This document shows, in pieces, positions 1 through 35,809 of a stretch of 35,809 nucleotides of DNA (positions within the stretch are counted from its first letter, which is position 1; every line of letters starts with the position of its first letter). The stretch lies in IMG/VR virus record IMGVR_UViG_3300030380_004648, positions 1-35,809 of that record. The stretch is one strand, 5' to 3'. The translations under genes and the position numbers were made by a program. The DNA comes from a virus. Below the pieces are notes generated by a model, which did no database searches, was not told the origin of the DNA, and worked only from the letters and a program-made list of their open reading frames with translations.

Positions 1-440
1 GCGAGTGGATCGACCTACCACGCGACGCGGACGAAATGCAAGCGGCGCAGGATAAAATTATTAAATCATCGCCGGCAGTTGATAGCGATGAGTTATTTAT
101 CGCAGATTATGACAATTGCGCCAATCTCGGAGAATATCCAAATTATGATGACCTTTACGAGTTGGCGGCGGCTTATGACGCTTGCGACGATCCGGAAATT
201 ATCGACGGCTTAATATCATACGGCTTGAATATTTCCGAATTAGCCGGCGCGGTCGATGACGTTTCAATATATGAAGATTGGGATAGTTTAGTGGAAGATT
301 ACGCGGAAATATATCACGGCGAGTTTATCAATAGCAGCTCCGGCGTATATTTTGATTATGAAGCGTTCGAGCGTGATCTAAAAATCGAATTAACTCATTT
401 TGAAACTAACGGCGGCGCGGTAGGCGTTTTAAATGCTTAA
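1..440 (+). CDS. ardA: ArdA-like antirestriction protein (5'-truncated by the window edge)
   Basis: ArdA proteins are acidic, elongated DNA mimics that bind type I restriction enzymes and protect incoming DNA. The frame is open from base 3 (E-W-I-D) and continues to the TAA at 438-440. Comparison with the full copy at 34971-35474 shows that about 21 N-terminal residues, including the family hallmark LAAYNAGNLHGEW, lie off the left edge; the internal ATG at 36 is not the true start. The visible part is rich in Asp and Glu, as expected for a DNA mimic. It differs from the right-hand copy at 14 residues. Its stop overlaps the next small gene by 8 bases. Confidence 0.85.
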   Translation, partial: EWIDLPRDADEMQAAQDKIIKSSPAVDSDELFIADYDNCANLGEYPNYDDLYELAAAYDACDDPEIIDGLISYGLNISELAGAVDDVSIYEDWDSLVEDYAEIYHGEFINSSSGVYFDYEAFERDLKIELTHFETNGGAVGVLNA

Positions 441-525
441 AATCAAAATAACCTTATTTTTAACCGGCGTTATCGTCATGGCTTGGATCATGGCGGTAAC
501 GTCTTTATTAATCTTTTTAAACTAG
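433..525 (+). CDS. 30-aa single-pass membrane microprotein overlapping the ardA stop
   Basis: ATG at 433, TAG at 523-525, out of frame with ardA and overlapping its last 8 bases, so translation is probably coupled. The peptide starts MLKIKITLFLTG and is one hydrophobic helix with a Lys-rich N-terminus and no acidic residue. The equivalent ORF at 35467-35559 keeps its length and frame although six bases differ; the changes (V/I, M/A, I/L, M/A) preserve hydrophobicity. That supports a real gene. Function is unknown; a small membrane effector is one possibility. Confidence 0.6.
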   Translation: MLKIKITLFLTGVIVMAWIMAVTSLLIFLN

Positions 526-538
526 TGGAGAAATAAAA

Positions 539-808
539 ATGAATACATTACCAATAAGCGACCTTGTTCGCTCTATTAAATACAAAGGCTATACGATAAA
601 CATCTATAAACAAGCGCCGGACTTTCCGGAAGTGTTAAATGATGATTTTAATTTTGATACTACTGAATTAGATATTTACCACTGCAAAGGCTCGTACGCT
701 TACGAGATATTAAACGGCAATAATGACGTAGAAGAATACGACGATCAGTCCATGTATGACGTCGGCGCGTGTATAGAAAACGCGAAAAAAGAAATTGATT
801 ATTATTAA
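539..808 (+). CDS. Acidic early protein of unknown function (89 aa)
   Basis: I do not recognise the family. The protein is strongly acidic (runs such as DDFNFD and DVEEYDD) with few basic residues outside the N-terminal third. The start is preceded by TGGAGAAATAAAA, with GGAG about 8 bases upstream, directly after the TAG of the 30-codon gene. A second, near-identical copy starts at 35573. Position behind ardA and the acidic composition suggest a host-takeover or anti-defence role, possibly another DNA mimic, but that is inference. Confidence 0.75.
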   Translation: MNTLPISDLVRSIKYKGYTINIYKQAPDFPEVLNDDFNFDTTELDIYHCKGSYAYEILNGNNDVEEYDDQSMYDVGACIENAKKEIDYY

Positions 809-829
809 TAAACTAGCGGAGAAAACAAA

Positions 830-1120
830 ATGACAAAAAAATATAAAATAAAAGAAATGTACATCAATAAATATCCCCATTTAAAGGGAGTAGTTTTTGA
901 TAGCGATGATATAGACGTTATGCAAGATATTTTATCAATAACGATGGATATAGAAACTGCCTTCGAGTTCGAGGAAATGGATTTGCAACAGCAGTGCGAA
1001 TTTATCGGGAGAAATGCAGACACTTGCGGACAAATTATAACAGTAGGTAATTGTAATAATAAATATAAATATACTGAATTCGGCGGGATAGATGAGTTCG
1101 AGGAGGTGAAAAATGATTAA
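830..1120 (+). CDS. Acidic early protein of unknown function (96 aa)
   Basis: Unrecognised. N-terminus is Lys/Tyr-rich (MTKKYKIKEMY); the rest is acidic (FDSDDIDVMQD, EFEEMD, DEFEEVKND). Three cysteines are present but no CxxC pair. The leader AACTAGCGGAGAAAACAAAA immediately before the ATG is identical to the leader of ardA at 34951-34970, showing that leader cassettes have been copied within this block. It overlaps the next gene by 8 bases. An early anti-host role is inferred only from context. Confidence 0.7.
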   Translation: MTKKYKIKEMYINKYPHLKGVVFDSDDIDVMQDILSITMDIETAFEFEEMDLQQQCEFIGRNADTCGQIITVGNCNNKYKYTEFGGIDEFEEVKND

Positions 1121-1301
1121 ACAATTAAACTTCGTAAGAAGCCAGCCAACATGGGCGCTAAAGAATATGATAAAAGCCTTATCGTCGCTTAGTGCACTTA
1201 ATACGCTCGAAGAAGATCAACGGTTATGTGCTGCCGAGATCGAATTGAAACGCCGACTAGGCAATAAATATAAACATGGAGAATATTATGACAAATATTA
1301 A
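1113..1301 (+). CDS. Small early protein of unknown function (62 aa)
   Basis: The ATG at 1113 follows a strong ribosome-binding site (GGAGGTG, 1100-1106) located inside the end of the upstream gene, so the two are translationally coupled. The protein is basic and probably helical: MIKQLNFVRSQPTWALKNMI near the N-terminus, then an acidic stretch LEEDQRLCAAEIE and a basic tail. Its 3' end overlaps the next gene by 14 bases. No family recognised. Confidence 0.65.
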   Translation: MIKQLNFVRSQPTWALKNMIKALSSLSALNTLEEDQRLCAAEIELKRRLGNKYKHGEYYDKY

Positions 1302-1881
1302 AACACAAATTGACTTCGGCGGCTTCTATCACTCAATACACAATGACGTAATAGTACGCGAAATTGAAGCCGTTATTTGCGATGATGACGGTATTATTTT
1401 TGATGATTGCGAATATGAAGTTAATTTCAGTAAAACTCATCATAATTATATCAATCATTATTGCAGGTTATTCGAAGATTATTTAATTAATGAATACGAT
1501 CTTAATATTAATTTTAAAAATCTTAATTTATGGTCGCCGCGCGAATATAATTTCGAAACTGACTCAATTACATGCGAGATCACGCCAGCCGAGCACGATA
1601 AACTGACTAATCATTTTAGAAAAGATGATGAATTTTTAGATTATCTAACCGAAGCTACTAAGTCTTACGACGGCTTTATTTCTTATTATACTATAGATGA
1701 CGCCCTGCGCGATAAAAACGGCATGCTTAGCGTCTATATATTGCGCTATCTTGCCAATAAATTCGAAGATGATGAATATCATAGTTTTTATGAATTTACT
1801 GATATTGAGTTTAAATATTTAAGAAATACATGGAACGAGTACCTAGCGGAATGTGAAAAGCAAGGCAATCTATTTGCATAA
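1288..1881 (+). CDS. Acidic early protein of unknown function (197 aa)
   Basis: I place the start at 1288 rather than the in-frame ATG at 1276, because GGAG at 1278-1281 is correctly spaced for 1288 and forms part of the upstream ATG itself. The sequence (MTNIKTQIDFGGFYHSIHND...) is rich in Asp, Glu, Asn and Tyr, with an acidic segment around residues 26-36 and no enzymatic motif I recognise. It is the largest gene of the early plus-strand block after ardA and is followed by an intrinsic terminator. Anti-defence function is plausible from neighbours, not shown. Confidence 0.7.
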   Translation: MTNIKTQIDFGGFYHSIHNDVIVREIEAVICDDDGIIFDDCEYEVNFSKTHHNYINHYCRLFEDYLINEYDLNINFKNLNLWSPREYNFETDSITCEITPAEHDKLTNHFRKDDEFLDYLTEATKSYDGFISYYTIDDALRDKNGMLSVYILRYLANKFEDDEYHSFYEFTDIEFKYLRNTWNEYLAECEKQGNLFA

Positions 1882-1896
1882 TTTTATTCTACTAAG

Positions 1897-1920
1897 CGCC
1901 GTATATTACGGCGTTTTATT
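1897..1920 (+). terminator. Rho-independent terminator after the 197-aa gene
   Basis: CGCCGTA (1897-1903), loop TAT, TACGGCG (1907-1913), then TTTTATT. Seven perfect base pairs with a T-rich tail sit 16 bases after the stop codon. It would end or attenuate the ardA-led transcript before the small genes from 1980 onward. Confidence 0.75.
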
Positions 1921-1979
1921 GAATAAAGTTTATTATAAATTTTATTCTATTTTGATAACTAAAAACGCGGAGTAATAAA

Positions 1980-2192
1980 ATGAAACTATATCAAAATGAT
2001 AATGACGTAATATTTTTAGAAACTACTAAGCCGAAAAGATTTATCTGCTATCGAGATAATCAAATTATCGGTCAATTACGATACGATAAGCCGGTTAATA
2101 CTGTATATCAATTACGCGATGACGCGCGTTGCTGGTATGAAACGTGGCTTAAAAGAATTGATGATCGTAACGTAATAAACGGGAGTATCTAA
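1980..2192 (+). CDS. Small early protein of unknown function (70 aa)
   Basis: ATG at 1980 with GGAG (1969-1972) eight bases upstream. Mixed composition with several Arg, Lys, Tyr and Trp (RDNQIIGQLRYDKP, ARCWYETWLKRID); no domain recognised. It lies downstream of the terminator at 1897-1920, so it depends on read-through or on a weak promoter in the AT-rich 1921-1970 stretch that I could not assign. A further 25-codon ORF at 2194-2271 follows, with a GGGAG upstream; I cannot decide whether it is used. Confidence 0.6.
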   Translation: MKLYQNDNDVIFLETTKPKRFICYRDNQIIGQLRYDKPVNTVYQLRDDARCWYETWLKRIDDRNVINGSI

Positions 2193-2246
2193 TATGTTTT
2201 ATCAAACTATTAAATCATATCGGCCTATAAGATGGAGGGTTTTAAA

Positions 2247-2312
2247 ATGCTTGAAGTTTTATTGCCTTTAATGGCTGCGATGTTAATTTTTAAACTATTC
2301 GATAAGGAGTAA
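2247..2312 (+). CDS. 21-aa hydrophobic microprotein
   Basis: Strong ribosome-binding site GGAGGG (2235-2240) about 6 bases before the ATG at 2247. The peptide begins MLEVLLPLMAAMLIF and is a single hydrophobic helix ending K-L-F-D-K-E. The last codons contain the AAGGAG that serves the next gene. The size is too small for homology recognition; support comes from the ribosome-binding site and the tight packing. Confidence 0.45.
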   Translation: MLEVLLPLMAAMLIFKLFDKE

Positions 2313-2316
2313 TGTA

Positions 2317-2490
2317 ATGATAAAACAATTATTTGATGATGAAATATGTTGCCATTGTGGAAATGATTGCAGTATAGGATCCGGAAAATACATAAATAGA
2401 TATGAATATTATAGTGATGAAGTAGAAGGTTATGTCTGCTCGGATTGCGAAGCGGAAAACGAAAAACTCATGGAAGGAGAAATAAAATGA
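2317..2490 (+). CDS. Small zinc-ribbon protein (57 aa)
   Basis: ATG at 2317 with AAGGAG at 2304-2309. Two cysteine knuckles are visible, CCHCGNDC near residues 11-18 and CSDC at 41-44, the pattern of a treble-clef or zinc-ribbon fold. The gene ends in ATGA, overlapping the next start. Zinc ribbons of this size in phages usually bind nucleic acid or host proteins; the target here is unknown. Confidence 0.65.
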   Translation: MIKQLFDDEICCHCGNDCSIGSGKYINRYEYYSDEVEGYVCSDCEAENEKLMEGEIK

Positions 2491-2723
2491 GTAAATATAT
2501 AGATTATTATACAGACATATCGGGCTATAAAGATAAGCAAAAATCATTAAATGAATATGGTCATGAGAAACTGACCGACTTGTTAGAAGATACATTAGAA
2601 GAACTATTAGATACCAAATATATCATAGACGTAATAGGCAAGGATAGTTACTTAAAAGATAAATTCGCAGATATTCGTTTAGATATGATTGATTTAATTA
2701 CGGGAATTATAGAAAGGAAATAG
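2487..2723 (+). CDS. Helical early protein of unknown function (78 aa)
   Basis: The start at 2487 is chosen because AAGGAG (2474-2479) is correctly spaced and the ATG overlaps the zinc-ribbon stop in the classic ATGA arrangement; the longer in-frame ORF from 2445 would run into that gene. The protein (MSKYIDYYTDISGYKDKQKS...) is predicted helical with an acidic middle (LLEDTLEELLDTK). No family recognised. Confidence 0.65.
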   Translation: MSKYIDYYTDISGYKDKQKSLNEYGHEKLTDLLEDTLEELLDTKYIIDVIGKDSYLKDKFADIRLDMIDLITGIIERK

Positions 2724-2724
2724 T

Positions 2725-2853
2725 ATGCACACATTAGAAAAAATAAAAGAGATAGTAATAGAGCTATCACATAGATTAGCAGATGAATTAGATTACGAGG
2801 ACAACTTACAATCTAAACTACAAACGCTTTTAGATTATTTAGATAGAAAATAA
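2725..2853 (+). CDS. 42-aa helical microprotein, last gene of the plus-strand early block
   Basis: ATG at 2725, AAAGGAAA just upstream, one base after the previous stop. A single amphipathic Leu/Glu/Lys-rich helix (MHTLEKIKEIVIELSHRLAD...) of coiled-coil character. Its TAA lies one base from the stop of the convergent minus-strand gene, so the two operons meet tail to tail with no room for a terminator. Confidence 0.55.
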   Translation: MHTLEKIKEIVIELSHRLADELDYEDNLQSKLQTLLDYLDRK

Positions 2854-2854
2854 C

Positions 2855-3328
2855 TCACGAAATTCCGAAATAGTCCGCTAGGCTATCTAAGGCGCGTTTT
2901 AATAGCTTCATCGAAACGCGCCTACTATTATAATCTTTTTCATCTAAACTCGTACACGTACCACCCTCAATAACTACAAACTGTATTACGCGAAATAGAT
3001 CACTAGGTAATTTACGCGTCATTCGCAAAAACTCACTAAATCCGATATTGATACTTTCCGTAGAATTACCGCCGCCGTCTACGCGCACGTCGTATTTCAT
3101 TGAATTACTTTTCGCGCCTTTACTATATATAGTCAATAAATACTGCGCCGTATTGTATTGTTTACTATCGATATATCCGCGCTGGTAATAACGATCTATC
3201 AAACTTTGCGATAAGATACGCCGGCGCAATTGGCTGCCAGCCGTTAGGCCGGTCGCTTCATCGCGATAATCTTCGCCTGCTACGCGCTCGTTAGTACCGA
3301 GATCACTTCGTATTTTTGATTTACTCAT
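2855..3328 (-). CDS. Candidate late-gene regulator, last gene of the early operon (157 aa)
   Basis: The family is not certain. The C-terminal two thirds (FSEFLRMTRKLPSDLFRVIQ ... RRVSMKLLKRALDSLADYF) resembles the alphaproteobacterial DUF6456-type domain, which I recall as a putative DNA-binding module. It is the final gene of the replication operon, the slot used by Q, ArpU or RinA-type late regulators in other temperate phages. The start at 3328 overlaps the upstream stop (ATGA), so translation is coupled. The late promoter at 34300-34328 has a terminator behind it, which would call for an antiterminator. The regulatory role is inference. Confidence 0.6.
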   Translation of the reverse strand: MSKSKIRSDLGTNERVAGEDYRDEATGLTAGSQLRRRILSQSLIDRYYQRGYIDSKQYNTAQYLLTIYSKGAKSNSMKYDVRVDGGGNSTESINIGFSEFLRMTRKLPSDLFRVIQFVVIEGGTCTSLDEKDYNSRRVSMKLLKRALDSLADYFGIS

Positions 3329-3669
3329 TTCTGCGGCGGCTTATTAAGTAAATCCTTCCAATCAATATCGCCTACCGTTTTCTCGGCTTTATCAGTCGCA
3401 AGTGCTCCAGCAAGCGCTAAATAGTTTATAGCGTCTACAAGGCTATCTTCGTCGTATTTATTTAAATCTAAGCGTGCTAACTTTAACTCGACCATAAGCA
3501 TGGCGCACTGATAAGGCGTATGCTTTTCACCATGCGACTGGGTGAAACGTGCCGACATACGATCAAATAAATCTATATATGATCCATATTCTCGACCGCG
3601 TAAATTCAATAGATGATCGGCTTGTTTTAATATAGTGCTAGGTTTCCTAGAATGGGACGTCATCGTCAT
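3325..3669 (-). CDS. DUF6378-like phage protein (114 aa)
   Basis: The pattern ILKQADHLLNLRGREYGSY ... YQCAMLMVELKLARL ... DSLVDAINYLALAG matches what I know of DUF6378, an all-helical phage family thought to be related to MazG-type nucleotide pyrophosphohydrolases. A nucleotide-pool role is therefore possible but unproven. I place the start at 3669: AAGGAG (codons 2-3 of the longer ORF from 3687) is correctly spaced for it. It overlaps the upstream gene by 23 bases and its stop overlaps the next start. Confidence 0.75.
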   Translation of the reverse strand: MTMTSHSRKPSTILKQADHLLNLRGREYGSYIDLFDRMSARFTQSHGEKHTPYQCAMLMVELKLARLDLNKYDEDSLVDAINYLALAGALATDKAEKTVGDIDWKDLLNKPPQK

Positions 3670-4243
3670 AGAAATTTTCTCCTTCATTTTGTGGTTGATT
3701 AACTTCGATTATTTTCGGCGCAGTTTTAAATTTTTTCTCAACTGTTACTTTTACCTTTTCATAATCTTCGAGTATTACAGCTATCTCCGCTAAGCAGTAA
3801 ACAGCAGTAAGGTTCTTATAAATTCTTTTGGCGTTATCTAATTCTTTGCAATCCTTAACAATGCCATAACGACTCGGCGGTAATTTACCGTCGACCGTCC
3901 ATATATCCGGCTTAGGCACTAAATCATTATCTTTAACGAATTGGGCCATAGCGTTTAATCCGCGCTTGCATATCTCGGATCGCTTTTGCAGCATTTCTAT
4001 TGACTCTTTATCCTCGCCGGACGTTTGAATACAATATTTAAATTTACCTAGCGCGATATGAAATCTTTTCGCTATATCATCATCGACTAATTCTTGCAAC
4101 TTGCCATGCCCGTATTGACGATCCAATTCTTCTTGGCACTGCAAGTAATCTTCTATTACGTGCCAGAACATTTGAGTCTTGTAAGCGGCTACTCCGATAT
4201 ACGAAGAATTACGATTAAAAAAATCATATAAATTCATTGTCAT
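3647..4243 (-). CDS. Helical replication-operon protein with an SSB-like C-terminal tip (198 aa)
   Basis: Most of the protein reads as alpha-helical (for example AYKTQMFWHVIEDYLQCQEE) with no OB-fold pattern. The last residues, NFYDDDVPF, are almost the same as the acidic C-terminal tip of bacterial SSB (DDDIPF), the docking peptide for PriA, RecO, RecQ, ExoI and HolC. It sits between the primase-helicase and a nucleotide-metabolism-like gene. AGGAG lies seven bases before the start, which overlaps the previous stop by four bases. I infer a single-strand-DNA or replisome-recruitment function. Confidence 0.7.
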   Translation of the reverse strand: MTMNLYDFFNRNSSYIGVAAYKTQMFWHVIEDYLQCQEELDRQYGHGKLQELVDDDIAKRFHIALGKFKYCIQTSGEDKESIEMLQKRSEICKRGLNAMAQFVKDNDLVPKPDIWTVDGKLPPSRYGIVKDCKELDNAKRIYKNLTAVYCLAEIAVILEDYEKVKVTVEKKFKTAPKIIEVNQPQNEGENFYDDDVPF

Positions 4244-4458
4244 TTTAAATCTCCTTGCGCACTGACATCTTTAGACTGCGCACCACCCCTCCGGCAGTAT
4301 ATATAGATATACTGTCGGGGGCGCAGTTCACGTCTAATTTGCGATATGTGGCTCTCACTATGGTTTTTAGGGCGATTTAGTGCGCATTTCTTGGATAGTA
4401 TTTTGCGCACCTTTGATTGATTTTGCCAATTATGGCTCTCATCAACGTATTCAAGCAT
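4240..4458 (-). CDS. Small basic protein spanning the repeat-rich region (72 aa)
   Basis: The start at ATG 4458 has AAGGAAGG upstream; a GTG 11 codons earlier is possible but lacks a site. The stop overlaps the next ATG by four bases (ATGA), which supports real translation. The protein is Arg/Lys-rich (KVRKILSKKCALNRPK, IRRELRPRQYIYIYCRRGG), consistent with nucleic-acid binding. The same DNA carries a strong hairpin and TGCGCAC repeats, so the region may do double duty as coding sequence and origin. No family recognised. Confidence 0.5.
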   Translation of the reverse strand: MLEYVDESHNWQNQSKVRKILSKKCALNRPKNHSESHISQIRRELRPRQYIYIYCRRGGAQSKDVSAQGDLK

Positions 4459-4499
4459 TTTTTTCCTTCCTTTCACTTCATTTTTGCGCACCTGCGCAC
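4256..4499. repeat. TGCGCAC iteron-like cluster, candidate replication origin
   Basis: TGCGCAC occurs at 4256, 4277, 4404, 4485 and 4493, with TGCGCAT at 4381, all in one orientation. Two neighbouring pairs are 21 and 23 bases apart, about two helical turns. The cluster flanks a 14-bp hairpin and lies just downstream of the primase-helicase gene. CTCTCA preceded by TGG recurs at 4350 and 4434. Iterons beside a Rep-type helicase are a common origin layout; no binding data exist here. Confidence 0.45.
4288..4321. other. 14-bp hairpin in the candidate origin
   Basis: Arms 4288-4301 and 4308-4321 pair over 14 positions, including two G-T pairs, around the six-base loop TATAGA. The innermost part CAGTATA/TATACTG is perfect. 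No T-run follows on either strand, so it is not a standard intrinsic terminator. It could be an origin structure or an RNA element inside the small basic gene. Confidence 0.6.
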
Positions 4500-4520
4500 C
4501 CCTATTTTTTTAGACGTGCG

Positions 4521-6668
4521 CTAGAGCGCAACTGCTGGCACAACATCGCCTGCAATGACTATATTTACGACGCCAGTTTTTCGGCTGGCTGGATCGGTTT
4601 TACTTTTATCGATCTTTTTCTTTTTCAATACGCCCTGCTCTAACCACGTATTAATCATCTTTTTTACCTTAAAGAAATTAGCCTTATCGGTTATATCGAG
4701 TTCTATTTTTTCTGCTATGAAGCTATGTATACTCATTTTTGTATCGGTCGTTGTGGCACTGGCCGACTCGTATAAATAGTAATGTGTATTTTTGATCGCG
4801 TCGTATAGCTTATGTATTTTGTCGTCGCTAAAGCCTTCAAACGTCGCTGGAGGTACATATTTTTCGACGACGACTATTTCTTCGCCTTTTTCGCCTATCT
4901 CCGCTATACGATAAGACGTTTTCTTATACCACTGTATTTTCTCCAGCGGACGCGCTAAGTTGTTTTTAGTACCACTCTCGATCTTAAAATAATCTATGTG
5001 CTCGACGCCAAGACTTTCACCTTCTTCTTTTGTACAGCGATTAAGGATACGCGCCGAACGTGCAGCGGCTATAAGACTGCCGCCCCCTCTCGCGTCATCG
5101 ATCGATACTTCCATAGCTTTTTGTAGCTTGCGGGTATGATGTACTAATTCTATAGCGCAGTTATGTTTATCGGCTAACATTGAAAACTCGCGCCCTATTT
5201 TTGCAAAGTTTTCGACCGTTTCGCTGGCGGTATGTATATTGGCAAGTGGATCGAGTATAACCACGTCTAATTTGTGTTCGTCTATAGCGCGCTCTAATCT
5301 ATCGTAATCAAGTCTATTAATAACGCCGCTATCTCCGATCATAATATCGATAGGCGCGTCCCTACCCGATAATATATGCAAATCATATAATTGTTCGTCA
5401 GTTAGCTTGTAATGTTGCTGGATTGCATATACGCGTTTTAATATTTGATCGAGCGGATCTTCGGCGTTGTAATATGCGACGTTTGATTTTTCGACGTATT
5501 CGCCGAGCAGACTGACGCCGCTTGCCATACTCACTGCTTCGACCAGCGATAGCGCAGATTTTCCTATGCCACCAGGACTCGCCGTAACCGAAAAGAATTT
5601 CTTTATGTAATGTCGGCCATATACGAATACAGTCGGAGGTAACGACAAGGGATTTAGCTTCTTCCAGCGTTGAAAGGGTAAACTAGGGAAATCCTTTTCA
5701 TCACTGGTCGATGATAGCGCCACGTTGCGAGGTATGTTGCGATCATGGATAATTGTGGCGTTATCTCCAAATCCCTTGTTTCTAGCGGTATTGATTGCGA
5801 TTTGCACTTCGTCTTGTGTTTGCGCGCTCGAATATCCAACAAGCGTGATATCTTGCAACATGGCTTGTATTTCCATATCACTCATACCACGACTTACTAA
5901 GGAAGCGACGGCACTTATCATATTTGTATGCCAGTTGTCGCCCGCTTTTATTCTATTGATTGTATCGGATATATCTAGGCGTTGTTTATTGCTGCCTAGC
6001 TCCATTCTAAATGGCTTGGCATATTCGTAAGGAAACTTATTTGTCAGAGTATTTATAGTCTGCGAATTATTACCGTATACTCTTAAAACTGTTTCCTCAC
6101 GAATACGTCCTTTTTTTAATTTCGTAGCTGTAGGTATATTTAGCGTGCCGGCCAGTCGTAAAATCCTGCTGGGATTGCATACTGATGAGTCGCTTTGTAA
6201 CTTCTGTGCCACGCCCCTTTGCAACTCTCTCCACGCTTCCATATCATATAATGGCTCGTTAATACCAAAGTAGACGTGTCCGCGTTTCGGTTGCATGCCG
6301 GTATATACGGCAAAGCTATGTAGATTTTCTTCTTTTAAAAATTTACCTAGGATATCGACGCTCTCGACTGTATCGCAGTCGCAAAAGCAAAAGAATGAAG
6401 CGATTACGTCATCATCTTTTGTTGCGCCATTTTTTGTCTTACTAGGATTGACCGTAACGTAAGCGTTATAATCTTCCTTGTTATACTTAGTGGCGAATTC
6501 TACGGCGCTGTCTATTTGATCGGGTGTGTATTTCTGTCTTTTATTTAATGTATCGTTTTCTCTCTCTTTGATACAACGTATCTCGAAGTATGCTTCAGTA
6601 TCAAGTTCTGTCCACCTACTAGTCAAAACCTGCAAATGTTTTCTGATATGTTCTTCGTTGATTTCCAT
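4521..6668 (-). CDS. Primase-helicase: AEP/PrimPol-like domain fused to RepA-like AAA ATPase (715 aa)
   Basis: The N-terminal half carries archaeo-eukaryotic primase hallmarks: a D-x-D pair (CDCD, residues 96-99), the H of RGHVYFG (about 130-135), and RILRLAGTLN (168-177). The C-terminal half is a RecA-fold hexameric helicase: Walker A SPGGIGKS (364-371), Walker B VVILD (469-473), paired histidines (510-511) and RGGG (527-530). A winged-helix-like tail (KVKKMINTWLEQGVL) follows. The protein should prime and unwind the phage origin; no DNA polymerase is visible, so host Pol III is presumably recruited. The start has only a poor ribosome-binding site, and a hairpin lies just upstream. Confidence 0.9.
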   Translation of the reverse strand: MEINEEHIRKHLQVLTSRWTELDTEAYFEIRCIKERENDTLNKRQKYTPDQIDSAVEFATKYNKEDYNAYVTVNPSKTKNGATKDDDVIASFFCFCDCDTVESVDILGKFLKEENLHSFAVYTGMQPKRGHVYFGINEPLYDMEAWRELQRGVAQKLQSDSSVCNPSRILRLAGTLNIPTATKLKKGRIREETVLRVYGNNSQTINTLTNKFPYEYAKPFRMELGSNKQRLDISDTINRIKAGDNWHTNMISAVASLVSRGMSDMEIQAMLQDITLVGYSSAQTQDEVQIAINTARNKGFGDNATIIHDRNIPRNVALSSTSDEKDFPSLPFQRWKKLNPLSLPPTVFVYGRHYIKKFFSVTASPGGIGKSALSLVEAVSMASGVSLLGEYVEKSNVAYYNAEDPLDQILKRVYAIQQHYKLTDEQLYDLHILSGRDAPIDIMIGDSGVINRLDYDRLERAIDEHKLDVVILDPLANIHTASETVENFAKIGREFSMLADKHNCAIELVHHTRKLQKAMEVSIDDARGGGSLIAAARSARILNRCTKEEGESLGVEHIDYFKIESGTKNNLARPLEKIQWYKKTSYRIAEIGEKGEEIVVVEKYVPPATFEGFSDDKIHKLYDAIKNTHYYLYESASATTTDTKMSIHSFIAEKIELDITDKANFFKVKKMINTWLEQGVLKKKKIDKSKTDPASRKTGVVNIVIAGDVVPAVAL

Positions 6669-6685
6669 GTTGCACCAAAGAGAGC

Positions 6686-6727
6686 GTGATAGCCGCCGGG
6701 AGAATGGGTGTATAATACGGCTATCAC
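6686..6727 (-). promoter_or_regulatory. 10-bp inverted repeat in the leader of the primase-helicase gene
   Basis: GTGATAGCCG (6686-6695) and CGGCTATCAC (6718-6727) are perfect complements around a 22-base loop. On the minus strand the hairpin ends about 18 bases before the primase-helicase start, which lacks a good ribosome-binding site. On the plus strand it is followed by TTTTT, so it could also stop antisense transcripts. Translational control is a guess. Confidence 0.5.
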
Positions 6728-6733
6728 TTTTTC

Positions 6734-7330
6734 CTAAAACTCGGCCACTTCCATATCGCTATCTTCTGCGCTTATCTCCACTTGTGGCACACCGGCTTGT
6801 TTTGCTTCGAGAACGAATGGACGATCCACAAATTCTACGACCTCAAACTCTGGCGCAAATGTGCTCGTGCCTTTCTTAAATTTTAACTCGGTAGCGCCAG
6901 TCATTTTAACGACCGGTAACTTACCGTCCGCTTTGCCATTTAATGCCTGCTGTATACTGCGCATGCCTTCTATGACTGCTGTACCACTTTGACGCCACAT
7001 ATATAGCTTCTCGTTTATGCAACATGGGATTTCGATACCCTTCTTCCAGTCGTCGCCGGGTCTTGCAATCCATGTAACGAGGTTGGGGTTCCAAGCCCAC
7101 TCGCTGCTTCCGTCTGCGAAGCGCTGCCAGCCAGATCGCATTTCATAGATATCCATAATGACGCCAGTCTTTTTTATAGTCGCGCACACTTTCTTTTCGC
7201 CGTCTTGATTGACGTAGAATGATTGCGCTGGTACTTGACCGTCGCGTGTACCTATTGCTGTATATTGTAGCCAGCCTTCAATAAGACTGTCGCTACCGTT
7301 GCTTTCGTTAAGATTGATTTCAAAGTTCAT
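6734..7330 (-). CDS. Candidate phage single-strand DNA-binding/annealing partner protein (198 aa)
   Basis: Begins MNFEINLNES and reads as beta-rich in the first 130 residues (GWLQYTAIGT, KKVCATIKKTGVIMDIYEM), ending in an acidic tail that finishes with Phe (AEDSDMEVAEF), as SSB-type proteins often do. It lies directly between a RecB/Cas4-like exonuclease and the primase-helicase, the usual place of a phage ssDNA-binding or annealing protein. AAGGAG lies six bases before the start, which overlaps the exonuclease stop by 11 bases. I do not recognise a named family, so the function is inferred from position and tail. Confidence 0.6.
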   Translation of the reverse strand: MNFEINLNESNGSDSLIEGWLQYTAIGTRDGQVPAQSFYVNQDGEKKVCATIKKTGVIMDIYEMRSGWQRFADGSSEWAWNPNLVTWIARPGDDWKKGIEIPCCINEKLYMWRQSGTAVIEGMRSIQQALNGKADGKLPVVKMTGATELKFKKGTSTFAPEFEVVEFVDRPFVLEAKQAGVPQVEISAEDSDMEVAEF

Positions 7331-8120
7331 TGTTTTCTCCTTCTTGGTTATAAAACTTCTTCATGTGATCTTCTCCCACCCAATAGAAATTATTTTGGAT
7401 CGGTATACACTGCCGCGCTTGATCCGGTGTCATGGTGTCGCAAAATCTATCCAGTCTATTGATTGTCAATCGTGCTTCTTCCATAATGTGATCCGGATCG
7501 CCGTCCTCTTTAAAATCAAACTTAGATTTTGTAACGTAGAGGAATTTGACGGTGTAATTAGATTTTGCCTTTTGGTATATAGAGCGTTGTAGTTGATGAT
7601 CTGCGCTCATTGTACTTGGCATAGCTGCTGTTGTTTTGAGATCGATAATCTGACCGCTCTCTGGAAACACGAGATCAAGAAATCCAACTATTGGTATCGA
7701 CCAATCATTCTTTGTATCTATAAAATCAAATTGGATTTTCTCTTGCTTGCCGTCCTCTGCAAATTCTGGCTTGCCATAATCTTTCAAGGCTTCATAGCTT
7801 TGCCTAATCATAGGCGGTATATTTGTCGCTTCTTTCAATACTCTGTCATCGGGTATAATGTAGAGTTGATTAAATCTGTTTATAGCGCGTTCGATAGCTG
7901 CTTCGACGTCTAACTTTTCTAACAAGATTGCAGCGATCGCGTCCTCGACAATAATACCTCTGTGCATACTAGGCGACGCCTGCTGCTTTTTACCAAAGCC
8001 ATACTTGCATATAAACATCGGTAGATCGTTCTTAAATAGAGATAGCTTTGAAGCAGATACGTTGGGCTCAAAACCTTTTTTCAGATCTACCCATTTCTGT
8101 ATACCCGTTAAATTCTTCAT
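7320..8120 (-). CDS. PD-(D/E)XK exonuclease, RecB/Cas4-like (266 aa)
   Basis: The motifs of the RecB/Cas4 nuclease fold are in order: SASKLSLF (22-29), H53...E59 in HRGIIVED, the metal-binding D149 in GFLDLVF, IIDLKTT with D160 and K162, and Q/Y of QLQRSIYQ (176-183). Such enzymes resect DNA ends during phage recombination and replication. A strong GGGAGG precedes the start, which overlaps the Cro-like gene's stop by four bases. Neighbouring candidate ssDNA-binding gene fits a two-component recombination pair. Confidence 0.88.
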   Translation of the reverse strand: MKNLTGIQKWVDLKKGFEPNVSASKLSLFKNDLPMFICKYGFGKKQQASPSMHRGIIVEDAIAAILLEKLDVEAAIERAINRFNQLYIIPDDRVLKEATNIPPMIRQSYEALKDYGKPEFAEDGKQEKIQFDFIDTKNDWSIPIVGFLDLVFPESGQIIDLKTTAAMPSTMSADHQLQRSIYQKAKSNYTVKFLYVTKSKFDFKEDGDPDHIMEEARLTINRLDRFCDTMTPDQARQCIPIQNNFYWVGEDHMKKFYNQEGENNEL

Positions 8121-8347
8121 TTTACCTCCCTTAATTTTTCTTTTGATAGATGATACATGTCATTTGGCGTGACTTGCCAGTTGGTGTACTTGACAATTTT
8201 TGCCATAACTTCTCGGCGTGGTATGCGAAAGGTATCAGTATCGGGATCGGCTAAATAATTATACAAAGTTTGTCTTGTGACACCCAGTCTATGCGCAAAC
8301 GTAGTGGGACGTATTTGGTTTTTATATAGATATTCCGCGAGTTTCAT
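8117..8347 (-). CDS. Cro-like HTH protein, first gene of the early replication operon (76 aa)
   Basis: The start at 8347 (MKLAEYLYKNQIRPTTFA...) is chosen over the longer ORF because AAGGA lies just before it and the longer form would cover the promoter. A helix-turn-helix is visible at residues 13-32 (TTFAHRLGVTRQTLYNYLAD). It is clearly paralogous to the protein at 11785-11997: both share the M-L-YL-N-I...FA-L-V frame and a C-terminal TN-VTP-DM. Divergent from the repressor at 8530, it occupies the Cro position and should switch the phage toward lytic growth. Confidence 0.85.
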   Translation of the reverse strand: MKLAEYLYKNQIRPTTFAHRLGVTRQTLYNYLADPDTDTFRIPRREVMAKIVKYTNWQVTPNDMYHLSKEKLREVK

Positions 8348-8360
8348 AATTATCCTTACT

Positions 8361-8390
8361 GTTATATGGATAATTTCGTATTGGTGTGAA
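8361..8390 (-). promoter_or_regulatory. Probable promoter of the early replication operon
   Basis: On the minus strand: TTCACA (8385-8390), 18-base spacer, TATAAC (8361-8366), each matching consensus at five of six positions. It would start about 7 bases later and give a leader containing the AAGGA site of the Cro-like gene. The operator at 8394-8405 lies immediately upstream of the -35 box. Confidence 0.6.
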
Positions 8391-8407
8391 TACGAATAAT
8401 TATTCAC
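8386..8407. promoter_or_regulatory. Operator palindrome in the primary immunity region
   Basis: GAATAATTATTC at 8394-8405 is a perfect 12-bp palindrome. It is embedded in a longer inverted pair, GTGAATA (8386-8392) and TATTCAC (8401-8407). Related sites occur at 10596, 11738, 34330 and 34897, always in regulatory regions. Likely bound by one of the phage HTH repressors. Confidence 0.7.
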
Positions 8408-8466
8408 AATATGATTTTGTTGTCTACAAAATGTTTTCGTTTCTGTGGATAAGTTGTCTAAGTTTA

Positions 8467-8520
8467 TTGAACAATTTTGTCAATTTCATAGTATGTACTT
8501 CGCGGAGTCAAAAACTATGG
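8467..8520 (+). promoter_or_regulatory. Repressor promoter candidate with nested inverted repeat
   Basis: TTGAAC (8467-8472), 16 bases, TAGTAT (8489-8494) is a plausible promoter for the gene at 8530. Overlapping its downstream half is a nested inverted repeat: CATAGT (8487-8492) pairs with ACTATG (8514-8519), and ACT (8497-8499) with AGT (8506-8508). The 20 bases at 8501-8520 (CGCGGAGTCAAAAACTATGG) recur exactly at 34141-34160 upstream of terL. Confidence 0.5.
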
Positions 8521-8529
8521 AGTACAAAA

Positions 8530-9240
8530 ATGGATCAAGAAATACTATTTAATGGTGTTGGCCAAAGGTTGGCCGATTTAATCACACACTCAAATATAAA
8601 GCAGATTGATATTGCGAAAGCATTAGACGTCGACCCGTCTGTCGTCAGTCATTGGATCACTGGCAAGCGGCACATGCCAACTTCAAAGAAAGTTGAATTA
8701 TGCGCTTTTTTGGAAGAAAAAAATGGCGAGGTATTTCCACTAGAGGAATTAAATACATTTGACTGTGTAATACCAATAAAAGGCGAAGTGCAAGACAGCT
8801 GGAATATCATTGATTATGATACATTGTCAAAGGAGAGAAAGTTACGAGTAAAAAATCTTTACTTTCCACCCGATACAGTGGGGTTTATTTTTCAAAATAG
8901 TAACAAATTATATTGGCGACACAATGCAATATGGGTAACTAGGATTGTTCCTGGACGTTGGGTAGATAAAAAGGAAGTACACCCGCACGCTGACTCACGT
9001 TTATGTATGTTAAAAGTAAAAGGCGGCAATAAGTTTCTTGCTGTACCAAACATTGCCGGCAAAAGAACAATTACAAGTGGAGAAGGTCATAAGTCCACTG
9101 TGCCATCATATAATATTGTAACTATGGGGAATGGCGAATTGGTATTGAAAGATGTAGAATTAGACTATGCAATACCAATTATCGCCGGTATACCAAACTG
9201 GCAAATACTTGAAAAAGTATTCCACCCCAATCTTGATTAG
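8530..9240 (+). CDS. CI-like HTH repressor (236 aa)
   Basis: The start is ATG 8530 (MDQEILFNGVGQ), with GGAG at 8519-8522. A lambda-type HTH is visible at about residues 25-46 (KQIDIAKALDVDPSVVSHWI). The C-terminal half reads as beta-rich, S24-like in outline, but I see no convincing catalytic Ser/Lys pair, so autocleavage is uncertain. It diverges from the Cro-like gene across a palindromic operator, as expected of the lysogeny repressor. Its stop codon overlaps the integrase stop by two bases on the opposite strand. Confidence 0.8.
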   Translation: MDQEILFNGVGQRLADLITHSNIKQIDIAKALDVDPSVVSHWITGKRHMPTSKKVELCAFLEEKNGEVFPLEELNTFDCVIPIKGEVQDSWNIIDYDTLSKERKLRVKNLYFPPDTVGFIFQNSNKLYWRHNAIWVTRIVPGRWVDKKEVHPHADSRLCMLKVKGGNKFLAVPNIAGKRTITSGEGHKSTVPSYNIVTMGNGELVLKDVELDYAIPIIAGIPNWQILEKVFHPNLD

Positions 9241-10514
9241 ATAAATCCCGGATCGATTTCCGTATTAACGCGCTTCTTCACTAACTGATCTTGGTCAAAT
9301 TTAGTGTATACAGAAGCCGTTATTTGGGATCCAATCGTGTGCCCGATAAACTGCTGTAGCTGTTCCTCTTTTACCTTAGTAAATTGATCGCCGAGCCGGT
9401 GTCTAAAATTACATACATAAAATCTACGGAAAGCATGGAAGCCATATCCCTTTGGGTTTCTTGGGTAATTAAAAGGGTATTGTTCGTCGTTATGATATTT
9501 ATCATATACCTTCGCCCATAACTTAAGATATCTATTCCGTATACCACGATCAGAGAAGCTATAGCCTTGTGGAGTCTGTAAAATCCAGCGCCACCTATTA
9601 TCCTCGCTCTTATCTGCCTTTCGCGTTTCACTATGCACCTTTTCTATGTAAGTCATTTCTTTATCGCCAAGCAGTCTTTTCTTTTGCAATAGTAATTCTG
9701 CAAGAAAATTATCGTTGAGGTCTATCTTTCGATATTCATCTTTACGTCCAACATCAGAAGGCTTGATCTTACTATTCTTAATTTTTAAGTACGCGTGCTC
9801 ATTTCGTGGCTGCACGATATCGTCCCAGGTAAGCTGTCGTATCTCATTGATACGTGCCCCAGTATATGCAAGCAAAATGATAAGCAGTCTATCTGTAGGA
9901 TTGTCCGCTTCCCTTATGAGGCGTTTTATGGGGTGGTGTTGGTTGTTCACACCCGCAGGTAGTTCTAGTTCAAAATAACCTACTTCCTGCTTCTCGGCCT
10001 TCGGCACTGGCTTGGTGGAAGGGTGCGCCTTCAATGGATTGTGCCGTACGTTGTATTGCTTCTTTGTAAGTGCAAAATCAAGAAGCTGCTGCATTTTCTT
10101 CTTTACACGATTTCGTTTGTCGACTCCGCGTTCTTCCTCGATCTTCTTCAGTATGTTATGGACGTCATCAAACTCTAAATTGTTGTAGTTTTTTATGTGT
10201 CCAAAATACTCGTTACAGTTTTTCAGTAACACACTATCTTCTTCATACGTACGTGCCGATAATTTTTCTTCTCTCCTCATAGTCATAAAATCTTGAGTCA
10301 GATAATAGAAGAATTGATCTTGTTGCACTTCAGATAAATCATCGAAAAGTTTTGTCAAAAAATCTTCTTCTGATATATTTGCAGGCTTTTGTTTCTTCTT
10401 TTCAACACCCATAATATCGTCCCAACGTGCACGTTGTCCGTTGAATTCATATTTGATTATGAGGTCGTTTTTTTGGTAAGTCCTCGAGTGTGAGGTTTCA
10501 TTTATTAAGTTCAT
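9237..10514 (-). CDS. int: Tyrosine recombinase integrase (425 aa)
   Basis: Phage integrase of the lambda family. The catalytic set is complete: Arg221 in TGARINEIRQLTW, His360 and Arg363 in HAFRRF, His392 in GHTIGS and the nucleophile Tyr403 in SVYTKF. An N-terminal SAM-like core-binding domain (about 85-155) precedes. It is encoded next to attP (10794-10836), which it should recombine with a host tRNA-Ser gene. A GCGGAG site precedes the start. An operator-like palindrome at 10596-10607 lies 80 bases upstream. Confidence 0.93.
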   Translation of the reverse strand: MNLINETSHSRTYQKNDLIIKYEFNGQRARWDDIMGVEKKKQKPANISEEDFLTKLFDDLSEVQQDQFFYYLTQDFMTMRREEKLSARTYEEDSVLLKNCNEYFGHIKNYNNLEFDDVHNILKKIEEERGVDKRNRVKKKMQQLLDFALTKKQYNVRHNPLKAHPSTKPVPKAEKQEVGYFELELPAGVNNQHHPIKRLIREADNPTDRLLIILLAYTGARINEIRQLTWDDIVQPRNEHAYLKIKNSKIKPSDVGRKDEYRKIDLNDNFLAELLLQKKRLLGDKEMTYIEKVHSETRKADKSEDNRWRWILQTPQGYSFSDRGIRNRYLKLWAKVYDKYHNDEQYPFNYPRNPKGYGFHAFRRFYVCNFRHRLGDQFTKVKEEQLQQFIGHTIGSQITASVYTKFDQDQLVKKRVNTEIDPGFI

Positions 10515-10588
10515 GTTTTTAACTCCGCTGTTTATTGGTCAAGTAAAACATAAATTGTCATTCTCTGCAATATTAACCGTATCAATAG

Positions 10589-10607
10589 TTTCAACGAATA
10601 AATATTC
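10589..10607. promoter_or_regulatory. Operator-like palindrome upstream of int
   Basis: GAATAAATATTC (10596-10607) has the same five-base arms (GAATA/TATTC) as the other operators. On the minus strand it is followed at once by TTGAAA (10589-10594), exactly as the terL promoter site is followed by TTGACA. A convincing -10 box is not clear (TATTGC after 16 bases is the best). Confidence 0.5.
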
Positions 10608-10719
10608 ATGTGGACAAAACAAGTCCGGTGCAGTAATTTATCGATACCATTTTGCCTTTGGCAATTGAGTACACCGGTCTTTTTAACGTGGTACAGAATT
10701 GGCAAAAATAGCTATTTTT

Positions 10720-10764
10720 TTGGCAAATCGATAGTAATGGCATAATTTATATTTCTCCTATAAT
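10720..10764 (+). promoter_or_regulatory. Possible promoter reading into the attP tRNA half
   Basis: A perfect TATAAT stands at 10759-10764, thirty bases before the tRNA-like start. A matching -35 box is not obvious; TTGGCA at 10720-10725 with TAATTT at 10743-10748 (17-base spacer) is an alternative. After integration this DNA would lie upstream of the host tRNA-Ser gene and could replace its promoter. Confidence 0.35.
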
Positions 10765-10793
10765 CGTTATCAGACAACGGTTTAGAGAATTTA

Positions 10794-10836
10794 GGAGGGG
10801 TGGCTGAGTGGTTGAAAGCACCGGTCTTGAAAACCG
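10794..10836 (+). other. attP core: 5' half of tRNA-Ser(UGA)
   Basis: Forty-three bases read as the 5' half of a tRNA-Ser: acceptor strand GGAGGGG, TG, D stem GCT/AGC with its loop, then an anticodon arm CCGGT-CTTGAAA-ACCG with anticodon TGA. Similarity stops at the last anticodon-stem pair, and no variable arm, T-arm or acceptor 3' strand follows, so it is not a functional tRNA. It lies 280 bases from int. This is the expected identity segment for integration into a host tRNA-Ser gene, here at the 5' half, so the phage supplies the new 5' end. Confidence 0.82.
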
Positions 10837-11035
10837 AATAATTATGCGCTTCAACTACACAAATCAAGGTTTTCTCCCAAATAAATTGCAAATCTGCAAT
10901 TCTCCTTAGATATGATTTTGGCAAGATACTGCACTGGTCATACCGTTGTGTAGACAACATCTCAAGCATATTTCATGCTGTATTGAAAGTCAACAATTAT
11001 TTGACCGGTGCTCTGAAATAGACTAGCTGATAAAG

Positions 11036-11698
11036 TTATGAAAAATTATTCGGGATTACCACTTGTGTAATTTTGTAGATAGAATTGATCTCTTTGTCCT
11101 TATATCGTCGTGGCTCGTCATCGCCATGATCGACAATAAATACGTCATCTTCTTTTGTGATTACTGTACCCGGTTGAAACGACCGTTGAACAACATCTTC
11201 GACAATCTTACCCTTGTTTTTCTTTACAGTATATTCCATACAAATGAATACAAGATCACGATTAAATTCATACGGTGCATTTGGTACGGAAAGCGCTAAC
11301 ATATCTTTTTGCAGCCACTTATATGTGTACGGAACACGTATAGCAATCATATCAGTATCGTTAATTAGATCGACCTTATCGATGTAATCTAGGCTTAAAT
11401 CTTGATCGTGTATGATTGTATTTTCGCTGCCTACTGTTAGCTTGCTTATCTTAGTTGCTGATATCTGTAGATTAATATTTGGTATCTCCAAGTTCATATC
11501 TTTGTATATACTATTTACTGGTATACCCAGTAGCCTTGACATACGTTCAACGATCTCGGGATTTCTTGGTTTTTGTATACCATTCTCATAGCGCATATAG
11601 GTCGCTTGTGAAACGCCTACACTATTGGCCATATCTATTTGTGTTATACCTTTATCCATGCGACACTGTGCGAGTCGCGTAACTTTTCTTACACCCAT
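11036..11698 (-). CDS. Second HTH repressor with S24-like C-terminal region (220 aa)
   Basis: An XRE-type HTH occupies residues 18-50 (GITQIDMANSVGVSQATYMR). The C-terminal domain (about 110-215; IAIRVPYTYKWL, DLVFICMEYTV, DDVFIVDHGDDEP) has the strand pattern of LexA/CI dimerisation domains, but no clear cleavage site or Ser/Lys dyad. GCGGAG precedes the ATG at 11698. It diverges from a Cro-like paralogue at 11785 across an operator palindrome, so this is a second complete repressor/Cro pair. Which repressor governs which operator cannot be read from sequence. Confidence 0.8.
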   Translation of the reverse strand: MGVRKVTRLAQCRMDKGITQIDMANSVGVSQATYMRYENGIQKPRNPEIVERMSRLLGIPVNSIYKDMNLEIPNINLQISATKISKLTVGSENTIIHDQDLSLDYIDKVDLINDTDMIAIRVPYTYKWLQKDMLALSVPNAPYEFNRDLVFICMEYTVKKNKGKIVEDVVQRSFQPGTVITKEDDVFIVDHGDDEPRRYKDKEINSIYKITQVVIPNNFS

Positions 11699-11737
11699 GA
11701 TTTTTTCTCCGCAAATTATACATTTAGAAGTGTATAC

Positions 11738-11778
11738 GAATAATTATTTATTGCAATAAAAATCGGCAATCATAAAAT
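11738..11778 (+). promoter_or_regulatory. Operator and leaderless promoter of the second Cro-like gene
   Basis: GAATAATTATTT (11738-11749) matches the operator at 11 of 12 bases. Next come TTGCAA (11751-11756), 16 bases and TAAAAT (11773-11778). Transcription would start about seven bases later, on the A of the ATG at 11785, giving a leaderless mRNA like lambda cI from PRM. No ribosome-binding site is present there. TATAAT (minus strand, 11717-11722) may serve the divergent repressor. Confidence 0.5.
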
Positions 11779-11784
11779 GTTAGT

Positions 11785-11997
11785 ATGAGATTGAAAGATT
11801 ATTTATTAGAAAATGATATAACAGCAAAAGATTTTGCATTATTACTTAGTGTTTCGCCTAGTAAAGTTTCACGCTGGTTGAATGGAAAACATGACATATC
11901 TTTACAAGACGCTTATCGTATACTGTATTTCACAAACGGCTATGTAACACCTATAGATATGCTGGGAGATGTAGATATAGACGAGGTATACCATTGA
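11785..11997 (+). CDS. Cro/CI-like HTH protein, paralogue of the gene at 8117 (70 aa)
   Basis: The protein (MRLKDYLLENDITAKDFALL...) carries an HTH at about residues 14-33 (KDFALLLSVSPSKVSRWLNG) and the C-terminal TNGYVTPIDM also seen in the Cro-like protein at 8117-8347. No Shine-Dalgarno sequence precedes it; a promoter at 11751-11778 would make its message leaderless. It heads a three-gene plus-strand operon with the resolvase-like and zinc-ribbon genes, its stop overlapping the next TTG start. Confidence 0.8.
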   Translation: MRLKDYLLENDITAKDFALLLSVSPSKVSRWLNGKHDISLQDAYRILYFTNGYVTPIDMLGDVDIDEVYH

Positions 11998-12425
11998 CCA
12001 ATTCACGATCTATTGGACGATCCTTTGAATATAAAATCATTGGCATGCTGACAGATGAATTAGGCACGTCTTTTAATTTCAAACGTGATATTGAACAATA
12101 TAGGGAGAGAGATTTGGGAGATGTTATCTCCGACAATGATAAGTGGCCATTTCTAATAGAATGTAAAAGACGTAAGAATGGCACGACTTATAGTTTGGAT
12201 TGGGTGGATCAAGCAAAAAGAGCAGCCGAGAAGTGTAATAAAATACCGGTCGTTATTTATCAATTAATGAGATCGCCAGTACGATGTGTTGTTGATTTGA
12301 ATGTGATATTAAAGGCATTTGACTGTCCAACTGCTTGTTTCCACGAAAACTTGATAGAATTACCGTTGGAAACTTTTTGTATGATAGCAAGGGAGATAAT
12401 GCAAGATGAAGTGTTGGCACTGTAA
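11994..12425 (+). CDS. PD-(D/E)XK Holliday-junction resolvase-like nuclease (143 aa)
   Basis: Small archaeal-Hjc-like/phage PDDEXK fold: E12 in GRSFEYK, D43 in LGDV, E56 and K58 in the core IECKRR, and Q73 in WVDQAKRAAE. Enzymes of this type cut recombination branches or branched concatemers before packaging. It starts with TTG at 11994, overlapping the previous stop (TTGA), with GAGG seven bases upstream. An alternative is a restriction-type nuclease, but the size and the E-x-K/Q pattern fit resolvases best. Confidence 0.75.
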   Translation: MTNSRSIGRSFEYKIIGMLTDELGTSFNFKRDIEQYRERDLGDVISDNDKWPFLIECKRRKNGTTYSLDWVDQAKRAAEKCNKIPVVIYQLMRSPVRCVVDLNVILKAFDCPTACFHENLIELPLETFCMIAREIMQDEVLAL

Positions 12426-12582
12426 TACAGAATTAATTTGGGGTGGGGATCACGATTGTGATGAACACGATTTTATGATGGTTACCAATCTGTCGTGTCC
12501 GTCATGCGACGCTTTCGTGCTTGTATATTTACCAGAGGATTTAGATAGCGACGATCAAGATAAGCAAGATAGCAAAAGCTAA
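12406..12582 (+). CDS. Zinc-ribbon protein with acidic tail (58 aa)
   Basis: Two knuckles, CWHC (residues 3-6) and CPSC (31-34), frame a His/Asp-rich loop (GGDHDCDEHD); the C-terminus is a long acidic tail (LPEDLDSDDQDKQD). The pattern is familiar from small proteins of uncultivated marine phages, without a known role. The start overlaps the resolvase end by 20 bases, with GGGAG upstream. Its last 42 bases overlap a minus-strand microgene. Confidence 0.65.
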   Translation: MKCWHCNTELIWGGDHDCDEHDFMMVTNLSCPSCDAFVLVYLPEDLDSDDQDKQDSKS

Positions 12583-12684
12583 AATTTTACCTTTCTTGTT
12601 CATTTTTCTTTTGCACTCACAAGGAACAATGTCAGTGAATTTGTCTAGTATTTTTATATATTGTGTTTTTATTTTATCTATCAT
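12541..12684 (-). CDS. 47-aa membrane microprotein, last gene of the late operon
   Basis: ATG at 12684 on the minus strand, ten bases after the previous stop, TAA at 12541-12543. The N-terminal half is basic and carries CEC, followed by a C-terminal hydrophobic segment (ILAFAILLILIVAI), suggesting a C-tail membrane anchor. It has a weak ribosome-binding site. It overlaps the convergent zinc-ribbon gene by 42 bases. A lysis-related function is possible by position only. Confidence 0.45.
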   Translation of the reverse strand: MIDKIKTQYIKILDKFTDIVPCECKRKMNKKGKILAFAILLILIVAI

Positions 12685-12693
12685 TTTTTTTCT

Positions 12694-13116
12694 CTATCTT
12701 AATGGGTTTGAATTGTTGAGTTCTATTTCTTCGATCTCAAGTTTTAAGAGTTCTAATTCTTTTGTATTGACCGATACTATTGTATGAGTTTCTGAGAGTT
12801 CACTTTTTATTGTTGCTATTTCAGTATTTATTTCTCTTACTTGCTCGGTCTGTCTATTAATTAATACGTCCTTTGCGGAGTCTATTTTATCCAGGAAGCC
12901 GTCTTGTCTTGCGATCAATCCGTTTTGTACTTCATCGATCTTTTCGTATACTGGTTGCAGATCGACTGTTTGCTCTACTATGTATTCTCTTTGCTCTAAT
13001 TGTGAAAGGCGATTTTCAAATACACCCCAAGCGTAAAAGCCACCGCCTAGAACAGTAGTAGATGAAATTACGGCTATCAACGCTGAGTAATATTTTTTAA
13101 CAAAAGCTAGTTCCAT
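12694..13116 (-). CDS. Membrane-anchored coiled-coil protein (140 aa)
   Basis: One transmembrane segment near the N-terminus (YSALIAVISSTTVLGGGFYAW, residues 10-30) is followed by a long heptad-rich coiled coil (residues 33-135, for example LKLEIEEIELNN at the end). The topology resembles an inner-membrane spanin or another envelope-spanning phage protein, but no family is recognised. It overlaps the upstream gene by 10 bases in the lysis-region end of the late operon. Confidence 0.65.
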   Translation of the reverse strand: MELAFVKKYYSALIAVISSTTVLGGGFYAWGVFENRLSQLEQREYIVEQTVDLQPVYEKIDEVQNGLIARQDGFLDKIDSAKDVLINRQTEQVREINTEIATIKSELSETHTIVSVNTKELELLKLEIEEIELNNSNPLR

Positions 13117-14612
13117 TTTAATCTCTCAATTTCCTTTTTAAGTTGTGATTGTTTTTCTAAGTTTATGTTGACGGCCTTTTTATGTTCTTCCATAGGATCA
13201 ACTATGAAGGCAGTCTGTTGAACAAAAAAATCGGCATTATCAAGAATAATTGGTTGATCTAAGTAAACATCTTTTACTTCATAAAATTCACGATCAATGA
13301 GTAATGGCTGATCTTTCAGTATACCTTGTAAAGTTTTTGCGGTTTGCAACAAATATTTGTCGATATCTTTTACAACGACTTCCTGCACCACTAGATCAAG
13401 TGAAGGATTTATGGAATCTGTTACTACCTCTATGCTCTCTTTCGGCTCTTGTAGCGCTTCTGTGAGCGAAAAATTTTCAGTTGCTAAATCTTCGCTAGGC
13501 ATTTCTTGGATTTCTTCTGTTGTTTCCTCTACAAATTCAGTTTCTTCAAATTCTTCTTCGTTTCCTTCTTCAATCACGTCATCGCCCTCCCCTAAGAAGA
13601 TAGGCGCTTCTTCTTCATCTTCAAAAAATGGCATAGCTTCGATTGACTCAAACTCGTACATCAACGGTGTGGTATCAGTATCTTCAAATAAAAACTCTGG
13701 AGCAAATTCCATAAAGGGCATGTCGTCGTATGATGTATCTATTGGTTCATCATATATAAGTTCGAAGTTATCAAAATCATCATCAATATAAAATTCACTG
13801 AAATCATCTATCCACTCGTCTACGTCAAAATCTAGGTTCTGTTCTATATCAAACAAATCGTTTGCCATTTCATCAAAGGTTGCATTATCAAATATAAATT
13901 CTTCGTAAGTCATCACTAGGCTAGCACCTAATAAATTTGGGCCTTGTTGTGATTGATTGGTGTAATTATTGTCAGTAGCAGTCCATGACCAATCTACGTT
14001 GTTTGCGCCAACATCAGTAAAGATCAAAGTATCTGTATATTGTCCACAATCGGCTGTAACACCAGTCGAGTTAGTGCCAGGATAACCATTACAATTACCT
14101 TGAAAACCACTGATCTCCGTTCGTGTTTGTGTAACTGTAGATAGGACATTATTAGCATTATCTTTCAAAGTAATGGAAATACTATGTGAGTCGTTTGCAC
14201 CACCTTTAGACTCGCAATTACCTTGATTACTCTCACAATTTGCTACGTCGATATTGCTTTCTAAAGTGATCCCATTATCCAGCATGGTTTGTGTAATTGT
14301 ATCGCTATATAGTTTTATATTATCAGCGGATATTGTCGCTGTACCAGTTACCTCAAAATCTCCACCAACATCATATTTATACCCACAATTAGCTTGTTGT
14401 GCCGGGCATGTTACAGTAAATCCGTTGATATTATTGCCATTGTAAACAACACCACTTCCACCGCTATTTATCATATCAGTAGATGATGAGTTCCAATCTA
14501 CACCACTATTAGTGTTCGGTAATAAATTATCAGTTTGTGCCGCGTGCCCCACACTCATAAACACGCCCGTTAATAACAATAAAGTGCCGAGTCCAATATA
14601 TTGCCATCTCAT
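13107..14612 (-). CDS. Large secreted acidic protein (501 aa)
   Basis: A clear Sec signal peptide opens the protein (basic MRWQY, hydrophobic GLGTLLLLTGVFM, AxA-type end GHA-A at about 24-25). Residues 26-235 are Asn/Ser/Thr/Gly-rich and beta-like with about eight cysteines. Residues 236-390 are extremely acidic (EDEEEAP, EEEFEETEF, EETTEEIQE). The C-terminus is more helical. An exported protein of this size is unusual in a phage late operon. It could act on the envelope at lysis or alter the host surface. Family not recognised. Confidence 0.75.
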   Translation of the reverse strand: MRWQYIGLGTLLLLTGVFMSVGHAAQTDNLLPNTNSGVDWNSSSTDMINSGGSGVVYNGNNINGFTVTCPAQQANCGYKYDVGGDFEVTGTATISADNIKLYSDTITQTMLDNGITLESNIDVANCESNQGNCESKGGANDSHSISITLKDNANNVLSTVTQTRTEISGFQGNCNGYPGTNSTGVTADCGQYTDTLIFTDVGANNVDWSWTATDNNYTNQSQQGPNLLGASLVMTYEEFIFDNATFDEMANDLFDIEQNLDFDVDEWIDDFSEFYIDDDFDNFELIYDEPIDTSYDDMPFMEFAPEFLFEDTDTTPLMYEFESIEAMPFFEDEEEAPIFLGEGDDVIEEGNEEEFEETEFVEETTEEIQEMPSEDLATENFSLTEALQEPKESIEVVTDSINPSLDLVVQEVVVKDIDKYLLQTAKTLQGILKDQPLLIDREFYEVKDVYLDQPIILDNADFFVQQTAFIVDPMEEHKKAVNINLEKQSQLKKEIERLKWN

Positions 14613-14851
14613 GTGCCCTCGCCTATTGTTTCTAATTCACAATGGTGTTTTATTACCAGCTTTTCTTGATTGACATCTTCTGCCTTACCTTCCATGCCAA
14701 AATCTTCATATAATCTTAGTGAGTCTGCATGACCAGTGAGGTTGCAACTATAAAAATCCATAAATTTTACTGAATTAGTAAATTCTGGTAAACAGTCTAT
14801 TTCACCGTCCAGGGAACATATCTTTAAAATTAAAACCCACTTTGCTATCAT
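14609..14851 (-). CDS. Small cysteine-containing protein of unknown function (80 aa)
   Basis: The N-terminus is hydrophobic (MIAKWVLILKICSLDG) and may be a weak signal or membrane segment. Four cysteines (LKIC, DC, YSC, HHC) could form disulfides in the periplasm. Start and stop overlap both neighbours by four bases (ATGA), so it is co-translated with two exported or membrane proteins. No family recognised. Confidence 0.65.
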   Translation of the reverse strand: MIAKWVLILKICSLDGEIDCLPEFTNSVKFMDFYSCNLTGHADSLRLYEDFGMEGKAEDVNQEKLVIKHHCELETIGEGT

Positions 14852-15489
14852 CTTCCACTCGTGTGCATGTTTTGTTGGCTTCTATACTTCTCTAGTATCT
14901 TTTGTTGTTCTTTCCAGATTTCGTAGTCCCCGCGCAATTCGGGCATGGCAATATAGACTCTTTTTGCCGCTTCTCCGATCAATGAATTACCGTTTAGCGA
15001 AATCGGGCAGTAAGTCCCAGATTGGAACATACTGTGCCATACGAGAGGATCAGCTGTACATAAACGGCTGAGTGCTGCTACCTTCATTCCTTGATCGTAC
15101 AACAGTTTACTCATCAATCTCGCTTCGCATAAATCATCTTTTTGTGTTATGCCAGTTGATACACCAAAATTAAATGTGCTTACACCTGCCGACATCGTTA
15201 TGGAGCAAGTCGAGATACCGTTGCTCAACGGTGGCGCACTACTTGGACTAGGACTCGATCGTACATTTGATGTGCTATTTGTTGTGCTGCTTTGATCGAC
15301 TGCTGTAGCGGCACTATAGTTATTGGTAGTGTTACTTTCGTAGCCCCCCTCAATCGCCGTATTCGATCCGCTCGAAGTAGTCTGATTTGTATCTGCTCTT
15401 ACGTCGTTGACAATAACAGCAAGTGTATAGACTACTATGATCGCCCACATAATGTACGCTAATATTTTATCAAATTTTGTTGGTTTCAT
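14848..15489 (-). CDS. Membrane or exported protein with Ser/Thr linker (213 aa)
   Basis: The start at 15489 (MKPTKFDKILAYIMW) overlaps the holin-like gene's stop by four bases; the longer ORF would overlap that gene by 70 bases. A hydrophobic segment (residues 8-27) ends NDVRAD, so it is either a signal peptide or an anchor. A low-complexity Ser/Thr/Asn region (about 32-85) leads to a folded domain with four cysteines (about 95-205). Periplasmic location is likely. It is not a recognisable endolysin: no Glu/Asp-Thr lysozyme, amidase or transglycosylase motif is visible. Confidence 0.65.
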   Translation of the reverse strand: MKPTKFDKILAYIMWAIIVVYTLAVIVNDVRADTNQTTSSGSNTAIEGGYESNTTNNYSAATAVDQSSTTNSTSNVRSSPSPSSAPPLSNGISTCSITMSAGVSTFNFGVSTGITQKDDLCEARLMSKLLYDQGMKVAALSRLCTADPLVWHSMFQSGTYCPISLNGNSLIGEAAKRVYIAMPELRGDYEIWKEQQKILEKYRSQQNMHTSGR

Positions 15490-15908
15490 TTTTTTAACTT
15501 GTTTAGTGTATTCATGCCAAATGACCCTGCTGTTATGGTCAATATGATCCACCACACCTCAGTCGGTGCTTGTTTTAGTATTTCCCAACCCTTTACCATG
15601 TGTGGCTGCGTTGGCTCGAAGAAAGTTGCCGCAATAACCGCACACCAAAAAATTACTAAAAATTCATCTTTAAACGATTTCGACATACCATCTGCTTGTG
15701 CTTTGCGCACATCTGCTTCTGCTTTCGCTATCGCTTTTTTAGCTTCTATTTCTGCATAATCGATTGACTGCCGAGCCGCTATCTCGGCGTTTTTTTGTAT
15801 GGATTTCAGTTCTTGCTTATGCTTTACACCGTCAACGACTTTGGTTACAACTCCCAAACCTATTTTTGCTATGGGGCTTGTTAGTAAGCCTAATAATGGA
15901 AAGGCCAT
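15486..15908 (-). CDS. Holin-like membrane protein, 3TM-type (140 aa)
   Basis: A hydrophobic N-terminus (MAFPLLGLLTSPIAKIGLGV), a charged helical region (35-75) and two C-terminal hydrophobic segments (FLVIFWCAVIAATFF, VWWIILTITAGSFG) match the layout of GTA/phage 3TM holins. Such proteins permeabilise the inner membrane at lysis. It follows a second small membrane protein and precedes exported proteins. The assignment rests on topology. Confidence 0.65.
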   Translation of the reverse strand: MAFPLLGLLTSPIAKIGLGVVTKVVDGVKHKQELKSIQKNAEIAARQSIDYAEIEAKKAIAKAEADVRKAQADGMSKSFKDEFLVIFWCAVIAATFFEPTQPHMVKGWEILKQAPTEVWWIILTITAGSFGMNTLNKLKK

Positions 15909-15909
15909 T

Positions 15910-16110
15910 TTACCCTCCGTTAAATATTCTCATTAAACCTACGATAAGTGCGACACAGCTGCCGATCCATAGTACGCTTTTGACAGCACCGCGACCATAG
16001 GACATTTCTAATTTTAGTTTCATAATATCGTTGCTGTTTTTTTCTACTGACGCGTGAATGTGCTCCAACTTATTAGCAAGGTGGCGCATAGTAATTTCTG
16101 TATCTGACAT
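15910..16110 (-). CDS. XhlA-like small membrane protein (66 aa)
   Basis: A heptad-patterned N-terminal helix (HLANKLEHIHASVEKNSNDI) followed by one C-terminal transmembrane segment (VLWIGSCVALIVGLMRIF) and a short Gly tail is the architecture of XhlA/haemolysin-type phage proteins that cooperate with holins. It directly precedes the 3TM holin-like gene, and its start overlaps the fibre gene's stop codon by one base. Confidence 0.65.
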   Translation of the reverse strand: MSDTEITMRHLANKLEHIHASVEKNSNDIMKLKLEMSYGRGAVKSVLWIGSCVALIVGLMRIFNGG

Positions 16111-17960
16111 TATGTGATCTCTCTATGGTCAGTAATCAGCACATTTGTGCCATCATTACTTGTAAGTCGTAGAAATGAGGTAGTTGTTGGGTCTGCTCCA
16201 CTTCCAAGATTTTGTGGCTTTGTTGACGTTACAGTTGGAAATGTTACTTTATGGTCGCCCTCTATAGAGTAAACTCTTAACTTTTGGTTATTAGCTGTTG
16301 CACCACTTGTTGTATGCTCTGAAACATAATAACTGTCATCATTTTCAAGTATTCTTATGTGTTCAATAGTCGCAGCGTTAGAATCTGCACAAGTATATGT
16401 GCTAGTACCAACTCTTTTTATAGTTCGTAAATCAAATCCACTCTCTAGGAAATAATGATGTATTTTTGTTTCGCCGCTACTAACTGTTTCTTCAATAACA
16501 ACCATGTTAGTGCCGTCTGCGGAAATATCAGATTGTATGAAACCAGTCTTACCACCTCCCCCAAATGCCGCTAAATCAGTACCGACATCAAATGATGATT
16601 CTAAAGCAAGTGTGCTAGTTATATCATAAGCAGAGCTTAGTGTTATTACAAAGTGGCTCGTAAAATCATTTGATGAAGAATTACCATGCCTTTGATTGGC
16701 TAAAAATAATTTTGTACCGTTTGAGTTAAATCTACCCGTAGAGAATAATAATCCAGTGCCACCGCTATCGCCTAATACTGTGTCTAAGTTTACAGAATTT
16801 GCCGCTGTGGTGTTTATAGTGCTGATATTATAATTACTTGTAAGGGCATGTTCGTGTAAATCGTCCCCTCTTATTAGAATTAATTTTGACCCGTCTGCAT
16901 TAAATTGACCACCTTTTTGTGCATTAGTGCTACTCATATCTTTGGATTGAACATGCGAAGCACTGGTAAGCAAATAATTTGTGCTTAAGTTGTATTCGTG
17001 AATTGGTATATTACCAGCGTCCTCCACTAAATAAAATTTACTACCGTCATCATTAAAAAAACTACCTTGTAAATCTTCGCCAGAAGTTGCAATCTGTCCA
17101 CTAAATGATGGGTCTGTTCTGCTGTTTTGTTGTAGTAAATCAAATCTCTTACCAACATTTTTTAGATATAACTCAATGGAGCTACCGGCACTGATATTAC
17201 TATAAGTATAGGTGGTATCACCCGAAAGTGTGTGCGTGAATTGCGTGTTTGCCGACCAATCAATAGCTGTTGATGTACCGCTTAGTGCTGTAGGAGCGGA
17301 GGCACTACCACCACCAAAATATGTTTTTGCGTTGGCGGCTGTAATCTTTCTATTTGTGCCACCTGCTCCGTCATCGACAATAAGCAAGTCAGCGTCAGCA
17401 AGTGTTGTTGTTGCTGTGCCGCCATCAATATCTAAGGCTGTAAGTGGTACTGCTGTAATTGTATTACTTGCACCGCTTATGCTTTTGTTTGTTAGTGTCT
17501 TAGTTGTTTGGGATAAATATGTGTCAAACGTGTCGACAGTTGTTTGTCGCATTGTAGAATTATCGTTGGTAACGATTCCGTCACTTCCTGCAACTGCGGT
17601 AGTTCCGGGAGAAGTGTCACCGTCCATGAGGTTTAGTTCTGCACCAGTTGCGGAAACTGTCGTAGAGCCAATCTGTAGATCGCCGTCCGCAATAGAAACT
17701 AATCCATTACCATTAGGGGTGAGTGTTATGTTTCCATTGGTGTTGGTGCTTGATATAGTATTTGAATCAAGTTGCAGGTTGTCTACCTTGATTGTCCCTA
17801 ATGATGATGTGCCTGCATTAAGATCGGCTAAATGGGACATTAACTCACGTATAGCGTTATTTACACCACTTGGCGACATGCCCTCGTCAATATTTACACC
17901 ACCAACGTCTGTATTACTACCCGCTGTTGCACTATAATCTGATATCGCGTCTTTGCTCAT
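16110..17960 (-). CDS. Tail fibre/spike with beta-propeller-like receptor region (616 aa)
   Basis: The first 50 residues (YSATAGSNTDVGGVNIDEGM, NNAIRELMSHL) match the virion-attachment start of many marine podophage fibres. Residues 60-220 are Asn/Thr/Gly-rich fibre repeats (LTNKSISGASNTITAVPLTA). From about 290, blade-like units recur: FNDDGSKFYLV, FNADGSKLILI, FNSNGTKLFLA, ISADGTNMVVI. This suggests a beta-propeller head for host recognition. It lies at the distal end of the structural genes, just before the lysis genes, as usual. Confidence 0.82.
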   Translation of the reverse strand: MSKDAISDYSATAGSNTDVGGVNIDEGMSPSGVNNAIRELMSHLADLNAGTSSLGTIKVDNLQLDSNTISSTNTNGNITLTPNGNGLVSIADGDLQIGSTTVSATGAELNLMDGDTSPGTTAVAGSDGIVTNDNSTMRQTTVDTFDTYLSQTTKTLTNKSISGASNTITAVPLTALDIDGGTATTTLADADLLIVDDGAGGTNRKITAANAKTYFGGGSASAPTALSGTSTAIDWSANTQFTHTLSGDTTYTYSNISAGSSIELYLKNVGKRFDLLQQNSRTDPSFSGQIATSGEDLQGSFFNDDGSKFYLVEDAGNIPIHEYNLSTNYLLTSASHVQSKDMSSTNAQKGGQFNADGSKLILIRGDDLHEHALTSNYNISTINTTAANSVNLDTVLGDSGGTGLLFSTGRFNSNGTKLFLANQRHGNSSSNDFTSHFVITLSSAYDITSTLALESSFDVGTDLAAFGGGGKTGFIQSDISADGTNMVVIEETVSSGETKIHHYFLESGFDLRTIKRVGTSTYTCADSNAATIEHIRILENDDSYYVSEHTTSGATANNQKLRVYSIEGDHKVTFPTVTSTKPQNLGSGADPTTTSFLRLTSNDGTNVLITDHREIT

Positions 17961-19582
17961 CGAAGTAATCCTCTTTGTTGTTCTTGTTCTTGTTGTTCTT
18001 GATCTTGTAAAAATGCACTGACTGGTCTTTGCGCCAGTAATCCAGTACGTGTACCTGCTGCTATTTCTCTAGGGCTTGCTCCACCGACCAAAGGTAAACG
18101 ACCAGTAAATCTACCAGTAAATCTTGGCGCGTCTATTGCACGTCTTGCTGCACCTATTGCTGAAGCACCCTCCCCAACAATACGCGGACTAACCAAACTA
18201 AAACCACCCACCGCTGTATCTAGGCCACCAACACCCGCACCAACACCACCAACTGCAACGCCACGTAGAAAGTCTTGTGCAATTAAGGGATTGGCTCGTC
18301 GTCCCGCTAACATTTCACGTAAGACTTGTGAATTTGGTAATTCTTCTAGTATTTCTTGCGCTATGTCATCGCCGCGACGTAGTGTATTATCTAATTTTGT
18401 CAAAACTGTCGATCGTGCAGCTGCCGTACCAACTTTTAGTTCTTGTTTTACCGCGTCGATGATCCGACTATCTTTTGCATATTCTTCAAATATTTCAGCG
18501 TATCTAGGATTTTTTTCTGCAATCTTAGTTCTCAGCTTATCCCTAATCGCTGAAAATGCAGCAGCTTCGGGTGTACCAAAATCTTTTGGTGCAAAGTCGT
18601 CCATACCTTGTCTAAGTTCTACTAAATCCTCTAATGTGCCGTCCGACTCTTTTAGAGGATTCATAACCTTAGTATTGATCTTCTTTAGAATTTTATCAGT
18701 AGCTTCGTTCTTCAAAATCTTTCTACCCTGCGACGCTCTGTAATCTGCCACCGATTTTACTATTTCGTCAATCTCGGCTTTTGTAAGTTTTGTTTGTTTT
18801 AGATCAATAGCGGCTGTAGAGTCCTCAAATTTCTTTTTTCTTCTTTTTTTAAGAACACCAAATTGTCGTTCTGCAAACCTTACAATACGTGAGTCTGGTA
18901 TCTTACCCCGCATAGCTGCACGCGCTAAATCTCCTGCGCTCGGATCAGCTAACAGATCAATCGCTTCTTTTTTTATGCCAGTGGTAACACCAAGAACTTC
19001 TGATCCAGCGCGCCCTGCTAACCTTGCAGTTTGACTTATCGGCTCTGTAATTATTCTTGTTGGATCAGTAATCCTACCGGCTCTTGATATTATATCGGTA
19101 GCCTTTCCAGTAGCACCAGCGACTCTAAGACCAGCGCCAGCACCAGTTAAGAACAAACTTAGATCGGCTGCAAAACCTACTGGATTTGTTGCAAAACGCT
19201 CTTTTATTGCTTCGGCACTGCCGTATTGATCTTTTAAGTATTTTTTTAGTTGGTCTACGTTCTGCTCACTTTGTTGTTCGCCCGGTATAAGTTTCGATAT
19301 TAGACCTTCTGATATTGCGCCAATACCTTTTAGAGTTCGTATTGGATTTGTAATTAAACCTACAAACGCGCGGCTCTCTGTTGCAAGATCGGGTAGAAAA
19401 TTACTTGCGGCTCTGGCAAAAACATTTCTTGATTGCTCTCTTTCAGTGCGCTGGTCGCCACGAAATTTTATAAAATCTTCTGTAGCTTTAGCGTATTTTG
19501 GATCACGCTCCTCTGGACTTTTTAACGATTCCCGTCGTAACAGTAATTCTGTATCACGACTAATATTATTAAAATCTACCAT
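17957..19582 (-). CDS. Putative internal virion/ejection protein (541 aa)
   Basis: A long, charged, mostly helical protein with Ala/Gly-rich hydrophobic patches (NPVGFAADLSLFLTGAGAG, GVAVGGVGAGVGGL) that could insert in membranes, and a Gln-rich end (QDQEQQEQEQQRGLLR). It is third of three large genes between the tail-hub region and the fibre, where podophages encode ejection proteins forming the trans-envelope channel. No lytic transglycosylase motif is visible. It overlaps the fibre start by four bases. Confidence 0.6.
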   Translation of the reverse strand: MVDFNNISRDTELLLRRESLKSPEERDPKYAKATEDFIKFRGDQRTEREQSRNVFARAASNFLPDLATESRAFVGLITNPIRTLKGIGAISEGLISKLIPGEQQSEQNVDQLKKYLKDQYGSAEAIKERFATNPVGFAADLSLFLTGAGAGLRVAGATGKATDIISRAGRITDPTRIITEPISQTARLAGRAGSEVLGVTTGIKKEAIDLLADPSAGDLARAAMRGKIPDSRIVRFAERQFGVLKKRRKKKFEDSTAAIDLKQTKLTKAEIDEIVKSVADYRASQGRKILKNEATDKILKKINTKVMNPLKESDGTLEDLVELRQGMDDFAPKDFGTPEAAAFSAIRDKLRTKIAEKNPRYAEIFEEYAKDSRIIDAVKQELKVGTAAARSTVLTKLDNTLRRGDDIAQEILEELPNSQVLREMLAGRRANPLIAQDFLRGVAVGGVGAGVGGLDTAVGGFSLVSPRIVGEGASAIGAARRAIDAPRFTGRFTGRLPLVGGASPREIAAGTRTGLLAQRPVSAFLQDQEQQEQEQQRGLLR

Positions 19583-19589
19583 GTCTATC

Positions 19590-20690
19590 CTATCTTAAAT
19601 ATTCTGCAAGTTCGTCATCTATTGATGTTGTATTTTGCCCTTGTGTCGTTGCAACGGCTTGTTGCGAAGATGGTGCAAGGTTGCTTTGTAGTGTTGTTAT
19701 CGAAGAATTTAATTTATTGATAACTATCTGTTCGTTTTCATCTACCCACCTTTCTAATTTATCGAGTTCTTGAAAGAAAGCAGATGAATTTAAATTTAAG
19801 GAAACGACCGTATTTTCTAATCTTTGGCCTTCCGTATCTGTTACTTGGCCAACTGAAGCACCGCTAGATTTTAGCGCCTGCAAGTTAGAGATGAATTGTT
19901 TGTTTTGTAAACGAGCGATCGCGTCCTCAACAGCTTGCCTTGTGCCGGTTTGCGGTACAATTCGTGCGGCTGCGCCAACTACTCTTACATTTTTCCTTAA
20001 AAAATCTATGTCGTTAAGATAAGTATCTGTAAGTTGCTGCTGTCTTTGTATTGCAGTCCTATCAGTTTGTATCTGTTGTTTTGCTTTTATGTCAGTATCA
20101 GTGCCCGGTACAATTTCAGCGGTAATAGTACCGTCCTCACTTGTTACCAATCTGTAATCTTCTTTTACTTTTCCGTATGACGCCGGCAGTTCATTGTCAT
20201 CATCATCTGCTGTACCAGTGAAGGCGTCTTTGATCGCAACAGCGTCAACTATGCTACCGCCCTCTAACAGTGAAATACCAGCGGCTATGTTACCAAAAGC
20301 TGTGGGACTGTCGAATACATTACGTAAGCCTTGTCCAAAACTAAATCGTTCTTCTTCTTCTTCCTCTGGCTCTACACCAGTATACGCGGCGTCTGTTCTC
20401 AACGCTGCCGGTACTGAAAATCCTGCTGGTTTACGTGCTTCAAGATCACGTCGAACGCTAATGTCCATATCACTGCCACGCGGTTGAGTGTTTACAAAGT
20501 CTGTACCAAACGGTGCTGTAGCAGTTACATTTGGTATTGTTGCGCCGCCGCTTGTTACGACGCCAGTTCCTCCACCTTGTGCATTATTACGCTGTCTTAG
20601 AAATTCTGATCTTAAACCACCCTCGCGTGGTCTTAAAAAATTAAGTACAGTTGCCAGGTCTTGACGACCGCGATCTTTCATAGTTACCAT
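19590..20690 (-). CDS. Putative internal virion/ejection protein (366 aa)
   Basis: GGAG lies four bases before the ATG at 20690, which overlaps the previous stop as TAATG. The N-terminal third is Gly/Ala-rich and disordered, with a Glu run (GVEPEEEEEERFSFGQGLR), a small hydrophobic patch follows (AFGNIAAGISLLEGG), and the C-terminal half is helical coiled coil (RTAIQRQQQLTDTYLNDID). Position and composition suggest an ejection or tail-assembly protein; no homologous family recognised. Confidence 0.55.
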   Translation of the reverse strand: MVTMKDRGRQDLATVLNFLRPREGGLRSEFLRQRNNAQGGGTGVVTSGGATIPNVTATAPFGTDFVNTQPRGSDMDISVRRDLEARKPAGFSVPAALRTDAAYTGVEPEEEEEERFSFGQGLRNVFDSPTAFGNIAAGISLLEGGSIVDAVAIKDAFTGTADDDDNELPASYGKVKEDYRLVTSEDGTITAEIVPGTDTDIKAKQQIQTDRTAIQRQQQLTDTYLNDIDFLRKNVRVVGAAARIVPQTGTRQAVEDAIARLQNKQFISNLQALKSSGASVGQVTDTEGQRLENTVVSLNLNSSAFFQELDKLERWVDENEQIVINKLNSSITTLQSNLAPSSQQAVATTQGQNTTSIDDELAEYLR

Positions 20691-21802
20691 TACACTCCTC
20701 CAAAGTAGCTTAGGTTGATACCGGTGTCTGGTCTAACACCTGCTAGTCGACCTCTTTGTCTTTCAATTTCATTTCTTAAGGCTTCACGTTGCGCCGGTGT
20801 TAAATTTGCCACGCCAACTCTTGCTCCGCTTGGGGTTATACCAAATGGATTTATTGTCGCGTTCAATGTGTCATTGGCGAATGTTGTTGCTGGTAAATTA
20901 GGGTTTATAGATAATCCCGGAACACCTGCTATCAGTTCATTATAAGACGGCGCGTCTTTATCTAATCTTAGTCCTATATTTAGAAGATTAGACGCTCCAC
21001 CGATATCAGCACCATATCCAGTAAGCGGTTTAAATCGTGGATCGGCTTGTCCTACGTTGGCTCTGATAAGATCAAGCGGTACGGCTCGTGCCCTAACACG
21101 CGGTATGCCAACGTTAGGGTTAATTCGATTGCTTCCTAATGGTGTAAATTGGGGTAAGATATTGTCTGCAAGACCTTCAATAGAGATACCTCTATTTGGG
21201 AAATATAAATCTAAGTTGTTACGTGTAAATTCATCTGTTGATCTACCACGACGCCCACCAGTCATAAATGGCATGCTATACGCTTCATCCGTTAGAAGTG
21301 GATTTCTATTAAAATATAAATCTAAATTATTACGTGTGAATTCATCTGTTGATTGACCAACACCTAATGGTGTGCGGAAACTAAAAGCACTAGCACCGCC
21401 GGGTGCAAAAGGTGGTATTCTATCTCTAACGTACTCTCTTCCATAAAACGGCTCAGCCGATCCTTGCTCTGCGGCTGCCGGACTAATATTTCTCATATCA
21501 TTCGGCGTATTTAGTAATTGATTTAGATTTAGGCCACCAAATGCGCCAACATCACTTGACGCTGCAACGTCGTCCCTTCTCCGTCTATTTCTATCTCTAA
21601 AAGGCTCTTTAACTTTTTCACCAATTCGATTGGCATACGCTGCCGCTTTGTTTCTATTCTCATTCAAAATCTTGGCATAATCTGCTTTATCTTTTGGATC
21701 ATCACTATCCCTTAAGTTCACGCCACCTCTGTATATTAAGCGACCAAATTTTGCCGATTCCTCAAGCTTTTTTAGCTTATCTCTCTCTTTTGATGTGCTC
21801 AT
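20690..21802 (-). CDS. Structural-region protein with internal repeat (370 aa)
   Basis: The N-terminus is highly charged (STSKERDKLKKLEESAKFG) and followed by a basic stretch RDRNRRRRDD. A 14-residue unit, STDEFTRNNLDLYF, occurs twice about 35 residues apart, and the duplication is visible in DNA at about 21201-21248 and 21312-21360. The rest is Pro/Asn/Gly-rich and probably extended. It sits among probable internal virion genes; function unknown. Confidence 0.6.
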   Translation of the reverse strand: MSTSKERDKLKKLEESAKFGRLIYRGGVNLRDSDDPKDKADYAKILNENRNKAAAYANRIGEKVKEPFRDRNRRRRDDVAASSDVGAFGGLNLNQLLNTPNDMRNISPAAAEQGSAEPFYGREYVRDRIPPFAPGGASAFSFRTPLGVGQSTDEFTRNNLDLYFNRNPLLTDEAYSMPFMTGGRRGRSTDEFTRNNLDLYFPNRGISIEGLADNILPQFTPLGSNRINPNVGIPRVRARAVPLDLIRANVGQADPRFKPLTGYGADIGGASNLLNIGLRLDKDAPSYNELIAGVPGLSINPNLPATTFANDTLNATINPFGITPSGARVGVANLTPAQREALRNEIERQRGRLAGVRPDTGINLSYFGGV

Positions 21803-21811
21803 ATTGTTATC

Positions 21812-22684
21812 CTAATTAAAAATATCTCTTAATATTGGTATGCCTGCGGTTGTAAGTCCAAAGTCAGATAGTCCAGTTCCTAGTAGTCCTAATCCTAGTA
21901 AGCTACTACCAATGCCGCCGCCGGGCTCTTGTTGTGTAGTTGTTGTTCCAATGCCAACTTCGCCTGCACCAGCAGCTTGTAATAGAGCATTGAGTCTTTG
22001 TCTTTCTGCTTCGTTTTCCTCTGCAATACGTGCTTGCTCAGCGACAATATCTCTTGTGTCCATTGTCCTTTGTATATCGCCAGCGGTGCCAAGACCTTGT
22101 ATTCTTTGTAGTTCTAAATTCTGTGCGGTTGGTACAGCTCCTATACCTTGAAGTTGTAATCCTCCAGCTAGACGTTCAGCGTCGATAATCTGTCCTGCAA
22201 GCTGTGCCCTTCTTTGTGCTTCAAAGTTTTCTTGCTCAGCAAGTAACGGTGCAGCTGCGGTTGTAATACCACGACCAAGTGCACTACCGAAAGCGTCGCT
22301 ACCTAATCTACCGGCAGCAGAATATTGGGATGATATCGCATTTGTTTCATCAGCTATACGATCTCTAATTACTTGATCCAAAAACTCTGGATTTATTTGC
22401 CGATCAAACTCTTGCTGTAATAATGTAGGCTGTCCTATTTGACCCGATAACAGTCCACTTACAGCACCAGTGGCGTCTGCAATCAATCCAGTATCTCCAC
22501 CAAATTGACTAAGCTGTTCTACTTGTTGTGTTTCAAAGGGATTTACTGGTGCAAATCTGTCGCCTTGAAAAACCTCTGGGTTGAAACTTCTTGCGGCGTC
22601 AAAGACTTCTTGTTGCACGTTTTGTAAATACTCCGGTATCTGAACACTTTGTGTTGTTGTCGATACTGATCTACCTTTACTCAT
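21812..22684 (-). CDS. Putative internal virion/tail-tip protein (290 aa)
   Basis: The start (MSKGRSVSTTTQSVQIPEYL) and the segment RFAPVNPFETQQVEQLSQ resemble a common podophage protein encoded beside the tail genes, often annotated as an internal or injection protein. The middle is Ala/Gln/Arg-rich helix with A-A-G-R-L-G-S motifs; the end is Gly/Leu-rich and hydrophobic (GSSLLGLGLLGTGLSDFG), compatible with membrane insertion. It overlaps the upstream GNAT-like gene by 8 bases. Confidence 0.6.
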   Translation of the reverse strand: MSKGRSVSTTTQSVQIPEYLQNVQQEVFDAARSFNPEVFQGDRFAPVNPFETQQVEQLSQFGGDTGLIADATGAVSGLLSGQIGQPTLLQQEFDRQINPEFLDQVIRDRIADETNAISSQYSAAGRLGSDAFGSALGRGITTAAAPLLAEQENFEAQRRAQLAGQIIDAERLAGGLQLQGIGAVPTAQNLELQRIQGLGTAGDIQRTMDTRDIVAEQARIAEENEAERQRLNALLQAAGAGEVGIGTTTTQQEPGGGIGSSLLGLGLLGTGLSDFGLTTAGIPILRDIFN

Positions 22685-23108
22685 TATCTAACCTCTTTTC
22701 GTATTGTATGTGTCTTGGTTTCCAGTCATACTTTTCTAAATATTTTGTCCACGCTGTACGGCCATATCCTTCGATATGTGTGCATTTATTTACTTTGCCT
22801 AAGTTCTCTAACACTGGCATAACAATCGGTAGCCAATCTTTCATACGCGATCCGGCTACAAAATCTATAGCAAGTGCTTTTGTCTTGGGATATTCAATTA
22901 ACCTTGTTGTTAAGGTTGCGACTATCTCTAAATTTTCTTCTGTTTCTTCGACCACGATCCATAATATATACCCGCTTTCTTTTATTGCTTTGTATACATC
23001 ATCAGTGCTAATACGATCCGGTGTAATACTTACCGCACGATTTATAATCGGCTCTGCATATTTCCATATCTCGTCCAGCTTCTCGGTCGGTACTGGTAAA
23101 AACTTCAT
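22677..23108 (-). CDS. GNAT-fold-like phage protein (143 aa)
   Basis: This belongs to a family often found in the tail region of podophages, with an acetyltransferase-like fold: KLDEIWKYAEPIINRAV, YILWIVVEE, a central ALAIDFVAGSRMKDWLPIV and a C-terminal CTHIEGYGRTAWTKYLEKYD. The T7 internal virion protein gp13 is a comparable case. Whether it acetylates anything is unknown; the acetyl-CoA loop is not obvious. Its start overlaps the upstream stop by four bases. Confidence 0.7.
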   Translation of the reverse strand: MKFLPVPTEKLDEIWKYAEPIINRAVSITPDRISTDDVYKAIKESGYILWIVVEETEENLEIVATLTTRLIEYPKTKALAIDFVAGSRMKDWLPIVMPVLENLGKVNKCTHIEGYGRTAWTKYLEKYDWKPRHIQYEKRLDNE

Positions 23109-23428
23109 CCTATTATGGTATAAATAAATGTCCTATCGGATTGTGAATTATTAGCATGTGTTATGGTAAATGAGCTATCAGCCCTCGCAGAAATAAACAT
23201 GCCGCCCGCACCAACTTCTGCTGCCGCATTTGCAGTTGTTGGTGTAAAACTAATTACTGAATTTGTGCCGGCACGAACATCACTTACAGATGTTGTAGTA
23301 GTGCTGGCAGATAATGTAAAAGTGCCAGTTGCATTTGTCTTGCCGTCTAACATAAGATTTACGACACTTGCAACATCTCTAGGCGATCCGCCGGAAGCAG
23401 GTAGTTTCTTATAATTAAAATCTACCAT
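23105..23428 (-). CDS. Small beta-rich virion protein (107 aa)
   Basis: A Thr/Ser/Ala-rich beta protein (ATGTFTLSASTTTTSVSDVR, TITHANNSQSDRTFIYTIIG). The pattern ending in HANN...DRTF.Y is common in phage tail or head-decoration genes located near fibres. It overlaps neighbours on both sides. The exact place in the virion cannot be read from sequence. Confidence 0.6.
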   Translation of the reverse strand: MVDFNYKKLPASGGSPRDVASVVNLMLDGKTNATGTFTLSASTTTTSVSDVRAGTNSVISFTPTTANAAAEVGAGGMFISARADSSFTITHANNSQSDRTFIYTIIG

Positions 23429-24897
23429 TATCTTCTACCTAGCGCTTGACCTTCTACATCGACACCTAGCGCATATCTAAAATCGCCGGTTGTATCTAGC
23501 TTGACACGATGATATCGACCTTGCGCTCGTACATTACATACGTTGTCAGCATTGAGTGTACTTGCACTTGTAAATGACACATCATCAACTTGCTTTTGAC
23601 GTGATCCAACACTAAGGCTTACAGTTGGTTGTACTGCTGGATTTTTAGATGTTATATATGGTGTTACATTATTTATTAGACTCGATCGTAACGGCGCAAT
23701 CTCAAACTCTCGTGATGTAATACTGGCATTTAGCGTGCTACCAGTAAATGTTGCTATTTTCTTATCTTTAGAACACGCTAGTATAAAACTTTCTCCCTCA
23801 TATATCGGACTATCAAGTGTAGTTTCTAAGGAGTCGATACTGCTACTAATATTATCTAAGCCTTCTAATGTCGTTCCTGGAACGAGTGTTTGACCTACAA
23901 ACTCATGCGCCGTTTCAATCAAACTCCATTTCTGTACCGCATAATTATATGCAAGCATACGATCGGGATCACCGTTTGAAGAATTACTAGCATAAGACCA
24001 CATAACAACTTGGTTTCTAGGATCGATTGCGCAACTCAGTCTATCAGTCAATGCTGGGTTAAGATCGTCTTGAAAAAACTGATCGACCTTCTCTGCGCCG
24101 ATCGGTATCGAACGATTACCGTCAAACATAAAAAATCCGTCTGGTGAATAATAGAATATGGCGTATGTACCTAGAGCCGCTACACTATTCGCTAGTTCAC
24201 ATCCATGATTTGTTTCGATCTTCTCAACAGAGAATATGATAGGAGAGCCAACATACTCTAATCTTGCTATTGCTCTTTCCAGCAACACAATACCGTATTG
24301 TCCTCCAACGACTGCTGTTATGTGCCCGGCGTCTGGTATTGTTTGAATATCTGTTTGATTAGTGCCAATAGTCCAATCAGTAGGATCATTGAGGGCAGAA
24401 AAATAAATACGATCAGAGTGAGTATTGCCACTATACTTAACATTACCAGTGACAACAAAATCTCGTACAACTGCAATGTGCTTCGCCGCAGGCGCTCCAC
24501 TAATAGGATCAAAATTGCTTGAAGATTCTGCATTGAATTCTTGTAAGGCTTGATTGTGTCCACTCGCCGCGATTATACTGTCCCCAAATTTTACAAACTT
24601 CCATATATCCCTCGTTCCCAATGAATAATTACCACTCGTTGAAACATTATCTAAATTTGAATTTCCAGCATTAAATTTATAAATCTTTGAGCTATCACCC
24701 GCAAAGATCGATACTGTTCTGTCTTGCTTTCGAGTTGAAAATATACCACGTATATAGTTATCAGCCGCGTTCGATAGTGCAGCTGGAGATTGCATAGGTT
24801 TATAACCTCTAATGCCCGGCAAAACATTCTTTGCTTCGAGCACTCCGCCGTTACCAAGATCACTCTGATCCGGTAGCCATTCGCCAAATTCTATCAT
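23428..24897 (-). CDS. P22 gp10-like tail hub / packaged-DNA stabilisation protein (489 aa)
   Basis: A beta-rich protein with an opening typical of this family (MIEFGEWLPDQSDLGN, EAKNVLPGIRGYKP) and internal propeller-like motifs (YYSPDGFFMFDGN, RDFVVTGNV). P22 gp10 closes the portal after packaging and builds the tail hub. I take 24897 as start: GGAG lies nine bases upstream within the longer ORF and the ATG overlaps the previous stop (ATGA). Confidence 0.75.
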   Translation of the reverse strand: MIEFGEWLPDQSDLGNGGVLEAKNVLPGIRGYKPMQSPAALSNAADNYIRGIFSTRKQDRTVSIFAGDSSKIYKFNAGNSNLDNVSTSGNYSLGTRDIWKFVKFGDSIIAASGHNQALQEFNAESSSNFDPISGAPAAKHIAVVRDFVVTGNVKYSGNTHSDRIYFSALNDPTDWTIGTNQTDIQTIPDAGHITAVVGGQYGIVLLERAIARLEYVGSPIIFSVEKIETNHGCELANSVAALGTYAIFYYSPDGFFMFDGNRSIPIGAEKVDQFFQDDLNPALTDRLSCAIDPRNQVVMWSYASNSSNGDPDRMLAYNYAVQKWSLIETAHEFVGQTLVPGTTLEGLDNISSSIDSLETTLDSPIYEGESFILACSKDKKIATFTGSTLNASITSREFEIAPLRSSLINNVTPYITSKNPAVQPTVSLSVGSRQKQVDDVSFTSASTLNADNVCNVRAQGRYHRVKLDTTGDFRYALGVDVEGQALGRR

Positions 24898-25457
24898 TGT
24901 AGTGTACTCCATTCGGGACTATCTGACACGATCTCTGTCCACGTTTCGTTTCCAGCAGAAACTTCTGTCCACGTTTCTCCGCCTGCCGGTATGTTTGTCC
25001 AAGACTCGCCTAGTATCTCGCCTAATACATCAGCAGTGAGTGTAATCGTTTCACCTGCGGACATTTGTAAGATACGACCGAAACCGCTTGACGCTGCAAG
25101 AGAAATAGTTGAGTCAGCACTTGCTTCTAAAATAATATTGAAACTTGATGTTGCATTTATTGATATTGCAACACTTTCTGATACTGTTTTTATTAGACCT
25201 GCCGCACTACTTTCTGTAATAGCAATCGATACAGCGCCACTGGCAGATAGTATAAGCTGACTGGCACTTGATTCTGTTATTGATATTGTTACTGCTGAAG
25301 CTGCGCTAAGTATTAAACCTGCGGCAGCAGATGTTGTTACTGCCATTGTTACTGCCGCAGCCGCACTATGTAATGTTAGGTTGTCAAGCTCTTCTAAGGT
25401 AAAAGCGTCTAAGCTATCCATGTTACCAAAGGCGTCAAGTTCCTCCAGCGTTGCCAT
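24894..25457 (-). CDS. Repetitive structural protein with six 20-residue repeats (187 aa)
   Basis: Residues about 31-150 consist of six head-to-tail 20-residue units, best seen as SAASAVTISITESSASQLIL and SASGAVSIAITESSAAGLIK. The Val/Ile alternation suggests beta-strands stacked as a solenoid or fibre. The last 40 residues carry a second repeat (ESWTNI, ETWTEV, ETWTEI, PEWSTL). The 60-bp DNA period makes copy-number change by slippage likely. Between adaptor and tail-hub genes, it may be a fibre, decoration or tail-extension protein. Confidence 0.65.
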   Translation of the reverse strand: MATLEELDAFGNMDSLDAFTLEELDNLTLHSAAAAVTMAVTTSAAAGLILSAASAVTISITESSASQLILSASGAVSIAITESSAAGLIKTVSESVAISINATSSFNIILEASADSTISLAASSGFGRILQMSAGETITLTADVLGEILGESWTNIPAGGETWTEVSAGNETWTEIVSDSPEWSTLQ

Positions 25458-25461
25458 AATA

Positions 25462-25848
25462 CTAAGCTGCTGTTATATCGAGTTCACCTGCGGCGATACG
25501 TAATATGTCGCCGGTGCTAACCGTTTTGGCAGCGCTAAATGCACCATGTATTAGTAAGTTTCCGCTTGTACTAGCGTCAAACAAGCCAAAATGCGATACA
25601 CTGCCCCACGAACCGGTGGCCTGGTCAAAATCGACATTATTTGTGTTGTCTGATACACCACCACTTGCAGCGTCAAAAGCGATTGACTTCCTTGTATATC
25701 CGTTACCACTTAATTCTGTACCACTGTTATCATCGCCGAATGATCCAGTGCTGAGTCCGATAAATACTGTACTCGCAGGTGTGTATGCTGAATTTCTAAG
25801 AATATGATCTAAAATCTCGTTCTCTAAAAAATTACTCATAGCTGACAT
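25462..25848 (-). CDS. Phage structural protein, tail-associated family (128 aa)
   Basis: The sequence pattern (SNFLENEILDHILRNSAYTP, STVFIGLSTGSF, SGNGYTRKSI, WGSVSHFGLFDASTSGNLLI) is a recurrent phage virion family that I associate with mycobacteriophage Gp80-like proteins. It is a compact beta domain. GGAGG lies nine bases before the start at 25848. Likely part of the neck or tail; precise role unknown. Confidence 0.65.
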   Translation of the reverse strand: MSAMSNFLENEILDHILRNSAYTPASTVFIGLSTGSFGDDNSGTELSGNGYTRKSIAFDAASGGVSDNTNNVDFDQATGSWGSVSHFGLFDASTSGNLLIHGAFSAAKTVSTGDILRIAAGELDITAA

Positions 25849-25850
25849 TG

Positions 25851-26474
25851 TTATAATCCTCCATAATTTGTTCTCATTTCAAGACCGCCGCCAAATCTTG
25901 CGCGGTGTGTATCTCTTACTATTTCATCCATAATTCTTGTAAATAATTGGTCATATTGCACTGCTCTGTTTTCATCGAGTAGAAATGTATATGCTGCTGT
26001 TAATGATCCATACAAGTAAGCGTCGGGGTGTCGACTTAATACAGTATTAGAAGTGTTAGTATCTGACAGCGCAGATAATCCTTCTCCATAAATTATTTCA
26101 ATAGTTTCAACAGAGTCCGGTACTGGCCTAAGTTGTAACTCAGTTCCAATAACTGTATATGCTCTGGGCTGTCCAGTGCCTTCAGACGGATAATCTGTAT
26201 ATAGTTCTTTTGGTGTGTAATAATCTAATATCTTTACTTGTGCGGTATTTAATTTTACGGATCGTATTTCACGAAGATCAGTCGGTAATGATATAAAGCC
26301 GTCGCCTACAACAGTAGACGCTGTTGCCCTTCTTTCTTGAGAACGTGAGTCTAATTCACGTCCCATACGTGCTTCAGCCAATTCTATAAAATCTGGTATC
26401 TGTGATGTTAAATCATCTCTTGCTAGAAAGTTTGCAATCGATGTTTTAAGATCAGAATAGGTTGAAAGTGCCAT
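25851..26474 (-). CDS. Head-tail adaptor protein, P22 gp4-like (207 aa)
   Basis: A helical protein with the typical adaptor pattern: YSDLKTSIANFLARDDLT, IPDFIELAEARMGREL, LPTDLREIRSV, then PDAYLYGSLTAAYTFLLDE. Such proteins form a ring under the portal and connect it to the tail. It lies downstream of the capsid gene and upstream of tail genes, as expected. Overlaps the upstream stop by one base. Confidence 0.75.
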   Translation of the reverse strand: MALSTYSDLKTSIANFLARDDLTSQIPDFIELAEARMGRELDSRSQERRATASTVVGDGFISLPTDLREIRSVKLNTAQVKILDYYTPKELYTDYPSEGTGQPRAYTVIGTELQLRPVPDSVETIEIIYGEGLSALSDTNTSNTVLSRHPDAYLYGSLTAAYTFLLDENRAVQYDQLFTRIMDEIVRDTHRARFGGGLEMRTNYGGL

Positions 26475-26806
26475 TATATTAATCTTCCGTTACTTGTTCT
26501 AAACGCTTCGTTATCTTTATCTTGTAGCCACCTCATCCACGCCTTTGGATTATCTCGTGGGCTACCAAACTTCAATAGAAGTTCGTGATATAATACTGAC
26601 GGTATCTCGCCGACTTTCTGCCAGTGCTTTTGAGTGTTGCCAATCAAATCGCCCGGTCTATGTAAATCTTTTTGTTTCTTTGCTAGATCCTTAACTGGAT
26701 CAATCTTTTGTTGTGTACTTACGATATATTCTCCACCGGCGTCATCGTATTCCATAGTAGTTTTTTTGGAAACACCGTCGGTGTTCATTGTGATTTTTTT
26801 ACTCAT
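26474..26806 (-). CDS. Small head-region protein of unknown function (110 aa)
   Basis: Charged N-terminus, then a conserved-looking C-terminal half (DLAKKQKDLHRPG, VGEIPSVLYHELLLKFG, AWMRWLQDKDNEAFRTSNGRL) that I recall from marine podophages next to capsid genes. A head-completion role is plausible. It follows a stem-loop after the capsid gene. Confidence 0.6.
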   Translation of the reverse strand: MSKKITMNTDGVSKKTTMEYDDAGGEYIVSTQQKIDPVKDLAKKQKDLHRPGDLIGNTQKHWQKVGEIPSVLYHELLLKFGSPRDNPKAWMRWLQDKDNEAFRTSNGRLI

Positions 26807-26820
26807 ACCTACCTCAAAAT

Positions 26821-26842
26821 GAGGGGGTTTTTACACCCCCTC
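26821..26842 (-). terminator. Stem-loop after the major capsid gene
   Basis: GAGGGGG (26821-26827) and CCCCCTC (26836-26842) pair perfectly around an 8-base loop. On the minus strand it is followed by ATTTTG, a weak T-tract. It lies 15 bases after the capsid stop; probably a partial terminator or mRNA-stabilising hairpin that raises capsid over downstream gene expression. Confidence 0.6.
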
Positions 26843-26856
26843 GTGTCTTATAAATA

Positions 26857-27801
26857 CTATGATGTATTTAGTCCAAAGATGAAAGCGTGTGCTTTCGGTG
26901 CTTCAACGATCAGACTCCATTCATAAAGAATTGCGAATTTGGTCGCGTCGCCGGTTGGCGCTACATCTGAAACACTGAAGTTACGTCCCGGTAAGCTACC
27001 GATTGCAACATAGTCTTTGTCTATGACATACATTTCAGAGTTTGGCGCTTGTCTGTCAACAACTGCTTCTACAGTACCGAAGTCTGAAAGGAACAGACTT
27101 ACTGATCCAACGATCGCCGCTTCTTGCGGTGCTGTTGAAGTAATTTGGTTTGTTGCAACAGAGCCAGATGATAAACCAGAGAAAGCAACTTTGTTTGCAG
27201 GGCTCATCACTAACAATGACGGTGCACCACCGTCCTCGTATGCTTCTTTGATTGCCGCTTCAATTTGTGCAAGTGTAAGTGCTCTTGCTGTACCAGTTAG
27301 GTCAGCAGTGTCACTACCGTCGCCCGTCGCGTGTCCCATGTCTGATGGTTTGTCACCATTTGTAAGCCATGTTAGTAGTTTAGCTGTCTTTCGTGGATCG
27401 GAAGAAGATTTTGCTTCATTCTTGAATAAACTCTTTTCCACGTCCCTACGAATTTCCAGTCCTTTTAAAATTTTAACGTACGCTGTTTCTCTTGCTCTAC
27501 CAGCTGTATCAACGGCGTCTAATGTGCCGGATACACTAGCTGCTTTTGCTGAGATTTGACAAATATTTGAAAATCTAGTCGGTGCGCTTGGATTTACATA
27601 ACTGTAGTCTGCGCCCTCATTTACATGGTTGTCATCAGCTGCGGCAGCAAGTTCTTGGACGAGCCAGTCATGCTGTACGTTGTTGATTGTTTTTTTAGCT
27701 GCTGCTGTGAACAATGGAGTTTCTGACGGATCGATACGATATATCACATCCTCCAGACTTTCTCTTTCGCCCACACTAGCGGTAGTTGTATACGTAGCCA
27801 T
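26857..27801 (-). CDS. Major capsid protein, SU10 type (DUF5309 family; 314 aa)
   Basis: The opening TTTASVGERESLEDVIYRID, PSETPLFTAAAKKT, and HDWLVQELA, followed by ADYSYVNPSAPTRFSNICQI, match the SU10-type capsid family with an HK97 fold. The C-terminal part (MYVIDKDYVAIGSLPGRNFS, LYEWSLIVEAPKAHAFIFGL) also fits. Length is normal for the family. It follows the scaffold gene and precedes a stem-loop that may favour its expression. Confidence 0.85.
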   Translation of the reverse strand: MATYTTTASVGERESLEDVIYRIDPSETPLFTAAAKKTINNVQHDWLVQELAAAADDNHVNEGADYSYVNPSAPTRFSNICQISAKAASVSGTLDAVDTAGRARETAYVKILKGLEIRRDVEKSLFKNEAKSSSDPRKTAKLLTWLTNGDKPSDMGHATGDGSDTADLTGTARALTLAQIEAAIKEAYEDGGAPSLLVMSPANKVAFSGLSSGSVATNQITSTAPQEAAIVGSVSLFLSDFGTVEAVVDRQAPNSEMYVIDKDYVAIGSLPGRNFSVSDVAPTGDATKFAILYEWSLIVEAPKAHAFIFGLNTS

Positions 27802-27810
27802 TATATCCTC

Positions 27811-28791
27811 CTATTGGTTACGAGTTAGCATATAAGCCAAAGCGTCCTCTTTACGCCCAGACTTGCTCAGTTTGTTCAAAGCAGTTTCCTGCTTTTTGTC
27901 TACGACACTCTGCTGTGATTTAGGTTGTTTTGCTTTCAACATTTTAGGCGCGCTCTTTACTTTTTTCCTTACAGCCGTTTTCTTCGTTTGTAAGTTGTCG
28001 TACATATACGCTCTCCTTAATAGATCAACAATCCTGGAATCTACTGTGTTTGCAATCTCTTGATCGCTAAAACCAAAAGTCTTTGCATAATTTACAATAT
28101 CGCTCTTTTCTTTACTGGCTATAGCGGTATCTCTCCATTCGGGAATACGCTCAATCAGCTTTTGCTGTTCGCTTGCTATCTGCCTTTTTTGTAAATCCAT
28201 TTGCTCTTGTTGTAATCGTTGCATGGCCACTTCACGATCTCTGATAGCGTCTTTCGCTTTCATGTATTCCATAGGATCAGTATCGTATAGTTCTTGCCAC
28301 TGCTCTTTTGTTAGATTACCAGTATTGTTTTGCTCAATTTGTTGTTTCAAAATCTCTACGTTCTCAGCATAGTATTTTCGCTCTGCTTCTAAACTTGCTT
28401 GATCTGCTTGTACGGTCTTTCTTTGTTCAGCGACATCTCGCAATCGTTTTTGTGCAGTCTGCTCAAGTTGGTATGATTTGATTAAGTCCTCCGCAGATAC
28501 TTCAATCTCCTCTCCGTCTACTTTCGCAATATAAATATCATCAGTGATTTCTTCATCATTCTGCTCACTTTCTGCTTCGTCTACAGCTTCATCAGATTGC
28601 TCGTCTGCGAGTTCTGCTTCTTCTGTTTCCTCCACTTCATCAGTCGATACTTCTTGTTGAGTATCATCAGACTTTTGAACATTCTCGTCTACCTTTGCAG
28701 GAACATCATTATCCAAAAGTAAATTGATAGCGCTATCAGTCGTTAAGATATTGCTATCTATGTTAGTTCCATTTTCGGGAATACTAGCCAT
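27811..28791 (-). CDS. Scaffolding-like protein (326 aa)
   Basis: Directly upstream of the capsid gene. The N-terminal third is very acidic (EVEETEEAELADEQSDEAVD), the centre is a long coiled coil (LEAERKYYAENVEILKQQI) and the C-terminus is Lys-rich (KKKVKSAPKMLKAKQPK), the usual polarity of scaffold proteins that bind capsid by a basic tail. No protease domain visible. Confidence 0.75.
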   Translation of the reverse strand: MASIPENGTNIDSNILTTDSAINLLLDNDVPAKVDENVQKSDDTQQEVSTDEVEETEEAELADEQSDEAVDEAESEQNDEEITDDIYIAKVDGEEIEVSAEDLIKSYQLEQTAQKRLRDVAEQRKTVQADQASLEAERKYYAENVEILKQQIEQNNTGNLTKEQWQELYDTDPMEYMKAKDAIRDREVAMQRLQQEQMDLQKRQIASEQQKLIERIPEWRDTAIASKEKSDIVNYAKTFGFSDQEIANTVDSRIVDLLRRAYMYDNLQTKKTAVRKKVKSAPKMLKAKQPKSQQSVVDKKQETALNKLSKSGRKEDALAYMLTRNQ

Positions 28792-28812
28792 TTTCTATCT
28801 CCATGCTTGTTG

Positions 28813-29070
28813 TTATTTTTTAAGCATGCTGTCAATTTGCTCTTTTGCAAAATTGCCGGAAGCAATAATACTGTCAATCTGTCCTTCGATTTCAGTTAGT
28901 GCTCTAAGCAAATAGAAAGCATGCTCACGCTTATCCACATCATCCAAATCAGCACTCGACCAATCTGTGATGTAAGAATTTCGTAATTGCTCAAAAATTT
29001 GTTTTAGTAGTGGATTGTTTCTTAATAATTCAGCTTGCGATCCACGACTTCTTTCTTCGTCTAACGACAT
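28813..29070 (-). CDS. Small helical protein between portal and scaffold (85 aa)
   Basis: Helical, charged (SRGSQAELLRNNPLLKQIFE, REHAFYLLRALTEIEGQID). Small genes of this type commonly lie between portal and scaffold in podophages with P22-like portals. Function unknown. Confidence 0.65.
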   Translation of the reverse strand: MSLDEERSRGSQAELLRNNPLLKQIFEQLRNSYITDWSSADLDDVDKREHAFYLLRALTEIEGQIDSIIASGNFAKEQIDSMLKK

Positions 29071-29078
29071 GAGAATCC

Positions 29079-31112
29079 TTATGCTCTAGGTAGATTTGTA
29101 CTTACTTCGCCACCTAGTTGTAATTTTTGACGTCTTAGATCAAGTTCTGCTTGGAGTTCAGCTTGTCTAAGTTCTAATGTTCTTTCAAATTTCTCACGCT
29201 CTAGTTGTATTTCTAGTAGCATTTTTTCTCTCTCTAATGCTATATCAGCTTGTATCTTTTCACGTTCTGCTGACACTGCCGCTTGTTGTGATTGTCCTTG
29301 TGCAGCCTGCGCTTCTCTTGACGCTAATATTTCATCAATCTGATTGGCATTATTGAAAAATTGTTCTGTATCTTTGAAGCCTGCCATTTCAATTATCTTC
29401 GATAATGTATTGACATATTGACTTGGTTTTACGACTGGATTATCCATACCGAGTGTTTGGATTAGTTGTTCTTGCTTGCCGGCTATTTGTAGAAGCATAG
29501 CCATTTTTTCTTCTTCACGTCCGTTGCCTAATCCAACTTCAACTTTAATATCGTACTCATTGTCCCAAGCCTGCGGATCGATTGATACATATTCGTTTCT
29601 AATTCTAATAGTTTGTGTCGCTGTCATGTGCTTTTGACATAAATGAAATACTGTCTTTGCCAAATCACGACATCCAGTTTCCGCGAACACCCGCGCTATC
29701 ATTTCTACTTTTAACTGCGCACCTTGTATCGTGGAGTTGACCGCTGCCGCCGTTGTCGACTGTAATGACTTAGGATCAAGACCTAGACTTGCTTTTGAGA
29801 ATCCAGTTCTTTGATCTCTCACTTGGTCGATATATTCCAACATAGCAAATCCGGACGCGCCGATAGGCGGTACGTTTAGTGCCTGCACCATACCTGGCGC
29901 TCTCATTCTTACAATGTTGCCCGGTCTTGAAGATAGTAAGTCATCGAGATTGACTTGCCCTTCGACAACGCCCACGCGTGAGTTATTAGTGAGATACATA
30001 TTGTCAAGCAACTGTCTTAAAATTGTCGATTTGATAAGTTGTAAATCTTTGACTAATTCTGCAACTGAACGACCGACCATTCTATGCGGCATAAGTATTG
30101 GGGATACAATAGAAAATGGTACATGGTCAAATGGCTCATTCTCTAGTATGTGATAACCTTCGCCAATAGTAAGAACACGTCTAAGCTCTGGTATGTTATC
30201 GCCGTCAAAATCTGCACGTATATATAGTTCAGTAACAAGTACCTCGTGCATTGTTGGATCGTTAGACTCATTCGATCTGCTGTTCTCTACATCTTGGAAA
30301 CGCTGTTGCTTTTCTGCTTCGTTATCAAGTTCTTGATATCCGGAATAACGTAAGACTTCTTCATAGTCAAATCCGTCATTAACGAGATCGCCAACTTTAC
30401 GTGTTGATCGCTGTCCTACAAGATCAGCAGTATCTAGTGATACAGCTCTACGTGAGAATACAAATTCTTCCGGTGGTACGTTGTCTATTTTGATCCTACC
30501 GGAGTTTATCTTTCTTTTTATATCGACGCTAATATTTCCAGCAATCGCTTCTACAACATCGAGTGCATTATCAATATTCTCATCTTCTTCTTCATCATCT
30601 GTTGCACTTGTCTGTGCTACTATCTCGACATCGGGATCATCCATGAGGATCGTAACTTCATCTTCAGTTAATCCTTCATAGCTTTCTTCTACAACTTGAA
30701 TATCCTCGTCCCAATATGTTTTGAGAACCCCTACTTTGAACAGTAAACTATCTTTAAAAAAGTTATAGAGTGAAGTAAAACCATTGTTCTGACAGTTTAT
30801 GACGTAGTTTACCATATCACTGGCTTGTTCTGCTGCCTTTACATCTTCCGAGTTCTTTGCGATAAAACGTGCAAAGGTATCGCTTGAAGCAAACATCTTC
30901 ATCAAACTTGGTAGCATGTATTCGATCGTATCTGATACTTCGCTACATACGACTTGTGATCTGTTTTCTTGTTCATTACCAAATGGCTCTGCAAGATAGT
31001 AATCAAGCATTTCTGCTCTATGACCTGCAAAGTCTGTATCGTAATAATTTACTGCGTCCTCGACTTCATCCTTTATAAGAGATTCAAAATCCCTATCTGT
31101 CATCTTTGCCAT
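29079..31112 (-). CDS. Portal protein, P22-like (677 aa)
   Basis: The N-terminal pattern (MTDRDFESLIKDEVEDAVNY, RSQVVCSEVSDTIEYMLPSL) and the core (PFSIVSPILMPHRMVGRSVA, KDLQLIKSTILRQLLDNMYL) are those of the P22-type portal family. The C-terminal 80 residues are a long Gln/Glu/Arg coiled coil (ERELILEREKMLLEI-like), corresponding to the barrel. The dodecameric portal is the packaging and ejection channel. The ATG overlaps the stop of the preceding microgene (TAATG). Confidence 0.9.
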   Translation of the reverse strand: MAKMTDRDFESLIKDEVEDAVNYYDTDFAGHRAEMLDYYLAEPFGNEQENRSQVVCSEVSDTIEYMLPSLMKMFASSDTFARFIAKNSEDVKAAEQASDMVNYVINCQNNGFTSLYNFFKDSLLFKVGVLKTYWDEDIQVVEESYEGLTEDEVTILMDDPDVEIVAQTSATDDEEEDENIDNALDVVEAIAGNISVDIKRKINSGRIKIDNVPPEEFVFSRRAVSLDTADLVGQRSTRKVGDLVNDGFDYEEVLRYSGYQELDNEAEKQQRFQDVENSRSNESNDPTMHEVLVTELYIRADFDGDNIPELRRVLTIGEGYHILENEPFDHVPFSIVSPILMPHRMVGRSVAELVKDLQLIKSTILRQLLDNMYLTNNSRVGVVEGQVNLDDLLSSRPGNIVRMRAPGMVQALNVPPIGASGFAMLEYIDQVRDQRTGFSKASLGLDPKSLQSTTAAAVNSTIQGAQLKVEMIARVFAETGCRDLAKTVFHLCQKHMTATQTIRIRNEYVSIDPQAWDNEYDIKVEVGLGNGREEEKMAMLLQIAGKQEQLIQTLGMDNPVVKPSQYVNTLSKIIEMAGFKDTEQFFNNANQIDEILASREAQAAQGQSQQAAVSAEREKIQADIALEREKMLLEIQLEREKFERTLELRQAELQAELDLRRQKLQLGGEVSTNLPRA

Positions 31113-31231
31113 TATTTTTTACCCTTTTTGCCTTTTCTAAGTTTTGCAAAATCAGCACCAGTAATTTTATTACGTGGCTTGGCAACTTTGGCTAATTTTT
31201 TTTGCTTTGTGCTGTATCTAGTCATCGGCAT
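31112..31231 (-). CDS. 39-aa Lys-rich microprotein
   Basis: Starts MPMTRYSTKQKKLAKVAKPR; 12 Lys and 3 Arg in 39 residues, one acidic residue. Its TAA overlaps the portal ATG, so it is translationally linked to the portal. It belongs to a run of seven similar microgenes between terL and portal. Possibly condenses or guides DNA during packaging; unproven. Confidence 0.6.
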   Translation of the reverse strand: MPMTRYSTKQKKLAKVAKPRNKITGADFAKLRKGKKGKK

Positions 31232-31232
31232 A

Positions 31233-31409
31233 TTACTTGTCCTTTAAATAGTTTCTCAGATCGTTTTTCGTCATCGTACCGCGTCGTTTGCTAATGTTCT
31301 TGACCTTTGGCATAAGATCACGTTTCTCTCTGCTCTGTGGCTGCGTAATCGCGTTTATATCAATATCCGCAAGCGCACTGAAACCTCTTAAAATTTTCTT
31401 ATCGTTCAT
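31233..31409 (-). CDS. 58-aa basic microprotein
   Basis: ATG at 31409, AAGG upstream. N-terminal MNDKKILRGFSALADIDINA then a basic second half (KRRGTMTKNDLRNYLKDK). Overlaps the stop of the upstream gene by four bases and is followed one base later by the next microgene. No family recognised. Confidence 0.6.
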   Translation of the reverse strand: MNDKKILRGFSALADIDINAITQPQSREKRDLMPKVKNISKRRGTMTKNDLRNYLKDK

Positions 31410-31645
31410 CTATATTGCCTTGTTTTCTTTGCAATCTTTTTTGGCTGCCGTACAAACTGCTTGCCAGCTTTCATGCCCTTACGCTTCGCTCTTGACGTCG
31501 CGGCATATTCTGCGGAAGAAAGAGATTTGATCGCAGCTTCGGGAAGATATCTTTCTCCAGTATCTTGACTTCTTTTGCCGGACTTTGTGCGCCACTTCTG
31601 CGACGTCCATTTCTTCAAGGACATCTGCGATTTTTTGAGCGCCAT
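31406..31645 (-). CDS. Basic phage protein of unknown function (79 aa)
   Basis: Sequence such as SLKKWTSQKWRTKSGKRSQD, ERYLPEAAIKSLSSAEYAAT and QFVRQPKKIAKKTRQYR is familiar from uncharacterised marine phage proteins located near terminase or portal genes. About a third of residues are Lys or Arg. DNA or RNA binding is likely; no catalytic motif. Confidence 0.65.
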   Translation of the reverse strand: MALKKSQMSLKKWTSQKWRTKSGKRSQDTGERYLPEAAIKSLSSAEYAATSRAKRKGMKAGKQFVRQPKKIAKKTRQYR

Positions 31646-31830
31646 TATTTTCCAATACCTTTCATGGCCCTCTTATGTGCAGCCATAAAAGTCATACCTT
31701 TCATCATATCTTTTCTCATACTATCCATGTGTTTCTTTGTATGAGTGCCTTTTGCTTTGTGACGTTTCAAGGCGTCCTCTTGACGTTTTGTTAATTGTTT
31801 CTTCATATTTGATTTGTTTGGCATTTTCAT
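31645..31830 (-). CDS. Basic Met/Lys-rich microprotein (61 aa)
   Basis: Starts MKMPNKSNMKKQLTKRQEDA; rich in Lys, Met and His, helical. Start and stop overlap both neighbours by one base (TAATG), showing tight translational coupling through this cassette. Function unknown. Confidence 0.6.
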   Translation of the reverse strand: MKMPNKSNMKKQLTKRQEDALKRHKAKGTHTKKHMDSMRKDMMKGMTFMAAHKRAMKGIGK

Positions 31831-32015
31831 TATTTATACCCTCCTCCTTTTTCCTTATATCTTTTCGCCAACATTTGTGCTTTACGTGCTGACCATTGTC
31901 CCGGCTTACCGCCTTTACTAGAAGCCATAATGCTCTTGAAAAGGTTTTTTCTCATGGTTGGCTTTGTGTAATTACCTGCTTCGTTTACTCGGCTTTTTCG
32001 CTTTTTTGTTGCCAT
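31830..32015 (-). CDS. DUF5872-like basic protein (61 aa)
   Basis: The string RKSRVNEAGNYTKPTMRKNL followed by KGGKPGQWSARKAQMLAKRY is a highly recurrent motif in phages and some bacteria that I associate with DUF5872. Strongly basic, compact, function unknown. Its start lies inside the 3' end of the preceding 35-codon gene in another frame. Confidence 0.65.
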   Translation of the reverse strand: MATKKRKSRVNEAGNYTKPTMRKNLFKSIMASSKGGKPGQWSARKAQMLAKRYKEKGGGYK

Positions 32016-32079
32016 TTTTCTTTCCCATTTTTTTTGCTGGTTTTGCTTTTCTCATTCCGCCATATCCATATCCGGGCAT
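31972..32079 (-). CDS. 35-aa Lys/Arg microprotein with Gly-Tyr start
   Basis: Begins MPGYGYGGMRKAKPAKKMGK; 14 Lys/Arg in 35 residues and no acidic residue, a protamine-like composition. A strong AGGAG lies 7 bases before the ATG at 32079. Its last 44 bases overlap the next gene in another frame. The good ribosome-binding site supports expression. Confidence 0.55.
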   Translation of the reverse strand: MPGYGYGGMRKAKPAKKMGKKNGNKKAKKPSKRSR

Positions 32080-32088
32080 ATTACTCTC

Positions 32089-32361
32089 CTATTTCTTTTT
32101 GTTACGATTTGCAAAGGCTCTCGCCTGCTCTTTTGATGAGAATCCCCAAGCGTTCAACGCTAGTTTCAATCGTGTAGGACGCCCCTTCTCATCTTTCAGA
32201 GCGCCTTTCATACCACCAAAACGAGCGGCGAAACTAACGCGACGTGGACTTGTGCCAGTCTTAAGTGGTCTTTTAAGATTGCTGCCTTCTTTTCTCTTAA
32301 AGAAATCACGACCTTCTTGATTGAGTCCGCCTTTTGGGTTTTGAAATTTCTTTGCTACCAT
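32089..32361 (-). CDS. DUF6321-like basic protein (90 aa)
   Basis: Sequence GGLNQEGRDFFKRKEGSNLK, RRVSFAARFGGMKGALKDEK and GRPTRLKLALNAWGF matches my memory of the DUF6321 phage family, usually found near terminases. Strongly basic. AGGAG precedes the start, right after a long inverted repeat in the leader. Confidence 0.65.
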   Translation of the reverse strand: MVAKKFQNPKGGLNQEGRDFFKRKEGSNLKRPLKTGTSPRRVSFAARFGGMKGALKDEKGRPTRLKLALNAWGFSSKEQARAFANRNKKK

Positions 32362-32373
32362 GTGTACTCCTGC

Positions 32374-32439
32374 ACCACCTACAACAATCAGTGATGTGTA
32401 TAAAAAATTTTATCGCTTGAAACTTTGTTAGTAGGTGGT
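32374..32439 (-). promoter_or_regulatory. 14-bp bulged inverted repeat before the microprotein cassette
   Basis: ACCACCTACAACAA (32374-32387) pairs with TTGTTAGTAGGTGGT (32425-32439) over 14 bp with one bulged base. In the minus-strand mRNA the stem ends just before AGGAG and the start at 32361. It could be an RNA control or processing site. On the plus strand it precedes a T-run, so it may also block antisense transcription. Confidence 0.55.
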
Positions 32440-32441
32440 TT

Positions 32442-32714
32442 TTATTCTGGAATGAAGCGAATGTGTGTGTCGGTAAATATTTGATCCACCGCTTCACGTA
32501 TCTCATTTTGATCCATGCCTTGACAAAGCATGATCTCTTTTGAAACAAGCAATATTGCCGTAACTATTGTATCTCCACTGGCAATACCAGCTTTCATCCA
32601 ATCACTGACTTGATCTGCCAAGAAGTTACAGCATGACATGATTTCGTCATTGTCATCATATTCAATTAATACTTTGCTATCTATTGGGAAACGTATGATG
32701 TTGTTGTCGCTCAT
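32442..32714 (-). CDS. Small protein downstream of terL (90 aa)
   Basis: MSDNNIIRFPIDSKVLIEYD, then an acidic, helical body with three cysteines (MSCC, MLCQ). It overlaps terL by four bases (ATGA). Not basic, unlike the cassette that follows. Unknown function; a packaging accessory is possible. Confidence 0.6.
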   Translation of the reverse strand: MSDNNIIRFPIDSKVLIEYDDNDEIMSCCNFLADQVSDWMKAGIASGDTIVTAILLVSKEIMLCQGMDQNEIREAVDQIFTDTHIRFIPE

Positions 32715-34114
32715 ACTATCCAGCCGCTATTACCATATTCTATATTTTGTTTAAATTTATATCCAGCGCCACTTCCGTTTGCTCGTGCTGCAATACTGGC
32801 AAAAGTAAGCATAAGAGCGTCGGCAACATCTGGACTTCTAAGACCTCTTTTTTTCAACTGGTCTTTGCTTTCTACTTTAAATTTACCAGACGATAATATT
32901 TCGTATCTCACGTTTGTAATTTCGTTTACTAATTCTTCTTGATCCGGTATTGACACATCTTTCTGTTCAAGCCATTCCCGGCATTTAAACCATAGTTCAT
33001 CGCGCAAGCGCATATACCGATCACTAAGACTACTGCTTTCTGCAACATTAATACCACGAGCCGGCATATCCAGTTCGACTAAACGATCGACAACACCAGC
33101 GCCCAAACCAATACTATCTACTAAAATCTCGCTTGGTCTATCGCCATAAGGCGTAGACTCGTATTCTGCCATAATCATTCCGACAGTCTGCATGAGGTCT
33201 TTGTCGCCCCAATGCTTGATTGGCTCTGTAATGACGTTACCGCGCCGTTTACATAGCGCACATCTATCACTGCCATGCCTAGCTATATCAACTCCCCATA
33301 CTGGCATGATCTCTAAGGGGTCAACGGCTCGATCGATCGCAGACTCGACCAATGCTCTTGATATGATCGAATTATCATCACTCGTTGGTGGTAAACCTAA
33401 AACCCGGACTCTGTAGACGTTACTATCCTCGCCATATTGTTTTTTCATATCTTCAATATATTGTGGATCAACTGAGTCTGCTTGCAAACACGATACAGTT
33501 TTACGTGTCCAAGATGATTTATTTCTCTCAAACGAATCAAAGAAGTAGCCGGTACTTCTGTTTGGATTTCCCACCATGATTGTTTTAGCACCGCGTGTAC
33601 TCATAGCACCTTGCGCTGTTTCGAAGATAATATCGGGTATACCGGACGCTTCATCAATAATAAACAGCATGTTAGGACTGTGATAGCCTTGTAGCGCTTC
33701 CGGGGACTCCCTACGGCTTGTTCTTGCCACACAGAAGCTATCGGGTGCATTTTTCAAGGAAACCTTATCAGCGCGAAACTCTAGCTGATCTTGAAGGCCT
33801 TGCGGCATACGTTTATGCCACTTCTGTAACTCTGACCATAGCACCTGCTCTAGCTGTGAAGCTGTGTTGGCAGTTGCCGCGACCTTACAAGGGTAGTGTG
33901 TTAACAGCCACCAAAGTATCGTCCAGGATAAAAATGTTGTCTTTCCGACCGCGTGCCCGGAACGAATGGATAGTCTATTCGTCTTTGTGATAGCACGTAA
34001 CGCTTCCCTTTGCCATTTCTGTGGCTCTGCTTGTAGGCAGGACTTCACGAACAGCACTGGATCATCGCGCAACTTACTTAAAGTATCAGCCGCATTCTCT
34101 ACGCTTTGATTCAT
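32711..34114 (-). CDS. terL: Terminase large subunit (467 aa)
   Basis: Packaging ATPase-nuclease. Walker A RSGHAVGKT (51-59), Walker B MLFIIDE (149-155), then a coupling-like segment IMVGNPNRSTG. The RNase H-like nuclease follows: D276 in GVDIARHG, D333 in LVDSIGLGAG and D429/D432 in SPDVADAL. Length is normal. The start has no good ribosome-binding site and lies right beside a nested inverted repeat. Whether packaging is headful or cos cannot be read; the near-terminal overlap is compatible with a permuted genome. Confidence 0.93.
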   Translation of the reverse strand: MNQSVENAADTLSKLRDDPVLFVKSCLQAEPQKWQREALRAITKTNRLSIRSGHAVGKTTFLSWTILWWLLTHYPCKVAATANTASQLEQVLWSELQKWHKRMPQGLQDQLEFRADKVSLKNAPDSFCVARTSRRESPEALQGYHSPNMLFIIDEASGIPDIIFETAQGAMSTRGAKTIMVGNPNRSTGYFFDSFERNKSSWTRKTVSCLQADSVDPQYIEDMKKQYGEDSNVYRVRVLGLPPTSDDNSIISRALVESAIDRAVDPLEIMPVWGVDIARHGSDRCALCKRRGNVITEPIKHWGDKDLMQTVGMIMAEYESTPYGDRPSEILVDSIGLGAGVVDRLVELDMPARGINVAESSSLSDRYMRLRDELWFKCREWLEQKDVSIPDQEELVNEITNVRYEILSSGKFKVESKDQLKKRGLRSPDVADALMLTFASIAARANGSGAGYKFKQNIEYGNSGWIV

Positions 34115-34124
34115 GCAAAAAAGA

Positions 34125-34162
34125 AGCCATAGTAAAAACTCGCGGAGTCAAAAACTATGGCT
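34125..34162. promoter_or_regulatory. Nested inverted repeat next to the terL start
   Basis: AGCCATAGT (34125-34133) pairs with ACTATGGCT (34154-34162); inside, ACTC (34138-34141) pairs with GAGT (34145-34148) around GCG. The 20 bases at 34141-34160 are identical to 8501-8520 before the repressor gene. It could bind a regulator or form an mRNA structure at the poor terL start. Confidence 0.6.
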
Positions 34163-34201
34163 GCCTATATAATTAAAAAATTTTTTATGGGGTGTCAATA
34201 T

Positions 34202-34227
34202 AAAAGAAAAGCCCCCTAGGGGGGGCT
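34202..34227 (-). terminator. Intrinsic terminator in the terL leader
   Basis: AGCCCCC (34210-34216), loop TAGG, GGGGGCT (34221-34227). On the minus strand the stem is followed by TTTTCTTTTA. It lies between the promoter at 34300-34328 and terL, so late transcription must read through it. An A/T palindrome (34174-34187) lies between it and terL. Confidence 0.75.
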
Positions 34228-34299
34228 CATCTGTTCACCAATGCGAAATTAACAATTAACATTCATTAAAATCTAGTTACCTATAGCAACATAATGATA

Positions 34300-34342
34300 T
34301 TTGTATCTTATAGTGTTATCGGTGTCAACGAATAATTATTCG
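34300..34342 (-). promoter_or_regulatory. Candidate late promoter with abutting operator
   Basis: On the minus strand: perfect TTGACA (34323-34328), 17 bases, TACAAA (34300-34305). CGAATAATTATTCG, a perfect 14-bp palindrome at 34329-34342, touches the -35 box. The transcript would begin near 34293 and meet the terminator about 70-90 bases later. The rest of 34343-34483 is non-coding and contains a GC-rich patch (34399-34430) with a small hairpin (34413-34426), possibly part of the packaging site. Confidence 0.6.
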
Positions 34343-34483
34343 ATATCCCCAGTTAAAAAAATAAAATTTTTTTGTGAGGGGGGTATTACAAATATACCGG
34401 CCGCCGCAGATCGAGCCGAGGGGCTCTGTCCAGAAAGTCGCTTCTATCTGGGAATTTGGCAAGCCTATATATAACCTATTGTT

Positions 34484-34846
34484 TTATATATCTTTTTTAT
34501 CTTCTTCTACGGATATATTATCCGCTGAATTATCCGGCGTGATGTCTATCACGTTATCGATCCGCGCCTGCACGTCCGCGAGCGCATCCACGAAGCCCGC
34601 TTCCACCTTCATGTTTACTTCACTTGGCAAGAATTTCGATAAACTTGCGAGCACTTGCGACGCCTTGCCGTTTAACATTTCTTCGGCGAGCAGCATTTCG
34701 AGTGGCTGCCCGCGATCCTCGAGAATATCAATACTCTTTCTGATGTGATCGCGTACAGTTTCAATGGTCGATCGATAAGGGCGCGAAGTGCCACGAGGTC
34801 GACCGCGCGCCATTTTTCCGGATTTATTTATTAATTTATTAGTCAT
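34484..34846 (-). CDS. Candidate terminase small subunit (120 aa)
   Basis: Located upstream of terL on the same strand. A basic GRPRGTSRPYR segment near residue 15 looks like a DNA-minor-groove hook, followed by helices (VRDHIRKSIDILEDRGQPLE, SQVLASLSKFLPSEV) and an acidic tail. The basic start, helical core and acidic end fit a small terminase, but no family is certain. ATG 34846 may be read leaderlessly from a promoter at 34853-34881; ATG 34813, with GGA upstream, is an alternative start. Confidence 0.6.
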   Translation of the reverse strand: MTNKLINKSGKMARGRPRGTSRPYRSTIETVRDHIRKSIDILEDRGQPLEMLLAEEMLNGKASQVLASLSKFLPSEVNMKVEAGFVDALADVQARIDNVIDITPDNSADNISVEEDKKDI

Positions 34847-34852
34847 GACTCA

Positions 34853-34881
34853 ATATTAATATAATTATAAAATAATGTAAA
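34853..34881 (-). promoter_or_regulatory. Possible promoter for the candidate terS gene
   Basis: On the minus strand: TTTACA (34876-34881), 17 bases, TAATAT (34853-34858). Initiation seven bases later would fall on the A of ATG 34846, giving a leaderless message. The region is very AT-rich, so chance matches are likely. Confidence 0.35.
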
Positions 34882-34887
34882 TAACTA

Positions 34888-34916
34888 TTGACTTACGAAT
34901 AATTATTCATTATAAA
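34888..34916 (+). promoter_or_regulatory. Near-consensus early promoter of the ardA block with operator in its spacer
   Basis: TTGACT (34888-34893), exactly 17 bases, TATAAA (34911-34916): each box matches at five of six bases. The palindrome GAATAATTATTC (34897-34908) lies inside the spacer, so a bound repressor would exclude RNA polymerase. Transcription would start near 34923 and yield a leader ending in GGAG before ATG 34971. Confidence 0.78.
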
Positions 34917-34970
34917 TTGTATAAGAAAGTTTTACACTTTTATTATTATTAAACTAGCGGAGAAAACAAA

Positions 34971-35474
34971 ATGAACAATACACCGAAAATTTGGCTTGGC
35001 TGCTTAGCCGCCTACAATGCCGGCAATTTGCACGGCGAGTGGATCGACCTACCACGCGACGCGGACGAAATGCAAGCGGCGCAGGATAAGATTATTAAAT
35101 CATCGCCGGCAGTTGATAGCGAAGAATTATTTGTCGCAGATTATGACAACTGCGCCAATCTTGGAGAATATCCAAATTATGATGACCTTTTCGAGTTGGC
35201 GGCGGCTTATGACGCTTGCGACGATCCGGAAATAATCGACGGCTTAATATCATTAGGCTTGAATATTTCCGAACTAGCCGGCGCGGTCGATGACGTTTCA
35301 ATATATAAAGATTGGGATAGTTTAGTAGAAGATCACGCCGAAGTGTATTACGGCGAATTTATCAATAGTAGAGCCGGCGTATATTTTGATTATGAAGCGT
35401 TCGAGCGTGATTTAAACATTGAATTAACCCATTTTGAAACTAAGAGCGGCGCGGTAGGCGTTTTACATGCTTAA
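34971..35474 (+). CDS. ardA: ArdA-like antirestriction protein (167 aa, full length)
   Basis: The N-terminus PKIWLGCLAAYNAGNLHGEW is the hallmark of ArdA, which mimics B-form DNA and blocks type I restriction-modification enzymes. Length (about 165) and strong acidity fit. It is the first gene after the operator-controlled early promoter, right for protection at infection. GGAG lies eight bases upstream. Bases from 35035 onward have a diverged copy at the left end of the window. Its stop overlaps a membrane microgene. Confidence 0.9.
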   Translation: MNNTPKIWLGCLAAYNAGNLHGEWIDLPRDADEMQAAQDKIIKSSPAVDSEELFVADYDNCANLGEYPNYDDLFELAAAYDACDDPEIIDGLISLGLNISELAGAVDDVSIYKDWDSLVEDHAEVYYGEFINSRAGVYFDYEAFERDLNIELTHFETKSGAVGVLHA

Positions 35475-35559
35475 AATCAAAATAACCTTATTTTTAACCG
35501 GCGTTATCATCGCGGCTTGGCTCGCGGCGGTAACGTCTTTATTAATCTTTTTAAACTAG
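35467..35559 (+). CDS. 30-aa membrane microprotein overlapping ardA (second copy)
   Basis: Same start context, length and frame as 433-525. The core reads ITLFLTGVIIAAWLAAVTSL, a single transmembrane helix. Five of 30 residues differ from the left copy, all hydrophobic replacements. Conservation of an open frame across the divergence argues for translation. Confidence 0.6.
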   Translation: MLKIKITLFLTGVIIAAWLAAVTSLLIFLN

Positions 35560-35572
35560 CGGAGAAATAAAG

Positions 35573-35809
35573 ATGAATACATTACCAACAAGCGACCTTG
35601 TTCGCTCTCTTAAATATAAAGGGTATACAATAAACATTTATAAACAAGCGCCGGACTTTCCGGAAGTGTTAAACGATGATTTTAATTTTGATACTACTGA
35701 ATTAGATATTTATCACTGTAAAGGCTCTTACTCTTACGAGATATTAAACGGCAATAATGACGTAGAAGAATACGACGATCAGTCCATGTATGACGTCGGC
35801 GCGTGTATA
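35573..35809 (+). CDS. Acidic early protein, second copy, truncated by the right edge
   Basis: Counterpart of the 89-aa gene at 539-808; the window ends after 79 codons. Differences in the visible part are few (for example I/T, I/L, A/S). The leader AACTAGCGGAGAAATAAAG differs from the left copy at two bases. Role unknown, as for the left copy. Confidence 0.7.
   Translation, partial: MNTLPTSDLVRSLKYKGYTINIYKQAPDFPEVLNDDFNFDTTELDIYHCKGSYSYEILNGNNDVEEYDDQSMYDVGACI

Follow-up and report, generated by a model that had tools for sequence, protein, structure and literature searches.

What happens to a host tRNA gene when an integrating phage brings not its 3' half but its 5' half, and who then transcribes it? 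The question is raised by IMG/VR virus record IMGVR_UViG_3300030380_004648, a stretch of 35,809 bases of a marine phage, analysed whole and called the window here. It carries minus-strand head and packaging genes (portal, major head protein, scaffold and terminase, by PHROG matches), and the region that concerns us contains the following elements:

9237 to 10514, minus strand: tyrosine recombinase (integrase, Int), 425 aa, reading away from the attP core
10515 to 10793: non-coding left arm, 279 nt, the phage DNA that would sit upstream of a rebuilt tRNA
10794 to 10836, plus strand: attP core, bases 1-43 of tRNA-Ser(UGA), from the acceptor 5' strand to the anticodon stem, starting GGAGGGG and ending ACCG
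11036 to 11698, minus strand: repressor-like HTH gene, CI-like, convergent with the tRNA half, with Pfam and PHROG matches
11785 to 11997, plus strand: Cro-like HTH protein, 70 aa, with a Pfam match

The integrase clearly matches the PHROG integrase (E 8.9e-24) and falls marginally below the curated cut-off of Pfam Phage_integrase (E 4.8e-6; 26.9 bits against 27.1); R221, R363, H392 and Y403 occupy invariant columns in an integrase alignment (n=4). About 520 nt separate it (10514-9237) from the repressor-like gene (11698-11036), both on the minus strand, and the 43-nt tRNA half lies inside this gap. At the ends of the window, positions 1-775 and 35035-35809 form an imperfect 775-nt repeat (93.8% identity), which suggests either that the genome is circular and its assembly mixes strains or that the long repeat is genuine; TAAACTAGNGGAGAAA before ATG is a recurrent gene-start leader of several small genes near these ends (508, 799, 34940 and 35542).

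Is the 43-mer an attachment site? Its identity as tRNA is far beyond chance. A search of bacterial genomes, the check proposed with the original prediction, returned 11 genome contigs that share all 43 bases, and in 11 of 11 these are bases 1-43 of a complete tRNA-Ser(tga) gene as called by ARAGORN; base 44 is A in the phage and G in all 11 gene copies, so the identity stops at base 43. A tRNA gene search finds no complete tRNA gene in the window, and the core does not hold a tRNA 3' half, the mark of a classical attP. Among viral contigs, the window apart, the exact 43-mer is confined to two sister contigs of this phage (L015 and L016), which share the window's flanks on both sides of the core; it thus belongs to the phage itself and does not mark an integrated junction. 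Perfect identity with all 11 genes, the adjoining integrase and a cluster of repeats (below) bear out the claim of an attP-type site made from the 5' half of tRNA-Ser(UGA). A tRNA-like fold of the free attP was considered and set aside: it scores 28.4 bits against Rfam tRNA, under the gathering score of 29, and although TTTCTCC in the right arm could pair with the acceptor strand and raises this score, a comparable heptamer is found in ~30% of random 100-nt stretches, as expected of a chance pairing.

Where would Int bind and cut? Two short repeats on both sides of the core resemble the core-type and arm-type sites of integrases:

10623 to 10630, minus strand: candidate core-type repeat CACCGGAC, one mismatch
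10657 to 10664, plus strand: candidate arm-type repeat TTTGGCAA
10672 to 10679, plus strand: candidate core-type repeat CACCGGTC
10719 to 10726, plus strand: candidate arm-type repeat TTTGGCAA
10826 to 10832, plus strand: anticodon loop CTTGAAA, the predicted crossover region, between inverted ACCGGT / ACCG half-sites
10886 to 10899: right-arm palindrome TTGCAAATCTGCAA, similar to one beside a 5'-half stub in an OCS116 genome (below)
10917 to 10924, plus strand: candidate arm-type repeat TTTGGCAA
10932 to 10939, plus strand: candidate core-type repeat CACTGGTC, one mismatch
11003 to 11010, minus strand: candidate core-type repeat CACCGGTC, inverted

The exact octamer CACCGGTC has three copies in the entire window, all within 10672-11010; with up to one mismatch allowed, 5 of the window's 15 sites fall in 10515-11035 (binomial P 1.7e-6, or 4e-5 with the core copy left out), as do 3 of its 5 copies of TTTGGCAA. 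Inverted half-sites flanking the loop are the layout given for anticodon-loop crossovers in the available excerpts of PMC8371274; by analogy with that rule and from the sequence, we infer that the cut points lie in the loop, at 10826-10832.

What would integration at this core do to the host gene? Int would recombine the core with host tRNA-Ser(UGA), with strand exchange in the anticodon loop. At one junction the tRNA would be complete, with a 5' half and upstream DNA from the phage; the other would retain the host promoter and a dead 5' stub. Built in silico, attR (phage left arm, core and host 3' half) gives a complete tRNA-Ser(tga) with 11 of 11 host genes, attL (host 5' flank, core and phage right arm) with 0 of 11, and attP gives none. 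The geometric argument of the original prediction therefore holds: since only attR rebuilds the tRNA, a working tRNA has phage DNA upstream if Int acts at the core. A left-arm promoter, most likely ATGGCA-16-TATAAT (10737-10764), would then transcribe it in the lysogen. Taken as a whole, this proposal of a working 5'-half attP and a rebuilt tRNA transcribed from the phage left arm is probable, and the arrangement suggests that the phage may control this tRNA in a lysogen. If its promoter does drive the tRNA, every lysogen depends on prophage DNA for a possibly essential tRNA; loss of the left arm would thus be costly, which could stabilise the prophage.

How good is the candidate promoter?

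10737 to 10764, plus strand: sigma-70-like promoter ATGGCA-16-TATAAT, pointing into the tRNA half, 10 of 12 matches

TATAAT (10759-10764) ends 29 nt short of the tRNA half; its -35 partner, ATGGCA at 10737, is 16 nt further upstream. The region holds three promoter-like sites against 2.3 expected, and the shuffle P for the TATAAT hexamer is 0.040: a match modestly above chance, and weak evidence taken alone. The hexamer and its -35 partner are identical in L015 and L016, though bases 10772-10774 differ (three contigs with little divergence). What could such a promoter serve in the free phage? Past the core, the forward strand runs antisense through the repressor gene, and no forward gene with a family match comes before the one at 11785; with no own-strand gene near, the promoter has no obvious gene to serve. 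When 17 5'-half loci were scored for a -10 hexamer, three had 6/6 matches, four had 5/6 and ten had at most 4/6 (in one of these, no match at all), with P at or below 0.05 in 4 of the 17. The same scoring of regions upstream of host tRNA-Ser genes (n=8) gives a 6/6 hexamer in none and 5/6 in one, thus the -10 test is low-powered. A host promoter captured in the left arm was also sought, by comparing ATAATCGTTATCAGACAAC in the phage with ATAATCATCAGACAAC upstream of the native OCS116 gene; the match was dismissed (best shuffle P 0.06-0.07 over 24 comparisons, and absent from a sister contig).

The sites scored come from a wider set of tRNA 5' halves. Viral contigs were scanned with a tRNA-Ser pattern, with the window and L016 added by hand. 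Among the matches listed, 6 of 82 are not full tRNAs by ARAGORN, one of these (L179) being a full tRNA that ARAGORN missed, and at least five tRNA-Ser 5' halves are present among the matches listed: the three contigs of the window phage, L121 and L171. A pattern for one stem type found 18 stretches, 11 of them full tRNAs and 7 of them 5' halves (L015, L016, L121, L286, L287, L280 and L282), and a tRNA-Leu pattern designed to exclude full genes found 48 stretches, all halves. In L102 (record G030), a marine phage whose portal is related, a tRNA-Thr 5' half lies beside the integrase. An integrase family match is present in 7 of the 11 half-bearing records searched; two phages with distant relatives of the window integrase (29% and 32% identity) have no tRNA fragment. 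In L121 (11080-12240), the last base of the integrase reading frame is also the first of the tRNA-Ser half; judging from this overlap, int and tRNA could share one transcript.

The tRNA-Leu halves are mostly those of T7-like cyanophages (L228-L274). After removal of four from other lineages (L229, L231, L240 and L275), one junction (L268) and three whose upstream part is shorter than 75 nt, 40 of the 48 stretches remain, 30 of them distinct. All 30 have T-A-n-A-n-T at -25 or -26 (TATAAT in 11), and the same test at 22 other positions from -70 to -28 gives 0 of 30 each; the 30 sites are mutually related, and what they record is conservation, not 30 independent events. Downstream, a terminator-like hairpin stands 28-40 nt past the matched stretch in 33 of 33 distinct 110-nt stretches, against 0.8% in shuffles, and its stem sequences differ. 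Such a hairpin also follows the core in L121, L286, SS120-1, S-CBP3 and L229, and is absent past the core in L102, L171, L280, L282, L275 and the window. In P-SSP7, the hairpin sits before the RNA polymerase gene, so the -10 element is unlikely to serve that gene; on a plain reading, the cyanophage hairpin merely ends the int transcript. The junction that was set aside, L268 1-180 (record 2551306554), has a cyanophage right arm after a tRNA-Leu half, and its upstream DNA is unlike every phage copy: apparently an attL in which a putative host side would supply promoter and stub.

Can an element settle on the 5' side of this very gene? One of the 11 genomes with the exact 43-mer, the single-cell-type genome AG-912-F21 of the OCS116 cluster (L006, G049), has on contig C13 a 39-nt 5' half of tRNA-Ser(UGA) at 16338 and an intact tRNA at 18928. 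The ordinary state is seen in a close relative (L014), where only a short upstream stretch separates a conserved gene from the tRNA. C13 11997-12215 agrees with this stretch at 92.7%, the match ending 31 nt before the expected tRNA start; in C13 it is followed by two C-5 DNA methylase genes, the 5'-half stub, a PIF1-like helicase and only then the intact tRNA. Another genome (L007) is also in the ordinary state, with an 83.7% upstream match and 95-99% protein identity for the five main neighbouring genes. The intact tRNA-Ser(UGA) of AG-912-F21 is thus separated from its native upstream DNA by 6.7 kb (C13 12215-18928). Stub and intact tRNA are preceded by 130-nt stretches that resemble each other (160 of 173 bases agree, the half included) and not the native upstream DNA, which suggests two insertions, each bringing its own upstream arm. 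Among the inserted genes, a family scan finds no integrase in the two methylases and the helicase (the gene at 13394-14800 lies outside the scan). Further inserted genes lie in C13 between tRNA-Ser(UGA) and tRNA-Ser(CGA) at 25223.

Is the OCS116 element related to the phage? Counted from the tRNA start, TTGCAAATTTGCAA beside the C13 stub is found at base 91 and the phage palindrome TTGCAAATCTGCAA at base 93, each the sole copy in its sequence; local alignment of the two right arms gives P 0.0575. The left arms are dissimilar, the OCS116 insertion having a different one from the phage. Kinship of the two att sites is no more than suggested by the right-arm likenesses.

A portal search in one order found related portals in 11 of 297 genomes, and 10 of these 11 regions were examined (G1000, with its match near a contig end, was omitted). 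A duplicated piece of tRNA is present in 4 of the 10, three of 3' type (His, 25 nt; Pro, 49 nt; Glu, 21 nt) and one of 5' type (Thr, 40 nt), and six have no duplicate: att type varies within this group. The 5'-type case is a prophage on contig C10 of G1043 (L339-L341), with a portal of 33% identity, flanked by an intact tRNA-Thr(GGT) (44823-44749) and an identical 40-nt 5' half (88756-88717). Its DNA lies on the 5' side of the intact tRNA, its integrase is at 87273-88265, and an EPSP-synthase-family gene stands just outside. That genome holds no further copy of the tRNA piece within 3 mismatches; what is apparently the sole tRNA-Thr(GGT) of this host now owes its 5' half to the prophage. No strong or near-consensus promoter match stands a short way before that tRNA.

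Could the attP be real and TATAAT at 10759 incidental, the tRNA being transcribed from another start in the left arm, or the host surviving through another tRNA? This is the rival that survives best, though it is unlikely. The hexamer P is only 0.04, a clear -10 is missing at several 5'-half loci, and an alternative TTGGCA/CATAAT pair with a 15-nt spacer is available at 10720-10746; however, hexamer and -35 partner are unchanged in two sister contigs while 10772-10774 vary, and a -10 is kept at a comparable place in 30 of 30 cyanophage sites. Of the TATAAT claim, then, presence, position 29 nt upstream and retention in the sisters stand, and the statistics (shuffle P 0.040; 3 sites against 2.3 expected) temper it. 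A phage-borne promoter, a weak claim from the window alone, is strengthened by the cyanophage comparison and the OCS116 genome, and is plausible but unproven. These comparisons turn a single remark into a testable prediction.

If the phage replaces the host promoter, what becomes of the displaced one? The right edge of the core coincides with a repeated operator-like palindrome, CGAATAATTATTCG, seen in the window at 8392, 10594, 10834-10848, 11736, 34328 and 34895. Three copies are near the core:

10594 to 10608: operator-like palindrome ACGAATAAATATTCA, upstream of int, one mismatch to the motif
10834 to 10848: operator-like site CCGAATAATTATGCG, overlapping the right edge of the core, with an exact CGAATAATTAT at 10835; on integration it would go to attL only
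11736 to 11750: operator-like palindrome between the repressor and the Cro-like gene

The copy at 8392 adjoins an HTH gene, another lies at 34328, and that at 34895 fills the spacer of a TTGACT-17-TATAAA promoter. Counting both strands, the window has six exact copies of the 11-mer CGAATAATTAT at five sites, where 0.04 are expected; the copy at 10835 shares its first two bases with the end of the tRNA core, and this 11-mer at the core edge is kept in the sister contigs. Bound at 10834-10848, a repressor might keep the displaced host promoter silent or interfere with Int at attL. One may tentatively generalize, at somewhat less than even confidence, that 5'-side invaders of tRNA genes bring a portable cassette with them, in which the half is preceded by a promoter and the crossover followed by a transcription stop. 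In cyanophages this stop would be a terminator hairpin, in the window perhaps a repressor operator abutting the core. Integration would exchange the promoter of the tRNA for that of the element and leave the displaced host promoter driving a silenced stub. If so, the operator abutting the core would also link the repressor to att-site occupancy in the lysogen. Among open-licence papers, no published account of a conserved promoter and terminator around 5'-half sites was found.

Which host would be affected? Marine phages have been assigned to hosts through tRNA fragments (PMC3861242, excerpt). Here, the 43-mer is common to OCS116, Rhodobiaceae, Oceanospirillaceae, Pseudomonadales, Aliamphritea and Verrucomicrobia records and, being spread over so many groups, cannot name the host; our guess, from AT content, a 47-nt match in AG-912-F21 and the shared right-arm palindrome, is a marine alphaproteobacterium of the OCS116 kind. 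The genome search proposed at the outset was thus answered in part: it found the matching tRNA-Ser(UGA) genes, but no prophage of the window phage joined to them in the 11 genomes. Its integrase is absent from all 11 genomes holding the exact 43-mer and, at E 1e-10, from 385 Alpha- and 369 Gammaproteobacteria; neither a lysogen nor a host junction was found in the viral contigs, the 43-mer genomes or the Alpha- and Gammaproteobacteria sets.

Such a blank is what one would meet if integration were transient or vestigial, as in T7-like cyanophages, with a site that works, stable lysogens that are rare and a tRNA takeover that seldom matters. For cyanophages with 5'-half sites, integration has been demonstrated, and stable lysogens were not found despite it (PMC8776855, excerpt); S-TIP37 in Synechococcus WH8109 is one such pair of phage and host with demonstrated integration. 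We consider this improbable for the window phage: the CI-like repressor, the Cro-like gene and the repeated operator-like palindrome suit regulated lysogeny, and stable inserts with the same geometry exist at the same tRNA gene in OCS116. It is very improbable that the tRNA fragment is a relic of imprecise excision, as proposed for a tRNA-Leu beside the integrase of LUZ100 (PMC10134795, excerpt), given that 43 of 43 bases are intact in three contigs and end exactly in the anticodon stem, amid clustered core-type and arm-type repeats. That the half is really attL or attR, the window having come from an integrated phage or a junction made in assembly, is exceedingly improbable: the imperfect end repeat does betray an assembly that is not perfectly clean, but phage genes lie on both sides and two other contigs have the same flanks.

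How does a working 5'-half attP with a phage-driven tRNA compare with known systems? The layout is uncommon yet already known, from T7-like cyanophages (first half of tRNA-Leu) and archaeal pTN3-type integrases (5' half). In view of these two precedents, the claim that it is rare is overstated; such use of the 5' half is described as seldom met in bacteria (PMC8371274, excerpt, citing Williams 2002).

The closest likeness is to the attP of T7-like cyanophages of the P-SSP7, P-SSP2/3 and S-TIP37 type, in which ~40 nt equal the first half of a host tRNA beside a tyrosine integrase; P-SSP7 and P-SSP2 also have TATAAT upstream of the half. The window differs in its target (tRNA-Ser(UGA), not tRNA-Leu), in the placing of int, which there precedes the tRNA half in the same direction and here points away from it, in its CI-like repressor and in lacking a terminator-like hairpin after the core. 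With pTN3-type elements it shares a tRNA cut from its original promoter (PMC5495485, excerpt) and said to be expressed from element DNA, there from the integrase promoter (PMC8371274, excerpt); but there att lies inside int, which is split on integration, whereas the core of the window is 280 nt upstream of an intact int (9237-10514).

Like classical 3'-half attP sites, the window pairs a tyrosine integrase with 30-45 bp of identity that extend to the anticodon region; unlike them, it carries the opposite half. There, the host promoter is normally kept (PMC8371274 and PMC10865867, excerpts), and bacterial tRNAs, with very few exceptions, keep expression from the original promoter (PMC8371274, excerpt). 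Last, tRNA-dependent lysogeny of the Fionnbharth type uses a core of ~10 bp and a complete phage tRNA gene (PMC10865867, excerpt), whereas the window has a 43-nt core and 0 tRNA genes; the likeness is that in both, phage DNA would be made responsible for the supply of an essential tRNA.

Follow-up and report, generated by a model that had tools for sequence, protein, structure and literature searches.

Whether the block of small, mostly acidic genes led by ardA in this phage is an anti-defence island, and whether its acidic members share the DNA mimicry of ArdA, are the questions that this locus raises. We addressed them in the window, i.e., the whole stretch of 35,809 nucleotides analyzed (IMG/VR virus record IMGVR_UViG_3300030380_004648). 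A sequence-only reading had proposed that ardA, close to the right-hand end, heads about ten small genes, several of them strongly acidic and in one orientation with overlapping ends, and that the block continues through the left-hand end to 2853 if the genome is circular. The acidic genes 539, 830 and 1288 (genes are named here by their start positions) were suggested to be new inhibitors of restriction, CRISPR or other defences, acting like ArdA by DNA mimicry and belonging to no recognized family. The features of the block are collected in Table 1.

The phage, its repeated ends and ardA

The window represents a 35.8-kb temperate phage with a portal gene (phrog_1216, E 1e-145) as well as terminase, primase/helicase, integrase and repressor-like genes, and it shares the order of terminase, small genes and primase with Curvibacter phage PCA1. 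No tRNA genes were found in the window. Beside the integrase, 43 bases (10794-10836) resemble the 5' half of a tRNA-Ser gene, for which a full tRNA was not found; this is a likely attachment site. The protein encoded at 3325-3687 is a DUF6378 protein, for which the PHROGs label phosphofructokinase is probably wrong.

Positions 1-775 were found to be an ungapped repeat of positions 35035-35809, with 93.8% identity and reaching exactly to both contig ends. The 775 bases of this overlap contain 48 differences, several of them amino-acid-changing, and the overlap is bordered by exactly 55 identical bases at its head and 77 at its tail. Such an overlap is expected where a circular or circularly permuted genome has been closed through a strain variant. 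Since the ends repeat each other, the ardA block (34971-35809) runs on from about 776, to 2853, as had been foreseen for a circular genome. The assemblies of two relatives, L005 and L011, likewise break within ardA. As these contigs also end in ardA, strain variation at this gene seems to split assemblies. It appears most improbable that ardA-539 is truly duplicated in tandem within a single genome, which would then have two copies of ArdA: the number of differences between the end copies, and their effect on amino acids, would suit a duplication, but this would require both contig ends to coincide by chance, with a match that is exact to both of them and with identical bases at either edge. 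Moreover, an intermediate ardA is present in L005, and two ardA copies were seen in no relative.

The claim that ardA heads the block was confirmed. Its product gave a full-length match to PF07275 (E 2.3e-26; 93.7 bits against a cut-off of 27; positions 1-153 of 155), matched phrog_2059 (anti-restriction) and aligned with the solved relative ArdA 2w82 (E 1.3e-6, residues 6-162). Its acidity and length are those expected of an ArdA, i.e., strongly acidic and about 165 aa. By homology, the product is shown to be an ArdA, a predicted inhibitor of type I restriction.

Table 1. Features of the ardA-led block and its control region (window coordinates; net, net charge)
Feature	Position	Strand	Remarks
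Promoter-like TTGACT-N17-TATAAA upstream of ardA	34888..34916	+	read from sequence; identical in L042
Operator-like palindrome ACGAATAATTATTCAT in promoter spacer	34895..34910	.	unchanged in L042
Leader AAACTAGCGGAGAAA, ribosome-binding site, before ardA	34951..34965	+	conserved
ardA, anti-restriction DNA mimic (predicted), full length	34971..35474	+	167 aa, pI 4.05, net -27; PF07275
539 strain variant, 3' cut, other contig end	35573..35809	+	end repeat
ardA second reading, 5' cut, strain variant of same gene	3..440	+	93.8% ungapped end match; dN/dS 0.27
Terminator-like hairpin right after ardA, under 30-codon ORF 433-525	466..503	+	16 pairs
539, acidic orphan	539..808	+	89 aa, net -11; 93% identical in L011
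830, acidic orphan	830..1120	+	96 aa, net -10; unrelated acidic 70-aa gene in L011 slot
1113, basic	1113..1301	+	62 aa; 92% identical in L011
1288, acidic, member of widespread family	1288..1881	+	197 aa; phrog_37559/phrog_8431
1980, basic	1980..2192	+	70 aa; protein identical in L011
Remnant of 66-aa gene, whole in L011	2194-2250 (about)		about 147 bp deleted in window
2317, acidic, cysteine pairs (zinc-ribbon-like)	2317..2490	+	57 aa; from sequence, Pfam/PHROG matches weak only
2487, acidic	2487..2723	+	78 aa; different acidic 64-aa gene in L011 slot
2725, acidic, last block gene	2725..2853	+	42 aa

Composition, control and exchange of the block

Eight convincing genes follow ardA. All of them are on the + strand, and most overlap or adjoin their neighbours. 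Net charges per 100 aa were -16.2 for ArdA, -12.4 for 539, -10.4 for 830, -11.7 for 1288, -15.8 for 2317, -9.5 for 2725 and -7.7 for 2487, with 1113 (+6.5) and 1980 (+2.9) being basic. Values below -8 were obtained for six of the nine block genes as against 2 of the 29 genes elsewhere in the window (Fisher p = 0.0007). The description of several acidic genes in one orientation with overlapping ends was borne out. The figure of about ten small genes is to be lowered to eight after ardA, with ORF 433-525 being more likely a hairpin (see below). Between copies or relatives, dN/dS ranged from 0.08 to 0.38 for ardA, 539, 1113 and 1288 (for 539, 0.27 against L011 and 0.08 between the contig ends) and was 0 for 1980, so that purifying selection on these genes is visible.

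Apart from ardA, Pfam, PHROG and PADLOC assigned no function to the block genes, and a PADLOC scan of ten block and relative genes gave no match of note. No Pfam, PHROG or phage relative of 539 was found beyond its own phage group; the same holds for relatives of 830, for which a single-sequence scan confirmed none. Given that neither gene has relatives outside the phage group, acidity is all the evidence that they offer, and both are anti-defence candidates by company and charge. Gene 539 was also considered as a short member of the phrog_6186 type, a family found near gene 1288, and this assignment was rejected (hhalign probability 0.1%).

Copies of the operator-like palindrome ACGAATAATTATTCAT with at most one mismatch were located at 8392, 10594 (upstream of the integrase), 11736 (upstream of a repressor-like gene) and 34328 (between the terminase genes). 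At up to three mismatches, the window contained 16 strand-matches, compared with a mean of 2.05 and a largest value of 7 in shuffled sequence. Including the copy at 34895, the five near-identical palindromes, of the form ACGAATAATTATTCRT, are probably phage repressor operators. As one copy lies in the promoter spacer and others lie by the repressor and integrase genes, it is likely, judging from these consensus matches, that the block is under repressor control.

The hairpin region following ardA has a second copy at 35467-35559. The stem is followed by a T-rich tail, with folding energies of -21.8 to -23.0 kcal/mol in four sequences. The 30-codon ORF 433-525 is retained in all four of the sequences, and between the two copies its dS was 0 and its dN 0.09, i.e., there was no synonymous change. 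Because the differences between the two window copies affect both arms of the stem and include no synonymous change, this element is more likely a terminator or attenuator than a gene, to judge from the few sequences at hand. A hairpin of this kind may be mistaken for the gene of a 30-aa membrane peptide.

The block is a variable region. Outside the block, the window and its relative L013 are collinear over 12,443 bp at 93.8% identity, and within the block L013 carries three replaced segments: different acidic genes are present at 830 and 2487, and a whole gene stands where the window has the remnant at 2194-2250. In the relative L042, alignment with the window extends to 34974 (L042 5284), at the ardA start codon, and resumes at 431 (L042 5617). 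Between the conserved leader and the next conserved segment, the ardA frame has been swapped for an unrelated acidic gene of 114 aa. A second difference between L042 and the window, at L042:2201-2404, lies near window position 32104, between terminase and portal.

Further copies of the leader AAACTAGCGGAGAAA are present at 519-533, 810-824 and 35553-35567, and 34940-34974 and 799-833 form a near-identical repeat of 35 nt. In the first three exchanged slots, including those of L011 and L042, the genes are preceded by AAACTAGCGGAGAAA or a close form of it, and the gene in the last exchanged slot is preceded by a conserved GGAGAAATAAA site. A search of viral contigs with the leader motif gave mostly unrelated chance matches, which were used as controls, but yielded L042. 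These comparisons support the view that the block acts as an anti-defence locus open to exchange, remodelled gene by gene in sister phages.

The L042 replacement protein belongs to phrog_10208/12228 (PHROG function: unknown), with at least 516 related viral contigs. It contains 27 acidic and 11 basic residues, and the median for its family is -13.8 charges per 100 aa. The predicted structure (pLDDT 94.1) is acidic and all-helical, and its best match among solved structures was T7 Ocr (6r9b_G; Z 6.9, rmsd 4.1, 96 residues aligned; next Z 3.9), a score to be read with the caveat that, for helical proteins, Z values under about 13 can reflect a common arrangement. Ocr had been suspected from the sequence of the protein ahead of the structure search. 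Foldseek with the same model gave nothing significant, and Ocr was not among its listed matches. None of 37 family members had a Pfam Ocr match, hhalign of the family against Ocr gave probabilities of 0.4% and below, and a sequence search of solved structures with the family gave no match. In view of the missing sequence support, the blank Foldseek result and the Z score of 6.9, we therefore call this protein Ocr-like and not Ocr; on the strength of the model, it is a predicted Ocr-like DNA mimic in the ardA slot.

The gene 1288 family and its neighbours

By profile comparison, gene 1288 matched phrog_37559 and phrog_8431, and its family has members on at least 279 viral contigs as well as at 21 loci in bacterial genomes. 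A single-sequence scan confirmed no relatives of gene 1288, and a profile was needed to reveal the family. The sequence-only reading, which had recognized no family for 539, 830 or 1288, was thus correct for the two orphans and not for 1288. The PHROG label is unknown function, and in the literature searched no paper names the PHROG numbers 37559/8431 or 10208/12228. A plasmid search returned no records for gene 1288 and four weak ones for the L042 gene.

Members of the family share the motifs F[GS]GFYxSIH and SPREYNFxTD, within a protein in which G12, Y14, S83, P84, Y87, N88 and D92 are invariant. Across 62 dereplicated members, the median was -10 charges per 100 aa, compared with +1.1 in neighbouring genes, and 95% of the members fell below -5. 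The model of gene 1288 has an alpha/beta fold (pLDDT 86.8). It had no significant match among solved structures and fold libraries (best Z 4.0, LINE-1 ORF1p domain), matched none of the known DNA mimics and, among viral models, found its own family only; a sequence search of solved structures with the family gave no match. The invariant residues speak for a surface with specific binding and not for charge alone, and the motifs would be as compatible with an enzyme or a specific binder as with an inhibitor. The proposal that the acidic neighbours are ArdA-like DNA mimics, for which structure prediction had been put forward as a check, was not sustained: gene 1288 is set apart by its predicted alpha/beta fold and invariant motifs, with no known mimic matched, acidity is all that 539 and 830 offer, and the block includes two basic genes.

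ArdA adjoins the gene 1288 family in four lineages, i.e., in the window and L011; in L072/L074/L075/L078, where the genes are divergent and about 550 bp apart; in Aquamicrobium L137, with ArdA 48 bp upstream on the same strand (PF07275, 4e-30); and in Draconibacterium L140, on the same strand at about 380 bp (PF07275, 8e-8). An Ocr-like gene was found near gene 1288 relatives in L056, L066, L105 and L123, and also in Lactococcus phage AM9, and the same pairing was met in L187, L214 and L232 starting from the Ocr-like side. ArdA and an Ocr-like gene occurred together in no gene 1288 locus; ArdA was present in none of 28 control contigs and none of 48 Ocr-like contigs. Further ArdA neighbours were counted at 3 of 61 loci (p = 0.006) and Ocr-like neighbours at 4 of 62 (p = 0.0005), p values for which the background was set as high as 0.6% per locus, with rates taken from small controls. 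Most gene 1288 relatives have neither gene nearby.

A third acidic family, phrog_6186 (L064:4045-4602), recurs beside the gene 1288 family in L061, L064, L067 and L105. In a Muribaculaceae genome, L148:4207-8975 comprises a run of very acidic genes (net charge to -43), among them a relative of gene 1288 and the gene of a DUF7222 protein.

We infer that gene 1288 is a good anti-defence candidate, which would have a protein target of its own and not be a plain charge mimic.

Reading of the block and comparison with known systems

Taken together, the data make it probable that the block is an ArdA-led, modular anti-restriction operon of a temperate phage, under repressor control and holding a DNA mimic as its first gene. 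In this podovirus-like phage, the block would be read rightwards from a single promoter with a repressor-type operator in its spacer, and would probably not be expressed in the lysogen, with expression starting upon infection or induction. The product of the first gene would act as a DNA mimic and occupy enzymes of type I restriction and of the BREX type, this product being ArdA by homology and, in L042, an Ocr-shaped protein by predicted structure. The downstream genes may be regarded as cassettes, exchanged between relatives at gene boundaries; the exchange itself is shown, and the repeated leader with its ribosome-binding site may offer the short homology for it. Gene 1288 would supply a second anti-defence protein, travelling with ArdA or an Ocr-like gene, with 539 and 830 as putative acidic accessory genes. 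The idea of an anti-defence island is supported by the exchange of ArdA for an Ocr-like protein in L042 and by the recurrence of the gene 1288 family beside both, across phages that are not related to one another as well as bacterial genomes, and falls short where it extended mimicry to the acidic neighbours.

Early and accessory regions made up of small host-takeover genes are common in phages, and it is conceivable, though we lean against it, that only ArdA is an anti-defence protein here. The rest would then be ordinary early or accessory genes, such as inhibitors of host polymerase, cell division or nucleases, whose acidity stems from low-GC small phage proteins. This would suit 539, 830, 1113 and 1980, which have no link to any defence gene, as well as the two basic genes, but not the concentration of acidity in the block (Fisher test above) or its conservation across the gene 1288 family. 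Most gene 1288 relatives do lie among unannotated small genes, yet ArdA or an Ocr-like gene recurs beside the family, and an Ocr-like gene fills the ardA slot in L042. It is unlikely that all of the acidic neighbours are ArdA-like DNA mimics. Net charges of -10 to -16 per 100 aa in an ArdA neighbourhood point in that direction; the alpha/beta model of gene 1288, its seven invariant residues and the lack of a match to known mimics argue against it, as DNA mimics usually conserve charge and not sequence, and 539 and 830 have too few relatives for modelling.

Building on the reading as a modular anti-restriction operon, we tentatively suggest a broader one, which is possible and no firmer than that: the gene 1288 family may be an undescribed, widespread anti-defence class that partners DNA mimics, phrog_10208 may be a large Ocr-type family unrecognized by sequence, and phages may alternate ArdA and Ocr-type proteins in one slot. 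Such an alternation would perhaps be due to differing host restriction systems or to Ocr-sensing, PARIS-like defences; PARIS has been reported to sense Ocr (PMC12839542), which could, speculatively, explain why phages alternate mimics. At this locus, two DNA-mimic-like proteins with no relationship to one another appear to take each other's place in one slot, and gene 1288 represents a widespread acidic family whose gene neighbourhoods suggest a part in counter-defence. Should the Ocr-like family be confirmed, the range of Ocr-type mimics would widen from T7-like phages to at least 516 environmental viral contigs, and the block and this family would supply ready test candidates.

Islands of the ArdA type are an already known kind, and phages are known carriers of ArdA. 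The ArdA of the window resembles Tn916 Orf18 (PDB 2w82) in its full-length domain, size and strong acidity, but heads a phage operon, whereas the known Tn916-type ArdA belongs to a conjugative element; its identity to the closest phage copies found outside its own group is about 35-39%. The Ocr-like gene is that of L042 and is absent from the window itself. Its product is like T7 Ocr (gene 0.3) in size, acidity and all-helical model, but has no detectable sequence similarity to it and a net charge of -16 compared with -28. Ocr is described in PMC7261183 as inhibiting type I restriction and BREX, and anti-restriction proteins lacking sequence similarity have been found in bulk by structure (PMC10799925). 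Pinilla-Redondo et al., 2020 (PMC7648647), reported clusters in which genes for anti-restriction and anti-CRISPR functions lie amid small ORFs of unknown function. The window block is similar to these clusters in being a variable region with a known anti-restriction gene amid small uncharacterized ORFs, differs in having no recognized anti-CRISPR or Aca gene, and goes beyond them in two mimic-like genes exchanged slot-for-slot and in a recurring acidic partner family.
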